From contig NC_135355.1 of NCBI RefSeq assembly GCF_051622035.1, forward strand, positions 9,796,501 to 9,860,500: a stretch of 64,000 bases of DNA, given 5' to 3'. Source of the stretch: Arctopsyche grandis. Its lineage: Eukaryota; Arthropoda; Insecta; Trichoptera; Hydropsychidae. The notes beneath the pieces are model-generated. The model saw only the letters and a list, made by a program, of their open reading frames with translations. It was not told the DNA's origin and made no database searches. This document shows, piece by piece, positions 1 to 64,000 of the stretch. How positions within the stretch are numbered: the first letter of the stretch is position 1; each line of letters starts with the position of its first letter. The position numbers and the translations under genes are program-made.

Positions 1-1035
1 ACTCACCACTTAAATTGTTGATAATTTCACCATATTCTACAAATTTATTTTCTGTTATCTTCAGCAATTTCATGGTTGAAAAGTGGTCTACCCGTTTAAT
101 AAATAAATGGTGATGAAACAGTCGATAGTTTTAATTTAAATCCATTCAAACTTTTCACCATATCATGGACATATAAATTTTCCCCTTGGAACACTGTGTT
201 GAAAGTATTTAAATGTGTCCCGATGTCCAAAGTAAATTCAAAATCACACAGCCAGTCATTATCAGTTAATTCGGAAAAGTCGATAATTTTTTTTTCATTT
301 TTAAAAATAGAACGATTTCTTCTTTTGTATCCCATACTCGCCGAAGTATCTTTCCTAGTCTAAGCCATCGAATATGATTATGATAAATAATATCTGTGAA
401 CTCAGATTTAATATCTTGAAGAAAAGCAATGAATTGTCTGTGTTTCAAGCCACTCGATCGTATTAAATTTACACGTTTAATAATATAAGATGTCACATGT
501 TCAACTTTTAACACATTTTTGTACAATACTTGTTGATGTATAATACAATGAATTATAATTAAAATGTAATCAAGACAATTTTCGCAAATTTTATCCTGGA
601 TTTTCTTTAATGGTCAAACCTTGTGCTCCGTCAGTTGTTATGCTTACCAATTTGTTCCATTGTAAATTATATTTTTTTAAGCAATTAACAATTTTTTTCA
701 AAAATATCAGCTCCTGTTGTTTGATCTTTAAGTGATTCCAATGACAAAAGCTCTTCAATAATTTCAAATTTAGAGTTACATCCGCGTATGAAAATTAATA
801 AGTGTGCGGTATCTTTTCGATCATTACTTTCGTCGAGAGCTATCAAGTACCATGTGATCGATTCTAATATTGATGATAATTGCTCATTACAGTTCTATGT
901 AGTTTGGCCCAAATTCGAATTGTATCTTATGTCAGAAATAATAAAACATTTAACAAATCGACAAATTTTCAGATCAGAAAAAAGTAAACAATTTTTGAAT
1001 TTCGCTCGCGGGCCGCAGTTTGCCCAGGCCTGATC
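1..1035 (-). pseudogene. Degenerate hAT-family transposase (GTF2IRD2/ZBED-like), runs off the left edge
   Basis: Read on the minus strand, several frames join into one decayed hAT transposase catalytic region. About 870-600 reads as a stretch containing IALDES, TAHLLIFIRG and TTDGA. Positions 526-266 carry LRSSGLKHRQF and IRWLRLGKILRRVW. Positions 335-96 carry NDWLCDFEFTLDIGTHLN and LNTVFQGENLYVHDMV. The last bases read HFSTMK. This order matches domesticated and mobile hAT proteins of the GTF2I-repeat/ZBED type, where the DDE-like core surrounds a helical insertion. Frames shift near 70-100, 300-340 and 540-600, and stops interrupt the rest, so it is not functional. The C-terminal dimerisation part would lie outside the window to the left. 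The family call rests on motif order only. Confidence 0.72.
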
Positions 1036-1776
1036 TATACAATAATTATACGTCTCACGATCGTAGCCAGGATTTCTTTTTGAGGAGGGTTCAAACACGG
1101 GCACACCCCAACCCTCCCCTCCTGAAAGTATTTTATTTTAAAAGAAAAATTTTAGAAGCTTTTTTCATTCATATTAGCAATATAAATATTAGGTACATAT
1201 CCTTTGACACATTTAAAAGAAATATTTATCCAGATAATCCACCAGAACTGCGACTGGAATATCAAGTTGAATAGAATTATCGATTTTTCGTTATTTTTAT
1301 GAGTTTTTCGGACCAAATTATGAAATAAATTTTGTTATTTTTTCGAAGAAAAATTTATTCTGTGGCAATTTACGCACAAATGCGATTTTCTTGTTTATTC
1401 AATGAAGTAAATAAAATATGTGTGTAGCAAATAATTCATTCATGATCGCGTGATATATCTTGATATAATTCCTATAATTATTTATATTTTTTTAATTTAC
1501 GTAATATTACAAATAACATTAATATACATAATCATAATAGAATTGAGCTTAAACCTTGAATATTTATTATACAATTGGCCAGCTTTTTATTTACGTCTTC
1601 ATTTTTATTGAGATATACATACGTATTATAATAATATACGTTATATAAACACATAATAGATAATATGTATGCTAAATTTTAAGGATAAGTCTAAAATGAA
1701 ATAAATGTCCATATGTAAAACACAAACAGCCGATAAATAAATTAAAACAAACCATTGCGCTTTTCAAGAAGCATTT
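1036..1776. other. AT-rich spacer with no gene seen
   Basis: About 740 bases downstream of the Pvf 3' end and upstream (in minus-strand terms) of the hAT relic. It is very AT-rich with simple A/T runs. I see no coding signature, no tRNA and no clear repeat boundary. Confidence 0.5.
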
Positions 1777-1782
1777 TTTATT
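1777..1782 (-). terminator. Likely poly(A) signal of Pvf
   Basis: TTTATT on the plus strand is AATAAA on the minus strand, about 200 bases beyond the Pvf stop codon. Further A/T-rich AATAAA-like words follow at 1783-1800, so the exact cleavage site is uncertain. Confidence 0.4.
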
Positions 1783-1980
1783 TAATAATAAATAAATATT
1801 ATAATTATTTTTAATAACAGATATTCTTTGCTATCCATATTCATAGTTTTTGTGTAACATTCTTTAAATTAAATTGTTAAATCTACAAATACAAAAAAAA
1901 AATCACAATACATGGCACGGTGTACTTATGATTTCACAAAATACATTCAAATAAATCGCTCAAAATACATTCAAAAAATA

Positions 1981-4900
1981 TTATCGCCTTTTACAACTGC
2001 AACTTTGGTCATCAAAATATGTGCCAGTACTGCACTCGGAAAGTTCAATACATTCGCAAGAGCAGGTGGAAGAGTTCCAATAGCGATCATTCTGATTCGA
2101 ACACCGTAACTCAGCTTGAATATCTCGGCAAACGCATCTGCATTCATTGGCATTATAAACTTGATGACCTTTACAATCCTGCAACCGCAAATAAAATTGA
2201 AACATACACAAATCAAACATTTATTTCATATGCAATATCTAGAGATTTTCTTTTGAAACTATTTTCCACCGAATATCTGAACCAACGTGGTTTGAAAATT
2301 TGCTAAAATACAGTTCATGTGCATATGTATTTATATAATAGAAGCATTAGCAACTATTAAAGCAGCAGTGAAAAATAATATTTATACATATATCTTTTAT
2401 CCCACAAAGACGTATGTATTCTACAAATATATAATAAAACGGTTAAACGAAAAACTGGTCACACCCAAAAATTAAGAATTGCTCGAATTTTTGGGTGTGA
2501 CCAGTTTTTTCATGACCAATTTTCGGGTGTGACCAGTTTTAGGGTGTGACCAGTTTTCTCGTGACCAGTTTTGGCGTGACGGATGATCACGAGTGACCGA
2601 TCTAGAGCGACCAGTTGTCCAGTGACCGGTTCACATTTGACTAGTAATCACCGAACCATATTATACATACATATGTACATAGCCAGGCGTCCCGATTAAT
2701 CGGGATTGTCACCGGTTTTAAGCCTCGTGTCCCAGTGTCACGAACGAACCTTTCGGGACGCACAAAAGTCCCAGTTTTCAAATTTTTCTACTATGCATAC
2801 TTTTTAAACAATTTTAAAGGAACAAATTGATGGATTAAATAAAGAAGCAGCAAAGTTTTATAAAACATTGACAGATTATTTGAAACAATAGACAATACCA
2901 TGTCTTTTCCTGGATGAGCTTGGAAAAAATACCAGAATGGCTAGATATTCCAAAAACGGTTGAATATTTCAATACGAAAAATATTATAACAAATGACACA
3001 TATTTATTTGTTCAATTTGTTTCATTAAAAATATATTAATAAAAATAATTACAATCTTCAAATTGGAATGGAAAAATAGCTGTAAAAAAATGGGTAGTTA
3101 TATTTTCGCAAATAAAAATGGAATTTCCCGAACAATATAAAGAATTATATCGCATGTGCGAGTATATTTTCTCCATACCAGGGCATAACGGTAACGTGGA
3201 GGGAATATTCTCGTTAGTGGAGATTCAATGGACTGACGACAGAAATAGACTTTCTATAGATATGTACATATGTAGTTAAAAGTATTCTACAGTGCATTCA
3301 AAACTGTGATTTCTATTATTGCCAAATGTATGATTATGTATTTAAAAATAAAGTAGTCTTGCAGAAGGCCAAATCTAATGAAAAATATACAAATTGATAT
3401 TTAAAATTGTTTATTTTTGACTGTTCTTGTTCCAATCAATGTTAAAATTTGCTGATTTTATTTTCTTATTTAGTATAAATTAAAAATAATTAAGTAGAAG
3501 CTACGTGCCAGCCCAAGAAAAATAGAAGTGGTCTAAGAATATTGTTTATTTTTTTCGTGTGGGGGGTTCCGGTTTGATTTGGAAGAAATCTGGCAACCCT
3601 ATATATACGAGTACATAAAAATATATAAATATAAGTACTAGGTATATTGATGGAGATTTTTGACGAGGGAATGCGCCATCATAAGATAAAAACACTGCAC
3701 ATACAGTATAGTATAACAAAATAAATAGAATATATAATATTTAATGTAAGCATTTGTATATTAATTACACACCTTTTCCTTGATGGTACAATCACATTTG
3801 CATTTCAAATGTTCCTCCAGGGTAACATTGATGAACTTTTTGTAATGTGGCGAATTGCCATTCTGAGTTAACTCATAAATCTGTAAAACAAATACCAAAC
3901 CAATAAAATAAACTATTTGGGATTGTAAAACGTTTTTCTTTTTCGGAAAATAATTTTACTCTAAATTGTTTTCGTCCTATGTCTGTGGGTTCGCAAGAAA
4001 GCAATGCGTTATTGCAGCACCCTCCACATCGTAAAACTCTTGTACAAGATGGTAAATGAAAAACGCCACTATTCTCGGTACCTTCAGGAAAAAGAGGCAC
4101 CACTGTCAATTCTGGCATACAATTTGCTGATTTTGCAAAGGGAAGAACACCTGGAAATTAATAATTAACTGCTGGTTTTTCACACATTTTGCAACATATT
4201 AAATTTTTGTTTTTTCAATATTTACCTGAACGTCCCTTTGTTTCAAAACCAAAACGAGCTTAAACAAAAAAAATATATAAAATTACTTTTTATTGATTAA
4301 AATAATTGTATTATGTACGTATAAAACTCTTATAAACTCATATTTATACTGAAAGTTTTTGTCAACAAAACATACTATTATGAATATTATTTATAAAAAA
4401 AGTTAAGCTAAATTTGTTTATATGAAAATTTACAATCAAAGCCTTATTTTAAAAAATATTGATTGAACACATTTTTAAGTAAATTATTTAAGTACATAAA
4501 TATGTACATATATAGACGATTCATAAGAAAATACTTGTAAACAAACATTTTGACCAGTGCTGTGTCCTTTGTGGGCAGGACATATTGATAATGGGCCATA
4601 TTGATAGCATATTATATGTATAAATTAAATAATGTCCACAGGCTACCGGAAATATAACAAACAACATTTTCTTGTTCCACTATCAACCTAAAGAGGTACC
4701 TGGTAAATTCTTTTTTTTTTTAAATAGTCAGAAGGAGAATTTTGGTTCTAACGGTTATTTGATACTAATAATTAAAATCAATACATCACTCCTTCTTGTT
4801 TAAAAGAATAATGTTATTTTTATTAATTATAATAATTCAATGAAAAATACAAAGCAGTTGCTTAGTTCGGCCCGCTAAATTCCCATTTTATTCATCCGAC

Positions 4901-6896
4901 TCCCCCTTAGCTATTATAATAATAATAGATGACGTTTTGTGATAATGCGAAAATTCTAACTCGGGATTTTGACGGATTCGAACTCAGAATCGATCACTGA
5001 TCACGTTTTCATGATCTAGAAAAAATTTCTGTGTCTGTATCAGTGTATTTTGGGGATTTTTTGAACACCGTTAGTCCTATCGAACTGAAACTTAATTCTT
5101 ATCGATACGACGTAAATTTTTTTTTTAATTTTTAGTTGACTGGAAATGGTACCTCCCCTTATATGTATGTACATACATATGTAGGTGTCCTCTTTTTTTA
5201 AAGTTTTTGAATTCAATTATCTTCCAAACCGCTAACCGAATCAGTATATCAATTTTATACCGTAATATAATGTAATATAATGTAATATTACCTGAACCGG
5301 AAGTAGTACTTCTACTCTAGAGAATCGAGGTTTTTTATGTTTTTCTCAGAAACCTTTTGGTGTATTGAACTGAAATTTCATATCTAGAAGTTTAAGCTTA
5401 ATACCAAGTTAAGTATAAAATTTTGTAAGCATCCGTCAACCGGAAGTGGCAGTTTACTCTTGTTCGATTTTTCTTCCACTATTTTTTTCAACCCCTTAAA
5501 CATGTGTGCTCTTCACGAAATTCATGTACATATTATTCTTGTATCAATGTGATGAAAATAAAAAAAAAATCACTATCTAATATATGTATAATTTCGAAAA
5601 AGACTTAATAAACCGGAAGTGGGATTTTTTCTTAAAACAGTATTTCATTGTTTTATTTTGACCTTTTAAATTATTTTTATTTTCTTGATATTTAATGTGT
5701 ATAATAATTATAGTGATTTTAAGTAAAAAAAATTTGAACAAAATACGAAAATTTTTCCTTGTGTAAGTTTCCCTACATTTGCGCTCAATTTGTATCGGAA
5801 ACGCTCCCATAACCGGTATACGTGAACGTATACATATGTATGTTTAATTATCGAATTTTGTTTTGTGAACTTCTTATATTCCTCAAATACATAGATAAAG
5901 TCATGGGTTGGTCACATCCGAATTCTTTTATTTCTATTTATAAAATCTATTATTTATATTTGTAAAATCATAATACATATGTACATATGTATGTATATTT
6001 AGTACACTGTTTCCATGTCACGATGGCGTATTTTAATAATTCTATTCTGCGAATTCGCGTTCATTGGGAGCATAATTAGTCAATAGTAATTAATGATAAT
6101 TCATTAATTAATTATTGTATGTATTGTAAATATCAAATTATCCTATATAATTATGTAGACTTTTTGAAGAAATATAATACTCCCTTTTTACTATGTAGAA
6201 TAAATTGTGACACAAAATAGGCTTTCATGAGATAAAATAAGTTTAAGCAATAATTAATAAAATTTCCCAATGCGCATTTCATTGAAATAAGTTATCAGAT
6301 TAAACCATAGTTTCCACTCATTAGATGTGTCCACCGAGACATCTATTATCCATTACCTTTTTTTAATACTTTAAATGGTTTTAAGCAATAGCAATATAAA
6401 CATACCTCCAACTATGAAAGGATTGTCATTGATAGCATTATAGTAATCATTTTTATTATCCAAATGTCTATTTAAAAAATCATCTATGTTGTCAACGTCA
6501 TTGAAACTTTTGGCCATTTCCAAAGACATCTGAAAAAATAAATAAATAAAATTAGAATTTTATATAAAATTATTACTACCTTAAACAAAACAAAATAGCA
6601 TGCCCATTTAAAATTTGAAACTCATCATTCCTTTGAAAAGTATATTAAATACGTATTGGTAAATTCTATTGGGAACTTAACTCAAAAGAGTATTTATGCA
6701 ATAGAAGGAAAAATATACATACATCAATACAACTTATTTTCTTAGAATATAAAATATCTCTTATTTAATGCAATGCATATTCACATGAGGAAAATATCAA
6801 AAGTATTTCGACCGGTTTTTCAACTGATTTGAATTAAGTTGGTCAAGTAGGGTTTAAAAATCTCCTCTGACATTGGAATTCTCGCCAAAAAAAAAA

Positions 6897-6974
<78 letters not shown>

Positions 6975-9900
6975 GGCCGCAAGTTTTCATTGTATCCAAA
7001 TCGAATCAAATATTGTGATCCCACAACTTTATCTATGTACATATATAAAGAATATAAGAGGTATAAAAACAAAATTCGAAAATGAAACAAACATACATAC
7101 ATACACGTTCAAACGTTCATTTTCAATAAAAATTACACAAGACAAAAGTTCTACTTCCGGCTATCGGATTTTGTTTAATTTTTTTAATACTTAACATCAC
7201 TATAAATATTATAAACACAAAATATCAAGAAGAAAAAATTAAAAAGTCAAAATGATGAAATATTGTTGTAAAAAAATTACTACATCCGGTATACGAATTC
7301 TAACCAAAACTTTATCAACTCTAAGTTAGTACATAAAAAATACAAATATAAATTTTCAGCTTGATACGTTCAGTGAAAATAGAATATATGTAAGTGTTTA
7401 GTAAATATGTAGTCTTGTGCGATCTGAAATAAATTTTCACCTCTATACGTTCAGTACTGTGGAAAAAATCGTGGGGTCACAAACACGTTTGACATTTCTA
7501 ATAGGAAAAAATCCACTTCACATACAAACAGTAAAAGATTTCTGAGAAAAACATAAAAAGCCTCGATTCTCTGGAATAAAACTACTACTTCCGGTTGAGG
7601 TAAAAATATTTGTGTATCCGTTGAGCGGTTTGGGAGATAATTGAATTCAAAAACTTTAAAAAAAGAGGACACCTATAAGGAGAGGTACCATTTCCAGTCA
7701 ACTTAAAAATTTGAAAAAAATTGACGTCGTATCGATAAGCATTTCTGAAACTGATTTCAGAAATGCTTAAAAACCAAATTTCAGTTCAATAGGTGTTCAA
7801 AAAATCCCTAAAATTCACAGACACATACTAGCACAAATACATTTTTTCTAGATCGATCATGTCTGAGTTGGAGTCAGTCAGAGTTCGAATTTTCGCATGA
7901 TCACAAAAATTTTTCAATTGTTACTACGTACATATGTATGTAAATAAAGTAAATAGTTTCGTTCAACTTCGATTAAACTTTCTGAAGAAAGACATCCTAT
8001 TTAATACACATTTGCATTATTTAATATTTCAAGAAAGCTATCTATGTTATAAAATATTTTTCAAAAATCAAACTACTAACTTTACTGTACTAACTTTGCT
8101 TTACTGTACTAATTTTGCGGAAAAAGTTTTGAGGAAAGATTATTCCGCACATAATTTTTACCTATTCAATTATCAATATGTATGTATGTATGTATTATAC
8201 ATATATAATATGTACAGGATTTTCCTTTTAAATACTTCACGTTTTGATATCTAAACATTTTTGACAGCCAAAAGTTTCATTGTACTGTGACATATGTACA
8301 TACATATTGTATGTATGCACATATTATATGTACATATATAAGAATAAACATACGGTGCATGTTTTTACAAGGTTTACATTAGATTTACTTCGCTAATTTG
8401 AAATTTTTATGTTTTTAAGATTCTTAAAAATGTTTTTCTGAAATCTTTCCAAGAGTTTAATTAAATACGATACCGTTAATTTTCTAATAAAAACATAAAA
8501 AAACTAAAAAACGATTCTCTAGAGTAAAAGTACTACTTCCGGTTCAGGTAAAAATATTCAATATAAAATTTATAATTTCTATTACATGGAAAAAATTTCA
8601 ATCTGATTCGGTTAGCGGTTTGGTAACTATACTCATATGGTTAAATCAAATAATCGTAACAGCAGAAGGAATACCAATTAACGGTCAAATGTATAAGGAA
8701 ACAGCCAAGTTTTCCCATGGGAAATTAGGATTAGTAGACAACTTTAATGCTTTGTCTGGCTGATTGACTAGACTTTCTTTATATTTTGGCAGCAGTAGTA
8801 CTAACTATAGGTACTAACGGCCACATATCTGCTTAGCTATAAGCGCTTTTATTAATAAATAATGAGTAATAAAATTATGAAACAAAAATTTGTGTTGTAA
8901 ATATGATATTATATTCGAAAGCAAGTCAAAATTTGATGATTCGGATTATCCATGTTTTTCAATTATCCGTGCCCTTCCTCCCCAGCATTAGCCCGGATAA
9001 TCGAGAGTATACTATTAAGAAGAATATATTTATTAGATATGACGTGTAGTAAGCTAGTAAGACATTGAGGTTTTTAGTAGAGTCAATCTCTCAATAACAT
9101 CTAACAACATGTAATAAAATTATAATATAATATTATTCATTTTAGTAGAAAGTCACTACATATATAAATATGTATACTACTATTTCAGACACTACTATTT
9201 ATTGTATACTATTATTTTATACTACTATTTCAGACATTTGAAAAATAATCGAATGTGAAATATACGAAATGGGTAAAGAACCCATATTGCCGTTACTCAT
9301 TATCCAGGATATTCCAATAATTTATTAACTTCCCGGTGGATATCCTTTTTGTACCGAATTTGACCGCAGTACGTACGTTAATATGTATGTACATACTACA
9401 TACATATATGACCGCAAGCGCATATTTAGATATTTTACGTGTTGTAAAAACAATTTAGACTTTTATAAATAATTAAATTGTCACTTTGAACACGGACGAT
9501 GAGCTGGATGTGTGCACAAATATGTACCATTATGATATGGCAATGTTTAACTTGAACAATCATTGCAAATCAGTATTTCTGGTTGTTAAACACGTTTTTC
9601 CTCCGACAAAAACCATCGTAATTGCGGTTTTATAGATAAAATTGTACATATGTACATATTATATATCCACGGCTGACACTTCTTATTTACTTTACTTTAT
9701 TTTTTTACATTAATATTTTTATGTATTTATTTAAAAATTCTTGGGAGAGGCGGAATTACCGATGGGCCGAGGGTTTAGAAATTAATAACAACAAAAATAA
9801 TATATAAAACAAAAATCAAAATTAAGATTTAAAAAATAATAATAATAAAAAAAGAAAATACAATAAGAATTGAGCAAAAAAAAACTACAAAAACCCACTG

Positions 9901-12900
9901 GGTTTTAAGAAATTACCAAGTTTATATGGTATATAAACAAATGCCCTGCACTCCGTTAAAGACGTTAGTGTTTTAAGTAAAGTAGATATATGTAAGTAGC
10001 GATCACAGATTAGTCCGTGCCAAGATGGCCATTAATATAAATTGCGAACGTAGGAAATTAATAAAAGGATGCAGTAACTCTCCAGATTTCGCTCAACTAA
10101 GGTCTAGGAAAAAGGAATTCGAACTCGAACTTGGAAATCGATACGGGAAATTAAACCCAGAAGCAGACATCGAGGAATTGAACAATGTAATTAGTTCGGT
10201 TCTAACCTCAACAGGTAAGAAATTAGTTGGACTCAGGAAACAGATTAAGCTTAGCAAAATTTCAGAGGAAACCAAAAATCTAATTAAGCATAAAAGGAAG
10301 TTAGATAGGGATAATAATAAGCAAGAATACAATCTAGTAAATAAGGAAATTAAGAAGAGAATAGTCAGGGATGTCAGGGATTTTAACAGCAAGCTAATAG
10401 AAAATACCATTAAGAATAACCGTAGCCTGAAAAAGTGCAAACAAGATCTTTTCTTAGGCATAGACCAAATGATCGCAATCAGATCAGAGAGCGGAGTAAT
10501 AATTAGGAATAGAGAAGAGATCATAGACAGAGTTTATACGTTCTATGCAAAACTTTACGAGAACAACAACGGTCAATTTCCCGTTCCGGAATCGACACAC
10601 GGCCAAAGGGTTCCTGCAGTATTGCCTAGCGAAGTAGAGGCCGCGCTAAAAACTGCAAAGAACGGTAAAACCCCAGGGGAAGATAATATTCCCATTGACT
10701 TACTAAAATGTGGCGGCCCCCCCCTAATTAATATCTTAGCTAGGCTTTTCAGCAAATGCATCCAGAACCAAGCTATACCAGAAGGATGGAATAACGCAAC
10801 TATCATTTTAATACACAAAAAAGGCGACAAAAGCGATATCAAGAACTACCAACCCATTAGTTTACTTTCAGCGGTCTACAAGCTCTTCACGAAGGTTATT
10901 ACAGAAAGGCTGAAGAATATCCTCGACGAGAACCAACCTATAGAGCAGGCAGGGTTTAGGGCAAATTTCAGCACAATGGACCACCTCCAAGTAGTTGGCG
11001 AACTAATCGAGCGCGCCAACGAATATCAACGGCCATTGTGCCTAGGTTTCGTCGATTATGAGAAAGCCTTCGATACAGTTAGTCATAATGCAGTACTTAA
11101 CGCTCTACAAACACAGGGAGTGCCGGAACCCTATGTGGGACTGTTAGCTGCAATATATAAGAATGCCACAGCTTCGGTTAAAATTTTTTCAGGTATAGAT
11201 AGATTTAACATAGGAAAATGAGTAAGACAAGGAGATACAATCTCGCCCAAGTTATTCAATGCGGTGCTTGCGGGAGTTTTCAGGAACTTGGATTGGGATA
11301 CAGCCGGAGTAAGCATCAATGGTCGCTTCATTCACCTTCGGTTCGCAGACGATATAGTTTTAGTAGCTCGTGATTCAGCTGACCTACTTATCAGACTAAC
11401 ACAGCTGGACAGAGAAAGAAGAAAAGTAGGATTAAAAATTAACGTAGATAAGACCAAACTAATGTTCAATAGTTATTGCATGCCTGATAGCATCCCCTTA
11501 GATGATAAACCAGTAGAAGTAGTAAATAATTATTTATATTTAGGTCAAATAATTGACATGTCTGGTAGTAAAGATGAAGAGATAAAGAGACGTATGAAAT
11601 TAGGATGGAGTGCATTTGGACGGATGAATGCTGATTTTAAATCAAAAATGCCACTCTGCCTGAAGAAATGGATCTTTGATCAATGCGTTTTGCCAGTGAT
11701 GACGTATGGATGTAAAACTTGGACACTGAACGCCAAGATGCTAAATAAAATCCAATGCACTCAAAGAAGTATGGAACGCTGTATGCTTGGCATAACGAGG
11801 AAAGACAGAAAGCGGAACACGTGGGTGAGAAATATGACAAGGGTAGTGGACATAGTGGATAGAGTGAAGAGATTGAAATGGCAATGGGCGGGTCACGTAG
11901 CTAGGAGGATGGACGAAAGGTGGACAAAAGAAGTGCTTAAATGGTACCCGAGAGAAGGCAAAAGAGTAAAAGGAAGACCGCAAGGAAGATGGGTGAACGA
12001 AATTAGGAAAATGTGCGGAATGAGATGGATGAGTGTTGCGCAAAACAGAGACGAGTGGAAGCGTGTTGGAGAGGCCTTCATCCAGCAGTGGATGGCGAAT
12101 GGCTGTAAATGATGATGATGATGATGATATTTTATTTAGAAAGTGAAAAAATCGCCACATAATTATTTGACCCGGAGATTTTTCTTTTATGTAAAACCGG
12201 AACCCGGATATTGCTAGTAATACCTAGAGTACGGACCCAAAGCGCGTCGCTCATTGTTCAATTGTTGTAAATGCTTTGTAAAAAAAGGTTCGGCAAACCT
12301 TTAACAATGCATTTACAACATTTGAACATTGAACGGCGCGCTCTGGGTCCGGGCTTTAGTAATAACCGTGCCTATACCGTGTAACCAGACAAAACGACTT
12401 TAATAGTAAGAAGTTCTTACTAAGAACACACTAAATGGCATAGACGTGCTCATGGTTTCTAACTGTGATGGGCGTATCTTCATGTCATTATTAATTTGTA
12501 CGATGCTAATTTTTCGACCAGTTTCTCTTATATTTCTTCAAATATGGGAATCACTATCAAACCTAAGTCAATACAAGTCAATACATAAAATATCACTGCA
12601 AACACAGGGGGTGAGATTTGCCAGGGATAGTATAGTTTAGGCTCTTTTTACGTGTGCTAAACTATCAAAACTCTGTGTGACTGCATCTCTTGTATTAAGA
12701 CCAATTGAACGGGAAAAACTTGAGGTCATTTGATGATGAACTCTTTAACAACGATGATTCCACGCCTCGAATTATTGTGCCAACCATTAATTTCTGAAAT
12801 TATGAATGAAGGATAATGACAGTCATTTAACGGTAGTGGTTTTTTTATCGATGCTTAAATGCTACATTTGAGATTCGTTCAAAACAGGTTACAGAAAAAT

Positions 12901-13350
12901 ATATATCTAAACGATTCATCATAATAGGATTCATACTTAATTAAACAGATCCTTAATGAATTTAAATTTGATCAATGTTATTAATAAATAAATAAAAATG
13001 CATTGTTTTCCAACGTGGCTTCAGCATCGATGAGAAAAAAAGGTGAAAGTTCAGTGTAAAATAAATTTTGAACATGATTTCTTCAAAATTCATATATTCT
13101 GAGCAAATTTCTTGTTTATTATAATAAATAAATTGTCGTTTCCACTTACTTGAGATATTGTGCTGTTTCTTGTATTTTTCAATGTTCTTCGTTCATTAAA
13201 ATTTCTCTGCATATCACCAAAAGTATCTGGAAATACTATTGCATCATAATTCAAATCTGTCACTCTACTATTGCTAGATCTTTTAGAATCTACGACGGCC
13301 ATCACAGAAAAACATGCAATCACGACTAAAACTCCGAAAAATATAGCCAT
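1981..13350 (-). CDS. Pvf: PDGF/VEGF-related growth factor (Pvf), six coding exons
   Basis: Predicted secreted cystine-knot ligand for a PDGF/VEGF receptor-type tyrosine kinase, a family that in insects drives cell migration, haemocyte survival and growth. Coding exons (minus strand): 13350-13150, 6529-6406, 4258-4226, 4150-3960, 3880-3773 and 2178-1981. All junctions are GT-AG and in phase, giving 855 nt and 284 aa. Residues 1-22 form a signal peptide with a hydrophobic core. Exon 3 encodes ARFGFETKGRS. Exons 4-5 hold the PDGF domain, with an isolated Cys, then PSCTRVLRCGGCCN, a sixth Cys, and CKCDC. Exon 6 carries three repeats of the form C-x10/12-CxC(xC), as in VEGF-C and Balbiani-ring proteins. 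Intron 1 (6.6 kb) contains an RTE LINE and a foldback element. The start is the only Met that gives a signal peptide. The family is secure; which Pvf paralogue it is remains open. Confidence 0.9.
2450..2648. repeat. Repeat rich in GTGACCAGTTTT words, copy 1
   Basis: Begins with a near-perfect hairpin (arms 2450-2473 and 2486-2509). The word GTGACCAGTTTT or a close variant then recurs five or six times in direct orientation, and the copy ends near 2648 with GTAATCACCGAACC. A second copy lies at 38390-38545 with the same order of words. It sits in the last Pvf intron region. Its class is unknown; clustered short direct repeats could be transposase-binding sites. Confidence 0.6.
2680..3600 (+). 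pseudogene. hAT element relic with C-terminal dimerisation domain
   Basis: Positions about 3140-3250 read, with interruptions, as a hAT-C dimerisation motif: SIPGHNGNVEGIFSLVE followed by QWTDDRNRLS. Downstream text resembles the usual C-terminal tail of the same family. The 5' boundary near 2682 starts CAGGCGTCCCGATT and the 3' boundary near 3600 ends AAATCTGGCAACCCT, which looks like a diverged terminal inverted repeat. Stops and frameshifts make it non-coding. It lies inside a Pvf intron, in the opposite orientation to the gene. Confidence 0.6.
4929..5902 (+). repeat. ~1-kb dispersed repeat, left arm of an inverted pair in Pvf intron
   Basis: Matches the reverse complement of 7028-7908 over nearly its whole length. 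Shared landmarks include the CTTCCGGTT-type words, TTCTCTAGAG next to ACATAAAAAA, GGTACCTCTCC-like text and CTTTATCTATG at the outer end. Further partial copies are at 8490-8640, 36735-36860, 42120-42210 and 63870-64000. Both ends carry an ACTTTATCTATG-type word, suggesting a DNA element with short terminal inverted repeats. No coding potential is visible. Confidence 0.7.
6898..6972. repeat. (TA)n microsatellite
   Basis: Uninterrupted alternating T and A for about 74 bases. The long open frames across it on both strands are artefacts of the dinucleotide repeat. Confidence 0.95.
7028..7908 (-). repeat. ~0.9-kb dispersed repeat, right arm of an inverted pair in Pvf intron
   Basis: Reverse-oriented copy of the repeat at 4929-5902. 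The two arms face each other across about 1.1 kb that contains Pvf coding exon 2 (6406-6529) and the (TA)n tract. The copy has small indels, including a local duplicated hairpin around 7740-7770 (AAATGCTT / CATTTCTGA words). Confidence 0.7.
8490..9890. other. Pvf intron 1 interior with a repeat fragment
   Basis: 8490-8640 is a fragment of the 4929-5902 repeat family (TTCTCTAGAGTAAAAGTACT, then TTCCGGTTCAGG, then CGGTTAGCGGTTTGG). The remainder up to the LINE is AT-rich with no recognisable gene. Confidence 0.5.
9890..12130 (+). mobile_element. RTE-clade non-LTR retrotransposon, 5'-truncated, with (GAT)n tail
   Basis: Contains the end of an APE-type endonuclease domain and an almost complete RTE reverse transcriptase, and finishes in a TGATGATGATGA tail at about 12108-12128. 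Simple-repeat tails of this kind are typical of the RTE clade. The 5' end is truncated inside the endonuclease; the exact boundary is unclear. It sits in the opposite orientation to Pvf, inside intron 1. Two further 3' fragments of the same family are at 49690-50248 and 51168-51226. Confidence 0.88.
9948..12112 (+). pseudogene. RTE endonuclease remnant plus reverse transcriptase, one stop and one frameshift
   Basis: Positions about 9948-9997 encode ALHSVKDVSVLSKVDIC. After a +1 shift, 9999-10024 encode SDHRLVRAK, the classic end of the APE endonuclease. From 10025 a single frame runs to 12112. It holds the RT domain with KNGKTPGEDNIP, ATIILIHKKGDKSDIKNY(Q)PISLLS, QAGFRANFSTMDH, CLGFVDYEKAFDTV (catalytic block) and LRFADDIVLVA (catalytic FADD box). 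The only interruption is TGA at 11219-11221, where the family has Gly before VRQGDTISPKLFN; the frame is the same on both sides. The C-terminal region keeps the usual motifs YGCKTWTL, RSMERCMLGI and WAGHVARR. The copy is recent but cannot make full-length protein without read-through. Confidence 0.88.
12231..12353. mobile_element. Foldback MITE, copy 1 of 4
   Basis: Outer inverted repeat ACGGACCCAAAGCGCG (12231-12246) pairs with CGCGCTCTGGGTCCGGG (12337-12353). The interior is also palindromic: ATTGTTCAATTGTTGTAAATG faces CATTTACAACATTTGAACA. Related copies are at 16960-17037, 38741-38842 and 63637-63770. No coding capacity. Confidence 0.8.
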
Positions 13351-14338
13351 ATTTGCCGAGTTGCGTGATATAAATTCGCTTATACACTACACTGAACACT
13401 TTCTAATTTTTTATGCTAATAACAGTTTGTTTGGGTTTGTCTGTGAGTCTGTCATTCAACTACGATTCAAAATTTTTTTTCACAATTTAACTAGCACAAT
13501 ATTTACAGTACTCTTTTGCAAATCTTATCAGTATGATTTTTTCGCGTAGTTGACGACAACTGCACAAATGAATGCTAATTTGTATTATATTTGCTTTTTC
13601 AGAATTGTTATACTAATGTATGTGTTTATAGTAAACAGTGTTCGCCCACGACGAACGCTTATATGAGACTGGTCGTTTTCTATTTGACAGTGACCTTATA
13701 GGACGTTTTGCAACATTTCAACTCTCCCTCTCCACACATTCTCAAATAGTGTGGATAAGTGCAATGTGCACACAACTTGTCCTTACATCCGTGAAAATTG
13801 CAGTAAATATACAAAAATAGCTTATTATTTTCGATAGTGCAGTATTTAAACAAAGAGGACCAGTTTGGCTTACGACTTTTAAGGCTAAAACTAATCAGAA
13901 TGTATGAAAAATAGGCAGAAATGTATCGACTTTTATATGTAGGTATGATTGGGCGCACCAAAAAAAGTCCCCATGTCGTTCTACTTCCATTTACGTCCAA
14001 ACCGCAATATTTGCCAGCTCATCATTTTATCCATTATTCTTCACCTCAAAAAATTTTATCATGAGAATATCAGGTATCAACATGTGTATAAGTTACTGGA
14101 ATTTTATATTGCTGCACATTGCGCTCACAACGTCATAATCGTTGTTTTTATGTCGAAACTCAATATATTCATTTGCACAGCGTTTTTATCTCACAAATGA
14201 AAATTATGCAAATTTTATTGGGCAGATTTGAAATGTATAGAAAAAAAATTGTACATACATTCATTAGGCCGGAGAAAAAAACGCGAATTTTAGATTTTCA
14301 CCGATCAACCTAATGGAAATTAACAATACATCTTATAC
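13351..14338. other. Pvf 5' flank and presumed promoter region, no gene seen
   Basis: About 1 kb upstream of the Pvf start. It should contain the Pvf 5'UTR and promoter, but I cannot single out a TATA box or initiator with confidence. Short open frames here have no family resemblance. Confidence 0.4.
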
Positions 14339-14672
14339 CGGTCTCCGTGACGAGACAGAATGTTAAATTACAGAAAACGCAAATATCGGCAAAAATATGG
14401 CAAAGATCGAAAATCGAAAGATTAAAAAAAAAATGGTGCATGGTAAACGGTACATACTCACTTAATTTGCGCGAGCAGGATACAACAGGAACAAGAGGAA
14501 CAGGCTTTTCCTCCCGTATTAATGTGCGCGCGCAGAATGTACGTGAGTATGTACCGTTTACCATGCACCGTTTTTTTTTTTATCTTTCGACTTAAGATCT
14601 TTCGATTTTCGATCTTTGCCTTGCGATATTTGTGTTTTCTGTAATTTAACATTCTGTCTCGTCACGTAGACC
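14339..14672. mobile_element. 334-bp foldback element with 10-bp target duplication
   Basis: Terminal inverted repeats start GGTCTCCGTGACGAGACAG and end CTGTCTCGTCACGTAGACC, and pairing extends through most of both halves (TTAAATTACAGAAAAC with GTTTTCTGTAATTTAAC, then GGTAAACGGTACATACTCA with its complement). CATCTTATAC flanks it at 14329-14338 and 14673-14682. A 9-10 bp duplication with long foldback arms suggests a MULE-type non-autonomous element; that class is an inference. The core word GCAGGATACAAGAGGAA is shared with 15361-15486. Confidence 0.82.
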
Positions 14673-15360
14673 CATCTTATACGTACCCTGAATGTTTAAA
14701 TACTAAACCAACAAACCAAATCTCTAAATAGATTTTTAAAATTATTTTAGTGATAAAAATATATAAATAAAAAAAAAAGATTAAAAGAAATAATTATAAT
14801 TCATATACACTCATTTTTTGTATATAATACACCCCTCCCTAGAAAGTCATTCCTTATTGATTAAAAATTTTGCCCCCCTCTGGGAAAAGGTGAAATGACG
14901 CCCTTGAAAATATTACTTAATTTTAATTCATGTAGCCATTCCTTTCCAAACTACCTGTTGAAATATCAACGAGCACAACATTAGTGTATTATAAAAATAT
15001 TATTTCTCGTTTTGCTCAATGCTTAACATCGTGGTCATTTCTTGTCATTTGGGGTACGTATAAGATTGCCCAATCGTCCGAAATTATATGCGAACCAGGC
15101 AGTATATGTATGTTGTAATATTTCATCAGGTAAAAGTCGAGTTTAGTCGAGCACGGCAATACCTGAGTACTCGCAAAAAGCAGCCAATCACAGGAAGAAG
15201 CGGGTCGACCGAGCCTAGTGGGTCCGCCTCGTCTAGAAACCCTCCTTTTACCGCATAGGTTAATGATGTTATTTTATTTTATTTTGAGTTGATAAAAAAC
15301 TATGGCGATTAAATATTGGGTATATTGAGGATATACTACGTATTGCCATGCATTTTGCTT

Positions 15361-15486
15361 CTCTCTCTTTTTTTGTCGTTCAGCCTTACTTAATGTGCAC
15401 GGGCAGGATACAAGAGGAAAAGCCTGTTCCTCTTGTATCCTGCTCGCGCAAATTAAATAAGACTGTACGACAAAACGAGAGAGAAT
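15361..15486. mobile_element. 126-bp foldback related to the 14339 element
   Basis: Two arms (about 15361-15422 and 15425-15486) pair almost completely. TCTCTCTTTTTTTGTCG faces CGACAAAACGAGAGAGA, and GCAGGATACAAGAGGAA faces TTCCTCTTGTATCCTGC. It shares its core with the larger foldback 700 bp away, so it is probably a shorter member of that family. Confidence 0.72.
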
Positions 15487-18367
15487 TTTATACTACCCGC
15501 TCTTCATATGTATGCATGGAAAACGAACACCAGTCATAAAGATTTCGATTTTTCGACTTTCGATGCGGTGACTGCCACCGTCCGGTATTCCGGGTTTGGC
15601 TGTAACTTTCGGGACAGCCAAATGCCTCGGTTTTCGATAGCTGCTTATTAACCTTTCATTGTTCAGAAATACCGACCCCCCCGCAGTTATGAAACTGCAA
15701 ATGCACGAATCTCAATCTCGCCGTAGATCCACATCCATGGTTAAAAAAGCAAGAAAAACGAGGTTGAGAAAATCTTTTTTTTTTCAGTCTTCTTTGGCAA
15801 TAGGTCATTAATTAATTTAATAATAAAATAACTAAATAAACTGGAAAAAAATAAAGGAAATACTAGAAATACTTTTTACAAAGTTTTTATCATTTTTGTA
15901 ATATCTGTACCTGGAGGGGGAATACAATTATAATGTTCCGGTTTGAATATCAATAAATCTGGCAGCCCTAAATTAGGTTGAAATTGAAATTTTTGAAACG
16001 GTCAAGGTCGTAAATGTATATATTATGTCTATTTAAAAGAAGCACGTTTCAGTTTCTGTCAAAACCGTTAACTGGCTTACTACCTGTTGCATCTTGACAT
16101 CTGTCACGCTCTCACCTGGCATAAAATTTCAAATGTTTCACACATCATCACAAAAACGCAGTTTTTATTGCTATCATTCAAACATCCATATTTCGATCTA
16201 GATACATATGTATATTCTAAAATATTTTCATTGTATAGAATAACCATCAGCTTTGACTTCACCGTGACCCCACAGGTATGTGCAATCCACATATTGCTGA
16301 ATTTATTTATGTATCCAATTACAATGAAGTAGATTTCTTTTTTTTTACTTTTGCGACATATGAACATTTATGCACTTAGATTTTGTCTTTAAATGTCAAC
16401 ACATTCATCGCTATTTCACAACTCTGTTTTAACCTTTCAGTTTTATCAAACATGCATACCCAGCTAGAGAAATGTTATAATAGAAACGCCTTTACGAATA
16501 AATAAATTGTTTCAATATTACGCGGCACGTCTCCATAACTACGCTAAAACAATCAGGGTCATCACATATTCACTACAGAAATTTAAGTTTTATTTTGATA
16601 TAGATTTATTTACAATTCGAGTATATGGTGGTGTTGGGCGTTGGTGACCAATCCGTTTCTTTTTTCAATTGGCGGATTATTTTTATCCACTTTTTTGTAT
16701 TCGTCTGTCCTTGGGAACTCATAAATTAACGTGTAATGTATAGTTTCAACAAAAATATGTATAATATAAAATGAACGGTGTTTATATTAATTATACTTAA
16801 ATAATTGGTCATTAATATAATTGAGTATTCGGCGCCACCAAGAGAAATGTTTTTCCATTTATTTAAAAATAATTTTTACATTTCTCTGGTGCCACCCCTG
16901 AAATGTTATGTAGAATGCGGGCAATCGCCATGACTAGAGGTAGGATAGTCACAGTGCTATCCATTGTTCGGCAAACCTTTAACAATGCATTTACAACCTT
17001 TGAACAATACACGGCCCCCTCAGGCTCCGGTGACTAGCCATGACACTTTTAAAAACTGTCAAACATGATCAATTTACTTATAAAAATGTATCCTATATTG
17101 TTTATTGGGTGTGCCTTGCCCAGAGAAGTTTTTATCAGACATACATTGAACACCGAGCATCAAATACGAATGATCCTAAAATTATTTAGGAATGTCTGTG
17201 GACAATCGTCACTTGACAACAATACAACGCCTAAAGCCACTACTATTATTATAACATTTCTCTATACACAGCATAATAGTACGACTCTTTTGACTTTCAC
17301 TTAAATTTTCTTAAAAACTATACTGAAAAATCCCATTTCAGTCCAATTTGTCCGCAATTATTTAAATGAAACAAAACTGAAAGATATCAAAAATATATTT
17401 TCACTTTTTTCACACTACATACTTTATAAAAATTCACAGTCGTAACACGTAAATTTCACATACAATATGTAATATATTTGATAGTTGTATATACTAATAT
17501 AAAAAAAATAACTCGATACAATAGAAAACTAAAAAATTACAACGTAACCTTTCCAATACGAGACGAAGAATAATACGACAAAGCATCCCTAACAATACAT
17601 ACTCGTCACCGATTTAACTAGTGCAATTCTGGAACTGATGATTGTATAAAACATGTTCGGAGCGAATGATAAAACACGAGTCTGCAATGTATTCGTAGAA
17701 AATTTGTATAAACTAAATTAAAACTATAACAATGATTATAAACATATCACCAATTTCATTTTGACATATAAATCTCACTAAATCTTATGATAATTCAACA
17801 ATTAATTACAAATTTTTATATATCATATATATATACCGGTTACAAAAGAAAACTACAAACTAGGAAACTTTTGCGACACATTTTCATTATAAACAACGAT
17901 CATAAACTGCATTCATCAAATGAATTACTCGACTGTTGGCCGGCACCAACTTTGTTCTCATGGACACACAATCAGTTTTTCAAATTTTACCTAACGATTT
18001 TAGAGCGAGCTTTTAGCTGGCCTGCATTAAAGAAGGCACAATACTACAAAGATCAGTAGTTTTTAGTTTGTGTTGGTCGACAAAAAGGCATGCAGTCTAC
18101 CCAAGCTTGAATGATACAAAAATTCCTTCCAGTAAATGGAAAGATTCTTTCCTTCGAAACTGAAGATGGGGTGCACCTTCTTTGATAGCCCATCAGCCAA
18201 TACAATACAATTGTAAATTTCTTATAAAATGTCTTCACAACCACCTAATTTAATATTGCAATAAGATCTATTGCATGAGAATCGAAATTCAATAGTCGAA
18301 AATTGTGCCAATTTTAAAAAAAATTACATGAATAAAAATAATTAAAGACATTGCTTATTCTAACAAA
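15487..18367. other. Intergenic region, no gene seen
   Basis: AT-rich sequence. It contains an apparent hAT-like end near 15950-15968 (AATAAATCTGGCAGCCCTA, compare 3585-3600) and a fragment of the four-copy MITE at 16960-17037. Open frames such as those near 16087-16367 and 17065-17304 lack any protein-family signature. Confidence 0.45.
16960..17037. mobile_element. Foldback MITE fragment, copy 2 of 4
   Basis: Shares TTCGGCAAACCTTTAACAAT, GCATTTACAAC and CGGCCCCCTCAGG with the copies at 12231, 38741 and 63637. The left half is truncated. Confidence 0.7.
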
Positions 18368-18524
18368 TGACGGGCTGAAAACCAGACTGGTACAAGTGAC
18401 ATTAAAAAAAAAAAAGCTGGTTTAAGTGCTACAATAATAGCATTTCATATATGCTATTATTTTAGCACTTAAACAAGATTTTTTTTAAAATGTCACTTGT
18501 ACCAGTCTGGTTTTCAGCCCGTCA
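18368..18524. mobile_element. 157-bp near-perfect foldback MITE
   Basis: Left arm 18368-18401 begins TGACGGGCTGAAAACCAGAC and is the exact reverse complement of 18491-18524. The interior also pairs (GGTTTAAGTGCTA with TAGCACTTAAAC; ATAATAGCAT with ATGCTATTAT), leaving a loop of about 6 bases. No clear target duplication is visible. A transcript would form one long hairpin. Confidence 0.85.
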
Positions 18525-19404
18525 TATCTACATACATATAAACTTAACAATACGTAAATATTTTATATATGTATAAAATTTGTACACCTACAATTGAATA
18601 CTTTCACTAATTGTATATTCTTAAAAATACGTTTTTTTCTATTACGTACATATATTCAACTCATTCTTAATCGCTGGAGCAAGGTGTATTATAATACAAT
18701 ATATTTGTATAAACTAATACAAATTTGTTTACAAATTAATATTTTTAAATTGTTTTTTCAGATCTATGTAATTATAAAACCGCTGACAGATATTACTATA
18801 AAAAAATACAATATAATAACAAAATCGAAAACTAAGATTATCTAAATCTAATTGGTGAAATTACAAAAAAAAATTGAATCCTTAAACCAAAAAAAATAAC
18901 GATTTTTCATAAATGCTTACAATTTACAATTTTGTACAATTTCCAATCATAATATTGTCATGAGGAAGTTAATAACATAATCAGTTTATTTTTATTATAA
19001 AATTATTTACGATCATTTAAAAAATGTATGCAAATATTCATGGGAAAGTATTTTAGGCGAAGACTGTTAATAATAAGATCTCAAAGATCGTACTCGCATA
19101 TGCTTCACTTTGTCAGTTCAAGTTATGTAAAATAAATTACTAGCCATTTATATTTTTAATATATGAAATTCTGAACTTTAATTATTTATGTAAAGTGTAG
19201 ATTAACTCAATCACAAAATATGTATTTGCATGTTTTATTACAATATAAAATAAAAATTAGGAACTTTCTAAATGAAAATTTAAAAAAAATGGTACCATTA
19301 TAATAATCATTAAATGAACAAATACACAATGTTTTAATTGTATATACTTCCATAAACACCTCCAATAGATGCCAGATCTGTGTGTAAATCTAATAAAAAC
19401 TAAT
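18525..19404. other. 3' flank of the NTF2-like gene, AT-rich
   Basis: AT-rich DNA just beyond the stop codon at 19405. Several AATAAA-like words occur on the minus strand (for example near 19247-19255), fitting a 3'UTR and polyadenylation region. No other gene is visible. Confidence 0.4.
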
Positions 19405-20492
19405 TTATTTTTTACTTTCAAACTCATTGCTAACTGCCTCAAAGTCTGCCAACAAATTCCTTCTACATTTGTTCTCATCTGTATATAGTATCGTCCATAT
19501 TATGTATTCACCTTTACAAACAGGATTCTCACTAAAAGCCACTTGCAATTTACATTGTCTCTCCCACTTAAATATATCAGCCCCTCTCCTACTTCTATTT
19601 TTTGAAAAATGTAAGATGCATGTTGCTTCCATGTAACTACGAGGCAGGTACGACAAATCTAAGTTCTTATTAAAAGTCTTCGACGTGGAACGTTTTTCAC
19701 TAGCAGTGACACTGTCTCGTGACTTTCCCTGGCTTTTTATACAATCATCATTTAAAAAAGCATTTCTCTTTTTATATAGACTCCTCAATTCGTATTTTAT
19801 ATGAGTGTTTGCTGCGTATGACTTATCTGACTTGATGCTTTCTTTTTTATCAAATTCTATTTTTACACTAGTTTTATCATTGGATGTTTTAGGTTTTTTT
19901 GACCGTTCCACTTCTGGGCTAGAAGGAAGACTCCGAGTGCGTTTACCTGTTGGACTTTTCGATGAAATCTGTTTAATACTCTTAAGAATCTTCAAAGGAG
20001 TAACTCCACTAATTGGCATAGCTAAATCCTCCATTGGAGTTACGTTTTTATCCCTGTAAAATAAAAATATATAAAAATAAACACAATACAACCAGCTTTA
20101 AATTCAAAGATTTAACAATCTTACCTTTTTTCCAAGTTAACCGTTTCTCCCCTCAATTTGATGGGTTCACACGACTTAACCGATGTAAAAAGATGACTAG
20201 TGCAATTCATGTCGTACTTTAAAAATCCAGTAATATCCTTTTTTGTTTTCACAGTGCGACCGAACCACTGCAGAACAGCATCATCAGCTATATACAATCC
20301 TAAATTGTTGCGATCCACGTCTATCAAATTATTGAACCATTTCCCGAAGGTTTCCGCTTGTCTACGCACACAAACCGTTGGCATGTTATTATTGATGACA
20401 TTCATGCACTCCTGCTTTCCGTAATCCAGCATTTTCGACGGTTTCTGTCGGAGAGATTGTTGGTATCTACGACTCGGAGAGTGAGTAGTCAT
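19405..20492 (-). CDS. NTF2-like-fold protein with a long basic C-terminal region, two exons
   Basis: Coding exons 20492-20125 and 20053-19405 (minus strand) join at GT-AG with an in-phase Arg codon, giving 338 aa. Residues about 20-120 look like an NTF2-like fold: a helix with ETFGKWFNNLIDVDRNNLG, then LYIADDAVLQWFGRTVKTK, then DITGFLKYDMNC and a strand-rich end. Residues about 125-240 are Lys/Ser-rich, probably disordered and nuclear (TGKRTRSLPSSPEVERSKK, with SP sites). The C-terminal 80 residues return to an ordered pattern (CILHFSKNRSRR, WERQCKLQVAF, EYIIWTILYTDENKC) that could be the missing strands of the NTF2-like sheet interrupted by the basic insert. I do not recognise the family by name and its function is unknown. 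The start gives the longest frame, and the gene follows a small gene by only 171 bases. Confidence 0.75.
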
Positions 20493-20612
20493 GGTCGGTC
20501 GACAATTCTATAATTAATTAATTACATTCAATGTGAGTGTTCACCCGCTTTAAAAGTGATCGTGATAAAAGTATTCATGATAATAAAACGAAAACATTTT
20601 CTATCGAATCAT

Positions 20613-20618
20613 TTTATT
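20613..20618 (-). terminator. Candidate poly(A) signal of the 72-aa gene
   Basis: TTTATT on the plus strand gives AATAAA on the minus strand, 46 bases past the stop codon and 121 bases ahead of the next start codon. It suggests the two genes can be separate transcripts, although a splice donor lies between the stop and this signal. Confidence 0.45.
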
Positions 20619-20663
20619 CAAAAATATATATTTGATTTATAAACGATTTCTTACTCACAGTGA

Positions 20664-20971
20664 TTAATTTAAGAATTTGAGAGCCTCGTCAGGATTTTTC
20701 TTCGTAGTGGCAATGTGGAGCTTCAACTGGTCTGTGATTTTGCGAGTCTCGTTGAGGTATGCGACCACTGACATGTTCGCCTGCAACAGGCCACTGTGTT
20801 GGATCATCAACTTCTCGTTCGTCTTGGTGATTGTACCTGAATTGGTGACATGTTATGTTGTGTTGTGCATCGATAAAATGTAGGTTATGTTGATGTTGGG
20901 GAAAGTGATGCTGTCGGCAACTTACCGATGATTCCGGCGAGAGCGGAAGCTGCTGGAGCCCGGCTGGTCAT
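20664..20971 (-). CDS. 72-aa helical protein of unknown function, two exons
   Basis: Exon 1 is 20971-20926 (MTSRAPAASALAGIIG, donor GTAAGT) and exon 2 is 20836-20664 (acceptor TTCAG). They join in phase to 72 codons. The product is almost entirely helical: a small-residue N-terminus, then about 50 residues with heptad-like hydrophobics (KLMIQHSGLLQANMSVVAYL, then ITDQLKLHIA) and a short acidic/basic tail ending EALKFLN. It resembles the small coiled-coil subunits found in many complexes, but I cannot assign a family. GC content and codon use are higher than in surrounding DNA and the splice sites are consensus, so it is very likely a real conserved gene. It lies head-to-tail with the NTF2-like gene. 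Confidence 0.75.
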
Positions 20972-23059
20972 GCTCTGATCGTTTCAGATCAATATCCACT
21001 TTCAATATCACTTTGCAATAGTCCGACTATTTGACGCAATTGCACAAACACCACAAACCGTAGCTCCATCAAGAAGCGTCGACGAGCAAATCAACGGCCA
21101 AACGGCATCCCATCAACACCACTTTCTGCCACCCATGGTTAGGCTAACTTTAAAACATTACATTTCCAAAATTAAACAGTAACATTACCGTGCCCTCGAT
21201 AGCAATCTATTTACATATATTACTAATTCTGTTCGCTTTTAGACGAACCAATACAGTCTTTGTTCATTTGGAGAAAAGGGCGTGTAAACTTGTAACAGTT
21301 TTAAACACTTGTGGTTTTGCTTGTATGATTCATTTATTTCCAGAAATTGGTTCTCGTTTTGTCATAGCCACAGGACCGCCTAGGAATTAGGCCGCCTGTG
21401 TGTAAACTTAAATCGGCGGCTCTTTAATTTTATCAGCATTTGTATAAATTACATTAATAAAAAAATGAAGTGCATCGAGTAGTGCAAAAATCTTACCCTG
21501 TGATAAATATAGTGTTGAAAATTTTAATCACAACAAAAGTCAACCAAGAAAACGGATAGAAAACCAAAACGTTTAGTTCTGAACAGGACCAGACGACAAA
21601 AGTGATTGAGCGTTTTCAAGATCATTCATGAAAATATAGTGTTTTTACCTATAATCCCACGTTTAGGATACTGTTGTTTCGATGACTAACCAATACTCAA
21701 CATCCTTAAATAAATACATCTGGCAGTCGCAGATAATAGAACATAAAACACCTAGCTCCATGCGGACCGAAGCTATACCTGCTATCCCGTTATTTCGCCG
21801 AATTATAGTTCGGGTGTGTCACAAGTTGAAACTTGCAACAGTTATCCACAAGTATACAATTATTTCGACTCTCATTTCTTTAGGCCGCCTGTGTGCGTTG
21901 CACACATTTGTACAGGTAAACGGAAAAAGCGATCTCGCGCAAGTCACTAAAATCTCGATCACGGAACATCTGACCCTCGAGTTCTTATTAGTACAATATT
22001 TCACGTGGGTAGCTTTCGATTGTTGGAGTTTTTGATAGTTTTGAGTTTTTGAGATCGAGATTTTAGTGGTGTGCGCGAGATTGGTTTTTGCGGAATAATC
22101 ACCGAAACATCATGGACGACACTAAAGTCCTTGTGACTGCTGCATATGTGATTTTACAAAATGACAAAAAGAAGAGTAGAATTTAACTACCGCTTTTGTT
22201 CACTCTTGGCATATGTTCGTTAATTTTTTTTATATGTATGCAGGAAATTTCACATTTTTCCAAAATATATGTCCAACTATTTTATATCTTATATCTTTCT
22301 TCATAATCAATGACTTCTACATTCGTAAGTATATTTTATTAATGAAACCAGAGGCGTAACTAAAAAAAATCGGGCGCTTGCAGAAGTTACTAAAGGGTCC
22401 CCTATTTTTTATTTTATAAAATTAATGACATTCGTTTATTATTATTTGAAATATTCGGGTAACCTATTGTTACACTATGACATCAATTTAAAAAAGATTA
22501 GAGTAATTATCTTATATTATTGAGCATTTGAACACCACTGCCAATATTATTATCAGTAAGCAATGAGCAAAATCACTGCAATTTTTTTAAGGTTTTATAT
22601 TTGTATCAAATGATTCTTATTTTTCAAATAAAATTCAAATGGTCAATTATTGCATAGTTCAAACTGACCAATGGCTGCGTTTTCTCTATCCGTCTAAATT
22701 AATTTATTAAAGAGATCAAGGGTGAAATCAAGCACGTTTCGACTGAATTCAGTGGCGTGGTATTTGTTGACAGATGATGGCTGTCGCTGTTACGATGTTC
22801 TTCTTATTGTGACATATTGTTTTGGCACATATACTGTTTGAAAAACCCAACCGAAATACTGGAAACTTTCTGCGGTAAATGATAAATTTCAAATAACCGC
22901 ACTAAAAACGTGATCAAATAACACATCGTCTTTGACATGACACCTTTGTGACCGAACCCCACAATATTTGCATATCCAATAAAATGTTATCATCTTCCAT
23001 TTGGTAATAGTAATCAGTCATGCAATTTCAGCTAAACGTAATTATCACACGCTATTGCA
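20972..23059. other. Region between divergent genes: shared 5' flanks and repeats
   Basis: Lies between the minus-strand pair and NF-YA on the plus strand, so it should hold both promoters. ATTTCAG at 23026-23032 just ahead of the NF-YA start could be a splice acceptor for an untranslated first exon, but I cannot place that exon. 21926-22115 is a foldback repeat. Positions about 22340-22400 resemble a hAT-like end (CAGAGGCGTAACTA). Confidence 0.4.
21926..22115. repeat. Foldback repeat, family also at 26520 and 60330
   Basis: GATCTCGCGCAAGTCACTAA (from 21930) pairs imperfectly with TTTTAGTGGTGTGCGCGAGA (about 22053-22072). The right part (GTACAATATTTC, TTCGATTGTTGGAGTTTTTG, TGCGGAATAATCACCGAA) recurs at 26520-26645 and 60330-60478. 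Three copies with a common right end near GCGGAATAATCACC define a non-autonomous family of unknown class. Confidence 0.62.
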
Positions 23060-25423
23060 ATGGAGCACCCGTCGCCTGAGGGTCAGCAGGTAGTGATTAA
23101 TGGACAACAGCTGCAAGTATTGCAGATGAACCAAGCTACCCATATGATACAGGGTTCAAATGGACAACAAATAATGGTGCACGCCGTTCCCTCTGGAACG
23201 CCAATTCAGGTTCACTTTAGTATAATTTTTGCTATTCATACGTATATTTGCGTTGCGATTCAAACTTTTTTATGTTTTAATTTGCTCACGCTTGCCCGTA
23301 TAAATGTTTTATTTTAATGCTGCTTATTCAGATCGGAGCACCCACCTTGCAGGTAGTTTATAATTAGTTTTTTTTTTTTATATATGTACATACATATGTA
23401 TATAAACGTTCCATTGATGGATTTTGTAGAAAACATATGTTTTCGTCTTTGTCAGACATGATATTAAAACATAAAAACATTGATGATAAGATGAAATGAG
23501 AATATTTTAACAGTACTTATTGGTTATGTGGGCGCAACCGAGCATCAAGTATACATACACACTTATATACACTAACCACTATACTACCACACAAATATTT
23601 ACTCTGATTCTTGACGGGCCTTCCAAATTCATGTAACTGCCTTGTATTTGTTTGTGATAGTGCAAGTGTGTATACTTGATGCTCGGTTGCGCCGATATAA
23701 CCAATAAGTACCTTTTTAACTTAACATTTACCAGAATCGGCTTGCAAGAGAAAAGTTAAACAATAACCCTATACATATATGCCACCTGTATATTCATTAG
23801 TAAAACAATAAATGTATATAAATAGTATGTTCTATCTGTGAATCAAAATATATACTTAAACTTTTATATCAATTGTCCTGATATTATAAAGAAATAATAT
23901 TAAAATTAATTATAATATTATGTGTCGAGAAGATTAGTAAAATGTTGATTAATTGTCTATTGATTGGACATTCTAATAAATTTAAAGTATTCGCATCTGT
24001 TATGTATATTATACAAGCCCAAACTTTATTGAAATCTGTAACCAAATTAATTTATGAATACATTAATTACATTATAAAAAGAAACCTATCACAATTTACC
24101 GTAATTTGTTTGTGTATTACATTTCATTAATAAAAATTATTTGAATTTTAGATGGCTTCGCCTTCTGGACAAAGTTTACAAATAGTCCCTGTATCGAGTT
24201 TACAAGGAGTTCCTGGTGAGTTTAGTAATTAGAAAATATGAAATTGTTTCAACTTAATACATTTAAAAATATGTCGATGCTGCTTCAGGTACAAATAACG
24301 CTAACGGTCAAGCTATGGTCATCGGCGGTCAACAAGCACAACTTATTCAAAGCGCTGATGGCCAAACATATATTTACCAGCCAACCATTGTAGATAATTC
24401 AGCAACATTGTTGCACCACCCAACCGGTAATATCGGTTTGAAAATTTTATTATTTATCTTGTTAATACAGAAATCCAATTTCAAAAATGTTATTATTCGT
24501 ACACTTGCAATAGATGAGAATTAATTAATATTATTTTTCAGTCATTAATGTGAATGGATCTTTAGTACAAATAGCCGGAACTCAAGCAGCTTCAATGCCG
24601 CAGGCAAATCAACAACAACTCTTGAATACGGGGAACATATTAATGGTATTATAATACACAATTCAGTCTCACTATAAATTGAAATAACTTCTTCTTGTAA
24701 TAGTTTCATGATATTTTAGATGGTTGGTGGAAATACTGGAGCGGGCACTGCCACTGGAACTGTCACCACACCCACACCTGCTGCTACAGTGACAGCATGT
24801 GAACAACAAGATGAAGAACCTCTTCTGTATGTTAATGCCCGACAGTATCGACGTATATTGAGACGGCGACAAGCCCGGGCTAAACTTGTAGATCTTGGCA
24901 AAATTCCTAAAGAACGACCGGTACGTTTTAAATTAATTTTCAAAATGCTCTAATTTTAGCGATTATTCCAAAATATCCTTTATTCTGTTTCTTTTCAGAA
25001 ATATTTACATGAATCTCGTCATAGACATGCAATGAATAGAGTGAGGGGTGAAGGTGGTCGTTTCCACTCAAACATTGAAGATAAATCGACGTAATTTTTT
25101 TTTTTACTAATATATATTTGGAATTTTGAAAATTATAGTCAAATTGATTTTTGTTCAATGCGTTGAATTGTTTTATTTTTAGCAGACCAGGAAATGGAGA
25201 AATTTCTCCTCAACCAAAATACCACATAACTATAACAGAGGTAATATAAAAGATATATAAAAGAGGTAACTTTTGTAAATATCTTTTGAAATGGTAACTT
25301 ATAAAAAATTTATATACATATTGATACGTAATCTTGTGATTTTCCATTTTTTTTTTTTAGAATTTAACAGTAGATCAAGATTTACCTGATTTAATTCATC
25401 TTCCATCATTAGAAGGCGATTGA
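23060..25423 (+). CDS. Nf-YA: NF-YA, CCAAT-box-binding transcription factor subunit, nine coding exons
   Basis: Sequence-specific subunit of the trimeric NF-Y complex, which binds CCAAT boxes together with the histone-fold pair NF-YB/NF-YC in the nucleus. Exons: 23060-23209, 23332-23352, 24152-24215, 24289-24426, 24542-24645, 24720-24920, 24999-25090, 25183-25240 and 25361-25423. Together they make 891 nt and 296 aa, all in phase. Residues about 1-175 are Gln-rich and low in charge (VVINGQQLQVLQM, QAQLIQSADGQ), the usual activation region. The conserved core then follows: EEPLLYVNARQYRRILRRRQ (NF-YB/C association helix), linker GKIPKERP, and KYLHESRHRHAMNRVRGEGG (DNA-binding helix and GxGGRF loop). 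The C-terminus is acidic (DLPDLIHLPSLEGD). The exon 1 donor GTTCAC is weak. A foldback MITE sits in intron 2. Confidence 0.93.
23507..23715. mobile_element. ~200-bp foldback MITE in NF-YA intron 2
   Basis: Terminal inverted repeats of about 45 bp: GTACTTATTGGTTATGTGGG at the left, CCAATAAGTAC at the right, with GCGCAACCGAGCATCAAGTA facing TACTTGATGCTCGGTTGCGC. The interior is not palindromic. Flanking TTTTAAC-like words may be a target duplication but are too simple to be sure. Confidence 0.78.
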
Positions 25424-25521
25424 TTTGTGATCAAATAATAGATGACAATAAAGTTAATTACAAATAGTGCCACAATTAAGTGTAAAAAGGACAAAAATTT
25501 TATTTTAAAACAAATTAAGAA

Positions 25522-25527
25522 AATAAA
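25522..25527 (+). terminator. Likely NF-YA poly(A) signal
   Basis: AATAAA about 100 bases after the NF-YA stop codon. Other AATAAA words occur further downstream (for example near 26350), so longer 3'UTR forms are possible. Confidence 0.5.
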
Positions 25528-28195
25528 ACTTAGAATAATTTTTTTACCAAACTCTTATAATGATTACAAATTTTATTAAATGTTCACAGGCTTTGTACAA
25601 TCTTATTTTCTCTTTTGATTTTGCATAATTTCGCATCTGAATCATATCTTATTTTGAGAGTTTTTTTTTCATACGGCTAAAGTTGTATTGTGCCCAATCA
25701 AATGTAAATTGTTTATTACATTGATTGATTTTCTAAAATGTTTCTTAGGTTTATATAGTTTTTATGTTATTTATTGAATGCTTGCAAAACGCTTAGATCA
25801 CAATTAATATTAGTCATGATTTTCTTATGAATTTTAATTGATACAAGCATAACTTTGTTTTATGCCTCATTAACCAACTCACCAATTTGTCTTTTATTGT
25901 AATTACATTGATAAACACAGATTATGAATGTGTTACAGATATATATTTTTTGAATGTATTTAGATATGATTTTATTTGAAATTTGCGATATATTTTAAAT
26001 ATAATGTAATGGCGAAATTCTAAATATTTACATATGTCCTAGTTTCGATGCATTTAAATTATTTTGTGCATTCTTACTTATGAACATGTAACATAACTCT
26101 GCTTACTGACTTTTTTTAACTGGAACATATGAATTTGTATTGATAAAATACATCTCTGGTGGATAGATAAAACAGTATAAAGTTCATTGTAAATTAAATA
26201 TCAAACCAGTTTTATTAAAAAAAACACTGTACTTAATGTTATGATTTCTAAAGAATGCATTATTTTATGCTGTTTTACCCACCAATGGATGATACGTATA
26301 TTTTCGATTACTTTGTAATCTTTACAAAAAGATTGCTTTAAAAGTAAACAATAAAAAGTCTGAATTTCAATTTCTTTTTTTTTTTACTTTTATATTTAAT
26401 TTAATATATTAATGGTAAACCTCGAGTACTTCACTGAAATACTGAGGTCCTAGTTTTCATTACATAAGAGTTTCATAAATACCGGTGCGCTCCTTTCCAC
26501 CAATTTGACATGGGTGATGGGTGATTTGACATTTCACGTAGGTGAATTTTGATTGATGGAGTTTTTGGGTGCTAGATGTTCCGTGATCGAGATTTTAGTG
26601 ATGTGCGTGAGATCGCCTTTTGCGGAATAATTACCGAACCTATAGAGCTATATATAGTTCTTGACAAACACATTTTCGGAGCATTTATTTTAATATATAA
26701 ATTGTCAGATTTCGAGATGCTGAAAAACTCGAAATTTGCAGCATTTTTATACGAATCAGCGAAATTCGAAAATTGCGAGAAATGGGTAAAGGTTGCCAAT
26801 TTGTTGGAACCGTTTCAATAAAAATCAGATAAATTGGCAAACTCTGATAGGAGCCTTCGGTGCTCCCCGGCCGCGAGGGGCGCCGGGGGCGCAGGCGCTG
26901 GATTCTGGCATACGTATAATTTCGAAAGAGACTTAGTATATATGTTTGTTTGTTCGTGGCAGTCAATTCAATAAATAAAAACAAATAAATTTATATAAAA
27001 TAAAGATATTCAAATAAATTTAATAAAAGGTTTACTATAAGATTAGTCATGTTTAAGCGGTTTATATTACAAATACCGAGCGAAGCCGGGTTAAACCGAA
27101 CACAGGATCGACACATTTCTTTTAACTAATTTTTATTTAATAACTTAATTTGCCATAACTCATGGGATAATATTTCATCGGGCACAATACTAGTTGGTTT
27201 TTTTTTTTTAATCCAAATAGCTCGAAAACCGATTTGTGTGCAACCAAAGCCAATACGATTAATGTAACAATATTACAACATATGGTTGCCCATCCGGTTT
27301 TATAAAGTGCTTTCCTGCAACACTTTACAGCTTCCGCATTCAGAAGCTTTAAAATCCAAACAATTGATCTATGTAATGTGTGTAATGCGGGTGCATTCAG
27401 TATAATGCGTTAACACAGCAAAAAATTGCATTGATGTGCACTTGGGTACAATAAGCCACCATATTCTACAAAACACGAATTGTCGGTTATTATCCTAGTC
27501 TAAACCATACTTTTTTTTGTTTCAGATACTTTCGGTAAATGGTACATGTCTATGTACATACATATCATTCCCATCACCTGTCATTATAATAATGTAGTCG
27601 ATATCTATACATTTTTTTCATTTTCGTAGTACAAATTCACAAATCGCAACAATGCTTTTAACCGAATTAAACGAAATATATGTAAGTTATAATACAATAT
27701 ATGTATTATAGCGTGCACTCTTTTATTTGATGTTTTATACAAATATAATTTTTATATATTTATATAAAATAACGTGACGCCTTTGGAATAAACCGTCAGT
27801 AGCTCGAAAGCTTGAACCAAAAGCAATTGCACTCAGCCATAATGCACTTCCTGTCTAGGACGAATATACCACTTTGTCGTATTCCTATCCTCAAAATTGT
27901 GACCATCGGTTCTAAAACAAAAACATGCATTGCAAAATTTTAATATTTAAATGCACATATATGCATAAAATCAGACCGAAAACGCAATTTAATGTCAAAG
28001 AAATATTTCTAAGAACCGACCAACTGTGATCTTACTTCTAATTTGGATTCCTATACCGATACATTGCTTTGATTTAATTAATCGTTTGTGCAAAAATATA
28101 GTCCAATTGTGCTACCTGCGGTGCCAGGCGTTGCTCAGGTGGATGAAAGTTGAGAAAATAGCATTTAAACATTCCAAATTATAAAGTATCATGAG
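25528..28195. other. Intergenic region with repeat copies, no gene seen
   Basis: 25528-26500 is AT-rich and may be NF-YA 3'UTR or flank. 26520-26645 is a copy of the 21926/60330 repeat. 27060-27200 holds a repeat with TACCGAGCGAAGCCGGGT and ACAGGATCGACACATTTCTT, which recurs in reverse at 48985-49110 and partly at 61020-61140. No coding signature is visible. Confidence 0.5.
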
Positions 28196-28414
28196 CAGTG
28201 CCGGTTTTAGGGGGGGGGGGCTGGGCCGGGCAGCCCCCGAGGGCGCCATTTAAGTTAGGGCGCCACACGATACGCCAAAGGCGCTTTAAAATTTAAAATA
28301 AGAGCACCAAAAGTCATTCAAAATTTTAGATTAGAGTGCCAAAAGCGAAAGTTTTTTCTAAGGGTGTTTAGAAAAAATTGCCCGGGTGCGCCATCGGGTG
28401 TAAGGCCGGCACTG
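28196..28414. mobile_element. 219-bp hAT-type MITE with 8-bp target duplication
   Basis: Ends are CAGTGCCGGTTTTAG and GTAAGGCCGGCACTG, an inverted repeat in hAT style (CAGTG...CACTG). ATCATGAG flanks it exactly at 28188-28195 and 28415-28422. The interior is G/C-rich near both ends (a G run at 28208-28219) and has no coding capacity. Confidence 0.88.
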
Positions 28415-28492
28415 ATCATGAGATAGTATACCGATTTTGATGATTCCAAATCGTGAATTTGCAAAGCGGATAGTCCTACATACGAAAGAGTA

Positions 28493-30267
28493 CAGTGCCG
28501 GATTAACCTACATATCTACTAAATAGGCTGCAGCCTATGGTCTCAGGATCTAGGGGGGGGCATCCAACTAGGGATTGCAATTTACCGCCAAATTTAATAA
28601 ACTGGTAAACTAAACTAAAGCTACTACTATTAAAAAATCGTAGATTTAGATTTATTTGTATGTGGTTACTTTTCCATAAAAATGGTAACCTAGATTGAAT
28701 CGTAAATAATTAAAAATATATCTGATGAATAATGTCATAAATAAATTAAAGTAAATTCGTAATAATAAATAAATTTTATTTTTTATTTTTAACCAATAAT
28801 ATTTATTTATTTAAAGTCTGGATAATAATTGAAATAACAGTCTGATCGCATTTATTACGATTTGGTTGGTTTTTGTTGCCAGTGAATTTATCAATTTGAA
28901 ATAGCCATATTTAATACTGAAAATAAACAAATTCCAGTATACAAATACCTAATACACAATATGCCATTTGCAGTGATTTTTAATGTAATATTATACAATT
29001 ATGTGGCTGTATGTACTTAATTCATGTAAATACTAGTAATTTTTTAATTTGCCGTTAAACCAGTATACCGGTATTGCAATCCCTCCAACCAAGGTGTATT
29101 AAATTAATAATCGAATTTTACGCTCAAAAATATGTACATATTGAAAATTTGAACGCTTTAACTGACTGAATACATTATTATTTTCGCACACAGTATACCT
29201 TTTTCGAAAAGAAGTAGGTATACAAACTCAATACCGACTGAGAACTGAGAATTTAAAATTTAAAATAAGTTATAATTTAAAACTGGGACCAGGCAAAGTC
29301 ATAAACCGTTTGAAAATGAATTGTTTATCGTAGTATATTTGAAAAGAGATGTTTTTACTACATTTATTAAAAAGTTTTAATATACGTGTATTTTTTTTTG
29401 TAATACAAACAATTAACATTTTATGTGTAGGTATTTGTCGGCTTTTAAGATCTCCAATAGTTTTAAACACTGGTTTTTATAATAATTAATAATGGATGAT
29501 ACATTAATAAGTTCGATAATGAAATGATAAATAAAATACCGGTTATCACATCGAAACAATATTTATTTTATATTAAAATGCAGTTCTTTCGATATAGATA
29601 TTAAATTTAAGAGCCTTGTAAAAATCACTTAGTCCAAATGTTAACTGCTATGTTTATAATAGTGATATTAAGCGATTATTCACTGTATGTGTTTTATTAA
29701 TATATAAATATTAGTTTTACTAGTACACTGTGATTTTCAAAAACAAAAAAATGAATAGTCCGAAAGCATAACTAAATTATATAACAGTAATAATATAATT
29801 TAATTGACTGATTTAAATAATTGGGATTTACGTAGGAATTGTTTGAAAATATGTTCTTTAAAATAAATAATTTAAAATTTTACAAATCAAATTTAGCACC
29901 TTTCAATTGAAATTCAATAGTAGCTGCAATCAAATGCATTCTTTAAATTTTCATTTTTTACAATTTTATCTCGATGAAGACTACGATGATTCCGAATATT
30001 GTATGTGACCTTTAGTATCAAAACACGACAAATCCATTTTCATAATTTTGAAGTTATCACGAAAACCGTTTCACCAATAAGCTTAAGACTACTATAAAAA
30101 CAAAAAAAATGCAGCCATACTAAAAGTTATCTTTTTTTTTGTTATCCTTTCAAAAAAAGTATGTGTGAACCAATTTTTCATTTATATTTGGACAAATCTC
30201 ATTTTGAGTTTGGGGGGCCTCACATATAAATTAGCCTAGGGCCCCACTTCATCTAAATCCGGCCCTG
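28493..30267. mobile_element. hAT-like element remnant(s), 1.8 kb, with nested insert
   Basis: The left end CAGTGCCGGATTAACC and right end CTAAATCCGGCCCTG form a diverged hAT-type inverted repeat. Subterminal text is also mirrored (TAGGCTGCAGCCTATGG against TAGCCTAGGGCCCC). The 8 bases outside each end do not match (AAAGAGTA, CATATGTA), so it may be one old element or two partial ones. AGGGATTGCAAT (from 28570) and ATTGCAATCCCT (to 29085) bound a nested insert of about 0.5 kb. No transposase reading frame survives. Confidence 0.6.
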
Positions 30268-30615
30268 CATATGTATACATACAGACATTAATTTTTGTAT
30301 AAAAAACAACAAATCGTTGTTACCCTACGCGTCGAGCAGGTGTAACTACTGACAGTCTTGTATACAATATTGTGCTTACCTGTTATTGTTTATTTTATGG
30401 TATATGAATCCTCGCCGATATGGATCACTTGCAATATTTATTTTAAAGTAATATTTATTCAACAATGAATAAATATAACTTTTAACGATGGAAAATTAAA
30501 AATTTTATTGTAAATCTAATACACGCAATGATAATGACAATCGACATATGTAGATCATTAGGTAAAAAATCAGACGAAAAAATCGAAAGCGAGCTTAGAA
30601 GAGGCTAGTAAAAAC

Positions 30616-31193
30616 CAGGACAGTGGAGTCGGAGCATTTCAAGCGGAGTCGGAGTCGGAGAAAAAATCAACTGACTCCGACTCCTTTTTTTATTATTTAT
30701 TTTATTTACGGTATGTATCAACTAGAGTCTCCAATTTTATTGAAGTAAATCCACAAATTGAATAATCACGAATTACATTATATATAAAATCTTTGAATTG
30801 CTCATATTTTGATGTGTTGTGATGGCCAAAACTAATCGTTTCCGTCTCATATGTACTTTTTTTTTACTTTAATTTTTACTTTCATTCTTTTATTAAATTG
30901 ATTTGTTTGTATATGAAATTCATACACATATGTACACTATAAATGTACTTATTTTTTTATTTATATCTATTTCATTACCAAAACTCAATAAATTGGGTTA
31001 CATGTAAATTTTTAGTGATTTTTTAGTTCCTCTAACTTCCTTTTTACTTTTTGAATTTCGCTATTATTTTCATTACCAGTAATTTTATACGTCTTACTAA
31101 AATCGTTCAAATTGGAGTCAGAATTATAATTCGGAGTCGAATCGTAACAAAAAGTCGGAGTCGCTAATTTTTTAACTGATTTCCACAGCCCTG
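30616..31193. mobile_element. 578-bp non-autonomous hAT element with 8-bp target duplication
   Basis: Starts CAGGACAGTGGAGTC and ends GATTTCCACAGCCCTG (imperfect inverted repeat), flanked by GTAAAAAC at 30608-30615 and 31194-31201. GGAGTCGGAG words repeat inside both ends, typical of subterminal transposase-binding repeats. The 93-aa minus-strand open frame inside it is not recognisable as protein. Confidence 0.88.
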
Positions 31194-31201
31194 GTAAAAA
31201 C

Positions 31202-34200
31202 TGATGTTTGAAGTAGGAAGTTATTAAAATCAATAATTTGTCAAACACCTGGCTCGTCATACTATTGAATTCTTTATTTTCATCAATTAACATACATGTG
31301 ATATAACTTTAATCAATCGGTGGAATAAAAATCAAATTTGCGTGTTCCAGTAAGAGGACTTTTAAACTTAAGATTAGAACAGCTACAAATTATTAAAAAG
31401 CAACAATTATAAATTATTTCGTATATAAATATGTGTAAATTTTTGAAAAATATGTAAATATACATTTGTAAAATTATGATCAGAAAACTTACATTTTATT
31501 ATTCGATTTCGATTTCGACTTTGACTGCAATTTCAATTAATTCCGACTTCTATTTCGATTAAGAATTGATTTTCAAATGTTTTTACGCGCACAAATATTA
31601 CGTCTAAATCTAAAAGAAAAAAAATAACTTTTTGAGCATACTTATTTGACAAAAGAACCTTGTCAAAAAAGAGTACAAGTTCTCTTGAAAAGAAACCACG
31701 ATGTAAATTTAATTTTTTTTTAATTTATAATTTATACCAGGAAGGTAACCATATATTTTTTTATGTAAAAAAAATAATTGCTTATAAATTAAAATGAGTT
31801 ATAAACATTATGAACTTTCATAAGATCATTATTACATTATTATTATTATTATTATAAATATCACAACCGTAAAATGGCAGATCCTGAATACGCACAAATA
31901 ATTAAATGATTTAAATAACCTACTATCAAGAAGAAGAACGCGCAAAAACTACAAAAAAATGGAAAACCCTATTGGTCGAAATTTTAAAAGGCCTTGTGTA
32001 GATTATTGAAACTACTTTCAATAATATTATATTATATTTTATTGGTTGATGATCTCAAAGCCACCGTTAAGTGCCGTTCCTTTTTTTGTTGTTCAAAGAA
32101 ATATACGCCTATTCCCTAAAGACAATTTGGATCCAATACACATTATTTTTGATCTTTCATAGAAATTTGAAATTCATAATAGTTAGTTTTGAGGAAAAAA
32201 ACATTAATAAAAGGAAACCTTAATAATTTGTATATAAAATTATTATTTTGAATAAAAATGTCAATAATTTTATTTTACTACCGCCATCTATGTATAAAAT
32301 TGATGACTACGAGACGTCACCGAGATTAAAAATTTTCGGACTTGTTTCGCTTCTTAAACGATATTTTATCTCTATTGTAATGGCGGAGGATCCATTTACT
32401 TGTATTGATGACCAAAATGAGCAATATGGCAAAGTATGAAAACGATCGGATAAGAGGCAAACTTTTTCCTGAATTGTAATCGTAAGTGAAACGTAAAGGA
32501 GGTATGTAAAAATTCGGTTGATCGAGCCAAAAAAACCGGTTTTTGGTTTTTTGAAAGATGGTCAAAAAGCCGGTTTTTCAGTCGCTGTTTAAGCCGACTT
32601 GGAAGCCCTACTATAAGGGTGTTGATATTTAAAGAGCGGACCAACATTTGCGCAGTGCATTGTTCATTGTTCGCCGTGCTTTTTATGATGAACCTTTTTT
32701 TATGCTCTCTAGCTTTGTAGTTTGCCCTGTTTCCCGGAAAAAGCACGCTTCCGATCCTATCTCTATTGATTATTATATAAATATCAGATACTTTTGAGTA
32801 AATGCAGATCTCAATGTGTAAAGTAGCTGAAAATCATCTTTAAACAATATGTATTGTTTTTACTGCGCTTGAATACTACATAATATATTCAATTCCGGTC
32901 ATTAATTGAATCGGCCACGCCAAATCACGGACAATTTCACTGGATAATGCCGGTCGTCTGCAGTGAAAAAAAAATGTAAATAATCATTATAAGGTACCGT
33001 GGGCGCACTCCCACTCATTGTTGTAACATGAGGCGTGCGCTCGTCCAGGACCAAACTGTGACCAAACCCTTTCCTATTTCCCTTCAATCATTTCCAATTA
33101 CGAAATTGTGCCAGTTTGGTCCCTGTCGCCAGGTGCATTGACATAATGCAATAATGAAATAATGCACGGTTTCGATGCATAGATCACACGCGAGTCCAAT
33201 TCAATAACAATATCGGTTCCACATTACTGATTTTCCCAATTAACTTTCATTAAATTGTTTACGAAACAAATCCATATTTCACCATCTGCCCTCTCGGTGA
33301 CCAACCGCAAAATTAAATTATTATTTTACATTGTGGTCACCAACCGTAACAACGGAGCACATTTCAACTCGATCAAAATGGCAATGAGCAAACATTTCAC
33401 AAAAAAGATTCATCAGCAAACTTTATATCGTAACTTAAAATGAAGATAATTTGAATTTAGTACTATCAAATGTGGTATAAATACTGTTTCATGATACTTG
33501 CCCCTTCTCAATAATAATAAACTTGCAGTGTTTATTATTATTGACTCATCTAAAGCCAGATGCATTGACCCATCGCAAGCCAAAAATTATTTTGAGTTAT
33601 ATGTATGTAGCCATATTTATGTATCTATTTATACGGTCACAAAAATTCAATACAATACAAATAAATTTAGTAATACAAATTTAGAAAAATATAAAGAAAG
33701 ACAAGAAAAAAGAAACTACAGCGTGTGAAAAAAAAATGTTTGGATAAATTCTATCACTTAATTTTGAAAAATACATTTCTTTATAAATGATAATGCTTTA
33801 TGTATGTAGGTACATATGCCATGTATTACTATGCCTGGTATACTGAGATTTGTGATACATATTGCTATGGTTATTTTTCCCTATACACATATGAGGGCTT
33901 CATTCAAGTCGTACTTTATAAATGGCGTCACTAATGGATTAATAATGAAACAATTTCTCGATAGGTGCGATGACTAAACAGGTGTGGCGTTGCTGCTTTC
34001 TTTGCTTGGTTGTTTTGCTTCATGAAAAACACCTTTTATTCACATTCAAGGTTATGGGATTATTTCTGGAGGGTAGTACTGTGAAAAAACCAAGGTTCTT
34101 GTATGTATGTATGTATGTACTATAGATATTTTATATTTTAAATTTCGCAATTGAGTCATGGAACGGGTGCAATGTCTTGCAATATCTTGTCCGTACCTGT

Positions 34201-36734
34201 GTGATTTTATATGATGATTCATCAACGGTGCAACTTGACCTTACCATTTTTTTATTTCGTTAATTTGGAAATAACTTAAAATTTCCAAAACTAAATTGTG
34301 ACTTATCTTTGACGATAGTTCAATTTTATAATAACATAGAAGTGTGCCTACTTTGTTGTGTGTGCCTTGTTTTAAATTGCAAATTTTATGCGTATGGAGC
34401 AATACTCGTACATTTAATTTTCTTTGTTCTAATTCTGGTGGTATCTTGTGCAAAAATTCAAAAAGTATTTTCATATAAAACCAGTTCTTTTCTAGCATAT
34501 ACTAAGTATATTGACTTGTATTTTCTTCAACAACAACCCACCCCCACACATTGCCTTTTTCGATATCGAGTATCGAACTTGTATTTTTTAAGAACAAAAA
34601 ACTTTGTAAAATATCCTATAACCAAAATTGGACATCGCCTTAAAATTATTTTATAGTTTTTTTTTTGTGTTCAATTCTATGAAGTCTGATGAATTTTATG
34701 GCTAATTCCATCTTTTAATTTATTATTTCTTAATTACAGTCATATTAAAATGAATGAAAACGCAAAGGACGAAAAGAATAACTAAATTGCGTCATGCACA
34801 TAATTTGTATACATATAAATATATAATATATATGTATCTATGTATGACGTATCTAGCATCTGTAATACAGATCATGAACATCCTGAAGTGTGTTTTAAAC
34901 ATCCGTAATACGGAACACACTGATGATATATGTATGTATATTCTATTTACATACATACACTATTATTTTCATTCATTTGCGACCTTGATTGCAAACAATA
35001 TTTGTAATATTCACATGGAATTTTATATTCAATCACCCACACAGTTTTCTAATTTCGTTAACCCAACAAACTAGCTCCTCTAAATATGTATAATTACTTT
35101 GGATACCGTTCAATATTCAAAATAACGTACATACCTACTATCAAACAATGCATATTCGGTTGTTTGCTTTATAATATTTTGGATTTTAAAATGACCAAGT
35201 TATTATGCACATATGTACACACATGCAATAACAGTCACGACGACACGTGCCGAACGAGTTTTAGCACTCAATGGGATACGAAATGGGAAAAAAATCAAGG
35301 GGTCTCCATATAAATGTACATAATGTCAATAGGGACAAGAAAGAGCTCGTATAAAGGTTTTGGCGCCAAAATTCGACCTTGGCTCAACACTGGTACGCAA
35401 CAATATATAAATATATCTATATGTACATAGTATAACGCTAGTAAAATTGGCGAATGGTTAGCAAACCTTTTGAAGAGACGCCAGGTGCAAAGCTTTTGTT
35501 GAATCTTAATCTATAACGTCTCCCGAAACGCAGGTTCCATATTCGTACACTCGCTGCACCTTAGCTGAAGTAAAATGATACAAAATTTAATTATATTTCA
35601 GGTTATGATGTTCAAAAATCTATATGTGATAAATTGAATCATCATTTTATACTGAAAACGTTTCTATATTTTAAATAGCTTATTGGAATCATACAAAAAA
35701 TAATGAATTTGATTATAAAAAAACACTTTATGTACAGCTGTATATAGACAATCACTTTTGTGCGTGTAAATAAACATGAGCAGGTGTGCGTCCAAAATGG
35801 TCGCCCGAAAATTTCATTCAATAATAGAATCCCGCCAAAAATTAACACGTTCACTCCTCGCCGTATTTATAGAATGCTCGGCAGGTATTGTATTATATAT
35901 CTCAGTTTTGGAGGGAGAAGATCAAGTCTGCGTCGAATCGACGTTGCGTTTTCATCTATCTCAGTCTCGTGTGACTTATTCATAATTTTTCGCAATACAA
36001 GAGTGGTCTTTTTTGGTTCGTTTATGCGAGATCGTGACTATAACGTCGCTACATAATAACCGTGGAACCACGACTGTAATGTTCGTAATTGTATACCCAT
36101 TCGGCAAATGTCACGAAAATATATTTTTCTTGTAGCCTTGATGACTTCCGTTGACGAATAATAAATATAATGTATCAATTTCAATTAAACATTTAAAATT
36201 CCGCGTCTCGTGGAAGCAGTTGTCTAATTTTTATAGACTCTTAGTTCACTGTGGTGATGAAAACAGTTGAAAATTAATTCGAATAATTTTAATTAGGGAA
36301 TTGAAAACAAAAGCGTTAACGATACGATTGAAAAACTTACGGTATTTGAATTATTATATATCTCGCCAAATTATATATGGTGGTTTTAAGAAAACGATAT
36401 AAAAAGAGTATGTATGTATTAGAAGTTTAATTTACAAGTCCATAAGTTATCTGATTTTTTGATTAAAATTGATTCCGATAATAACCTTCACGGTGTTGAC
36501 TTTTATCATTTTTTGGTTCCTAGAACTGAAAGTATTTTAACTAATTAAAATAATTATAAAATGGATAAGTGACATAAAAAGCGGTATCTATACCTAAACG
36601 AAAAACAGCGATGATTGACACCTACATACATTGCTACAGTTCTTCCACGAATACTTAGAACTTCATTTGATTTTATCGATATTAAAAATAACGTAAAATA
36701 AGTTTTTAAATTAATACAATAACAAATCTTTTTT
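31202..36734. other. Long AT-rich intergenic region, no gene seen
   Basis: No exon with a recognisable family or a convincing splice pattern. Local items: perfect 14-bp hairpin CAATAATAATAAAC / GTTTATTATTATTG near 33508-33544; GTAAAGGAGGTATGTAAAAAT at about 32492, repeated at about 46308. 32500-32610 has CCGGTTTTTGGTTTTTTGAA text ending GGAAGCCCTA, probably a decayed hAT-like end. Open frames at 34309-34656 and 35760-36056 look non-coding (AT-driven, no motif). Confidence 0.45.
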
Positions 36735-36860
36735 TACTTTATCTATGTACGTAGTAACAGTAGATGAAGTTTTGTGATCACGCAAAAATCTGAACTCGAG
36801 ATTTAGACTTTTTCGAGTTTTTCGATCAGAATCGATCACTGATCACGTTTTCGTGATCTA
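36735..36860 (+). repeat. Fragment of the ACTTTATCTATG dispersed repeat family
   Basis: Begins TTTACTTTATCTATGTACG and continues TTTTGTGATCACGCAAAAAT, then GATCACTGATCACGTTTTCG and TGATCTAG, matching the start of the 4929-5902 copy in the same orientation. Confidence 0.65.
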
Positions 36861-38389
36861 GTTTTTTTGGTTTTGACAACATTTTTGCAATAAAAATGAA
36901 ATCCTGCCCATCGTCATGGATATAATTTGAAAGTAAAAAAAAACGTATTTGAGCTAGAGATATTGGATGTTCATGTTTAGAAAAAGAATCATTGGTAGAA
37001 ATTATAAATAGAGTTAAGAAATATGTGGTTTTTATTAATTTTTACAAACCTCCTTTAAGCTTCACTTATTCAAGAATTGGATTCAATTAAAAAAGAGTAA
37101 TACAATTTTTCCGGTTCGAAATAGTTTATTGAAAACAAATTTAATCACGATTATTTGTACAACAATATTTCCACATGCGCGTTACCACGGAACTTCATAT
37201 TCATTACAAGGTTATTTTTTTTATTTTTTTTAATACACATTAACTGAATTTTAATATATCAGCAATAATGAATGTGAAAGTAACATAAGATATTAATGTC
37301 AATACAAGATGTTATCAAATCATATCAGTATCAAAAAAATATAACAATAAAACATAATGGTAAATACTGAAAAGAAAAAAAAAACAAGAAACATATTAAA
37401 TAAACAATAAGAGGTATGTAAAAATAACATTCTGGAAAAACAATTTGCGGTAAGGAGCTAATAAAGAGACGATAAGACATATGAAGATGTCGAGATCCGT
37501 ATAATCAGTTATATGGTTAAATAAATCTATAGCTATGTATGTTTATTGTCAAATGCTCAACTTCGCTTCAATAAACAAAAATAAAACGTATTTACGTACT
37601 CAAAAATAATTTTTAGATACATAAAAACGAAATTCTTGGAGAATCGATTGATTCTTAATAATTCCACAAGATATTTACAAGGATCGCGTATCGTAATATT
37701 AATATACGACGACGAGATTTCAGACTAGTTAAACCTGTCATTCCCATATAAATTTGCTTGGATATAACCAAGTGAAGTATCCGTACATTTTAAAGTAGAG
37801 AAACCGACAGATTTTTTTCAATTAGTTAATGTGCAATTTTTTGCAAGTTGCCCAAATTGTACAATTAAACTCCAATATGGACCAAAAAAAAAGGTTGTAG
37901 ATGAATTATTTTCTTTAAGAATTGTTCTAATTCAATTTCGTGTTTAAATCACATTTATTTCATTTGTACTCTGTACATACATATGTACATACATACATAT
38001 ATTGTACTAACTATGATGCAATAACAATGTATGCAGATCTGAGACGCAGTGTTTAATTACAAGGCGGTTTTTGCGTTTTTCCCATGTTTACGTCAAACTG
38101 AGAAGAGGCCCGAATCAAATCCGTTACGCCAAATGTACAAATTTTATTATTTTGAAATATTGAAAGAAAAAAGCATTACCGATTTAAAGTAATAAACGAT
38201 TTAAATCAGCTCAATATATATGCAACACCCTATATACGTATTTATTCGAAATATAATATCATCAGCCGGAACTTTGTCAGTTTCAAAATGAATTTTACAG
38301 AAACGCGTTGTGTTTTGTGACTCTGTTGTTGCACTTAAAAACAAAAGAAAAGCGTAAACAACAATATTGAGTAAATTCCCTTATTAGTC
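36861..38389. other. AT-rich intergenic, no gene seen
   Basis: Nothing coding is recognisable. A minus-strand AATAAA lies near 37127-37132, but no upstream exon supports a gene ending there. Confidence 0.4.
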
Positions 38390-38545
38390 AATCAGTTTTC
38401 TCGTGACCGATTTTAGGGTGTGACCAGTTTTCTCGTAACCAGTTTAAGGGTGTGACCAGTTTTAGTATGACGGGTGATCACGTGTGACCGATATAGAGCG
38501 ACCGGGTGTCCTGTGACTGGTTCACATATGACCAGTAGTCCGTTA
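38390..38545. repeat. Repeat rich in GTGACCAGTTTT words, copy 2
   Basis: Same order of words as 2510-2648: TTTTCTCGTGACC, AGGGTGTGACCAGTTTT (twice, with small changes), GTGATCACGTGTGACCGAT, TAGAGCGACC, CCTGTGACTGGTTCACAT. It lacks the initial hairpin of copy 1. Confidence 0.65.
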
Positions 38546-38558
38546 ACCCTTTTTTTAC

Positions 38559-38643
38559 TAACCTCTTCTTATTTCGCAAACGATTTTAACCTAACCTAAC
38601 CTAACCTAACCTAACCTCTTCTTATTTCGCAAACGATTTTAAC
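38559..38643. repeat. Interstitial telomere-like (TAACC)6 between 32-bp direct repeats
   Basis: Six perfect TAACC units (TTAGG on the other strand) at 38587-38616. They are bounded by two identical copies of a 32-bp sequence (38559-38590 and 38612-38643) beginning TAACCTCTTCTTATTTCGC and ending CGATTTTAAC. (TTAGG)n is the ancestral arthropod telomere repeat. Confidence 0.85.
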
Positions 38644-38740
38644 ACAGTATTTTTGTTTCACGCAGTCTGTACTATATTTTATCTCACAAGATATGACGTG
38701 AGTGAAGAGGCGAGGCAACCTGGCAATACTGAGTGTTAGA

Positions 38741-38842
38741 GGTAGGACCGGAAGCGTGCCGTTTATTGTTCAATTGTTGTAAATCCTTTGTAAAAAAGGT
38801 TCGGCAAACCTTTAACAATGCATTTACAACATTTACAATTTT
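38741..38842. mobile_element. Foldback MITE fragment, copy 3 of 4
   Basis: Left end GGTAGGACCGGAAGC and interior TTCAATTGTTGTAAAT...TTCGGCAAACCTTTAACAAT as in the complete copy at 63637-63770. The right terminal repeat is missing; the sequence passes into A/T-rich DNA near 38842. Confidence 0.72.
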
Positions 38843-38999
38843 ATAAATAAATAAATGAAAATAAGAAACTTTTGCACCAAATTAGCAGTGTAGATAAATT
38901 ACCAATGATGAGATGATGAAATCGAGAGTGAGAATGAAGATGATTAAATTCAACAATTAATTTTTAAGCCCACTTTTCATGTTCCTAACTACATATGTA

Positions 39000-39241
39000 T
39001 GTTCCGGTTATTATGAAAGTGGAATAAGTCATGTAATATTTCGTTTGAGATAATTGAACTTTTACGTACATTTATTTTAAAAATTATTTTCATACTACAT
39101 AAAAATATATTTATATATTACGATTCTCAGCCTTATAGATATAATCTTTCCTGTACTGGTGGAATTTTACGATTACCTTGTAAAATCATGGTATTTTTGG
39201 TACCTTGAATGACTTATTTCACTTTAATAATAACCGGCACA
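39000..39241. mobile_element. ~240-bp MITE with 29-bp inverted repeats
   Basis: CCGGTTATTATGAAAGTGGA (39004 onward, to AAGTCAT) pairs with 39209-39237 (ATGACTTATTTCACTTTAAT to AACCGG) with one or two mismatches. Ends resemble the element at 41136-41363 (CCGTTAT, GAAAGTGG), suggesting one family. Confidence 0.72.
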
Positions 39242-39393
39242 ATTATAAAGAAAATTGTAATACAAATTAACATTTTTTGTTAAATGTTGTCGTTTTTTGT
39301 CCATGACACTTGCCAACCCTATCTAAGCCTTGGTTGAAGTCCACATAGTTACACTAAGGCCCATAGTGTAAATATATGAACTTTTTTTATTTT

Positions 39394-39427
39394 TATAAAC
39401 ATTATACTTTTCATCATCCGCATCAGA
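39394..39427 (+). promoter_or_regulatory. Predicted core promoter: TATA box and initiator
   Basis: TATAAA at 39394-39399 and an initiator-like TCAGA at 39423-39427 place the likely start A 31 bases downstream of the first T of the TATA box, the standard spacing. The base composition changes abruptly from AT-rich to CpG-rich just after it. Candidate promoter for dap 5 kb downstream; the link is an inference. Confidence 0.42.
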
Positions 39428-39751
39428 AAAATTGGATTAGTATGAGCGACGCGACGTTGAAGGTGTTATAGAGCGAGTGGGAGAGCGGGAACACATGTAC
39501 ATACGTACTTTGCGTCTCCATGTATCCATGTCTCCACTCTCCCACTTGGAACATCCAGTACGAGTACCCAAGTACCAGTCGAAATCGTTCGCTCGTCGCG
39601 ACCGCTCGTCTGCGCTCTGTCCGTTCGGCCGCCACTCGTCGCTCGTCGTTCGTCGTTCGTCGCTCGTCGCTCGTCGCTCGGCTCGTTTCGTCCCTCTTCG
39701 TGCCAACTCGAGTCCGCTCGACATTCGACATTCGTCTCCCGCCACACGCAG
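39425..39751 (+). other. Putative CpG-rich untranslated first exon with splice donor
   Basis: A 327-base block with many CpGs in otherwise AT-rich DNA, ending at CACGCAG|GTTAGC, an acceptable splice donor. A matching acceptor TTGTTACAG lies at 44573-44581, 92 bases ahead of the dap start codon, so this could be the dap 5'UTR exon. Several overlapping open frames occur on both strands, but they are driven by a 7-bp tandem repeat and I do not accept them as proteins. Confidence 0.35.
39635..39676. repeat. 7-bp tandem array (YTCGTCG)6
   Basis: Six consecutive 7-bp units: CTCGTCG twice, TTCGTCG twice, CTCGTCG twice. Seven is not a multiple of three, so one array stays open in several frames. Confidence 0.85.
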
Positions 39752-40513
39752 GTTAGCAAACACGTCACTTCTCCCTCTCTCTATCGCTAATACATTTTCA
39801 TTTTATTTTAATTTATTTTTAAAAAATCGTCAAGAAAATGCGTAAACATATAATCGTTTGCATACGTCATATATTATACAAACGCGATATACTAACCCAC
39901 GCGCTGACCGGTCATAACCCCTCCTCCCACCACCATTAACACCCCTTCATCTCATCCATTAAATCACGCCTTCTAATCCGGGAATAAAAGTATGTATGTA
40001 CCTACAATTTACCTTGATGCTATTTTAATAATTGCACAACATTCACTTTCACTTCGATAAACTAAATTGTTTTTTTTTTTAACCAAGAACAAGAACGCCA
40101 CAAAATCATACAGCAGCATTTTAAAATTATTATATTTAAACAAATCCTATGATTGGGAATTGTAATATAATAGTAACAAAGAAACCATAATAATTTGCCG
40201 TTAACCACTAGTTAACAACATTAGTAGTCACAATGATACCTTATCCACTACTAATACATACATACATTGCATTATATTACTTATTTTATACCAGGATAGA
40301 TATATAGATTTTGACCAGGGCAGTATGCTTTTGGGGCGGAGAAAGTTGCTAATGAGCCAATCAGCAATTACATATTAAATAAATAATTCATTTATACACA
40401 TTATATAAATAATCTAATATTTAAATAATATAAATTAAATAAGGCTAGCGGAAATATAACAAACAAAGTTCTCTTCTTCCACTATCAACCTAAACATGTC
40501 TTTGGCAAATTCA
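39752..40513. other. AT-rich spacer, no gene seen
   Basis: No coding signature. If the leader exon call is right, this is the start of a 4.8-kb 5'UTR intron of dap. Confidence 0.4.
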
Positions 40514-40872
40514 CAGGGCTGACGAGAGGGGGGGGGGGGAGCCGGGGTAAAGTTCTAGGGCCTGGACTAATTGAGGGGCCCCGTATCGGGACTTCCGACT
40601 GATCAATATTAATATTTATTATATATATTATTCTATATGAAAATACGTGAATTTATTTAATGCTTTAATGTTTATTGTTTTTCAATCCACCCATTATTTA
40701 TGTCTGTCTACGTGAAATCGACCAATTATATAATTCTTTCCTATTCTCTTATTTTAAAAAATATCAACCAACTTATAGGTATTTTTCTAATAGTTCTGAT
40801 AGATTTTTCACAGATTAAAAATATATCTATAAGATTTCTTTAGTTTGTCTTAGGGCCCAGAATTATATTTCC
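40514..40872. mobile_element. Partial hAT-like element
   Basis: Starts CAGGGCTGACGAGAGGGG and continues with GGGGCCCCGTATCGG, as in its neighbour at 40881. The right end (GGCGGCCCTG in the neighbour) is absent, so the copy is truncated by, or adjoins, the next insertion. Confidence 0.65.
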
Positions 40873-40880
40873 CATACATA

Positions 40881-41492
40881 CAGGGCCGACAGAGCCAGGG
40901 AGGGGGGGGGAACCGGGGAAAAGTTCCAGGGCCCGGACTAGTCGAAGGGCCCCGAGTCAGAACATCCGGTTGACGAATATTCATATTTAATATTATTCTA
41001 CATAAAAATACATGTATTTATTTAATGCTAAATTTGTATTATTTTTCGATCCGCGCATTCTTTGTGTCCAAGTGAAATCGTGTTGTTATATAATACTTTC
41101 TTATTCATTTATTTTAAAAAATAACAACCAAAATATGAGCCGTTATATTTGAAAGTGGCGGAAGTCCAATTTTCGGTTCCAAAAACACTATTTCTGTTTG
41201 ACTTAATTCACAAATTGCTATCATTTCTTTAATTCAATTTCTCCCGAATTTCGGGACAGCAGAATAAACGTATTACAGACCACCAGTACTTTTTAAATAT
41301 AATTAAACGCAAAACATTATATTTAATGCTTGGATTTATGCCACTTTCAATTATAACGGCTCATAGGTATTTTTTTAATGTTCTGATATATTTTCACATA
41401 CTTAAAATATATCTATAAGGTATTATTTTTAGTTTGTCATAGGACAAGGAATTATTTTTTCCCAGGGCCCGGGATTTCTCTCGGCGGCCCTG
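40881..41492. mobile_element. 612-bp hAT-like element carrying a nested MITE
   Basis: Begins CAGGGCCGACAGAGCC and ends TCTCGGCGGCCCTG, flanked by CATACATA at 40873-40880 and 41493-41500. The flank is simple sequence, so the duplication is likely but not proof. Closely related copies are at 40514, 43190 and 58139-58393. It contains a separate MITE at 41136-41363. Confidence 0.78.
41136..41363. mobile_element. 228-bp MITE nested in the hAT-like element, TA duplication
   Basis: TGAGCCGTTATATTTGAAAG at the left pairs with CTTTCAATTATAACGGCTCA at the right, and TA flanks both sides (41134-41135, 41364-41365). Removing it joins GGGCCC-type family sequence on either side. TA duplication with these ends suggests a Tc1/mariner-type non-autonomous element. 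Confidence 0.75.
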
Positions 41493-41504
41493 CATACATA
41501 CATA

Positions 41505-42831
41505 CAGTGGCGGACTGGCCATACAAGCGAACATGCCCGATGGCATGTGGGCCCCACTATCTGTTAGAAAATATGGGCCCTCAGTAAAATGAAATAACTT
41601 TTTAACTATTTCACGTGTGTAAAAATTTATAGGATATTGCACTTTGGGACCTAAAGTTTGGGTATTTCAACAAAACAAATTTCTTACGATATACATAAAC
41701 AACTAATACCTGCTTTAATAGCCCAAGGATCGGTTAACTTTTTTTATTAGGCTCGAAATGTAAGTTTCAACATTTGCGTGGGCCCTTTTGCTGGGCCCAT
41801 TTTTAACCTCAATATTATGTACATATATACCAATACCTATGTAACAACTACCTACTGAAATAAAAATGGGAATAAACAAATTTCCGTGAATAATATGAAC
41901 TGAACTGCTTAAAACAATTTTGATAGGACGATTCATCATCAAACAGCGATTTAAATTTACTTACTTTCAAAATAACATTTGATTACTTATTATTATTTAA
42001 GTACTTCGACGATATAGTAAGATTTAAATACACAATTTTAAACAGTTTCCGAATATAAAATCTATTCGTAATCTAGACACATCCATGTATATAGAAATAT
42101 AGGATAGAGCCCCCTCCCCAAAATCCCGATTTTCGCATGATCACAAAACTTTATCTATTGTTATTAAGTACATATGTATGCATGTATGTACATAGATAAA
42201 GTGAAAAGACAGTCGGTAGAAATTAAGTTAATTGATAGTTTTTTAGTGACTCAGTTTGATGGTCGATTTTTGTTGACCATGTGAAGATTTTTAGAAAAAA
42301 ATTTTCGCCTGCGGCGCTTTTTTCACTTTTTACATAATATTTTTTTATAATTATTTTATCAAAAATAAGCTTATTTTTTCATATTTTATTACTCAATAAG
42401 GAGTATGCAAAGAATATTTTCTATTTTTATTCCGATATAAAAAAGATTTTTTGAAAAAAAATTCAATTTGACCGATCTTTGCTTGCGCCCCCCAAGAAAA
42501 AGCTGAAATGACGTCCCTGATTGTTTTCTACTGAAAGTAAAAGCCGCTTTTATGCCGCATTATTTTATGATGCATTCTATTTACCTAGGACAAGGGTTAA
42601 AAAAAAATATACAATGTAATTTATGGATCTATTTTGCTTTTGCCATTTTTCTTGTACTTAAATTTGTTTATTCCCATTTTTGAAAATTTTATTTTTTTTA
42701 CCCTTGATTTTTAGCGTGATGGAAAGAAGAAAATTTTGTTATATGGGGGGGGGGGGGGACAAATTTTTTTTACCCTGGGGGGCCCCCTTTGACTCCTGGC
42801 ATGCACTAATTTCAGTCCCAGTCCGCCACTG
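41505..42831. mobile_element. 1.33-kb hAT-like element
   Basis: Ends are CAGTGGCGGACTGG and CCAGTCCGCCACTG, a perfect 14-bp inverted repeat of hAT type, flanked by CATACATA on both sides (41497-41504, 42832-42839). Near the ends GGGCCC words and a G run (42746-42757) occur. 42120-42210 holds a fragment of the ACTTTATCTATG repeat, so it has its own nested insert. No transposase frame remains. Confidence 0.82.
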
Positions 42832-42839
42832 CATACATA

Positions 42840-43189
42840 CATACATACATACATACATTATTCATGCTCATAAAAAAAAAATTAACGCTAACATTAGATA
42901 TCCATTGATTTGGTACTAATAATTAAAATATATCGTTCCCTTCTGGTTTAAAAAATAGTTTTAATTTTATAAATTATAATAATTTCAAGAAAAATGTAAA
43001 GTTCTTAATTTCCCAATACAATAATTAATATCTCCCATCTATTTGATATTTTTGAAAGGATGTCAATATATTTCAATAGCGGAAGCTAACCTAAATTAGT
43101 CAACTAAGCGCGCAGCTAATTCTTTTGGGCTAATTAATATACATGTGTTAATTGAGTTTTCTTTCTATAAGCAGATTGTCGATCGTACA
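42840..43189. other. AT-rich spacer, no gene seen
   Basis: Starts in a (CATA)n stretch and continues AT-rich to the next element fragment; nothing coding. Confidence 0.4.
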
Positions 43190-43262
43190 CAGGGCTGACG
43201 ATAAGAAGGGGGGGTGAATACCCGGACTCGTACTACTTGAAGGGCCCCGATTCTGGAAAATA
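43190..43262. mobile_element. hAT-like element fragment
   Basis: CAGGGCTGACGATAAGAAGG followed by a G run and TTGAAGGGCCCCGATTCTGG matches the left end of the 40514/40881 family. The rest is missing. Confidence 0.6.
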
Positions 43263-43319
43263 TAAGAATAAAATATAGAAATTAATATGTACAATAAACA
43301 TATCCTACAGGTTCTTAAA

Positions 43320-44580
43320 CGAAAAATTACATACCGTGTCGAGCAGAGCTCTTATCGTCATGCGTTTGACGCTATTGCGAGTAAATTATTCACCCGTGAT
43401 GCTTATGCACATTTAATGCACTCTAACATTAATTGACTCCCTGTAAACCGGCTCGATACTTCTGAGAACATTAATTGGATAAGTGGGACTGTTAAGTTAA
43501 TTTAATTTAAAGTTTTTTGTGCGAAAAGCATCCATCGAACGCCGATCTTTGATTATCATACGACATCCAGGTCAGATGGTTTTACAAGCGGATTCAATTA
43601 ATTGTGACAGCTTTAGCTATAGGAACCCGCAATAACTGAAAATATAACTAGGAATAAAACGGTGGTTTTGACAACATACAATACGAAGTTTGAGACATTG
43701 TTAACAAGCCATCTTTTCTTTAATAAAGAAGCAGAACATTGCACTTTTACTATGCAAATGTTACATTTTCTTTATGCACCATATGTTTGTATGCATGTAT
43801 CATGTATGTACATGTTTGGTCTAGTTGCGAGTCTACAATCCATATTTGACCTTTGAATGAGATAGGGCTGTCTGGTCGTTCTATAATTTTTGTTTTTACT
43901 TCCCCAGCTCCGGAAATTATCTTTCAACGTGGGCAATGCGTTCTCATGAGATGGCATAAAGATTGTATTAATTGGTGGCTTTAATTAAAATTTACGTGAA
44001 GCAGATCGAATCGTTTGGTCATGCCCGAGTCCAATGCACTTCTCTTTTTTTTTACTTTTAATCTTACAAATCTGATTTTAAGAAGATGTTGAAATCAGTA
44101 CAATATCCTTCGTTCGCCATATGTCGCGTGCTCTGGGCCAGTCGCATCCAACATTTTTTCCACGCTGAACGTGCATACAGTTTGTAAATTTTAATTGACG
44201 ATCGAACTGGGCGCGAAACTAATTATAGGCATTAAAAGGAATCGATTTTATTTCATCTCTTATTGTCTTTATTTTTTGGCATCTTGTAATCCGTAAAATT
44301 ATCGCTGATACGCGCTACCGAATTGCGCGAGAGTCTGCAAAGAAAAAACCAGTTAACCCGGCGACTTTAAAAAGTGAAAATAAACATTTTAAGATGCTAC
44401 CGAATAGGTCATAAATCCACTGTCTCGCCTCTGGGTCTCTGGACCAAACAGGGTCGATTATTAACTTTTTGTCGTTCAAAAAATACGCAAGGTAGTCTTA
44501 TAAGTAGTGTTTTCAATGACTTAAATTGTAATTTTGTAACGGGTTTGTGTTCCCAATTAATGAAATGCTTTATTGTTACA
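43320..44580. promoter_or_regulatory. Repeat-poor upstream region of dap, candidate regulatory DNA
   Basis: Unlike its surroundings, this 1.26 kb shows no dispersed repeat that I can match elsewhere in the window and has a more balanced base composition. It has several homeodomain-type words (TTAATTGA, CAATTAATTG, TTAATTGG). A splice acceptor ending at 44581 closes it. The regulatory role is inferred from position and composition only. Confidence 0.3.
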
Positions 44581-44673
44581 GATCTCTCTTAGTCACTTGG
44601 AAGCCAATTTACCTGAATGACAACTTACAGAAGATTGAATCCATTCTACAATTCGTTTGATATCTAATTAGCC

Positions 44674-47600
44674 ATGACTGTCGAAACGCAAATGTCTGAC
44701 GTTGCTAGTCACCAGCTGTCCATCTTGAGACCGGTGGAAAACATGGACATGTCTCGACATAGATTGTGCCTCTTTGGAAAGCCAGAATTGGGCAGTGCCG
44801 ATGTAATGTTGACCCAGCAGTTCGATGTGGACAGGAAGAGGTTCATAGATAGATGGGGCTTTGACATACTCTCCCACGAACTTGTCAAGCCCGTCAAGGT
44901 GCCAAAGAAAATATCCAAAGCTTCAGAAAACAAAGAGAACGTGGACGCCTCGTCGCAGGACAGGAAGAAATCGCCAGGTTTCTGCGACCACACACACAGC
45001 AAATGTAAAAAGAACGACAAGGAGAACAGATGTCCCGATTGTTCTAGTCCTAAAAAAACGCTGAAGATGATGAAGGAGAAGACGTACGCGAAGAAAGGCA
45101 GACAAGCGCAGATGACTGGTGAGTTTAATGCACCCAACCTGTGCAGACTTTTTGTCCCGTTTCGTTCTTAGATTTTAATTGGACTTTTTATGCGACATAT
45201 CATTTTAACGATATTTTTTTCGGAATCGAGATTGAGCTTTGATCCTGCACGTTGATGTCTAATTTAATTAAAATACTTCAGGACCATTTAAAAAACATTG
45301 GACTTACACACATATGTGTATGTATGTAGTTGCCTTGGATTTTGACGAGATTTAATTTAAGAAAATAAATAAAAAAATACGATGTCAATTATAGATATAT
45401 TAGCTGCAGGCGATTTTGAATGTTGCGAATTGAGTATGTTGGTATAATTATTTTTCCATTAGTGAACCATTGTTTCCGATTAGATTAAAACATATATGGC
45501 TAACCTGAATACAAATTGAGAAAAACATTGCTGATGTACGTACATACGTATCAATGGCGTGCCGTAATATTCTACATGTTTTTGTCGCACAGCCTTACGT
45601 GTGCGCGAACAGAATAAAAGGGGACTAGGTGACGTCATACCGAGTCCCCTTATATCCTGCTGAGATTTTCACCGCACGCTACTAATACATACATATGTAC
45701 GTATGCATTATACTTTTGCCAAGACTTACATTTATATTGATAATTGATAATGGATACATTCATATATATTATCAGCTTCTGCTCATTTCCAATGTACATA
45801 CATACATATAATCTATGACGGACATAACCTAGCTTAGTATCTGGTCCATACAAGCCAGCTTATTTCATCATAATCAAATAAGCGCCCCTTTATGTTTTTT
45901 AATAGCTAAATGCCAAAACCATAATGTCAGAAATAATAGTGATATTGACTTCTCACAGAGCTCAAATATTATTTTGATTATTCTTAATTTGCTGAAAATT
46001 CTTTCGGCCATGGCTATTGACGCTGGCGTTGTCAGAAATATGCGTATACATAGCTTTTAGAATACATACTTGAATGAGATTCTTGTACATCCCACTCTCT
46101 CAGAATATCATTATGATAAATAGTGCTCGGATCTTTATTTTCCAATATTTTTTTATTTCAGTTCATTTAGTAACTTACTTTTGTCTATTTCTGGGTATCT
46201 CACCGACAATATAATTCCTTTTTACATACCTCTTATACAGTTCACATGGTTTTTTCATCTAATTCTTATATTGACAATGAAATTAAGCCTTCCCCGGTCA
46301 AAAACGTAAAGGAGGTATGTAAAAATACATAGAAATCTGTCGAATGCAGTTGTCAAATGCGGAATTACCAAATTTTATTCATAACGAATGTCGTCAATAT
46401 ATGCATGTGATCATGTACTTTAGATTCTAAATTGTTTTGAATGACATTGGTTTGAAAGTTTCGATTTATTTAACAATTTTCAAAACCATCGATCATTTTT
46501 ACGCCAAAATCTAATTGGATGTGCGCAAGATTTGCGTAATTGCGTAAACTTTTGATAAATGTATTGTTCATACTGTATTTTTATTCGTAAGAAAGTTTTG
46601 CTTCACGCTCCGAGCGTCCTTTAGACTTTTGCGCTCTTGACAAATTTCCCGTTGCCAATGCCTTGGTACGGTTCTGGTTATTTGGTAAGTGATTTGCTCA
46701 TTTTAATCTATAAGAAAATAGCTTATGTGTGTAGAAAGAGCACATACATAAATATGTTCATATATGCAAGAATACATGCATTTATGTATGATCCTTTTGA
46801 CTCTCCAGATTTAGTATGATTCTTTAACTTTGAACTTTGACTTCGTTCGCTCATTAAAATTGCTACTCACATTGCTAACTACAAGGTTGTTGTAAAAGTA
46901 TTATGCTCCGCAAAAACGTTTTATTTCGAATTGTATTATAATGCCATTGCTTATAAGTTATAACCTAAGAGCATTGAACTTAGATAGTATACATATATGT
47001 ACCTTGTCTACCCACATACATAATCAGATGCACCTCGAGTCATTGGAGTACGTGTATAAAGCGGTTCTGGATCTCCACTTTTCATAAACTACTTTTTCAC
47101 TGAACTTTGACATCTGTCAAAGTTCAGTGAAAAGTTCGGTGCATTCGAGAGTTGGGTAGTCAAATTTTAACACTGCAAGCTCCTTTTTTTGTGCAACAGC
47201 GTCAGCGTGAGCTGTGATAACGGAACACATCAGAGGTCATCGTACCATCGTCGCTGTCTGTATGTGGTAGATGAGAGTGCACCTATCTTGCGCAAACACG
47301 ATTCAATAATTCAAATGTTAATATGGAATATAAATTTTTGACTCTAGATACGGTAATTTGACGCTCAAGTTATTTGGATTTCTCGGCAAATTTTTAACAA
47401 AAAAAAAAATTTAACCCATACGTGTCGTGTCACAGAGTATCAAGTTCACACGGTCTCGGCTACTGCTAACTTTTTTGTTTCTTTAAAAGAAAAAAAATGC
47501 CGACAAGATCTATAGTTGGAGATTAATTTGAGTCGTTTGCTTGTCAATGAAAATGTGACGATCCGTGAACTGTTGCGGATTAGAAAATCGGAATATTCAC

Positions 47601-49600
47601 CAGTTCTGGGAACGCGTGACTTTCGTGCGATATTTCTACTGCCATGCCAGAGCTATCACACGCCATTATAAATGCAGAGATGCCGTGTCCAGAACTTTGT
47701 GTGATACGTATTTTGATGTCTTATGCTAATTCATTTCAAATTTGTCGATGAAAGGAAATTGGTCCGAGTTTGAACGAGTCACGTAGTCTCGTTGTGGTTT
47801 ATGGATTCTTCGCTAATGACTCACCTTCTAAGGAAACAATGCGTGATTCGCTGAAAGATTTTTTTTAAATATGTAAATATGTATATTATCTCTTTTAAGG
47901 TGGTATATATTCTATTTTTTTGTTCTAAAATGTAATTGGTGTATTTTTCCAATTTTAGAGACATTCTCGCATGGGAATTATGTATATGCTAGTGTGCCGC
48001 GAGATCTCGGTATTTTTTTTTGTCCTTTTGTTCGATGCAACCTTCTTTCTACCTGTCTTCCGTGTTCACCTTCCTTTTCTTGAATGCGTCTATTGAAATC
48101 GTCGACCTGTGCATACAAGTGCATCTACCCACCTCGCATTTTGGCGGGAACTTTTCACTCGTGCGACCAGGTGTTATGAACCCACAGTCCAATCTTTCAA
48201 TTGAAAGGGCTCAATTTATAAGAAAAAATAACCCATTTTTTCTCAAAAACATAATTTTACTTAAATTTTTTTTAATTATTCATTAAATTTAGAAGCTTTT
48301 GCGCTTAGAAAACCAGTTTGCACATTTTGGTATGCTGGTGAGTTTTTCATTTGGGTATATACCTGGGCGAGAGGATGATGCGTGTGGGGGTGTGCACAAG
48401 GTGCAGCCACAGCCTCCCGGCAGATGCTGGCCCAATCCCTTCTAGGGCTTTTGGGACGAGCAGAAGAGGGAGGCCATCAGCTGCTTGCTGCCACCTGGCT
48501 CACCCACTTAACCAAAAATACAAAAATCCACATGTCGCCGCGTCTGCGCCAACATCACACAGACAAACCGACATATGGATATATGGATATAATGCGTAAC
48601 AGACGAAACGCACCTTTTCGTATTTTCAAATCTTAACTGAAAAACACGCCGGACAATAGAGTGGTTCAACTCTTTCAAAATTACAATACTTGAATATGTA
48701 CAACCAGCAATGTGTTTCCTATTTCGATGAGCTCGTATTTTAGCAACGGTTGCAAAAAAAAAAAAAAAACAGCGCGTATTACAATTACACATTCGCTAAA
48801 GTTAAAATCCGTGAAGTTATGTTTGCCATATAAATATTAGATTTTTTCAAATTGGAAACCATTGGCTTCCAATTCGGTAGATTAGGCGTGCATCCATGTT
48901 TTTCTTACAAGAGTTATAAGTACACACTTCCAATCACTATTTCACTACACATTTGTCTGTTTTTTTTTTTGCAAGCTTTTTACTACTTTACTACTTTACC
49001 CGGCTTCGCTCGGTATTTGATATATAAACGGCTTAAACATGGCCAATCTAATAGTAGACATTTTATTAAATTTATTTGAATACTTTTATTTTATTTAAAT
49101 TTATTTGAATATCCATTTGTTTTTTTATTAAATTGAACGTTACGGAATTTACGACCCAAACAAACAAACAGACATACAAAGTCTCTTTCTTAGATGCGGG
49201 GGGTTACGGGGGTGATTCGTAGTGGGGTTAGAGGGGGGGGGCATACGTACTTTAATCTGCCGAAAACGAAATGCTTTCGCGTGTACTTCGTCAATTCTAT
49301 TAATCGCACCCGAGCAACGTCTGATAATGCAATGCCCGTTGATGCAAACAGAAATCGAGTTAGTGTTTTATATATTAGATACATCCATTACATTCCACAT
49401 GTTTACTAACTTAGTGTACATATGTATGTGTTTTTCAATATTACTTCTGCTGAACAGCAGCAGTTGGAAACTATTAAAAGGTATATGCATTTGGCGTAAC
49501 GGATTTGTCAAATATTAGACCTCTCCTTAATTTTACCAAAATATGGGAAAAAGACATAGATAAATTAAAGCTGTGTTTCAGATCTGTATACATACATATG

Positions 49601-49691
<91 letters not shown>

Positions 49692-52600
49692 TCCACAGCC
49701 ATTCAACATCTAGTGCTGGATGAAGACATCTGTAACACGCTTCCACTCGACTTTGTTTTTCGCAACTCTTACCTATCTTACGCCACACATTTTCCTAATT
49801 TCGTCTACCTATCTTCCCTGCGGTCTTCCTTCTACCCATTCTATCGGGTACCATTCTTGCACCTCTTTTGCCCACCTTTCGTCCATTCTTCTAGCCACGT
49901 GGCCCGCCCATTGCCATTTCAATATATTCATTCTATCCACTATATCCACCACCCTTGTCATACTTCTTACCCACGTATTCCGTTTCCTGTCTTTCCTCGT
50001 TATACCAAGCATCCAACGTTCCATACGTCTTTGAGTGCATTGGATTTTGTGTAGCATCTTGGCATTCAATGTCCAAGTTTCACATCCATACGTCATCTTT
50101 TTCTTCAGGCAAAGTGGCATTTTTTATTTAAAAACCGCATTTATTCGTCCAAATGTACTGCATCCTAATTTAATACGTCTCTTTATATCTTCTTCTTTAC
50201 TACCGGAGATGTCTATTATTTGACTTAAATATAAATAATTTACAAATAACGTTTGATAAATTAAGAAACACTGAAGACTGCTTAATTCCAAATGCTCCGT
50301 CCATCTAATCGTTGTAATCGATTGATTAAAAAGTCAGATGAAATTGTGCAGTTACATTTATTTTATTGTACGTTCTTAACGAAATATCAAATTCACAGTT
50401 GTTGTGTTCGTGTTCAAGAAGATAATGAAGATTATACATATATATGTATGTTTCTGTATTTTCTCGTTTCATTGCTTTCTTGGGGATCAACGACTTGCTA
50501 GTGTCGAAAAAAAACCCAACATAGAACGTTTACCCCGACAAATCATTGATTTAGCATTCACCGTCGATTCCTTTCGGAAACTAAAGTCCGAAGCACGTTT
50601 CCCAGCTTCCTGTTCCTCTGATATAATGCATGCATCTTTGTTTTTCGAAATATACGTGCGTTCAAGACTGTGAAGACTGAAGAACGTATAATTAGTCTAG
50701 CCTTATGTTGAATAACCACACAATTTCCAACCGAGACATTTCCGATTTCGAACTCGACGAACTTTAGTTTATAAAGACGAAAAACTTAATTAGCTGTATC
50801 CAAATATTTACTCTATTTTCGTTAGTCACAAAAAAAACGTAGAACAATTTTTTAACTTTTAGTTCTCACAGTTTTTTAACATTTTTTTTATTTGAAACTT
50901 GAGCGATAATTTCAATGTGTTGCTTTGTATTTGTGACAGAATTTTCAATGCGATTACGTCCATGACTACGTACAATGGAGAAGATTTTTTTCTTTAAAAT
51001 ACACAAGATTTTAATAATAAGTATATTTTTTTTAATAATAAATATAAGTAATTATATAATACTATATGAATAATATTTTGATAGCAGAATTGCACTTTAA
51101 ATATAATTAAGTAACCGAAAAATACACAAATCTCGCGAAGTGAAATATTTTACATACTGATATAAACTGAGAGGCCTTCATCCAGCGGTGAATGGCGAAT
51201 GGTTGCAAATGATGATGATGATATAGCCCGTGCGCTCCGTTTTACCAACTTGCAATATCTCGGGACTCGATTTCTCACATTTTCGCCTGCTTTAAACAGG
51301 AGTTTGTTTATTGTATACATTCACAAATGTTTTTACTTTATCTTTTTGCATACATTTATGTAATATATTTAATATACGAGATATATTGTGATAATTATTA
51401 GATTTGTATGCCATTAATACCCCTTTAAAATATTTAAAAACATTTTCGTACATGTATGTGCTATGTATATATGTTACAGTTCCAGCTGTAATATATTTTG
51501 ACTGGTTGGAATATATTCCTTCTAACCTGGTACCAACTACCGTTGTAGTTGAAGTGTATTTTCAGTTGTAATACATTTGGGATATATTCCGTCTAACTCA
51601 CGTAAGTTGATTGAAATGGCGACTAACAATCCGACTGATCAAAATATATTACAACTAAAAATACAGTTGGTTTTTCGTGAAAACGTCACTTGACTAGTAA
51701 ATTGAGTTGGAAAGTCACATTTTTGTTTTGAACACATTTTTATTAGAATTACCCTAGTACGTAATACATTACCTTGATTCATAATACCCAGAAAATATTA
51801 ATGCATTATTGAATTAAAAAAACATCAGAGCTGTCAAAACTCAACTATTATATTACAACTGGTGCACATTGTTGAAAGTGCAGTTGCCCTTGTAGAGATA
51901 TAATTTACTAGTTTAATTGAATTCGAACATGAATGATCCAAAGCGCCAGTTGGAATATATTACAACTAAAAATACACTTCGACTGTAGCATATATATGTA
52001 CAATCTCGACGACGAAATATAACTAAAAAGTTGGGAAAACGAGTCTTGAGATATTACAAGTTGGTGGAACGAGGTAGATCCTGATATAGTATAGATAAAG
52101 TAAAAAAAAAAGACCAAATAGTCCAATATTATTTATATTTTTATGTCGTTTCGTTTTGGGGGAACTTCCAGTTACAATTTTTAATTGTTTTCAATATTAA
52201 TTTTCTTTCGACGCGTTTTTGCTTCTCAGTGTAATATTGTAGCACACATAGTTTTGGTTTCAGTGGGAATATGGCTTTATGGTACGCTGGGTTTTCACGC
52301 AAGCATGATCGCAGACTTGCTTATGACCTTATTTCATGTAACCAACCGACACTTTATATTGCCTCGTTTCAGTCAGCAACCCCTTTGAAAAACCATTTTT
52401 GTGTTTCCCACAGCCATTATCTCGACTTGTGATATATTATGGGATACGATAACCTTGCACTTCATCAGAAACATTTTAAAAAGATAAATATAAAACAGCC
52501 TACTAAGTAGCTAGGGAAAAACAGACATTCGAATGGAATTTGCTAAACGCTTTGAAACTTCAGTTTAACTCGCGTTTCTTATCTGCTTCATGGACTTTGC

Positions 52601-55600
52601 CGATAAGAACCACTCAAACTTTTTTTCCACCACCTGTATAATGAAACTATCTCGCTTCTAAACAGATTCGTATAAGAAAGTTTTTTTTTTAATTTTGTTA
52701 ACGTAACATTTAAAGGGGGACGATGATGCCACACATCAAACAATGTCTTTTCCCCTTAAAAATGAACAGTCGTACGCCCCTGGTGACCTTCGTTTTTATT
52801 TCGAATATCATTTTCAAACGATGATTTTGCTGTTGTATCTCATCTACCTCGGTAATTTTACTAAAAAAAGACACAAACAAAGTATTGTCTATGATTTATA
52901 GCGTGTACGCCTCAAATGGCCCAGATTCAACATGAAATTACATATAATCAGTCTTCTACAAAAAAACTCAATTGTACTCAAATATAAAAAGATACATTGG
53001 ATGAAACTATTCGTCATTTTTTTTTTTAAATCTTTGATTTTTCTTATTCTTTCTGGGTATATGGTGAATTACATATAATGGTCGCATATTGTACTAGAAT
53101 TAGTTAATTTAAGTGAACTGTAGGACGTAGGGTGAGTGATGTGCTCGATGCCCACCCCCATTGTTCATTGGAGATGACAGTGATGACGATATCAATATTT
53201 GGAAAAATTAACTCTACTCGGTATACTTCGAAGTATTTAACTCTACTCGGTATACATTTCTTCCTGAAGGCGTTTCTATTATTTACCATGTATTGGTTTA
53301 ATGTAATTATATATACATATGTACATATGTATGCATGTTATTATATCGTTATTGATTAGTTACGCTTAACCGATGATTTATTGTATCGAAAATATATTCG
53401 GAGTAATCGTGCATTGAAAAATAAATACTACATATACATATGTACATATGTTGCATGATTTTCAGTTTTCGTTATTTTCCAAAGCTGGGTGATTATACGT
53501 CTACGAATATTACTTGCATTAATTCAATTTATATTTGTATACGATTCTATTTGAACAAAAAATAATCATCATCATTTTAGTTCTTTCATATAAGTTTAAT
53601 TTGTTTTTTTCAATCACTATTATTTGACCACATTAAATAATGGTTTGTTCTTAATTGATTCATTAGGAATAATTTTTATTATTCCAGTCCACGTTCTAAC
53701 CCTTTAGCACCTGCGTGTGTAGTCATCCAAAATCGCATCAACTTCACTGGTGACTTCATCGCGTACAAAAGGTCATTATACCTCAACACATCATATTACT
53801 CTGAACCGTTCGGGCACAATTAAATTATTTTGTGAAATGTATGTTGGTAAAATATAAAATATTAATAAATCTACGAATTTTGGATAAGTAGTTGATACGT
53901 TAATTATTTATTTTCGTTGGCGAAACTGCCACAGACTAAAATTAGATATTTGTTTGCATTGCATTTTTGCTATTTTTTTTTAAATATTTATTATTTATAA
54001 TATTTAAAATCAATTAAATATTTTTTTTTGAAAAAAAAATATTTTGTTAAAATTTTAACATAAATATATAATTATTTTTCAATGTGAACATATCGAAATA
54101 TATTATGTACGATACATATTATATTTTGTATATTCATCATTTCTAATTCAGTAAGTTAACGGATTGCGACATCTGTTGTATTTAACAAAATTTACAAGCT
54201 TTTTTTACTTTTCACTATACATATTTTGCAACCGTTATAAAATTTATTTTGACATTTTCTTTTAAAATTTAAAAAATCTCGCCATGACATCTTTTTATTT
54301 TAAATATGCTCGTATTTTTGTAATATGAACGCCATCTATACTTTTTTCAATATTTACATAGATGTCTCTTTTCACTATTTCTAAATTTCTACACGATTAC
54401 CAACAGTTTATTGATACTTTTCTAATATGATTATTTTGAACTGAAATTGTTTCCTTAATTCCTAATACGTACTTTACAGCTGTGGATGATTTTTTCGATA
54501 GTTTTATATTTACAAAAATCTTTTTATTAATAATAATTCTTTCAATTTTGTGATAAATTTTAGTAACTGAAATATAATTTTCTTTAATCTGAATTTTATT
54601 AAACTGCAAATTTATTTTATTCTTTGTAATTGATGTTTATCAACTTTTAGTGCGGAATCCATACTATTTGAATATCTTTATAGATTTAAGACTATGTAAT
54701 TAGTATTAGAATAATATTTCATAAAAAAATCTTTTGTTTTTTAGTTTAGTCGGTCACGATTTTTGGATAAAAAAAATGCTAAACTGTTAGTCAATTAAAT
54801 CATACATGTCCTATTTTTAGTCAACGTGATCGTTATTAATTTAATCCGTCAAATTATTATGGTGATTAATGCGAATTTGTAGTAATTAAACAATGTTGAT
54901 TCTTCCATTATCCAATAAACGTGCGCTCACCCATTGGGACTAAATATGTACAAATCTCACACAACATTGCTAATGATTTCATAAACAATTCATTCACTTA
55001 AATTAAAAACAGTACTTTTTTATGTACATATTTATCTTTGGACGTACATTCATATTTGATTTGGAAGATTTTTCGATCAGTTGGCATTTGTAATTTTCAA
55101 AATAATGGGGAGCACGCGAATGTAATCGAATCATAATGCAACTGTCCCGCATCCTATTACCATAATGACAGCACTTGTCAACTGTGTTTTGTGTCATCCA
55201 AAAGCTTCCCCCCCAATCAACCTAAAAAAAAAACAATTTGGAAAGGTGCATGTACTTACAAATGTCTACCATTTCACGGTCAATTTGGAGCTGTTCGCTA
55301 GATACATCGAAAATGTGATATATGTGTATGCGGATAGAATGGAATATAATAATGGACTTTTAAATTAAATCGATACTGCAACGGAGTATGCGTCACCTAA
55401 ATATGCTAATTATACCACAACTTGACCGTAACAACTAATGCAATATAAATTATTCATAGATATCTTCCCCCGTAATCGTAGGGGGAATTCATTTTGGGGA
55501 TGGGCCAGGTGCGTCCACTTCGTTTCAGATCCTTATGGATTCTTTGGATCCCATTAAATTTAATTGCAGTATACATAAAATCTACTATCATATCTATGTA

Positions 55601-57879
55601 ATCGCTGGTAAGTTACGGAATGAAAGTATTTAATTTTAGAGTTGCTTTTCTATTGCAGTAATATTGACGTTGAACTACACTCTTCGTAAGGTATTGACGG
55701 TAAAAAATATGTCTTTAAAATCCTCGTATTAGATATACCACATAACAATAATAGATATATTGTATTATTGAATAGAATAGTACTTATTTCGTTGAATAGT
55801 TTACCCGCCGACTTACAGCAACGTCTCTGTTGTTCTGTGAAATTATCGTAATAAACGAAAACATCGTCAATTCTAATGTTGTTTTCAATGCAAATACAAT
55901 AGTTACAAGGATAAAATAATTAAATATTTGCCAAGCAGCAGCTCTGGTATTTTTATTTTCGAAAAAAAATACACTGGTAGTTCTATACTTAAACAAGGGT
56001 TTCCAATTAAGTGGATTTTGAACCACCAAATCAATGAATCATCAATCAATGTATATTTTCAAACCATTCCCACGTAAATCCCAATTATGTTTAATCAGTC
56101 AATTCGAAAATGAAAGTGTTTGTTTTTTTCAATATTAATAATATTTTTATTATTGATTAAAATTAAAAAATAGCTAATTTTACTTACCGATAATTAAAGA
56201 AGTTGCAGTTACGTTTATATTTTTAGGGTTCAAAATTTATTTATTTTTGAATGTTTATTTACGTTATATAAAAATGATGATATATCTCGTTTGGAGGCCC
56301 CTGGATATTGAGACCCTAAGCTTAAGCTTTTTTTTAGTAAATAGGTTACATATAATATGTAGGTAAATCCGGCTACGCATATGGTGAAACATAACCATTG
56401 GCTTCGGAGCGTGGCAACGAGCTATCATACAAGTACCATAAAACGCCCTAGATTATGGTATAAAATATTTTTTTATACAAATAAAAACATTTTAAAAATT
56501 AGCCACTTGGAGCTGAACCGAAATCCGGAAAAACCCCTACTTTTTCCGAAAAGAAAACCGGAACCGAACCGATATAAATTTTTCAATTGGACCAGAACGA
56601 AAAAAAATAACGATTTGAAGCCCTGATCTCAAAAGTCAGGTTATTTGCCGATTATTTGCTTGGTGTGGCATGCTCCATACAACTGCATACATTTGAGCTG
56701 CACGCGCAACAAAGTTGCCCGCAAGTCGCCCAGTGTGTCCGGGCTCTTTGCGACGGAAAGCACACGTTCGCTTGTAAAATACATTGACTATCGATGTCAA
56801 TTATGTTTCTCACAATTCAGTTTCTTTTTCAGAAAAAATAATGTACCTGTGTACATAAGTCTCGAATTTTGTGAACATCTTATAGTGAATAGTGTATATA
56901 TTTTATTATTATTAATTAACCGGATAAACGAGCGAATTACACCGGTTTTGAAAGTATAAAGTATTAAATACAGCGACCTTTGTATAATATTTCACAAATT
57001 TATAATAAACCTCACTGTTTATGAATATCCATACGTTTGCATTCTAGACTAAACACGCGGTTGATTTGTCAAATATATACATCATCGATCTATGATGTAC
57101 AATTAAACTAAGTTGCTTAACTTTCATATTTAAATTTTAATTACAGATGAGTTAAGATGAAGTAATGGTTCAATTCCGCGAGCCAACTTACTTTTAGTAC
57201 TAACAGTAGACGGAACTCAAAATATGACAATTGCTGGAAGCGTCTATTTGCTTGAACGAAAATTTTGAATTGAATTTGATGAATTTGATAGTCATCGTTG
57301 CGCCATTATAACCACGAGGTATTCCAATTGGGCATCATCAGACGGGACATATGCTCGAGCGGCTAATTGCGTGACACTTTGGCACGCGTCCATGTCCACC
57401 TTTCTAATTAATTCTATAGGGGATGAGGTGGGGGATGGTGGCACGCGTCGAAGCCCCCATAACAAAATGCCATGTGCTCATTTGAATAGTGCATACGTAC
57501 AATGGTTTATCAGATGGATAATCTAGCTACGATACGACACGGAACGTACCATATGACCGAAATATGTACATACATATGTAGATGTTTCGGTGTTTGTGGT
57601 TTGTATCTGTTACGATGTTTTTCAATCAGAATGTATATTTTGTATCCTATGAATGTCTATCTGCATACATATCTATGTATCGTGCGGTTTTAATAAAACA
57701 ATGGTCATTACTGTCTATCAGTATATGCAGGATGAGAAATATACATATATGTACATATGTGCTATGTAGATTTAATAATTTTTTTTTCTATTTTATAATT
57801 ATGTTTTTCTTTTTTTGCAGAGTATTGGATGCATCGCAAAATGTCAGAGTCATCATCATGCAGTGACAAAGAAAATTAA
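44674..57879 (+). CDS. dap: Dacapo, Cip/Kip-family cyclin-dependent kinase inhibitor, two coding exons
   Basis: Binds and inhibits cyclin/CDK2-type complexes in the nucleus to hold cells in G1. Exons 44674-45118 and 57821-57879, with donor GTGAGT and acceptor TTGCAG, give 167 aa. The CDI domain occupies residues about 29-72: RLCLFG (33-35 LFG, cyclin-binding edge) and RWGFD (60-64, the conserved [KR]WxFD). The following region is Lys/Ser-rich with CDK-type sites S100-P and S125-P-K-K. A Cys/His cluster lies at 104-123. The splice junction completes a PIP box, Q144-A-Q-M-T-E-Y-W151, followed by a basic residue at +4, as in p21. KEN motifs occur at 87-89, 116-118 and 165-167. AATAAA overlaps the end (57880). 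Family call strong; exon 2 is supported by the reconstituted motif and phase. Confidence 0.88.
45580..45668. mobile_element. Small foldback in dap intron
   Basis: AAAAGGGGACT and AGTCCCCTTATAT face each other around a GTGACGTCATACC centre. The outer words (GTCGCACAGCCTTACGTGTG, TATCCTGCTGAG) recall the 15361 foldback family. Probably a diverged member. Confidence 0.5.
45669..48984. other. dap intron interior, no gene seen
   Basis: Includes a near-perfect palindrome at 47092-47134. 47500-47860 is unusually balanced in composition but has no open frame. The GC-richer block 48360-48560 has an open frame without any recognisable motif. I see no exon. Confidence 0.4.
48985..49110 (-). repeat. Dispersed repeat with CCCGGCTTCGCTCGGTATTT
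   Basis: TACCCGGCTTCGCTCGGTAT, then AAACGGCTTAAACATG and ATTTTATTAAATTTATTTGA, is the reverse complement of 27000-27085. A partial copy is at 61020-61140. Confidence 0.65.
49605..49689. repeat. (TA)n microsatellite abutting a LINE 3' end
   Basis: About 84 bases of alternating T and A directly against the 3' end of the reversed LINE fragment, where the simple-repeat tail of that LINE is expected. Confidence 0.95.
49690..50248 (-). pseudogene. 3' fragment of the RTE LINE reverse transcriptase
   Basis: On the minus strand this reads as the C-terminal part of the 9948-12112 protein: YGCETWTLNAKML, RRMERWMLGITRKDRKRNTW, RVVDIVDRM and WAGHVARRMDERW. Compared with the longer copy it lacks about 30 nt after CCTGAAGAAA (near 50093) and has other small indels and a stop. 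It is 5'-truncated at about 50248. Orientation is opposite to dap. Confidence 0.85.
50249..51167. other. dap intron interior, no gene seen
   Basis: AT-rich sequence between two LINE fragments. The open frames at 50292-50673 show no recognisable motif. Confidence 0.4.
51168..51226 (+). mobile_element. Terminal 59 bases of the RTE LINE with (GAT)n tail
   Basis: GAGAGGCCTTCATCCAGCGG...GAATGGCGAATGG matches 12068-12108, followed by TGATGATGATGATATA. It is a severely 5'-truncated insertion. Confidence 0.8.
51227..52080. mobile_element. 854-bp element inserted in the LINE tail, 8-bp target duplication
   Basis: TGATATAG flanks it at 51219-51226 and 52081-52088. Subterminal inverted repeats of about 40 bp (ACCAACTTGCAATATCTCGG near 51244; AGATATTACAAGTTGGTGGA near 52050) define the ends. 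The interior is packed with direct and inverted copies of GGAATATATTACAACTAAAA-type words. No coding capacity. Confidence 0.75.
52089..57379. other. dap intron interior, no gene seen
   Basis: Mostly AT-rich. 56500-56626 ends in GAACCGAACC and GAAGCCCTG text typical of a decayed hAT-like end. I find no splice-flanked exon with a protein signature, nor any tRNA or hairpin RNA I would defend. Confidence 0.4.
57380..57449. promoter_or_regulatory. Two copies of TGGCACGCGTC in dap intron
   Basis: The 11-mer TGGCACGCGTC occurs at 57380-57390 and again at 57439-57449, inside a GC-richer, repeat-free block 57280-57470, some 370 bases before dap exon 2. CpG-containing 11-mers are rare in this AT-rich window. 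A cis-regulatory role is speculative. Confidence 0.25.
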
Positions 57880-57885
57880 AATAAA
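57880..57885 (+). terminator. Poly(A) signal word at the dap stop codon
   Basis: AATAAA begins immediately after the TAA. If used, the 3'UTR would be only about 20-30 bases. A second AATAAA lies at 58050-58055 and gives a more ordinary 3'UTR. Confidence 0.4.
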
Positions 57886-58138
57886 ATGATTATTATATTT
57901 GATACATGTGTGCATACTCGTATGCATACAATATAAATTGACGCTTATTATTTTGTTAAATTAGTGTAGGTAAAGGTTTATATATTAACAATTTACTCCT
58001 ATTTTAATGTGAAAATGTGTAATTAGTGATTTTTTTTATTAAAAAAACTAATAAATTTCCTGATATACGTATGTATCAGTGGCGTGTCGGGACTTTTGAA
58101 TCAAGGGAACAAGAATGATAATATTATATAGGTATATA

Positions 58139-58393
58139 CAGGGCATACAGATCCGAGAGGAATTTCGGGCCCCGGGAAAAATTATGGGCCCTATGACAAA
58201 CTTAAAAAGATAATTTTAATATGCAAAAAATCAATCACAACTATTAGAAAAATACCTATATGTTGGTTGCTATTTTTTAAAAATAATTGAATAAGAAAGT
58301 ATGATATAACAGGTCAGATTTCCGACGCGGGGCCCTCAAGTAGTCCGGGCTCTGGAACTTTACCCTGGCTCCCCCCATCTCTCGTCGGCCCTG
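58139..58393. mobile_element. 255-bp nested hAT-like element, complete copy of the 40881 family
   Basis: CAGGGCATACAGATCCGAGA to TCTCTCGTCGGCCCTG, with internal GGGCCCC and GGGGCCCTCAAGTAGTCCGG as in 40881-41492 (reverse orientation). Flanks GGTATATA and AATATATA agree at six of eight bases. Confidence 0.72.
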
Positions 58394-58399
58394 AATATA

Positions 58400-58467
<68 letters not shown>
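58394..58467. repeat. (TA)n microsatellite
   Basis: About 70 bases of almost pure alternating A and T directly at the right edge of the nested hAT-like element. Confidence 0.92.
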
Positions 58468-58469
<2 letters not shown>

Positions 58470-59085
58470 AGTTTGATACGAAATTGACAAGTGTCTTTCG
58501 TCTTCGCACTTCGTAGTTACATATGCTCAAGTAGTACATAACTTGTCGGTGATACCTTAGCTATTATTTTTACATCATGACCTTGAAACGTGTGAAAATA
58601 TATTATCACTTATCAGGTTATCCAATTATTATTACTCCTTAACGTGCATTGTTAAAACATATTAATGAAATGATTTTTAATTTCAATTTTGAAACTTTGG
58701 GGGGGGGGACTATCCCGGGAGCCCGGCTTGGGATGTGCGGGCCATGATATTTTGTACGCCACTGGTCCCAACTATGTTTGCCTTCGTTGGCTTGGTGTGT
58801 ACGCACCATTCGATGTAGCGCCTGTACATTATGACGAGCCGGTGGGGAAGCAAAATCAGCGAACACATCTTCTCACAATACATGCGAACACAGACGTATA
58901 CACCGGTTTCCGAGCTTCGCTAACACCCCCGAACAACGTCAATCGTATCTATCGCCAATTGTATATGTATCATTCTATTAAATACTTATTTATATTCATA
59001 TTTATTTTTTTTAATTTTTACGACAAAATTTAAATGAACAGCCTGTTCCCCCCTGTTCCAATGACGGCACGCTACTGGTATGTAT

Positions 59086-60329
59086 GTATGTATGTATGTA
59101 TGATATGTACTTCTTTGTGTTAAATTTGATTTTAACAAAGTTGAAGTTTGCTGTGAGATCTCGCCAAATGAGATTTTGTTTTTGTATATAAAATTTTAGA
59201 TTTGTGCAATCTAAAAACGTCTATTCTTTTTTTTTAATTCATGCACAATAAATTTATGTTTAGTCAAATTATCAGTTTAATTTGTAATAAATGCACACTT
59301 GAAATTTTAAAGGTATCAAACATATATGTATCTGTAACTAATTATTACCTTTTGCATCATAGATTATCTGTGCCTATTTAATTTGATGGTTTGATTTTAA
59401 AGACTGTATTATTATTATTTTTAATTTATTTTGTTCTTGAGAAAGATCTAATATATTCTAGTCTAAATGCTGTATCTGCTTTTTATTTTACCTTTCCTGG
59501 CTATTTATTATCCCAAACTCCTGTATGTATGAGGTTTTATTTTTATAATGAAATATTCATAAGACAATCCCACGAGAAACGGTCATAATTGTTGCTTATC
59601 AACGTTTGAGAATTAAAATTTTTGCTCTATGTATAACATAATAGAACTAACATAATAGAACAATAGTTTCAGGAGAGGTCGGAAATAATCAATGGTAAAT
59701 TCACAGGACCTTGAGTGTATCCCACAGGCCGTGACGAGCCATTATTTCAATTGAACTCCGGATGATCCCCTTCGTCAATATTAAATAAAAGCTATTAATA
59801 TCATTTGAGAGATTTGAGGTTAGAAAATGAAAGTCAAAATTGAACTCAATGAATGCTTTTATTTTATTTAAGTCGTATTATTAAACACTAATACCAAAAT
59901 TTAAAATTAAATAATTATAATTTATGAAATGTGTAACTATAATCTATGTATGTACGTGATCGAAGTTTCTGATGATGCACCATTATTTTGGAATTTTGGC
60001 ATATGTATAATAGTCGTTTCGATTCGACATGTACGTCACGAAATGTACGAATATAACAAGAAAAAACTGTATATATACTGTTTGCTACCAATGTTTCCTC
60101 TAGGAAAATAGTCTCACGAGCATTTAGCGCCATCAATTAATTAATTTGTAATTAGGTAGTTTTTACTTATAATACACCCGACTAAATTTTTATCGGGTCT
60201 ATCACTATATTACTGGTCTGTTCCTAATAGTTGGCGCGTTCTCATACTCACTCACATGTGCGCGAAAGAGACAGAGCGTCTTTTTATCGGTAAACGGATT
60301 ATTTCGCAAATTCGACAATCATTGCCGCA
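59086..60329. other. Intergenic, no gene seen
   Basis: AT-rich; short open frames near 59391-59588 and 59915-60136 have no motif. A small GC-richer patch at 59700-59770 is not recognisable. Confidence 0.4.
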
Positions 60330-60478
60330 AAAATCGCGAATATCTGGCACACGAGTTCTCTTTAGTACAATATTTCGCGTGATACTTTCGATTGATGGAG
60401 TTTTTGGGTGCTAGATGTGCCGTGATCGAAATTTTAGTGACGTGCGTGACATCCCTTTTTGCGGAATAATCACCTAAC
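60330..60478 (+). repeat. Third copy of the 21926/26520 repeat
   Basis: GTACAATATTTCGCGTGATA, TTCGATTGATGGAGTTTTTG, GGTGCTAGATGTGCCGTGAT and TGCGGAATAATCACC match 26520-26640 closely and 21995-22110 more loosely, in the same orientation. Confidence 0.7.
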
Positions 60479-60615
60479 CCTTTTTATTATTGAATACAGT
60501 GTGACAGCATGCTTTGCACCTATTCACAGACACTACACAAGCGCATTTGTTATAGCTCTCGGTAACAGACCTATAATAGGAATAGCTTACGTCACACCAT
60601 ATAAAAATGGTCAAC

Positions 60616-60905
60616 TGGTTACGTCGCAAAAGTGACTCGCTACCAGGATAACCGCCGCTACGAACATCGCGTGCGCGGATCTCCCGGTGCATGAAAATTC
60701 GACGTACAGAAAATTTCACAAATGATATTGCGCGAATGTATAATTTAATGATGATAATAATAAATATCTTGTAAAAAAAAACATTCGCGCAATATCATTT
60801 GTGCAAATTTCTATACGTCGAATTTTCGTGCGCTGGGAGATCCGCGTATGCGATTTTCGTAGCGGCGGTTATCCTGGTCGCGATTCACTTTTCCGATGTA
60901 ATCAC
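60616..60905. mobile_element. 290-bp foldback element
   Basis: AGGATAACCGCCGCTACGAA (left) pairs with TTCGTAGCGGCGGTTATCCT (right), and AATGATATTGCGCGAATGT pairs with ACATTCGCGCAATATCATT around a 50-base AT-rich centre. Arms are about 120 bp with roughly 90% pairing. Adjacent to the 60330 repeat, possibly the same composite element. Confidence 0.8.
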
Positions 60906-61019
60906 CGAATCATAAAAAATACATAACGGTTTAGCGCGGTTTTGAACCATTTTTTTTTCAATATTAAAAAAATATAAACATTAAACTAATTATATTTTAA
61001 GATATTTGAAAAAAATACG

Positions 61020-61140
61020 ACCGCTATGCAGATCGAACACAGGACCGATACATTTCTTTTAATGTTTTTTAATTAATAACTTAATATGCCATAACGGCTT
61101 AACCAATGCGATGATATTTCACCGGGCACAAGATGTGCTA
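61020..61140 (+). repeat. Partial copy of the 27090-27195 repeat
   Basis: CGAACACAGGACCGATACAT, then TTAATAACTTAATATGCCAT and GATATTTCACCGGGCACAA, follow 27096-27190 in the same order. Confidence 0.65.
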
Positions 61141-61429
61141 GTATAATATAGATCGGGCTGTGTTGTTGTGTTAGTATATACTAAACTGTAAGTTGTGTTA
61201 GTATATACTATACATATATAAAAACCGACTGTCGGTAAATATGTATATAAATATGTGACGGACGACAGGCGCAGTATGGGGAACCAATTATTTTTTTTTA
61301 ATTTTTGTCATTTTTTTTGTTTTTTTCATTTCGGGGCTGTGGGCGAAGGCCCCGGGGCGTCGGAGGTGTATTTGTATATGTACATACATTGTATATGTAT
61401 GCATCTATGCATTTCTCACTTGTCATCAT

Positions 61430-61540
61430 CAGAGATCGGCGGACAAGCTTATTGTCACACAAAAAAAGAGAGCAAAAAAAAAACGTTGACAATAGTGAAC
61501 CATTTTTTGTGGACAAAATAAACTTGTCTGCCGATCTCTG
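61430..61540. mobile_element. 111-bp hAT MITE with exact 8-bp target duplication
   Basis: CAGAGATCGGCGGACAAG and CTTGTCTGCCGATCTCTG (17 of 18 paired) bound it, with GTCATCAT at 61422-61429 and 61541-61548. It shares the internal text AATAGTGAACCATTTTT with the element at 62411-62543. Confidence 0.9.
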
Positions 61541-61774
61541 GTCATCATTAAGGTCTGATGGTAACTAGGACATGAATATAAAAATGGTCACATTAGAGGC
61601 CGAACTGGTTAATTGCTATGTATGTATTTTTCAAGGAATTGTGTAATAAAGATAATTGAGGATTGTCAAACCATAATGTGTCAAGTGTCCGAAAATAAAG
61701 TTTTCAGGAAAGGCTTAAAAATGTTAAAATAAATAAATAAGCCATAAATTCGTTCTCGCAAAATTTATTAATAA

Positions 61775-62066
61775 TGTAAAGTAGAGATTAGGTGAGTGGC
61801 GCTCGTGGACCGATGGTTTACTAGCGCTAATCATTTGACCTCGACGTATAGAGGAGTCGTGCTCAACGGCCAATAGCGTCTCACGACCCATCGACCAATA
61901 ATATCCGTGTACGGAGAGCGCCTGAAGAGTATAAATATTGGGCACTTTCGGACCGTAGAGCATTCGAAGCTGGGGAGCTGATGGGTGTAGACCAATGAAG
62001 AACCTCTACTAATTAGCTGCGTCTTTCTCTCCGATCCTGGAAACCCCTCTTCACGTCCACTCTACA
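61775..62066. mobile_element. Possible solo LTR
   Basis: A 292-base GC-richer block that starts TGTAAAGTAGAG and ends CACTCTACA, i.e. TG...CA with short inverted ends. It contains CCAAT words (on the plus strand near 61871 and 61893), a TATA box AGTATAAATAT at 61928-61938 and CGGACCGTAGAGCATTCG beyond it, the usual LTR promoter order. No 5-bp target duplication is visible (AATAA against ATGGA), and there are no internal retroelement genes. Confidence 0.3.
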
Positions 62067-62410
62067 ATGGACTGTAATTTTTCGGTGAGGTATAATCATT
62101 CGATGACCAATCAATACATCTTAAATATTAGAAAAAAAAAGTCAAAACGTTGTATGTACCACTTTACTTGTACAACAGTAAGTTGAGTGGCACGATTCAT
62201 AAAAATAAATGGACAACTTCTATAGGACTTAGCACCTCGAGGATGATGTACAAAAAAATAGCATAAACTAAACCATGCGGTATTGGTATGGTTCATATCA
62301 ATCTTCGATTCTTCGACAAACGTATCCAAAGATTAAAAATTGTTTTCTACGATACATATCATATTTTGTTTTAATTTTTGAATTATAATAATCTGTTTTG
62401 AAGTGATGAG

Positions 62411-62543
62411 TAGACTTAGGCGTTGGCTTGGTGCTTTTAAAATAACAATAGACTGCTCCATTACCGTACAAAGCTAGATAGCAAAAGAGCATGGTTGATA
62501 ATAGTGAACCATTTTTCATTTTTCAACTCAACGCCGAACTTTG
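62411..62543. mobile_element. 133-bp hAT-like MITE with 8-bp target duplication
   Basis: TAGACTTAGGCGTTG and CAACGCCGAACTTTG form an imperfect inverted repeat. GTGATGAG flanks it at 62403-62410 and 62544-62551. Confidence 0.78.
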
Positions 62544-62716
62544 GTGATGAGTATAATTTCTCATTTTTGTGCTAAATATGTAGAATAGAAATATCCTAAG
62601 TAGCCTACCTTTCTTAATAACATCTTGCTTGTCTTCAAAACTTAATCTTCTGAATGATTTGTTGAACAATCGATCGAGAATGCAACATTCCAAGGCCTCG
62701 TTATTTGTTTCCACGC
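62544..62716 (-). pseudogene. Possible transposase N-terminal fragment
   Basis: The minus-strand frame from 62714 contains ALECCILDRLFNKSFRRLSF and EDKQDVIKKGR. The pattern LSFEDKxxVxKxGR recalls zinc-finger (TTF/MYM-type) hAT-related proteins that I know only in outline. The rest of such a protein is absent. Low certainty. Confidence 0.3.
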
Positions 62717-62932
62717 GTTGCTGATACGCGTTATTTGTTTAGAAGCACTGATTTGTTCTGAAAGAATCATTTCCCTTGCCATGTTTGTACTCAGAAAGTT
62801 GTGCTATTTTAATGAAAGCAAGTTCAGAATTATGTTTGATAGACACAAATCAGAATATTCTTAGTGAAAATTCCATAAATGCTTGAATAGATGAGTAAAT
62901 TATGTAAAATGCCTATATGTACACAACAACTA

Positions 62933-63348
62933 TTAGCCAGCAGCATAGCTCGGTCGTTAAGCTTCTGCTTAACACCGAGAGGCGCCGGGTTCGATCCCAT
63001 GAGCTGACCTCGATTGAAAAGAATTTTTCTGAGTACATCTGTAGTGCTGCTGGTCAGACTTGGATATTTGTGACTCCATGTCGATCGTTTCCTATCAGAG
63101 TTTGCCAATTTTCTAAGATTTCATTGTTGAAACGGTTCCCGTTTAAAATTGGCTAAAAATCCTTCATACCTACTATGTACTATGTCAACTCTATTTGAGT
63201 ATGATTACTGTACAATTCATAGATGTCTCGTTAATTTGCGAGTTTTTCAGTGTCTCGTAATGTAATTGGCCAGGAAGGCGCATTGGGGTTTACCTGTAAG
63301 TCCTTCCTGGTATATACGTATGTAAAATAAATAAATACATAAATAATT
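62933..63348 (+). mobile_element. tRNA-derived SINE
   Basis: The 5' end has a tRNA-like head with an A box (TAGCTCGGTCG, 62946-62956) and a B box (GGTTCGATCCC, 62988-62998) at normal spacing, and a potential anticodon stem (TTAAGCTTCTGCTTAA). A tRNA-unrelated body follows. The 3' region has GGCCAGGAAGGCG facing CCTTCCTGG, then an A/T-rich tail (AAATAAATAAATACATAAAT). The 3' end of a true tRNA (acceptor stem) is missing, so this is a SINE and not a tRNA gene. Target duplication not evident. Confidence 0.78.
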
Positions 63349-63636
63349 CGCCAGTACCGCGAAGGGAACAGTTGAGACGGCGAGTCCGTGCAAGCGAACG
63401 ATGCCACGGCCAATACCATAAAAATCTACTACCTCAGGTATACCGGCCGATACCGGTTTCTGAACTTCGCTAATCCGAGTGAACAATATTAATATGGAAA
63501 ACCTATTTGAGTTTATTGTGTAGTTGAATTGTTGATATTTTGAAATTTTAGGTAAAAGATTTTAGACTAGCCTAATCCCTCTGGTGACTAGTCCAATGAC
63601 GACGTGCCACTGATAACTACTATATAGGTAATGTAT
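63349..63636. other. Repeat-derived spacer with hAT-like right end
   Basis: GCCGATACCGGTTTCTGAAC...TCGCTAATCC (63444-63476) resembles 58903-58945, and AATGACGACGTGCCACTG at 63597-63613 resembles the right end of the 58077 element. This is probably a decayed copy of that family. Confidence 0.55.
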
Positions 63637-63770
63637 AGAGGTAGGACCGGAAGCCTGCCGTTTATTGTTCAATTGTTGTAAATGCTTTGTAAAAAAGGTT
63701 CGGCAAACCTTTAAAAATGCATTTACAACATTTGAACAATAAACGGCCCCCTCAGGGTCAGGTTACATTA
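63637..63770. mobile_element. Foldback MITE, copy 4 of 4
   Basis: Complete copy: AGAGGTAGGACCGGAAGC at the left, CGTTTATTGTTCAATTGTTG facing TTTGAACAATAAACG, and GGCCCCCTCAGGGTCAGG at the right. Confidence 0.8.
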
Positions 63771-63869
63771 CTAATGTATCTGTGTCAGATAATGTCAAAT
63801 AAATTTAAACATTAATATTTATTGTAATTAAAATAAAATATATTCAGAATTAAAACATACAAAACAAAA

Positions 63870-64000
63870 TAAAAAATTCGAATGTGACCAACACATGACT
63901 TTATATATGTATTTGAGGAATATAAGAAGGTCACAAAACAAAATTCAATATTAAACCATACAGACACATTCACACATACCGGCAGCATTATGAAATACTA
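63870..64000 (-). repeat. Partial copy of the ACTTTATCTATG repeat at the window edge
   Basis: TTCGAATGTGACCAAC, ATGACTTTATATATG, TTTGAGGAATATAAGAAGG and CACAAAACAAAATTCAAT are the reverse complement of 5855-5930, so this is the start of another copy that continues beyond the window. Confidence 0.7.

Follow-up and report, generated by a model that had tools for sequence, protein, structure and literature searches.

The dacapo-like gene of Arctopsyche grandis described here is best explained as encoding a divergent CIP/KIP-type CDK inhibitor in which a short C-terminal exon completes the PIP box, the intron that interrupts the box being probably an old intron of CIP/KIP genes; we put the probability of this reading at roughly three in four. 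The locus would constitute a new example of a PIP box split by a CIP/KIP-type intron, and binding of its product to PCNA is predicted from the protein sequence. With ordinary splicing, the C-terminus would dock on PCNA in S phase, the basic residues at positions +3 and +4 (R154 and K155) would then permit ubiquitination of the inhibitor by CRL4-Cdt2, and clearance of the inhibitor would leave CDK2 free to act. The passage of an intron through the PIP box would in this case reflect the history of the gene and would not by itself make a switch.

Gene model and splice junction

Within the window (the whole 64-kb stretch of DNA that was analysed), the open reading frame begins with the ATG at 44674 on the forward strand, preceded in frame by a stop at 44665, and its first coding exon, being 445 nt long, ends in phase 1. 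The donor after 45118, GTGAGT from 45119 (CTG/GTGAGT), is consensus-like, and the acceptor reads ...TTTTTTTGCAG, its last base being 57820. The intron splits the codon of Glu149 as G/AG, and the spliced product comprises 167 aa (504 nt of coding sequence) with the C-terminus ...KKGRQAQMTEYWMHRKMSESSSCSDKEN followed by the stop. The junction 45118/57821, which had been proposed from the letters of the DNA only, proved exact with respect to the sequence join, the GT-AG boundaries and the reading frame, which continues to the TAA. Coordinates of the features are collected in Table 1. The first coding exon has 47.6% G+C and the intron 32.7%, a contrast of the kind that coding sequence would be expected to show when the genome is AT-rich. 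Immediately 3' of the stop codon, AATAAA at 57880..57885 on the forward strand represents a possible poly(A) signal, and AATAAA/ATTAAA hexamers are seen again from 58038 and 58050.

Table 1. Features of the dacapo-like gene (positions in the window)
Feature	Position	Strand	Description
First coding exon	44674..45118	+	445 nt; CDI-like region, basic linker, QAQMT (PIP positions 1-5) and first base of the position-6 codon
CDI-like stretch	44767..44877 (aa 32-68)	+	PF02234, below cut-off; contains LFG and RWGFD but lacks the R-x-L spacing
PIP box 5' codons	45103..45118	+	Q-A-Q-M-T and G of Glu149
Intron	45119..57820	+	12,702 nt, GT-AG, phase 1, inside the PIP position-6 codon; carries two LINE 3' fragments
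Read-through tail	45119..45171	+	17 residues (GEFNAPNLCRLFVPFRS), then TAG, if the donor is unused
Last coding exon	57821..57879	+	59 nt; AG of Glu149, YW (PIP positions 7-8), MHRK (K = +4), Ser/acidic tail, C-terminal KEN, stop TAA

The strength of the splice sites was estimated using simple and approximate donor and acceptor matrices, entered by hand, which make no use of the protein sequence. By these approximate matrices, the donor at 45118/45119 ties for rank 1 among the 706 GTs between 44,700 and 57,800, and the acceptor at 57821 holds rank 1 among the 485 AGs between 45,180 and 59,000. Coding consequences were considered for the 446 AGs that lie 60 nt or more beyond the start of the intron: two aromatic residues at PIP positions 7-8 were supplied by 14 of them, three of which also add a basic +4 residue. 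The 13 AGs other than that at 57821 were examined as possible acceptors and rejected: the two that add the basic +4 residue have poor pyrimidine tracts (53% and 29% as against 82% at 57821), and the AG at 48976 has the best tract among the 13 (88%) but ends in AAG and is without the +4 residue. Upstream of the ATG, an acceptor-like site (TTTTGTTTTTACTTCCCCAG, 43888-43907) reaches a matrix score of 8.70, compared with 8.67 for the acceptor at 57821. Such a strong acceptor-like site before 43908 makes a 5' untranslated exon possible, and the segment termed exon 1 in the sequence-only reading is consequently to be understood as the first coding exon only.

As for the contents of the intron, no non-coding RNA was recognised, as nothing in the window matches Rfam at the gathering score. 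A LINE-type reverse transcriptase is encoded at 9986-12112 on the forward strand in two adjoining ORFs, with RVT_1 detected in both. An intact mobile element inside the intron was considered and discarded on a BLAST search with this LINE region as the sole query, which gave two fragments only, matching the 3' part of the element at 49688-50240 on the reverse strand (82% over 586 aligned bases) and at 51169-51222 on the forward strand (93% over 54). Elsewhere in the window, an exon with a PDGF/VEGF domain (PF00341, 55 bits) is found at 3876-4157 on the reverse strand and possibly belongs to a Pvf-like gene, going by its domain match. Also on the reverse strand, 19405-20507 contains a pair of long neighbouring ORFs, of 230 and 128 aa, which gave no Pfam match at E 0.01 and are possibly exons of one gene. 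The last exon is flanked by long (TA)n runs at 49606-49677 and 58395-58466, separated by 8,717 nt and 97% complementary to each other along 72 nt; these are simple repeats, probably of no meaning.

The PIP box and its degron-like features

Residues 144-151 of the spliced protein, QAQMTEYW, satisfy the definition of a PIP box (Q-x-x-[aliphatic]-x-x-aromatic-aromatic), in agreement with the earlier assignment of Q to position 1, an aliphatic residue to position 4 and aromatic residues to positions 7 and 8 of the joined exons. The protein has a single match to the canonical pattern, which turned up in 692 of 200,000 shuffled versions. It also has one match to Q..[ILMV]T[DE][FYW][FYW]...[KR], which was seen in a single one of 200,000 shuffles, a count to be read in the light of this pattern having been composed after the sequence was seen and broadened to admit Glu and Trp. 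A chance motif was set aside, being disfavoured by the shuffle counts together with the splice-site ranks.

The signature of a PIP degron is given as T-D at positions 5-6 (PMC3973308, PMC6881253, both in excerpt), although the wording of the latter is that the degron 'often carries a TD', and Phe or Tyr is named there as usual at position 8 (PMC6881253). In the dacapo-like protein, positions 5-6 are T-E and position 8 is Trp, which is aromatic but not the usual Tyr or Phe. In view of T-E in place of T-D, along with the unusual Trp at position 8, we class the motif as a PIP box by definition which is degron-like, and not as a PIP degron. The substitution of Glu for the Asp of degrons, as well as the basic residue at +4 (K155 in MHRK), had been pointed out in the sequence-only reading and both are borne out. 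The N-terminal flank of the motif is strongly basic, and positive charge flanking the motif is described as strengthening PCNA binding in the portion of PMC6881253 that deals with it. The TE pair and the Trp may tune the affinity.

Human p21 and Drosophila Dacapo are the known systems to which this protein may be likened. The PIP box of human p21 is placed at aa 144-151, with TD at 148-149 and a basic residue at R155, in the relevant section of PMC7349641; the numbers of the box, of Thr148 and of the basic residue 155 match those in the dacapo-like protein by coincidence. The motifs themselves differ, human p21 having QTSMTDFY, with TD and FY, where the dacapo-like protein has QAQMTEYW. A 22-residue p21 peptide is contained in PDB entry 1axc, the original p21-PCNA structure, as mentioned in parts of PMC6881253 and PMC7349641. 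Local alignment to human p21 gave a score of 33; when the C-terminal 37 residues were shuffled 20,000 times this score was reached 56 times, and when the full-length protein was shuffled 5,000 times it was reached 36 times. The earlier description of the PCNA box as 'p21-like' holds as regards the match to the PIP box, whereas the resemblance to p21 in the flanks is modest, as seen from this score. Drosophila Dacapo is a CIP/KIP inhibitor reported to have a PIP box (PMC1805432, in excerpt) and to be lost in S phase by degradation via a PIP degron (PMC5586379, likewise); our protein is likened to it by description.

Probable relationship to CIP/KIP inhibitors

A search of Pfam-A reported CDI (PF02234) as the sole family, with E-values of 0.0013-0.0035. 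The whole protein scores 17.8 bits (E 0.0035), the first exon taken alone 18.0 bits and the N-terminal 81 aa 19.2 bits, all short of the gathering cut-off of 25. The cyclin-docking consensus of CIP/KIP inhibitors is R-x-L-F-G. At 44755-44778, the corresponding box reads RHRLCLFG, in which LFG is kept and the Arg lies one place further from it, and an [RK]-x-L occurs just once in the protein, as KTL at 128; the R-x-L-F-G box is thus absent. The displaced Arg, judged by its spacing, may imply weaker or re-aimed cyclin binding. The form RXLF is named in a figure legend of PMC3973624, seen as an extract. W-x-F-D is present, since RWGFD aligns with KWNFD of human p27 (the p27 sequence having been entered by hand). 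In p27, W-x-F-D forms part of the kinase-binding region. Local alignment to the same p27 sequence covers 25 residues around RWGFD, stops short of LFG and is without a shuffle control, and inspection by eye of the residues after RWGFD revealed no FYYRP-like segment.

With CDI below the cut-off and R-x-L missing, the CDI match could be spurious and the protein no CIP/KIP inhibitor, its PIP-like tail being that of another disordered PCNA client; a search of PDB sequences with the whole protein, which found no relative (the single match, at E = 2, being a Nudix protein), points the same way. We consider this very improbable, as CDI is the only Pfam-A family reported at the E-values given above, LFG and RWGFD occur in the proper order, CDI lies towards the N-terminus and the PIP box towards the C-terminus, and p57 has its intron at the corresponding place. 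Membership of the CIP/KIP group is favoured by the combination of an N-terminal CDI-like region, a basic middle, a C-terminal PIP box, the size of the protein and the position of the intron. Considering the sub-threshold CDI score and the absence of R-x-L, the gene is probably a divergent, dacapo-like relative, and not a confirmed member of the CIP/KIP family. The name dacapo, as used in the sequence-only reading, is in keeping with the sole Pfam-A family and with the order of LFG and RWGFD; in view of the CDI cut-off and R-x-L it is probable and not proven, and we retain it as dacapo-like.

Searches for relatives in two collections, of organisms unsuited to the question, gave 28 pattern matches with 0 confirmed in genome_contigs and no match in viral_contigs.

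The protein also contains three KEN tripeptides, at 44932-44940, 45019-45027 and 57868-57876 (aa 87-89, 116-118 and 165-167), in the contexts ENKENVD, DKENRCPD and a C-terminal DKEN. Three KEN were reached in 5 of 300,000 shuffles of the 167-aa protein, a count made for a motif picked after it was seen. The KEN tripeptide, which we take to be an APC/C degron motif, would make these three possible APC/C degrons beside the PIP box, and they may be no less worthy of notice than the intron.

Age of the intron and the question of a switch

A comparison with human p57 is informative about the age of the intron. Three CDKN1C variants, c.821-2A>G, c.821-3C>G and c.821-9C>A, are given as lying in an intron (PMC12604900, in excerpt), from which it follows that an exon begins at c.821 and that an intron lies between c.820 and c.821; p57 is described as encoded by two exons only (PMC7575724, in excerpt). 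The variant c.820G>A, or p.Asp274Asn, is placed within the PCNA-binding hot-spot, the disease codons of which include 272, 274, 276, 278 and 279, while codon 281 is associated with growth restriction without adrenal disease, according to the part of PMC6713069 concerned. Taking Ile272, Asp274 and Phe276 as PIP positions 4, 6 and 8, which is our own assignment from their spacing, codon 274 corresponds to c.820-822 and the intron is deduced from these published variant names to cut PIP position 6 after its first base, in phase 1. The dacapo-like gene likewise has its intron in the position-6 codon in phase 1; the two differ in that p57 has Asp at position 6 and Phe276 at position 8 where the present gene has Glu and Trp, and in coding length, which is 951 nt in p57 (from c.951+2, PMC12604900, in excerpt) as against 504 nt here. 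The agreement in intron position is a supporting feature and not a classical CIP/KIP criterion, and was established with one vertebrate gene. An N-terminal CDI is also a feature of p57.

For an intron placed uniformly in a coding sequence of 504 nt, the chance of such a coincidence is about 1 in 504. The same position and phase in p57 make it more likely that the split was inherited than that it is special to the dacapo-like gene, a comparison which was not part of the sequence-only reading, and the PIP-splitting intron is probably an old inherited CIP/KIP intron on the strength of this positional match. An independent gain of the intron, in which the match with the codon and phase of p57 would be due to coincidence or to a preferred insertion site, is unlikely in our view; two genes were compared, p57 by way of the literature, and the chance would be higher than 1 in 504 if introns favoured this site, but the position and phase coincide inside an 8-residue motif in what is probably the same family. 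Among the other human members, p21 is cut after c.445 and p27 after c.475, at the corresponding place, but these two positions carry no weight in the argument made here. A literature search for these two positions yielded nothing usable: a c.475G variant, taken up as a candidate for the p27 position, proved to be of BRCA2, and c.445/c.446 variants, taken up for p21, proved to be of MEN1. No statement that insect and vertebrate CIP/KIP genes share an intron was found among the open-licence papers searched, which is weak evidence of absence.

Apart from its age, the intron raises the question of what would be made if the donor were left unused. It had been claimed that read-through ends 18 codons later, and this is what we find, 17 residues being followed by the stop codon at 45169-45171 as the 18th. 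A read-through isoform without the PIP box is possible but conjectural. Within 1 kb after this stop there are five AATAAA/ATTAAA hexamers, the nearest at 45267, 45364 and 45368. With 253 such hexamers on the forward strand of the window, or about one every 253 nt, their density is about that of the rest of the window, and they were rejected as support for read-through.

The clean tail and the hexamers could nevertheless be taken as signs that the intron is a regulatory switch, in which read-through ending at a poly(A) site within the intron, or else the use of an alternative 3' exon, gives rise to a PIP-less, CDK-blocking form that escapes PCNA and Cdt2. In line with such a form, PCNA-site mutants of human p57 are described as losing PCNA binding and being stabilised (PMC4389716, in excerpt), and the CDKN1C variant c.787+4A>T, named on another transcript, is listed in IMAGe syndrome as a variant of uncertain significance that is unproven at the RNA level (PMC12604900, in excerpt). 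As p57 has two exons only, c.787+4 should fall in the same intron as c.820/c.821. The numbering of the CDKN1C transcripts differs by 33 nt (c.787 versus c.820). Although this human variant makes read-through worth testing, it lends no support to it in Arctopsyche grandis. The acceptor-side variants at c.821-2, -3 and -9 are listed with the opposite outcome, Beckwith-Wiedemann overgrowth (PMC12604900, in excerpt); moreover, the hexamers are about as frequent as elsewhere, the donor is equal in strength to any in the region by the approximate matrix, and retention of the whole 12.7-kb intron is, in our judgement, implausible. Taken together, a regulatory switch is decidedly unlikely. A further extension supposes that the intron has stayed at exactly this nucleotide ever since insects and vertebrates last shared an ancestor because it serves as an RNA-level switch of inhibitor lifetime (splice versus polyadenylate), with the KEN layer (three boxes, one of them in the last exon) partly switched along; it is highly speculative and the most improbable of the ideas considered here.

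Returning to the reading of a divergent CIP/KIP-type inhibitor with ordinary splicing, the feature is real and was correctly read, and it is an ordinary one: a PIP box at the C-terminus, interrupted by a probably ancestral CIP/KIP intron. A PCNA tag completed by splicing has the appearance of an oddity, and the comparison suggests that it is rather a gene structure inherited in common with human p57, so that the homology of the intron and the TE/Trp variation are the points of note. The human gene gives the subject some relevance, as p57 that no longer binds PCNA is stabilised, and this loss is connected with IMAGe syndrome in the excerpted accounts (PMC6713069, PMC4389716). Across animals, it may be asked whether the PIP intron is ever left unspliced to give a PCNA-blind inhibitor. 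If the intron is ancestral, its position could help in recognising divergent CIP/KIP genes with CDI scores below the cut-off.
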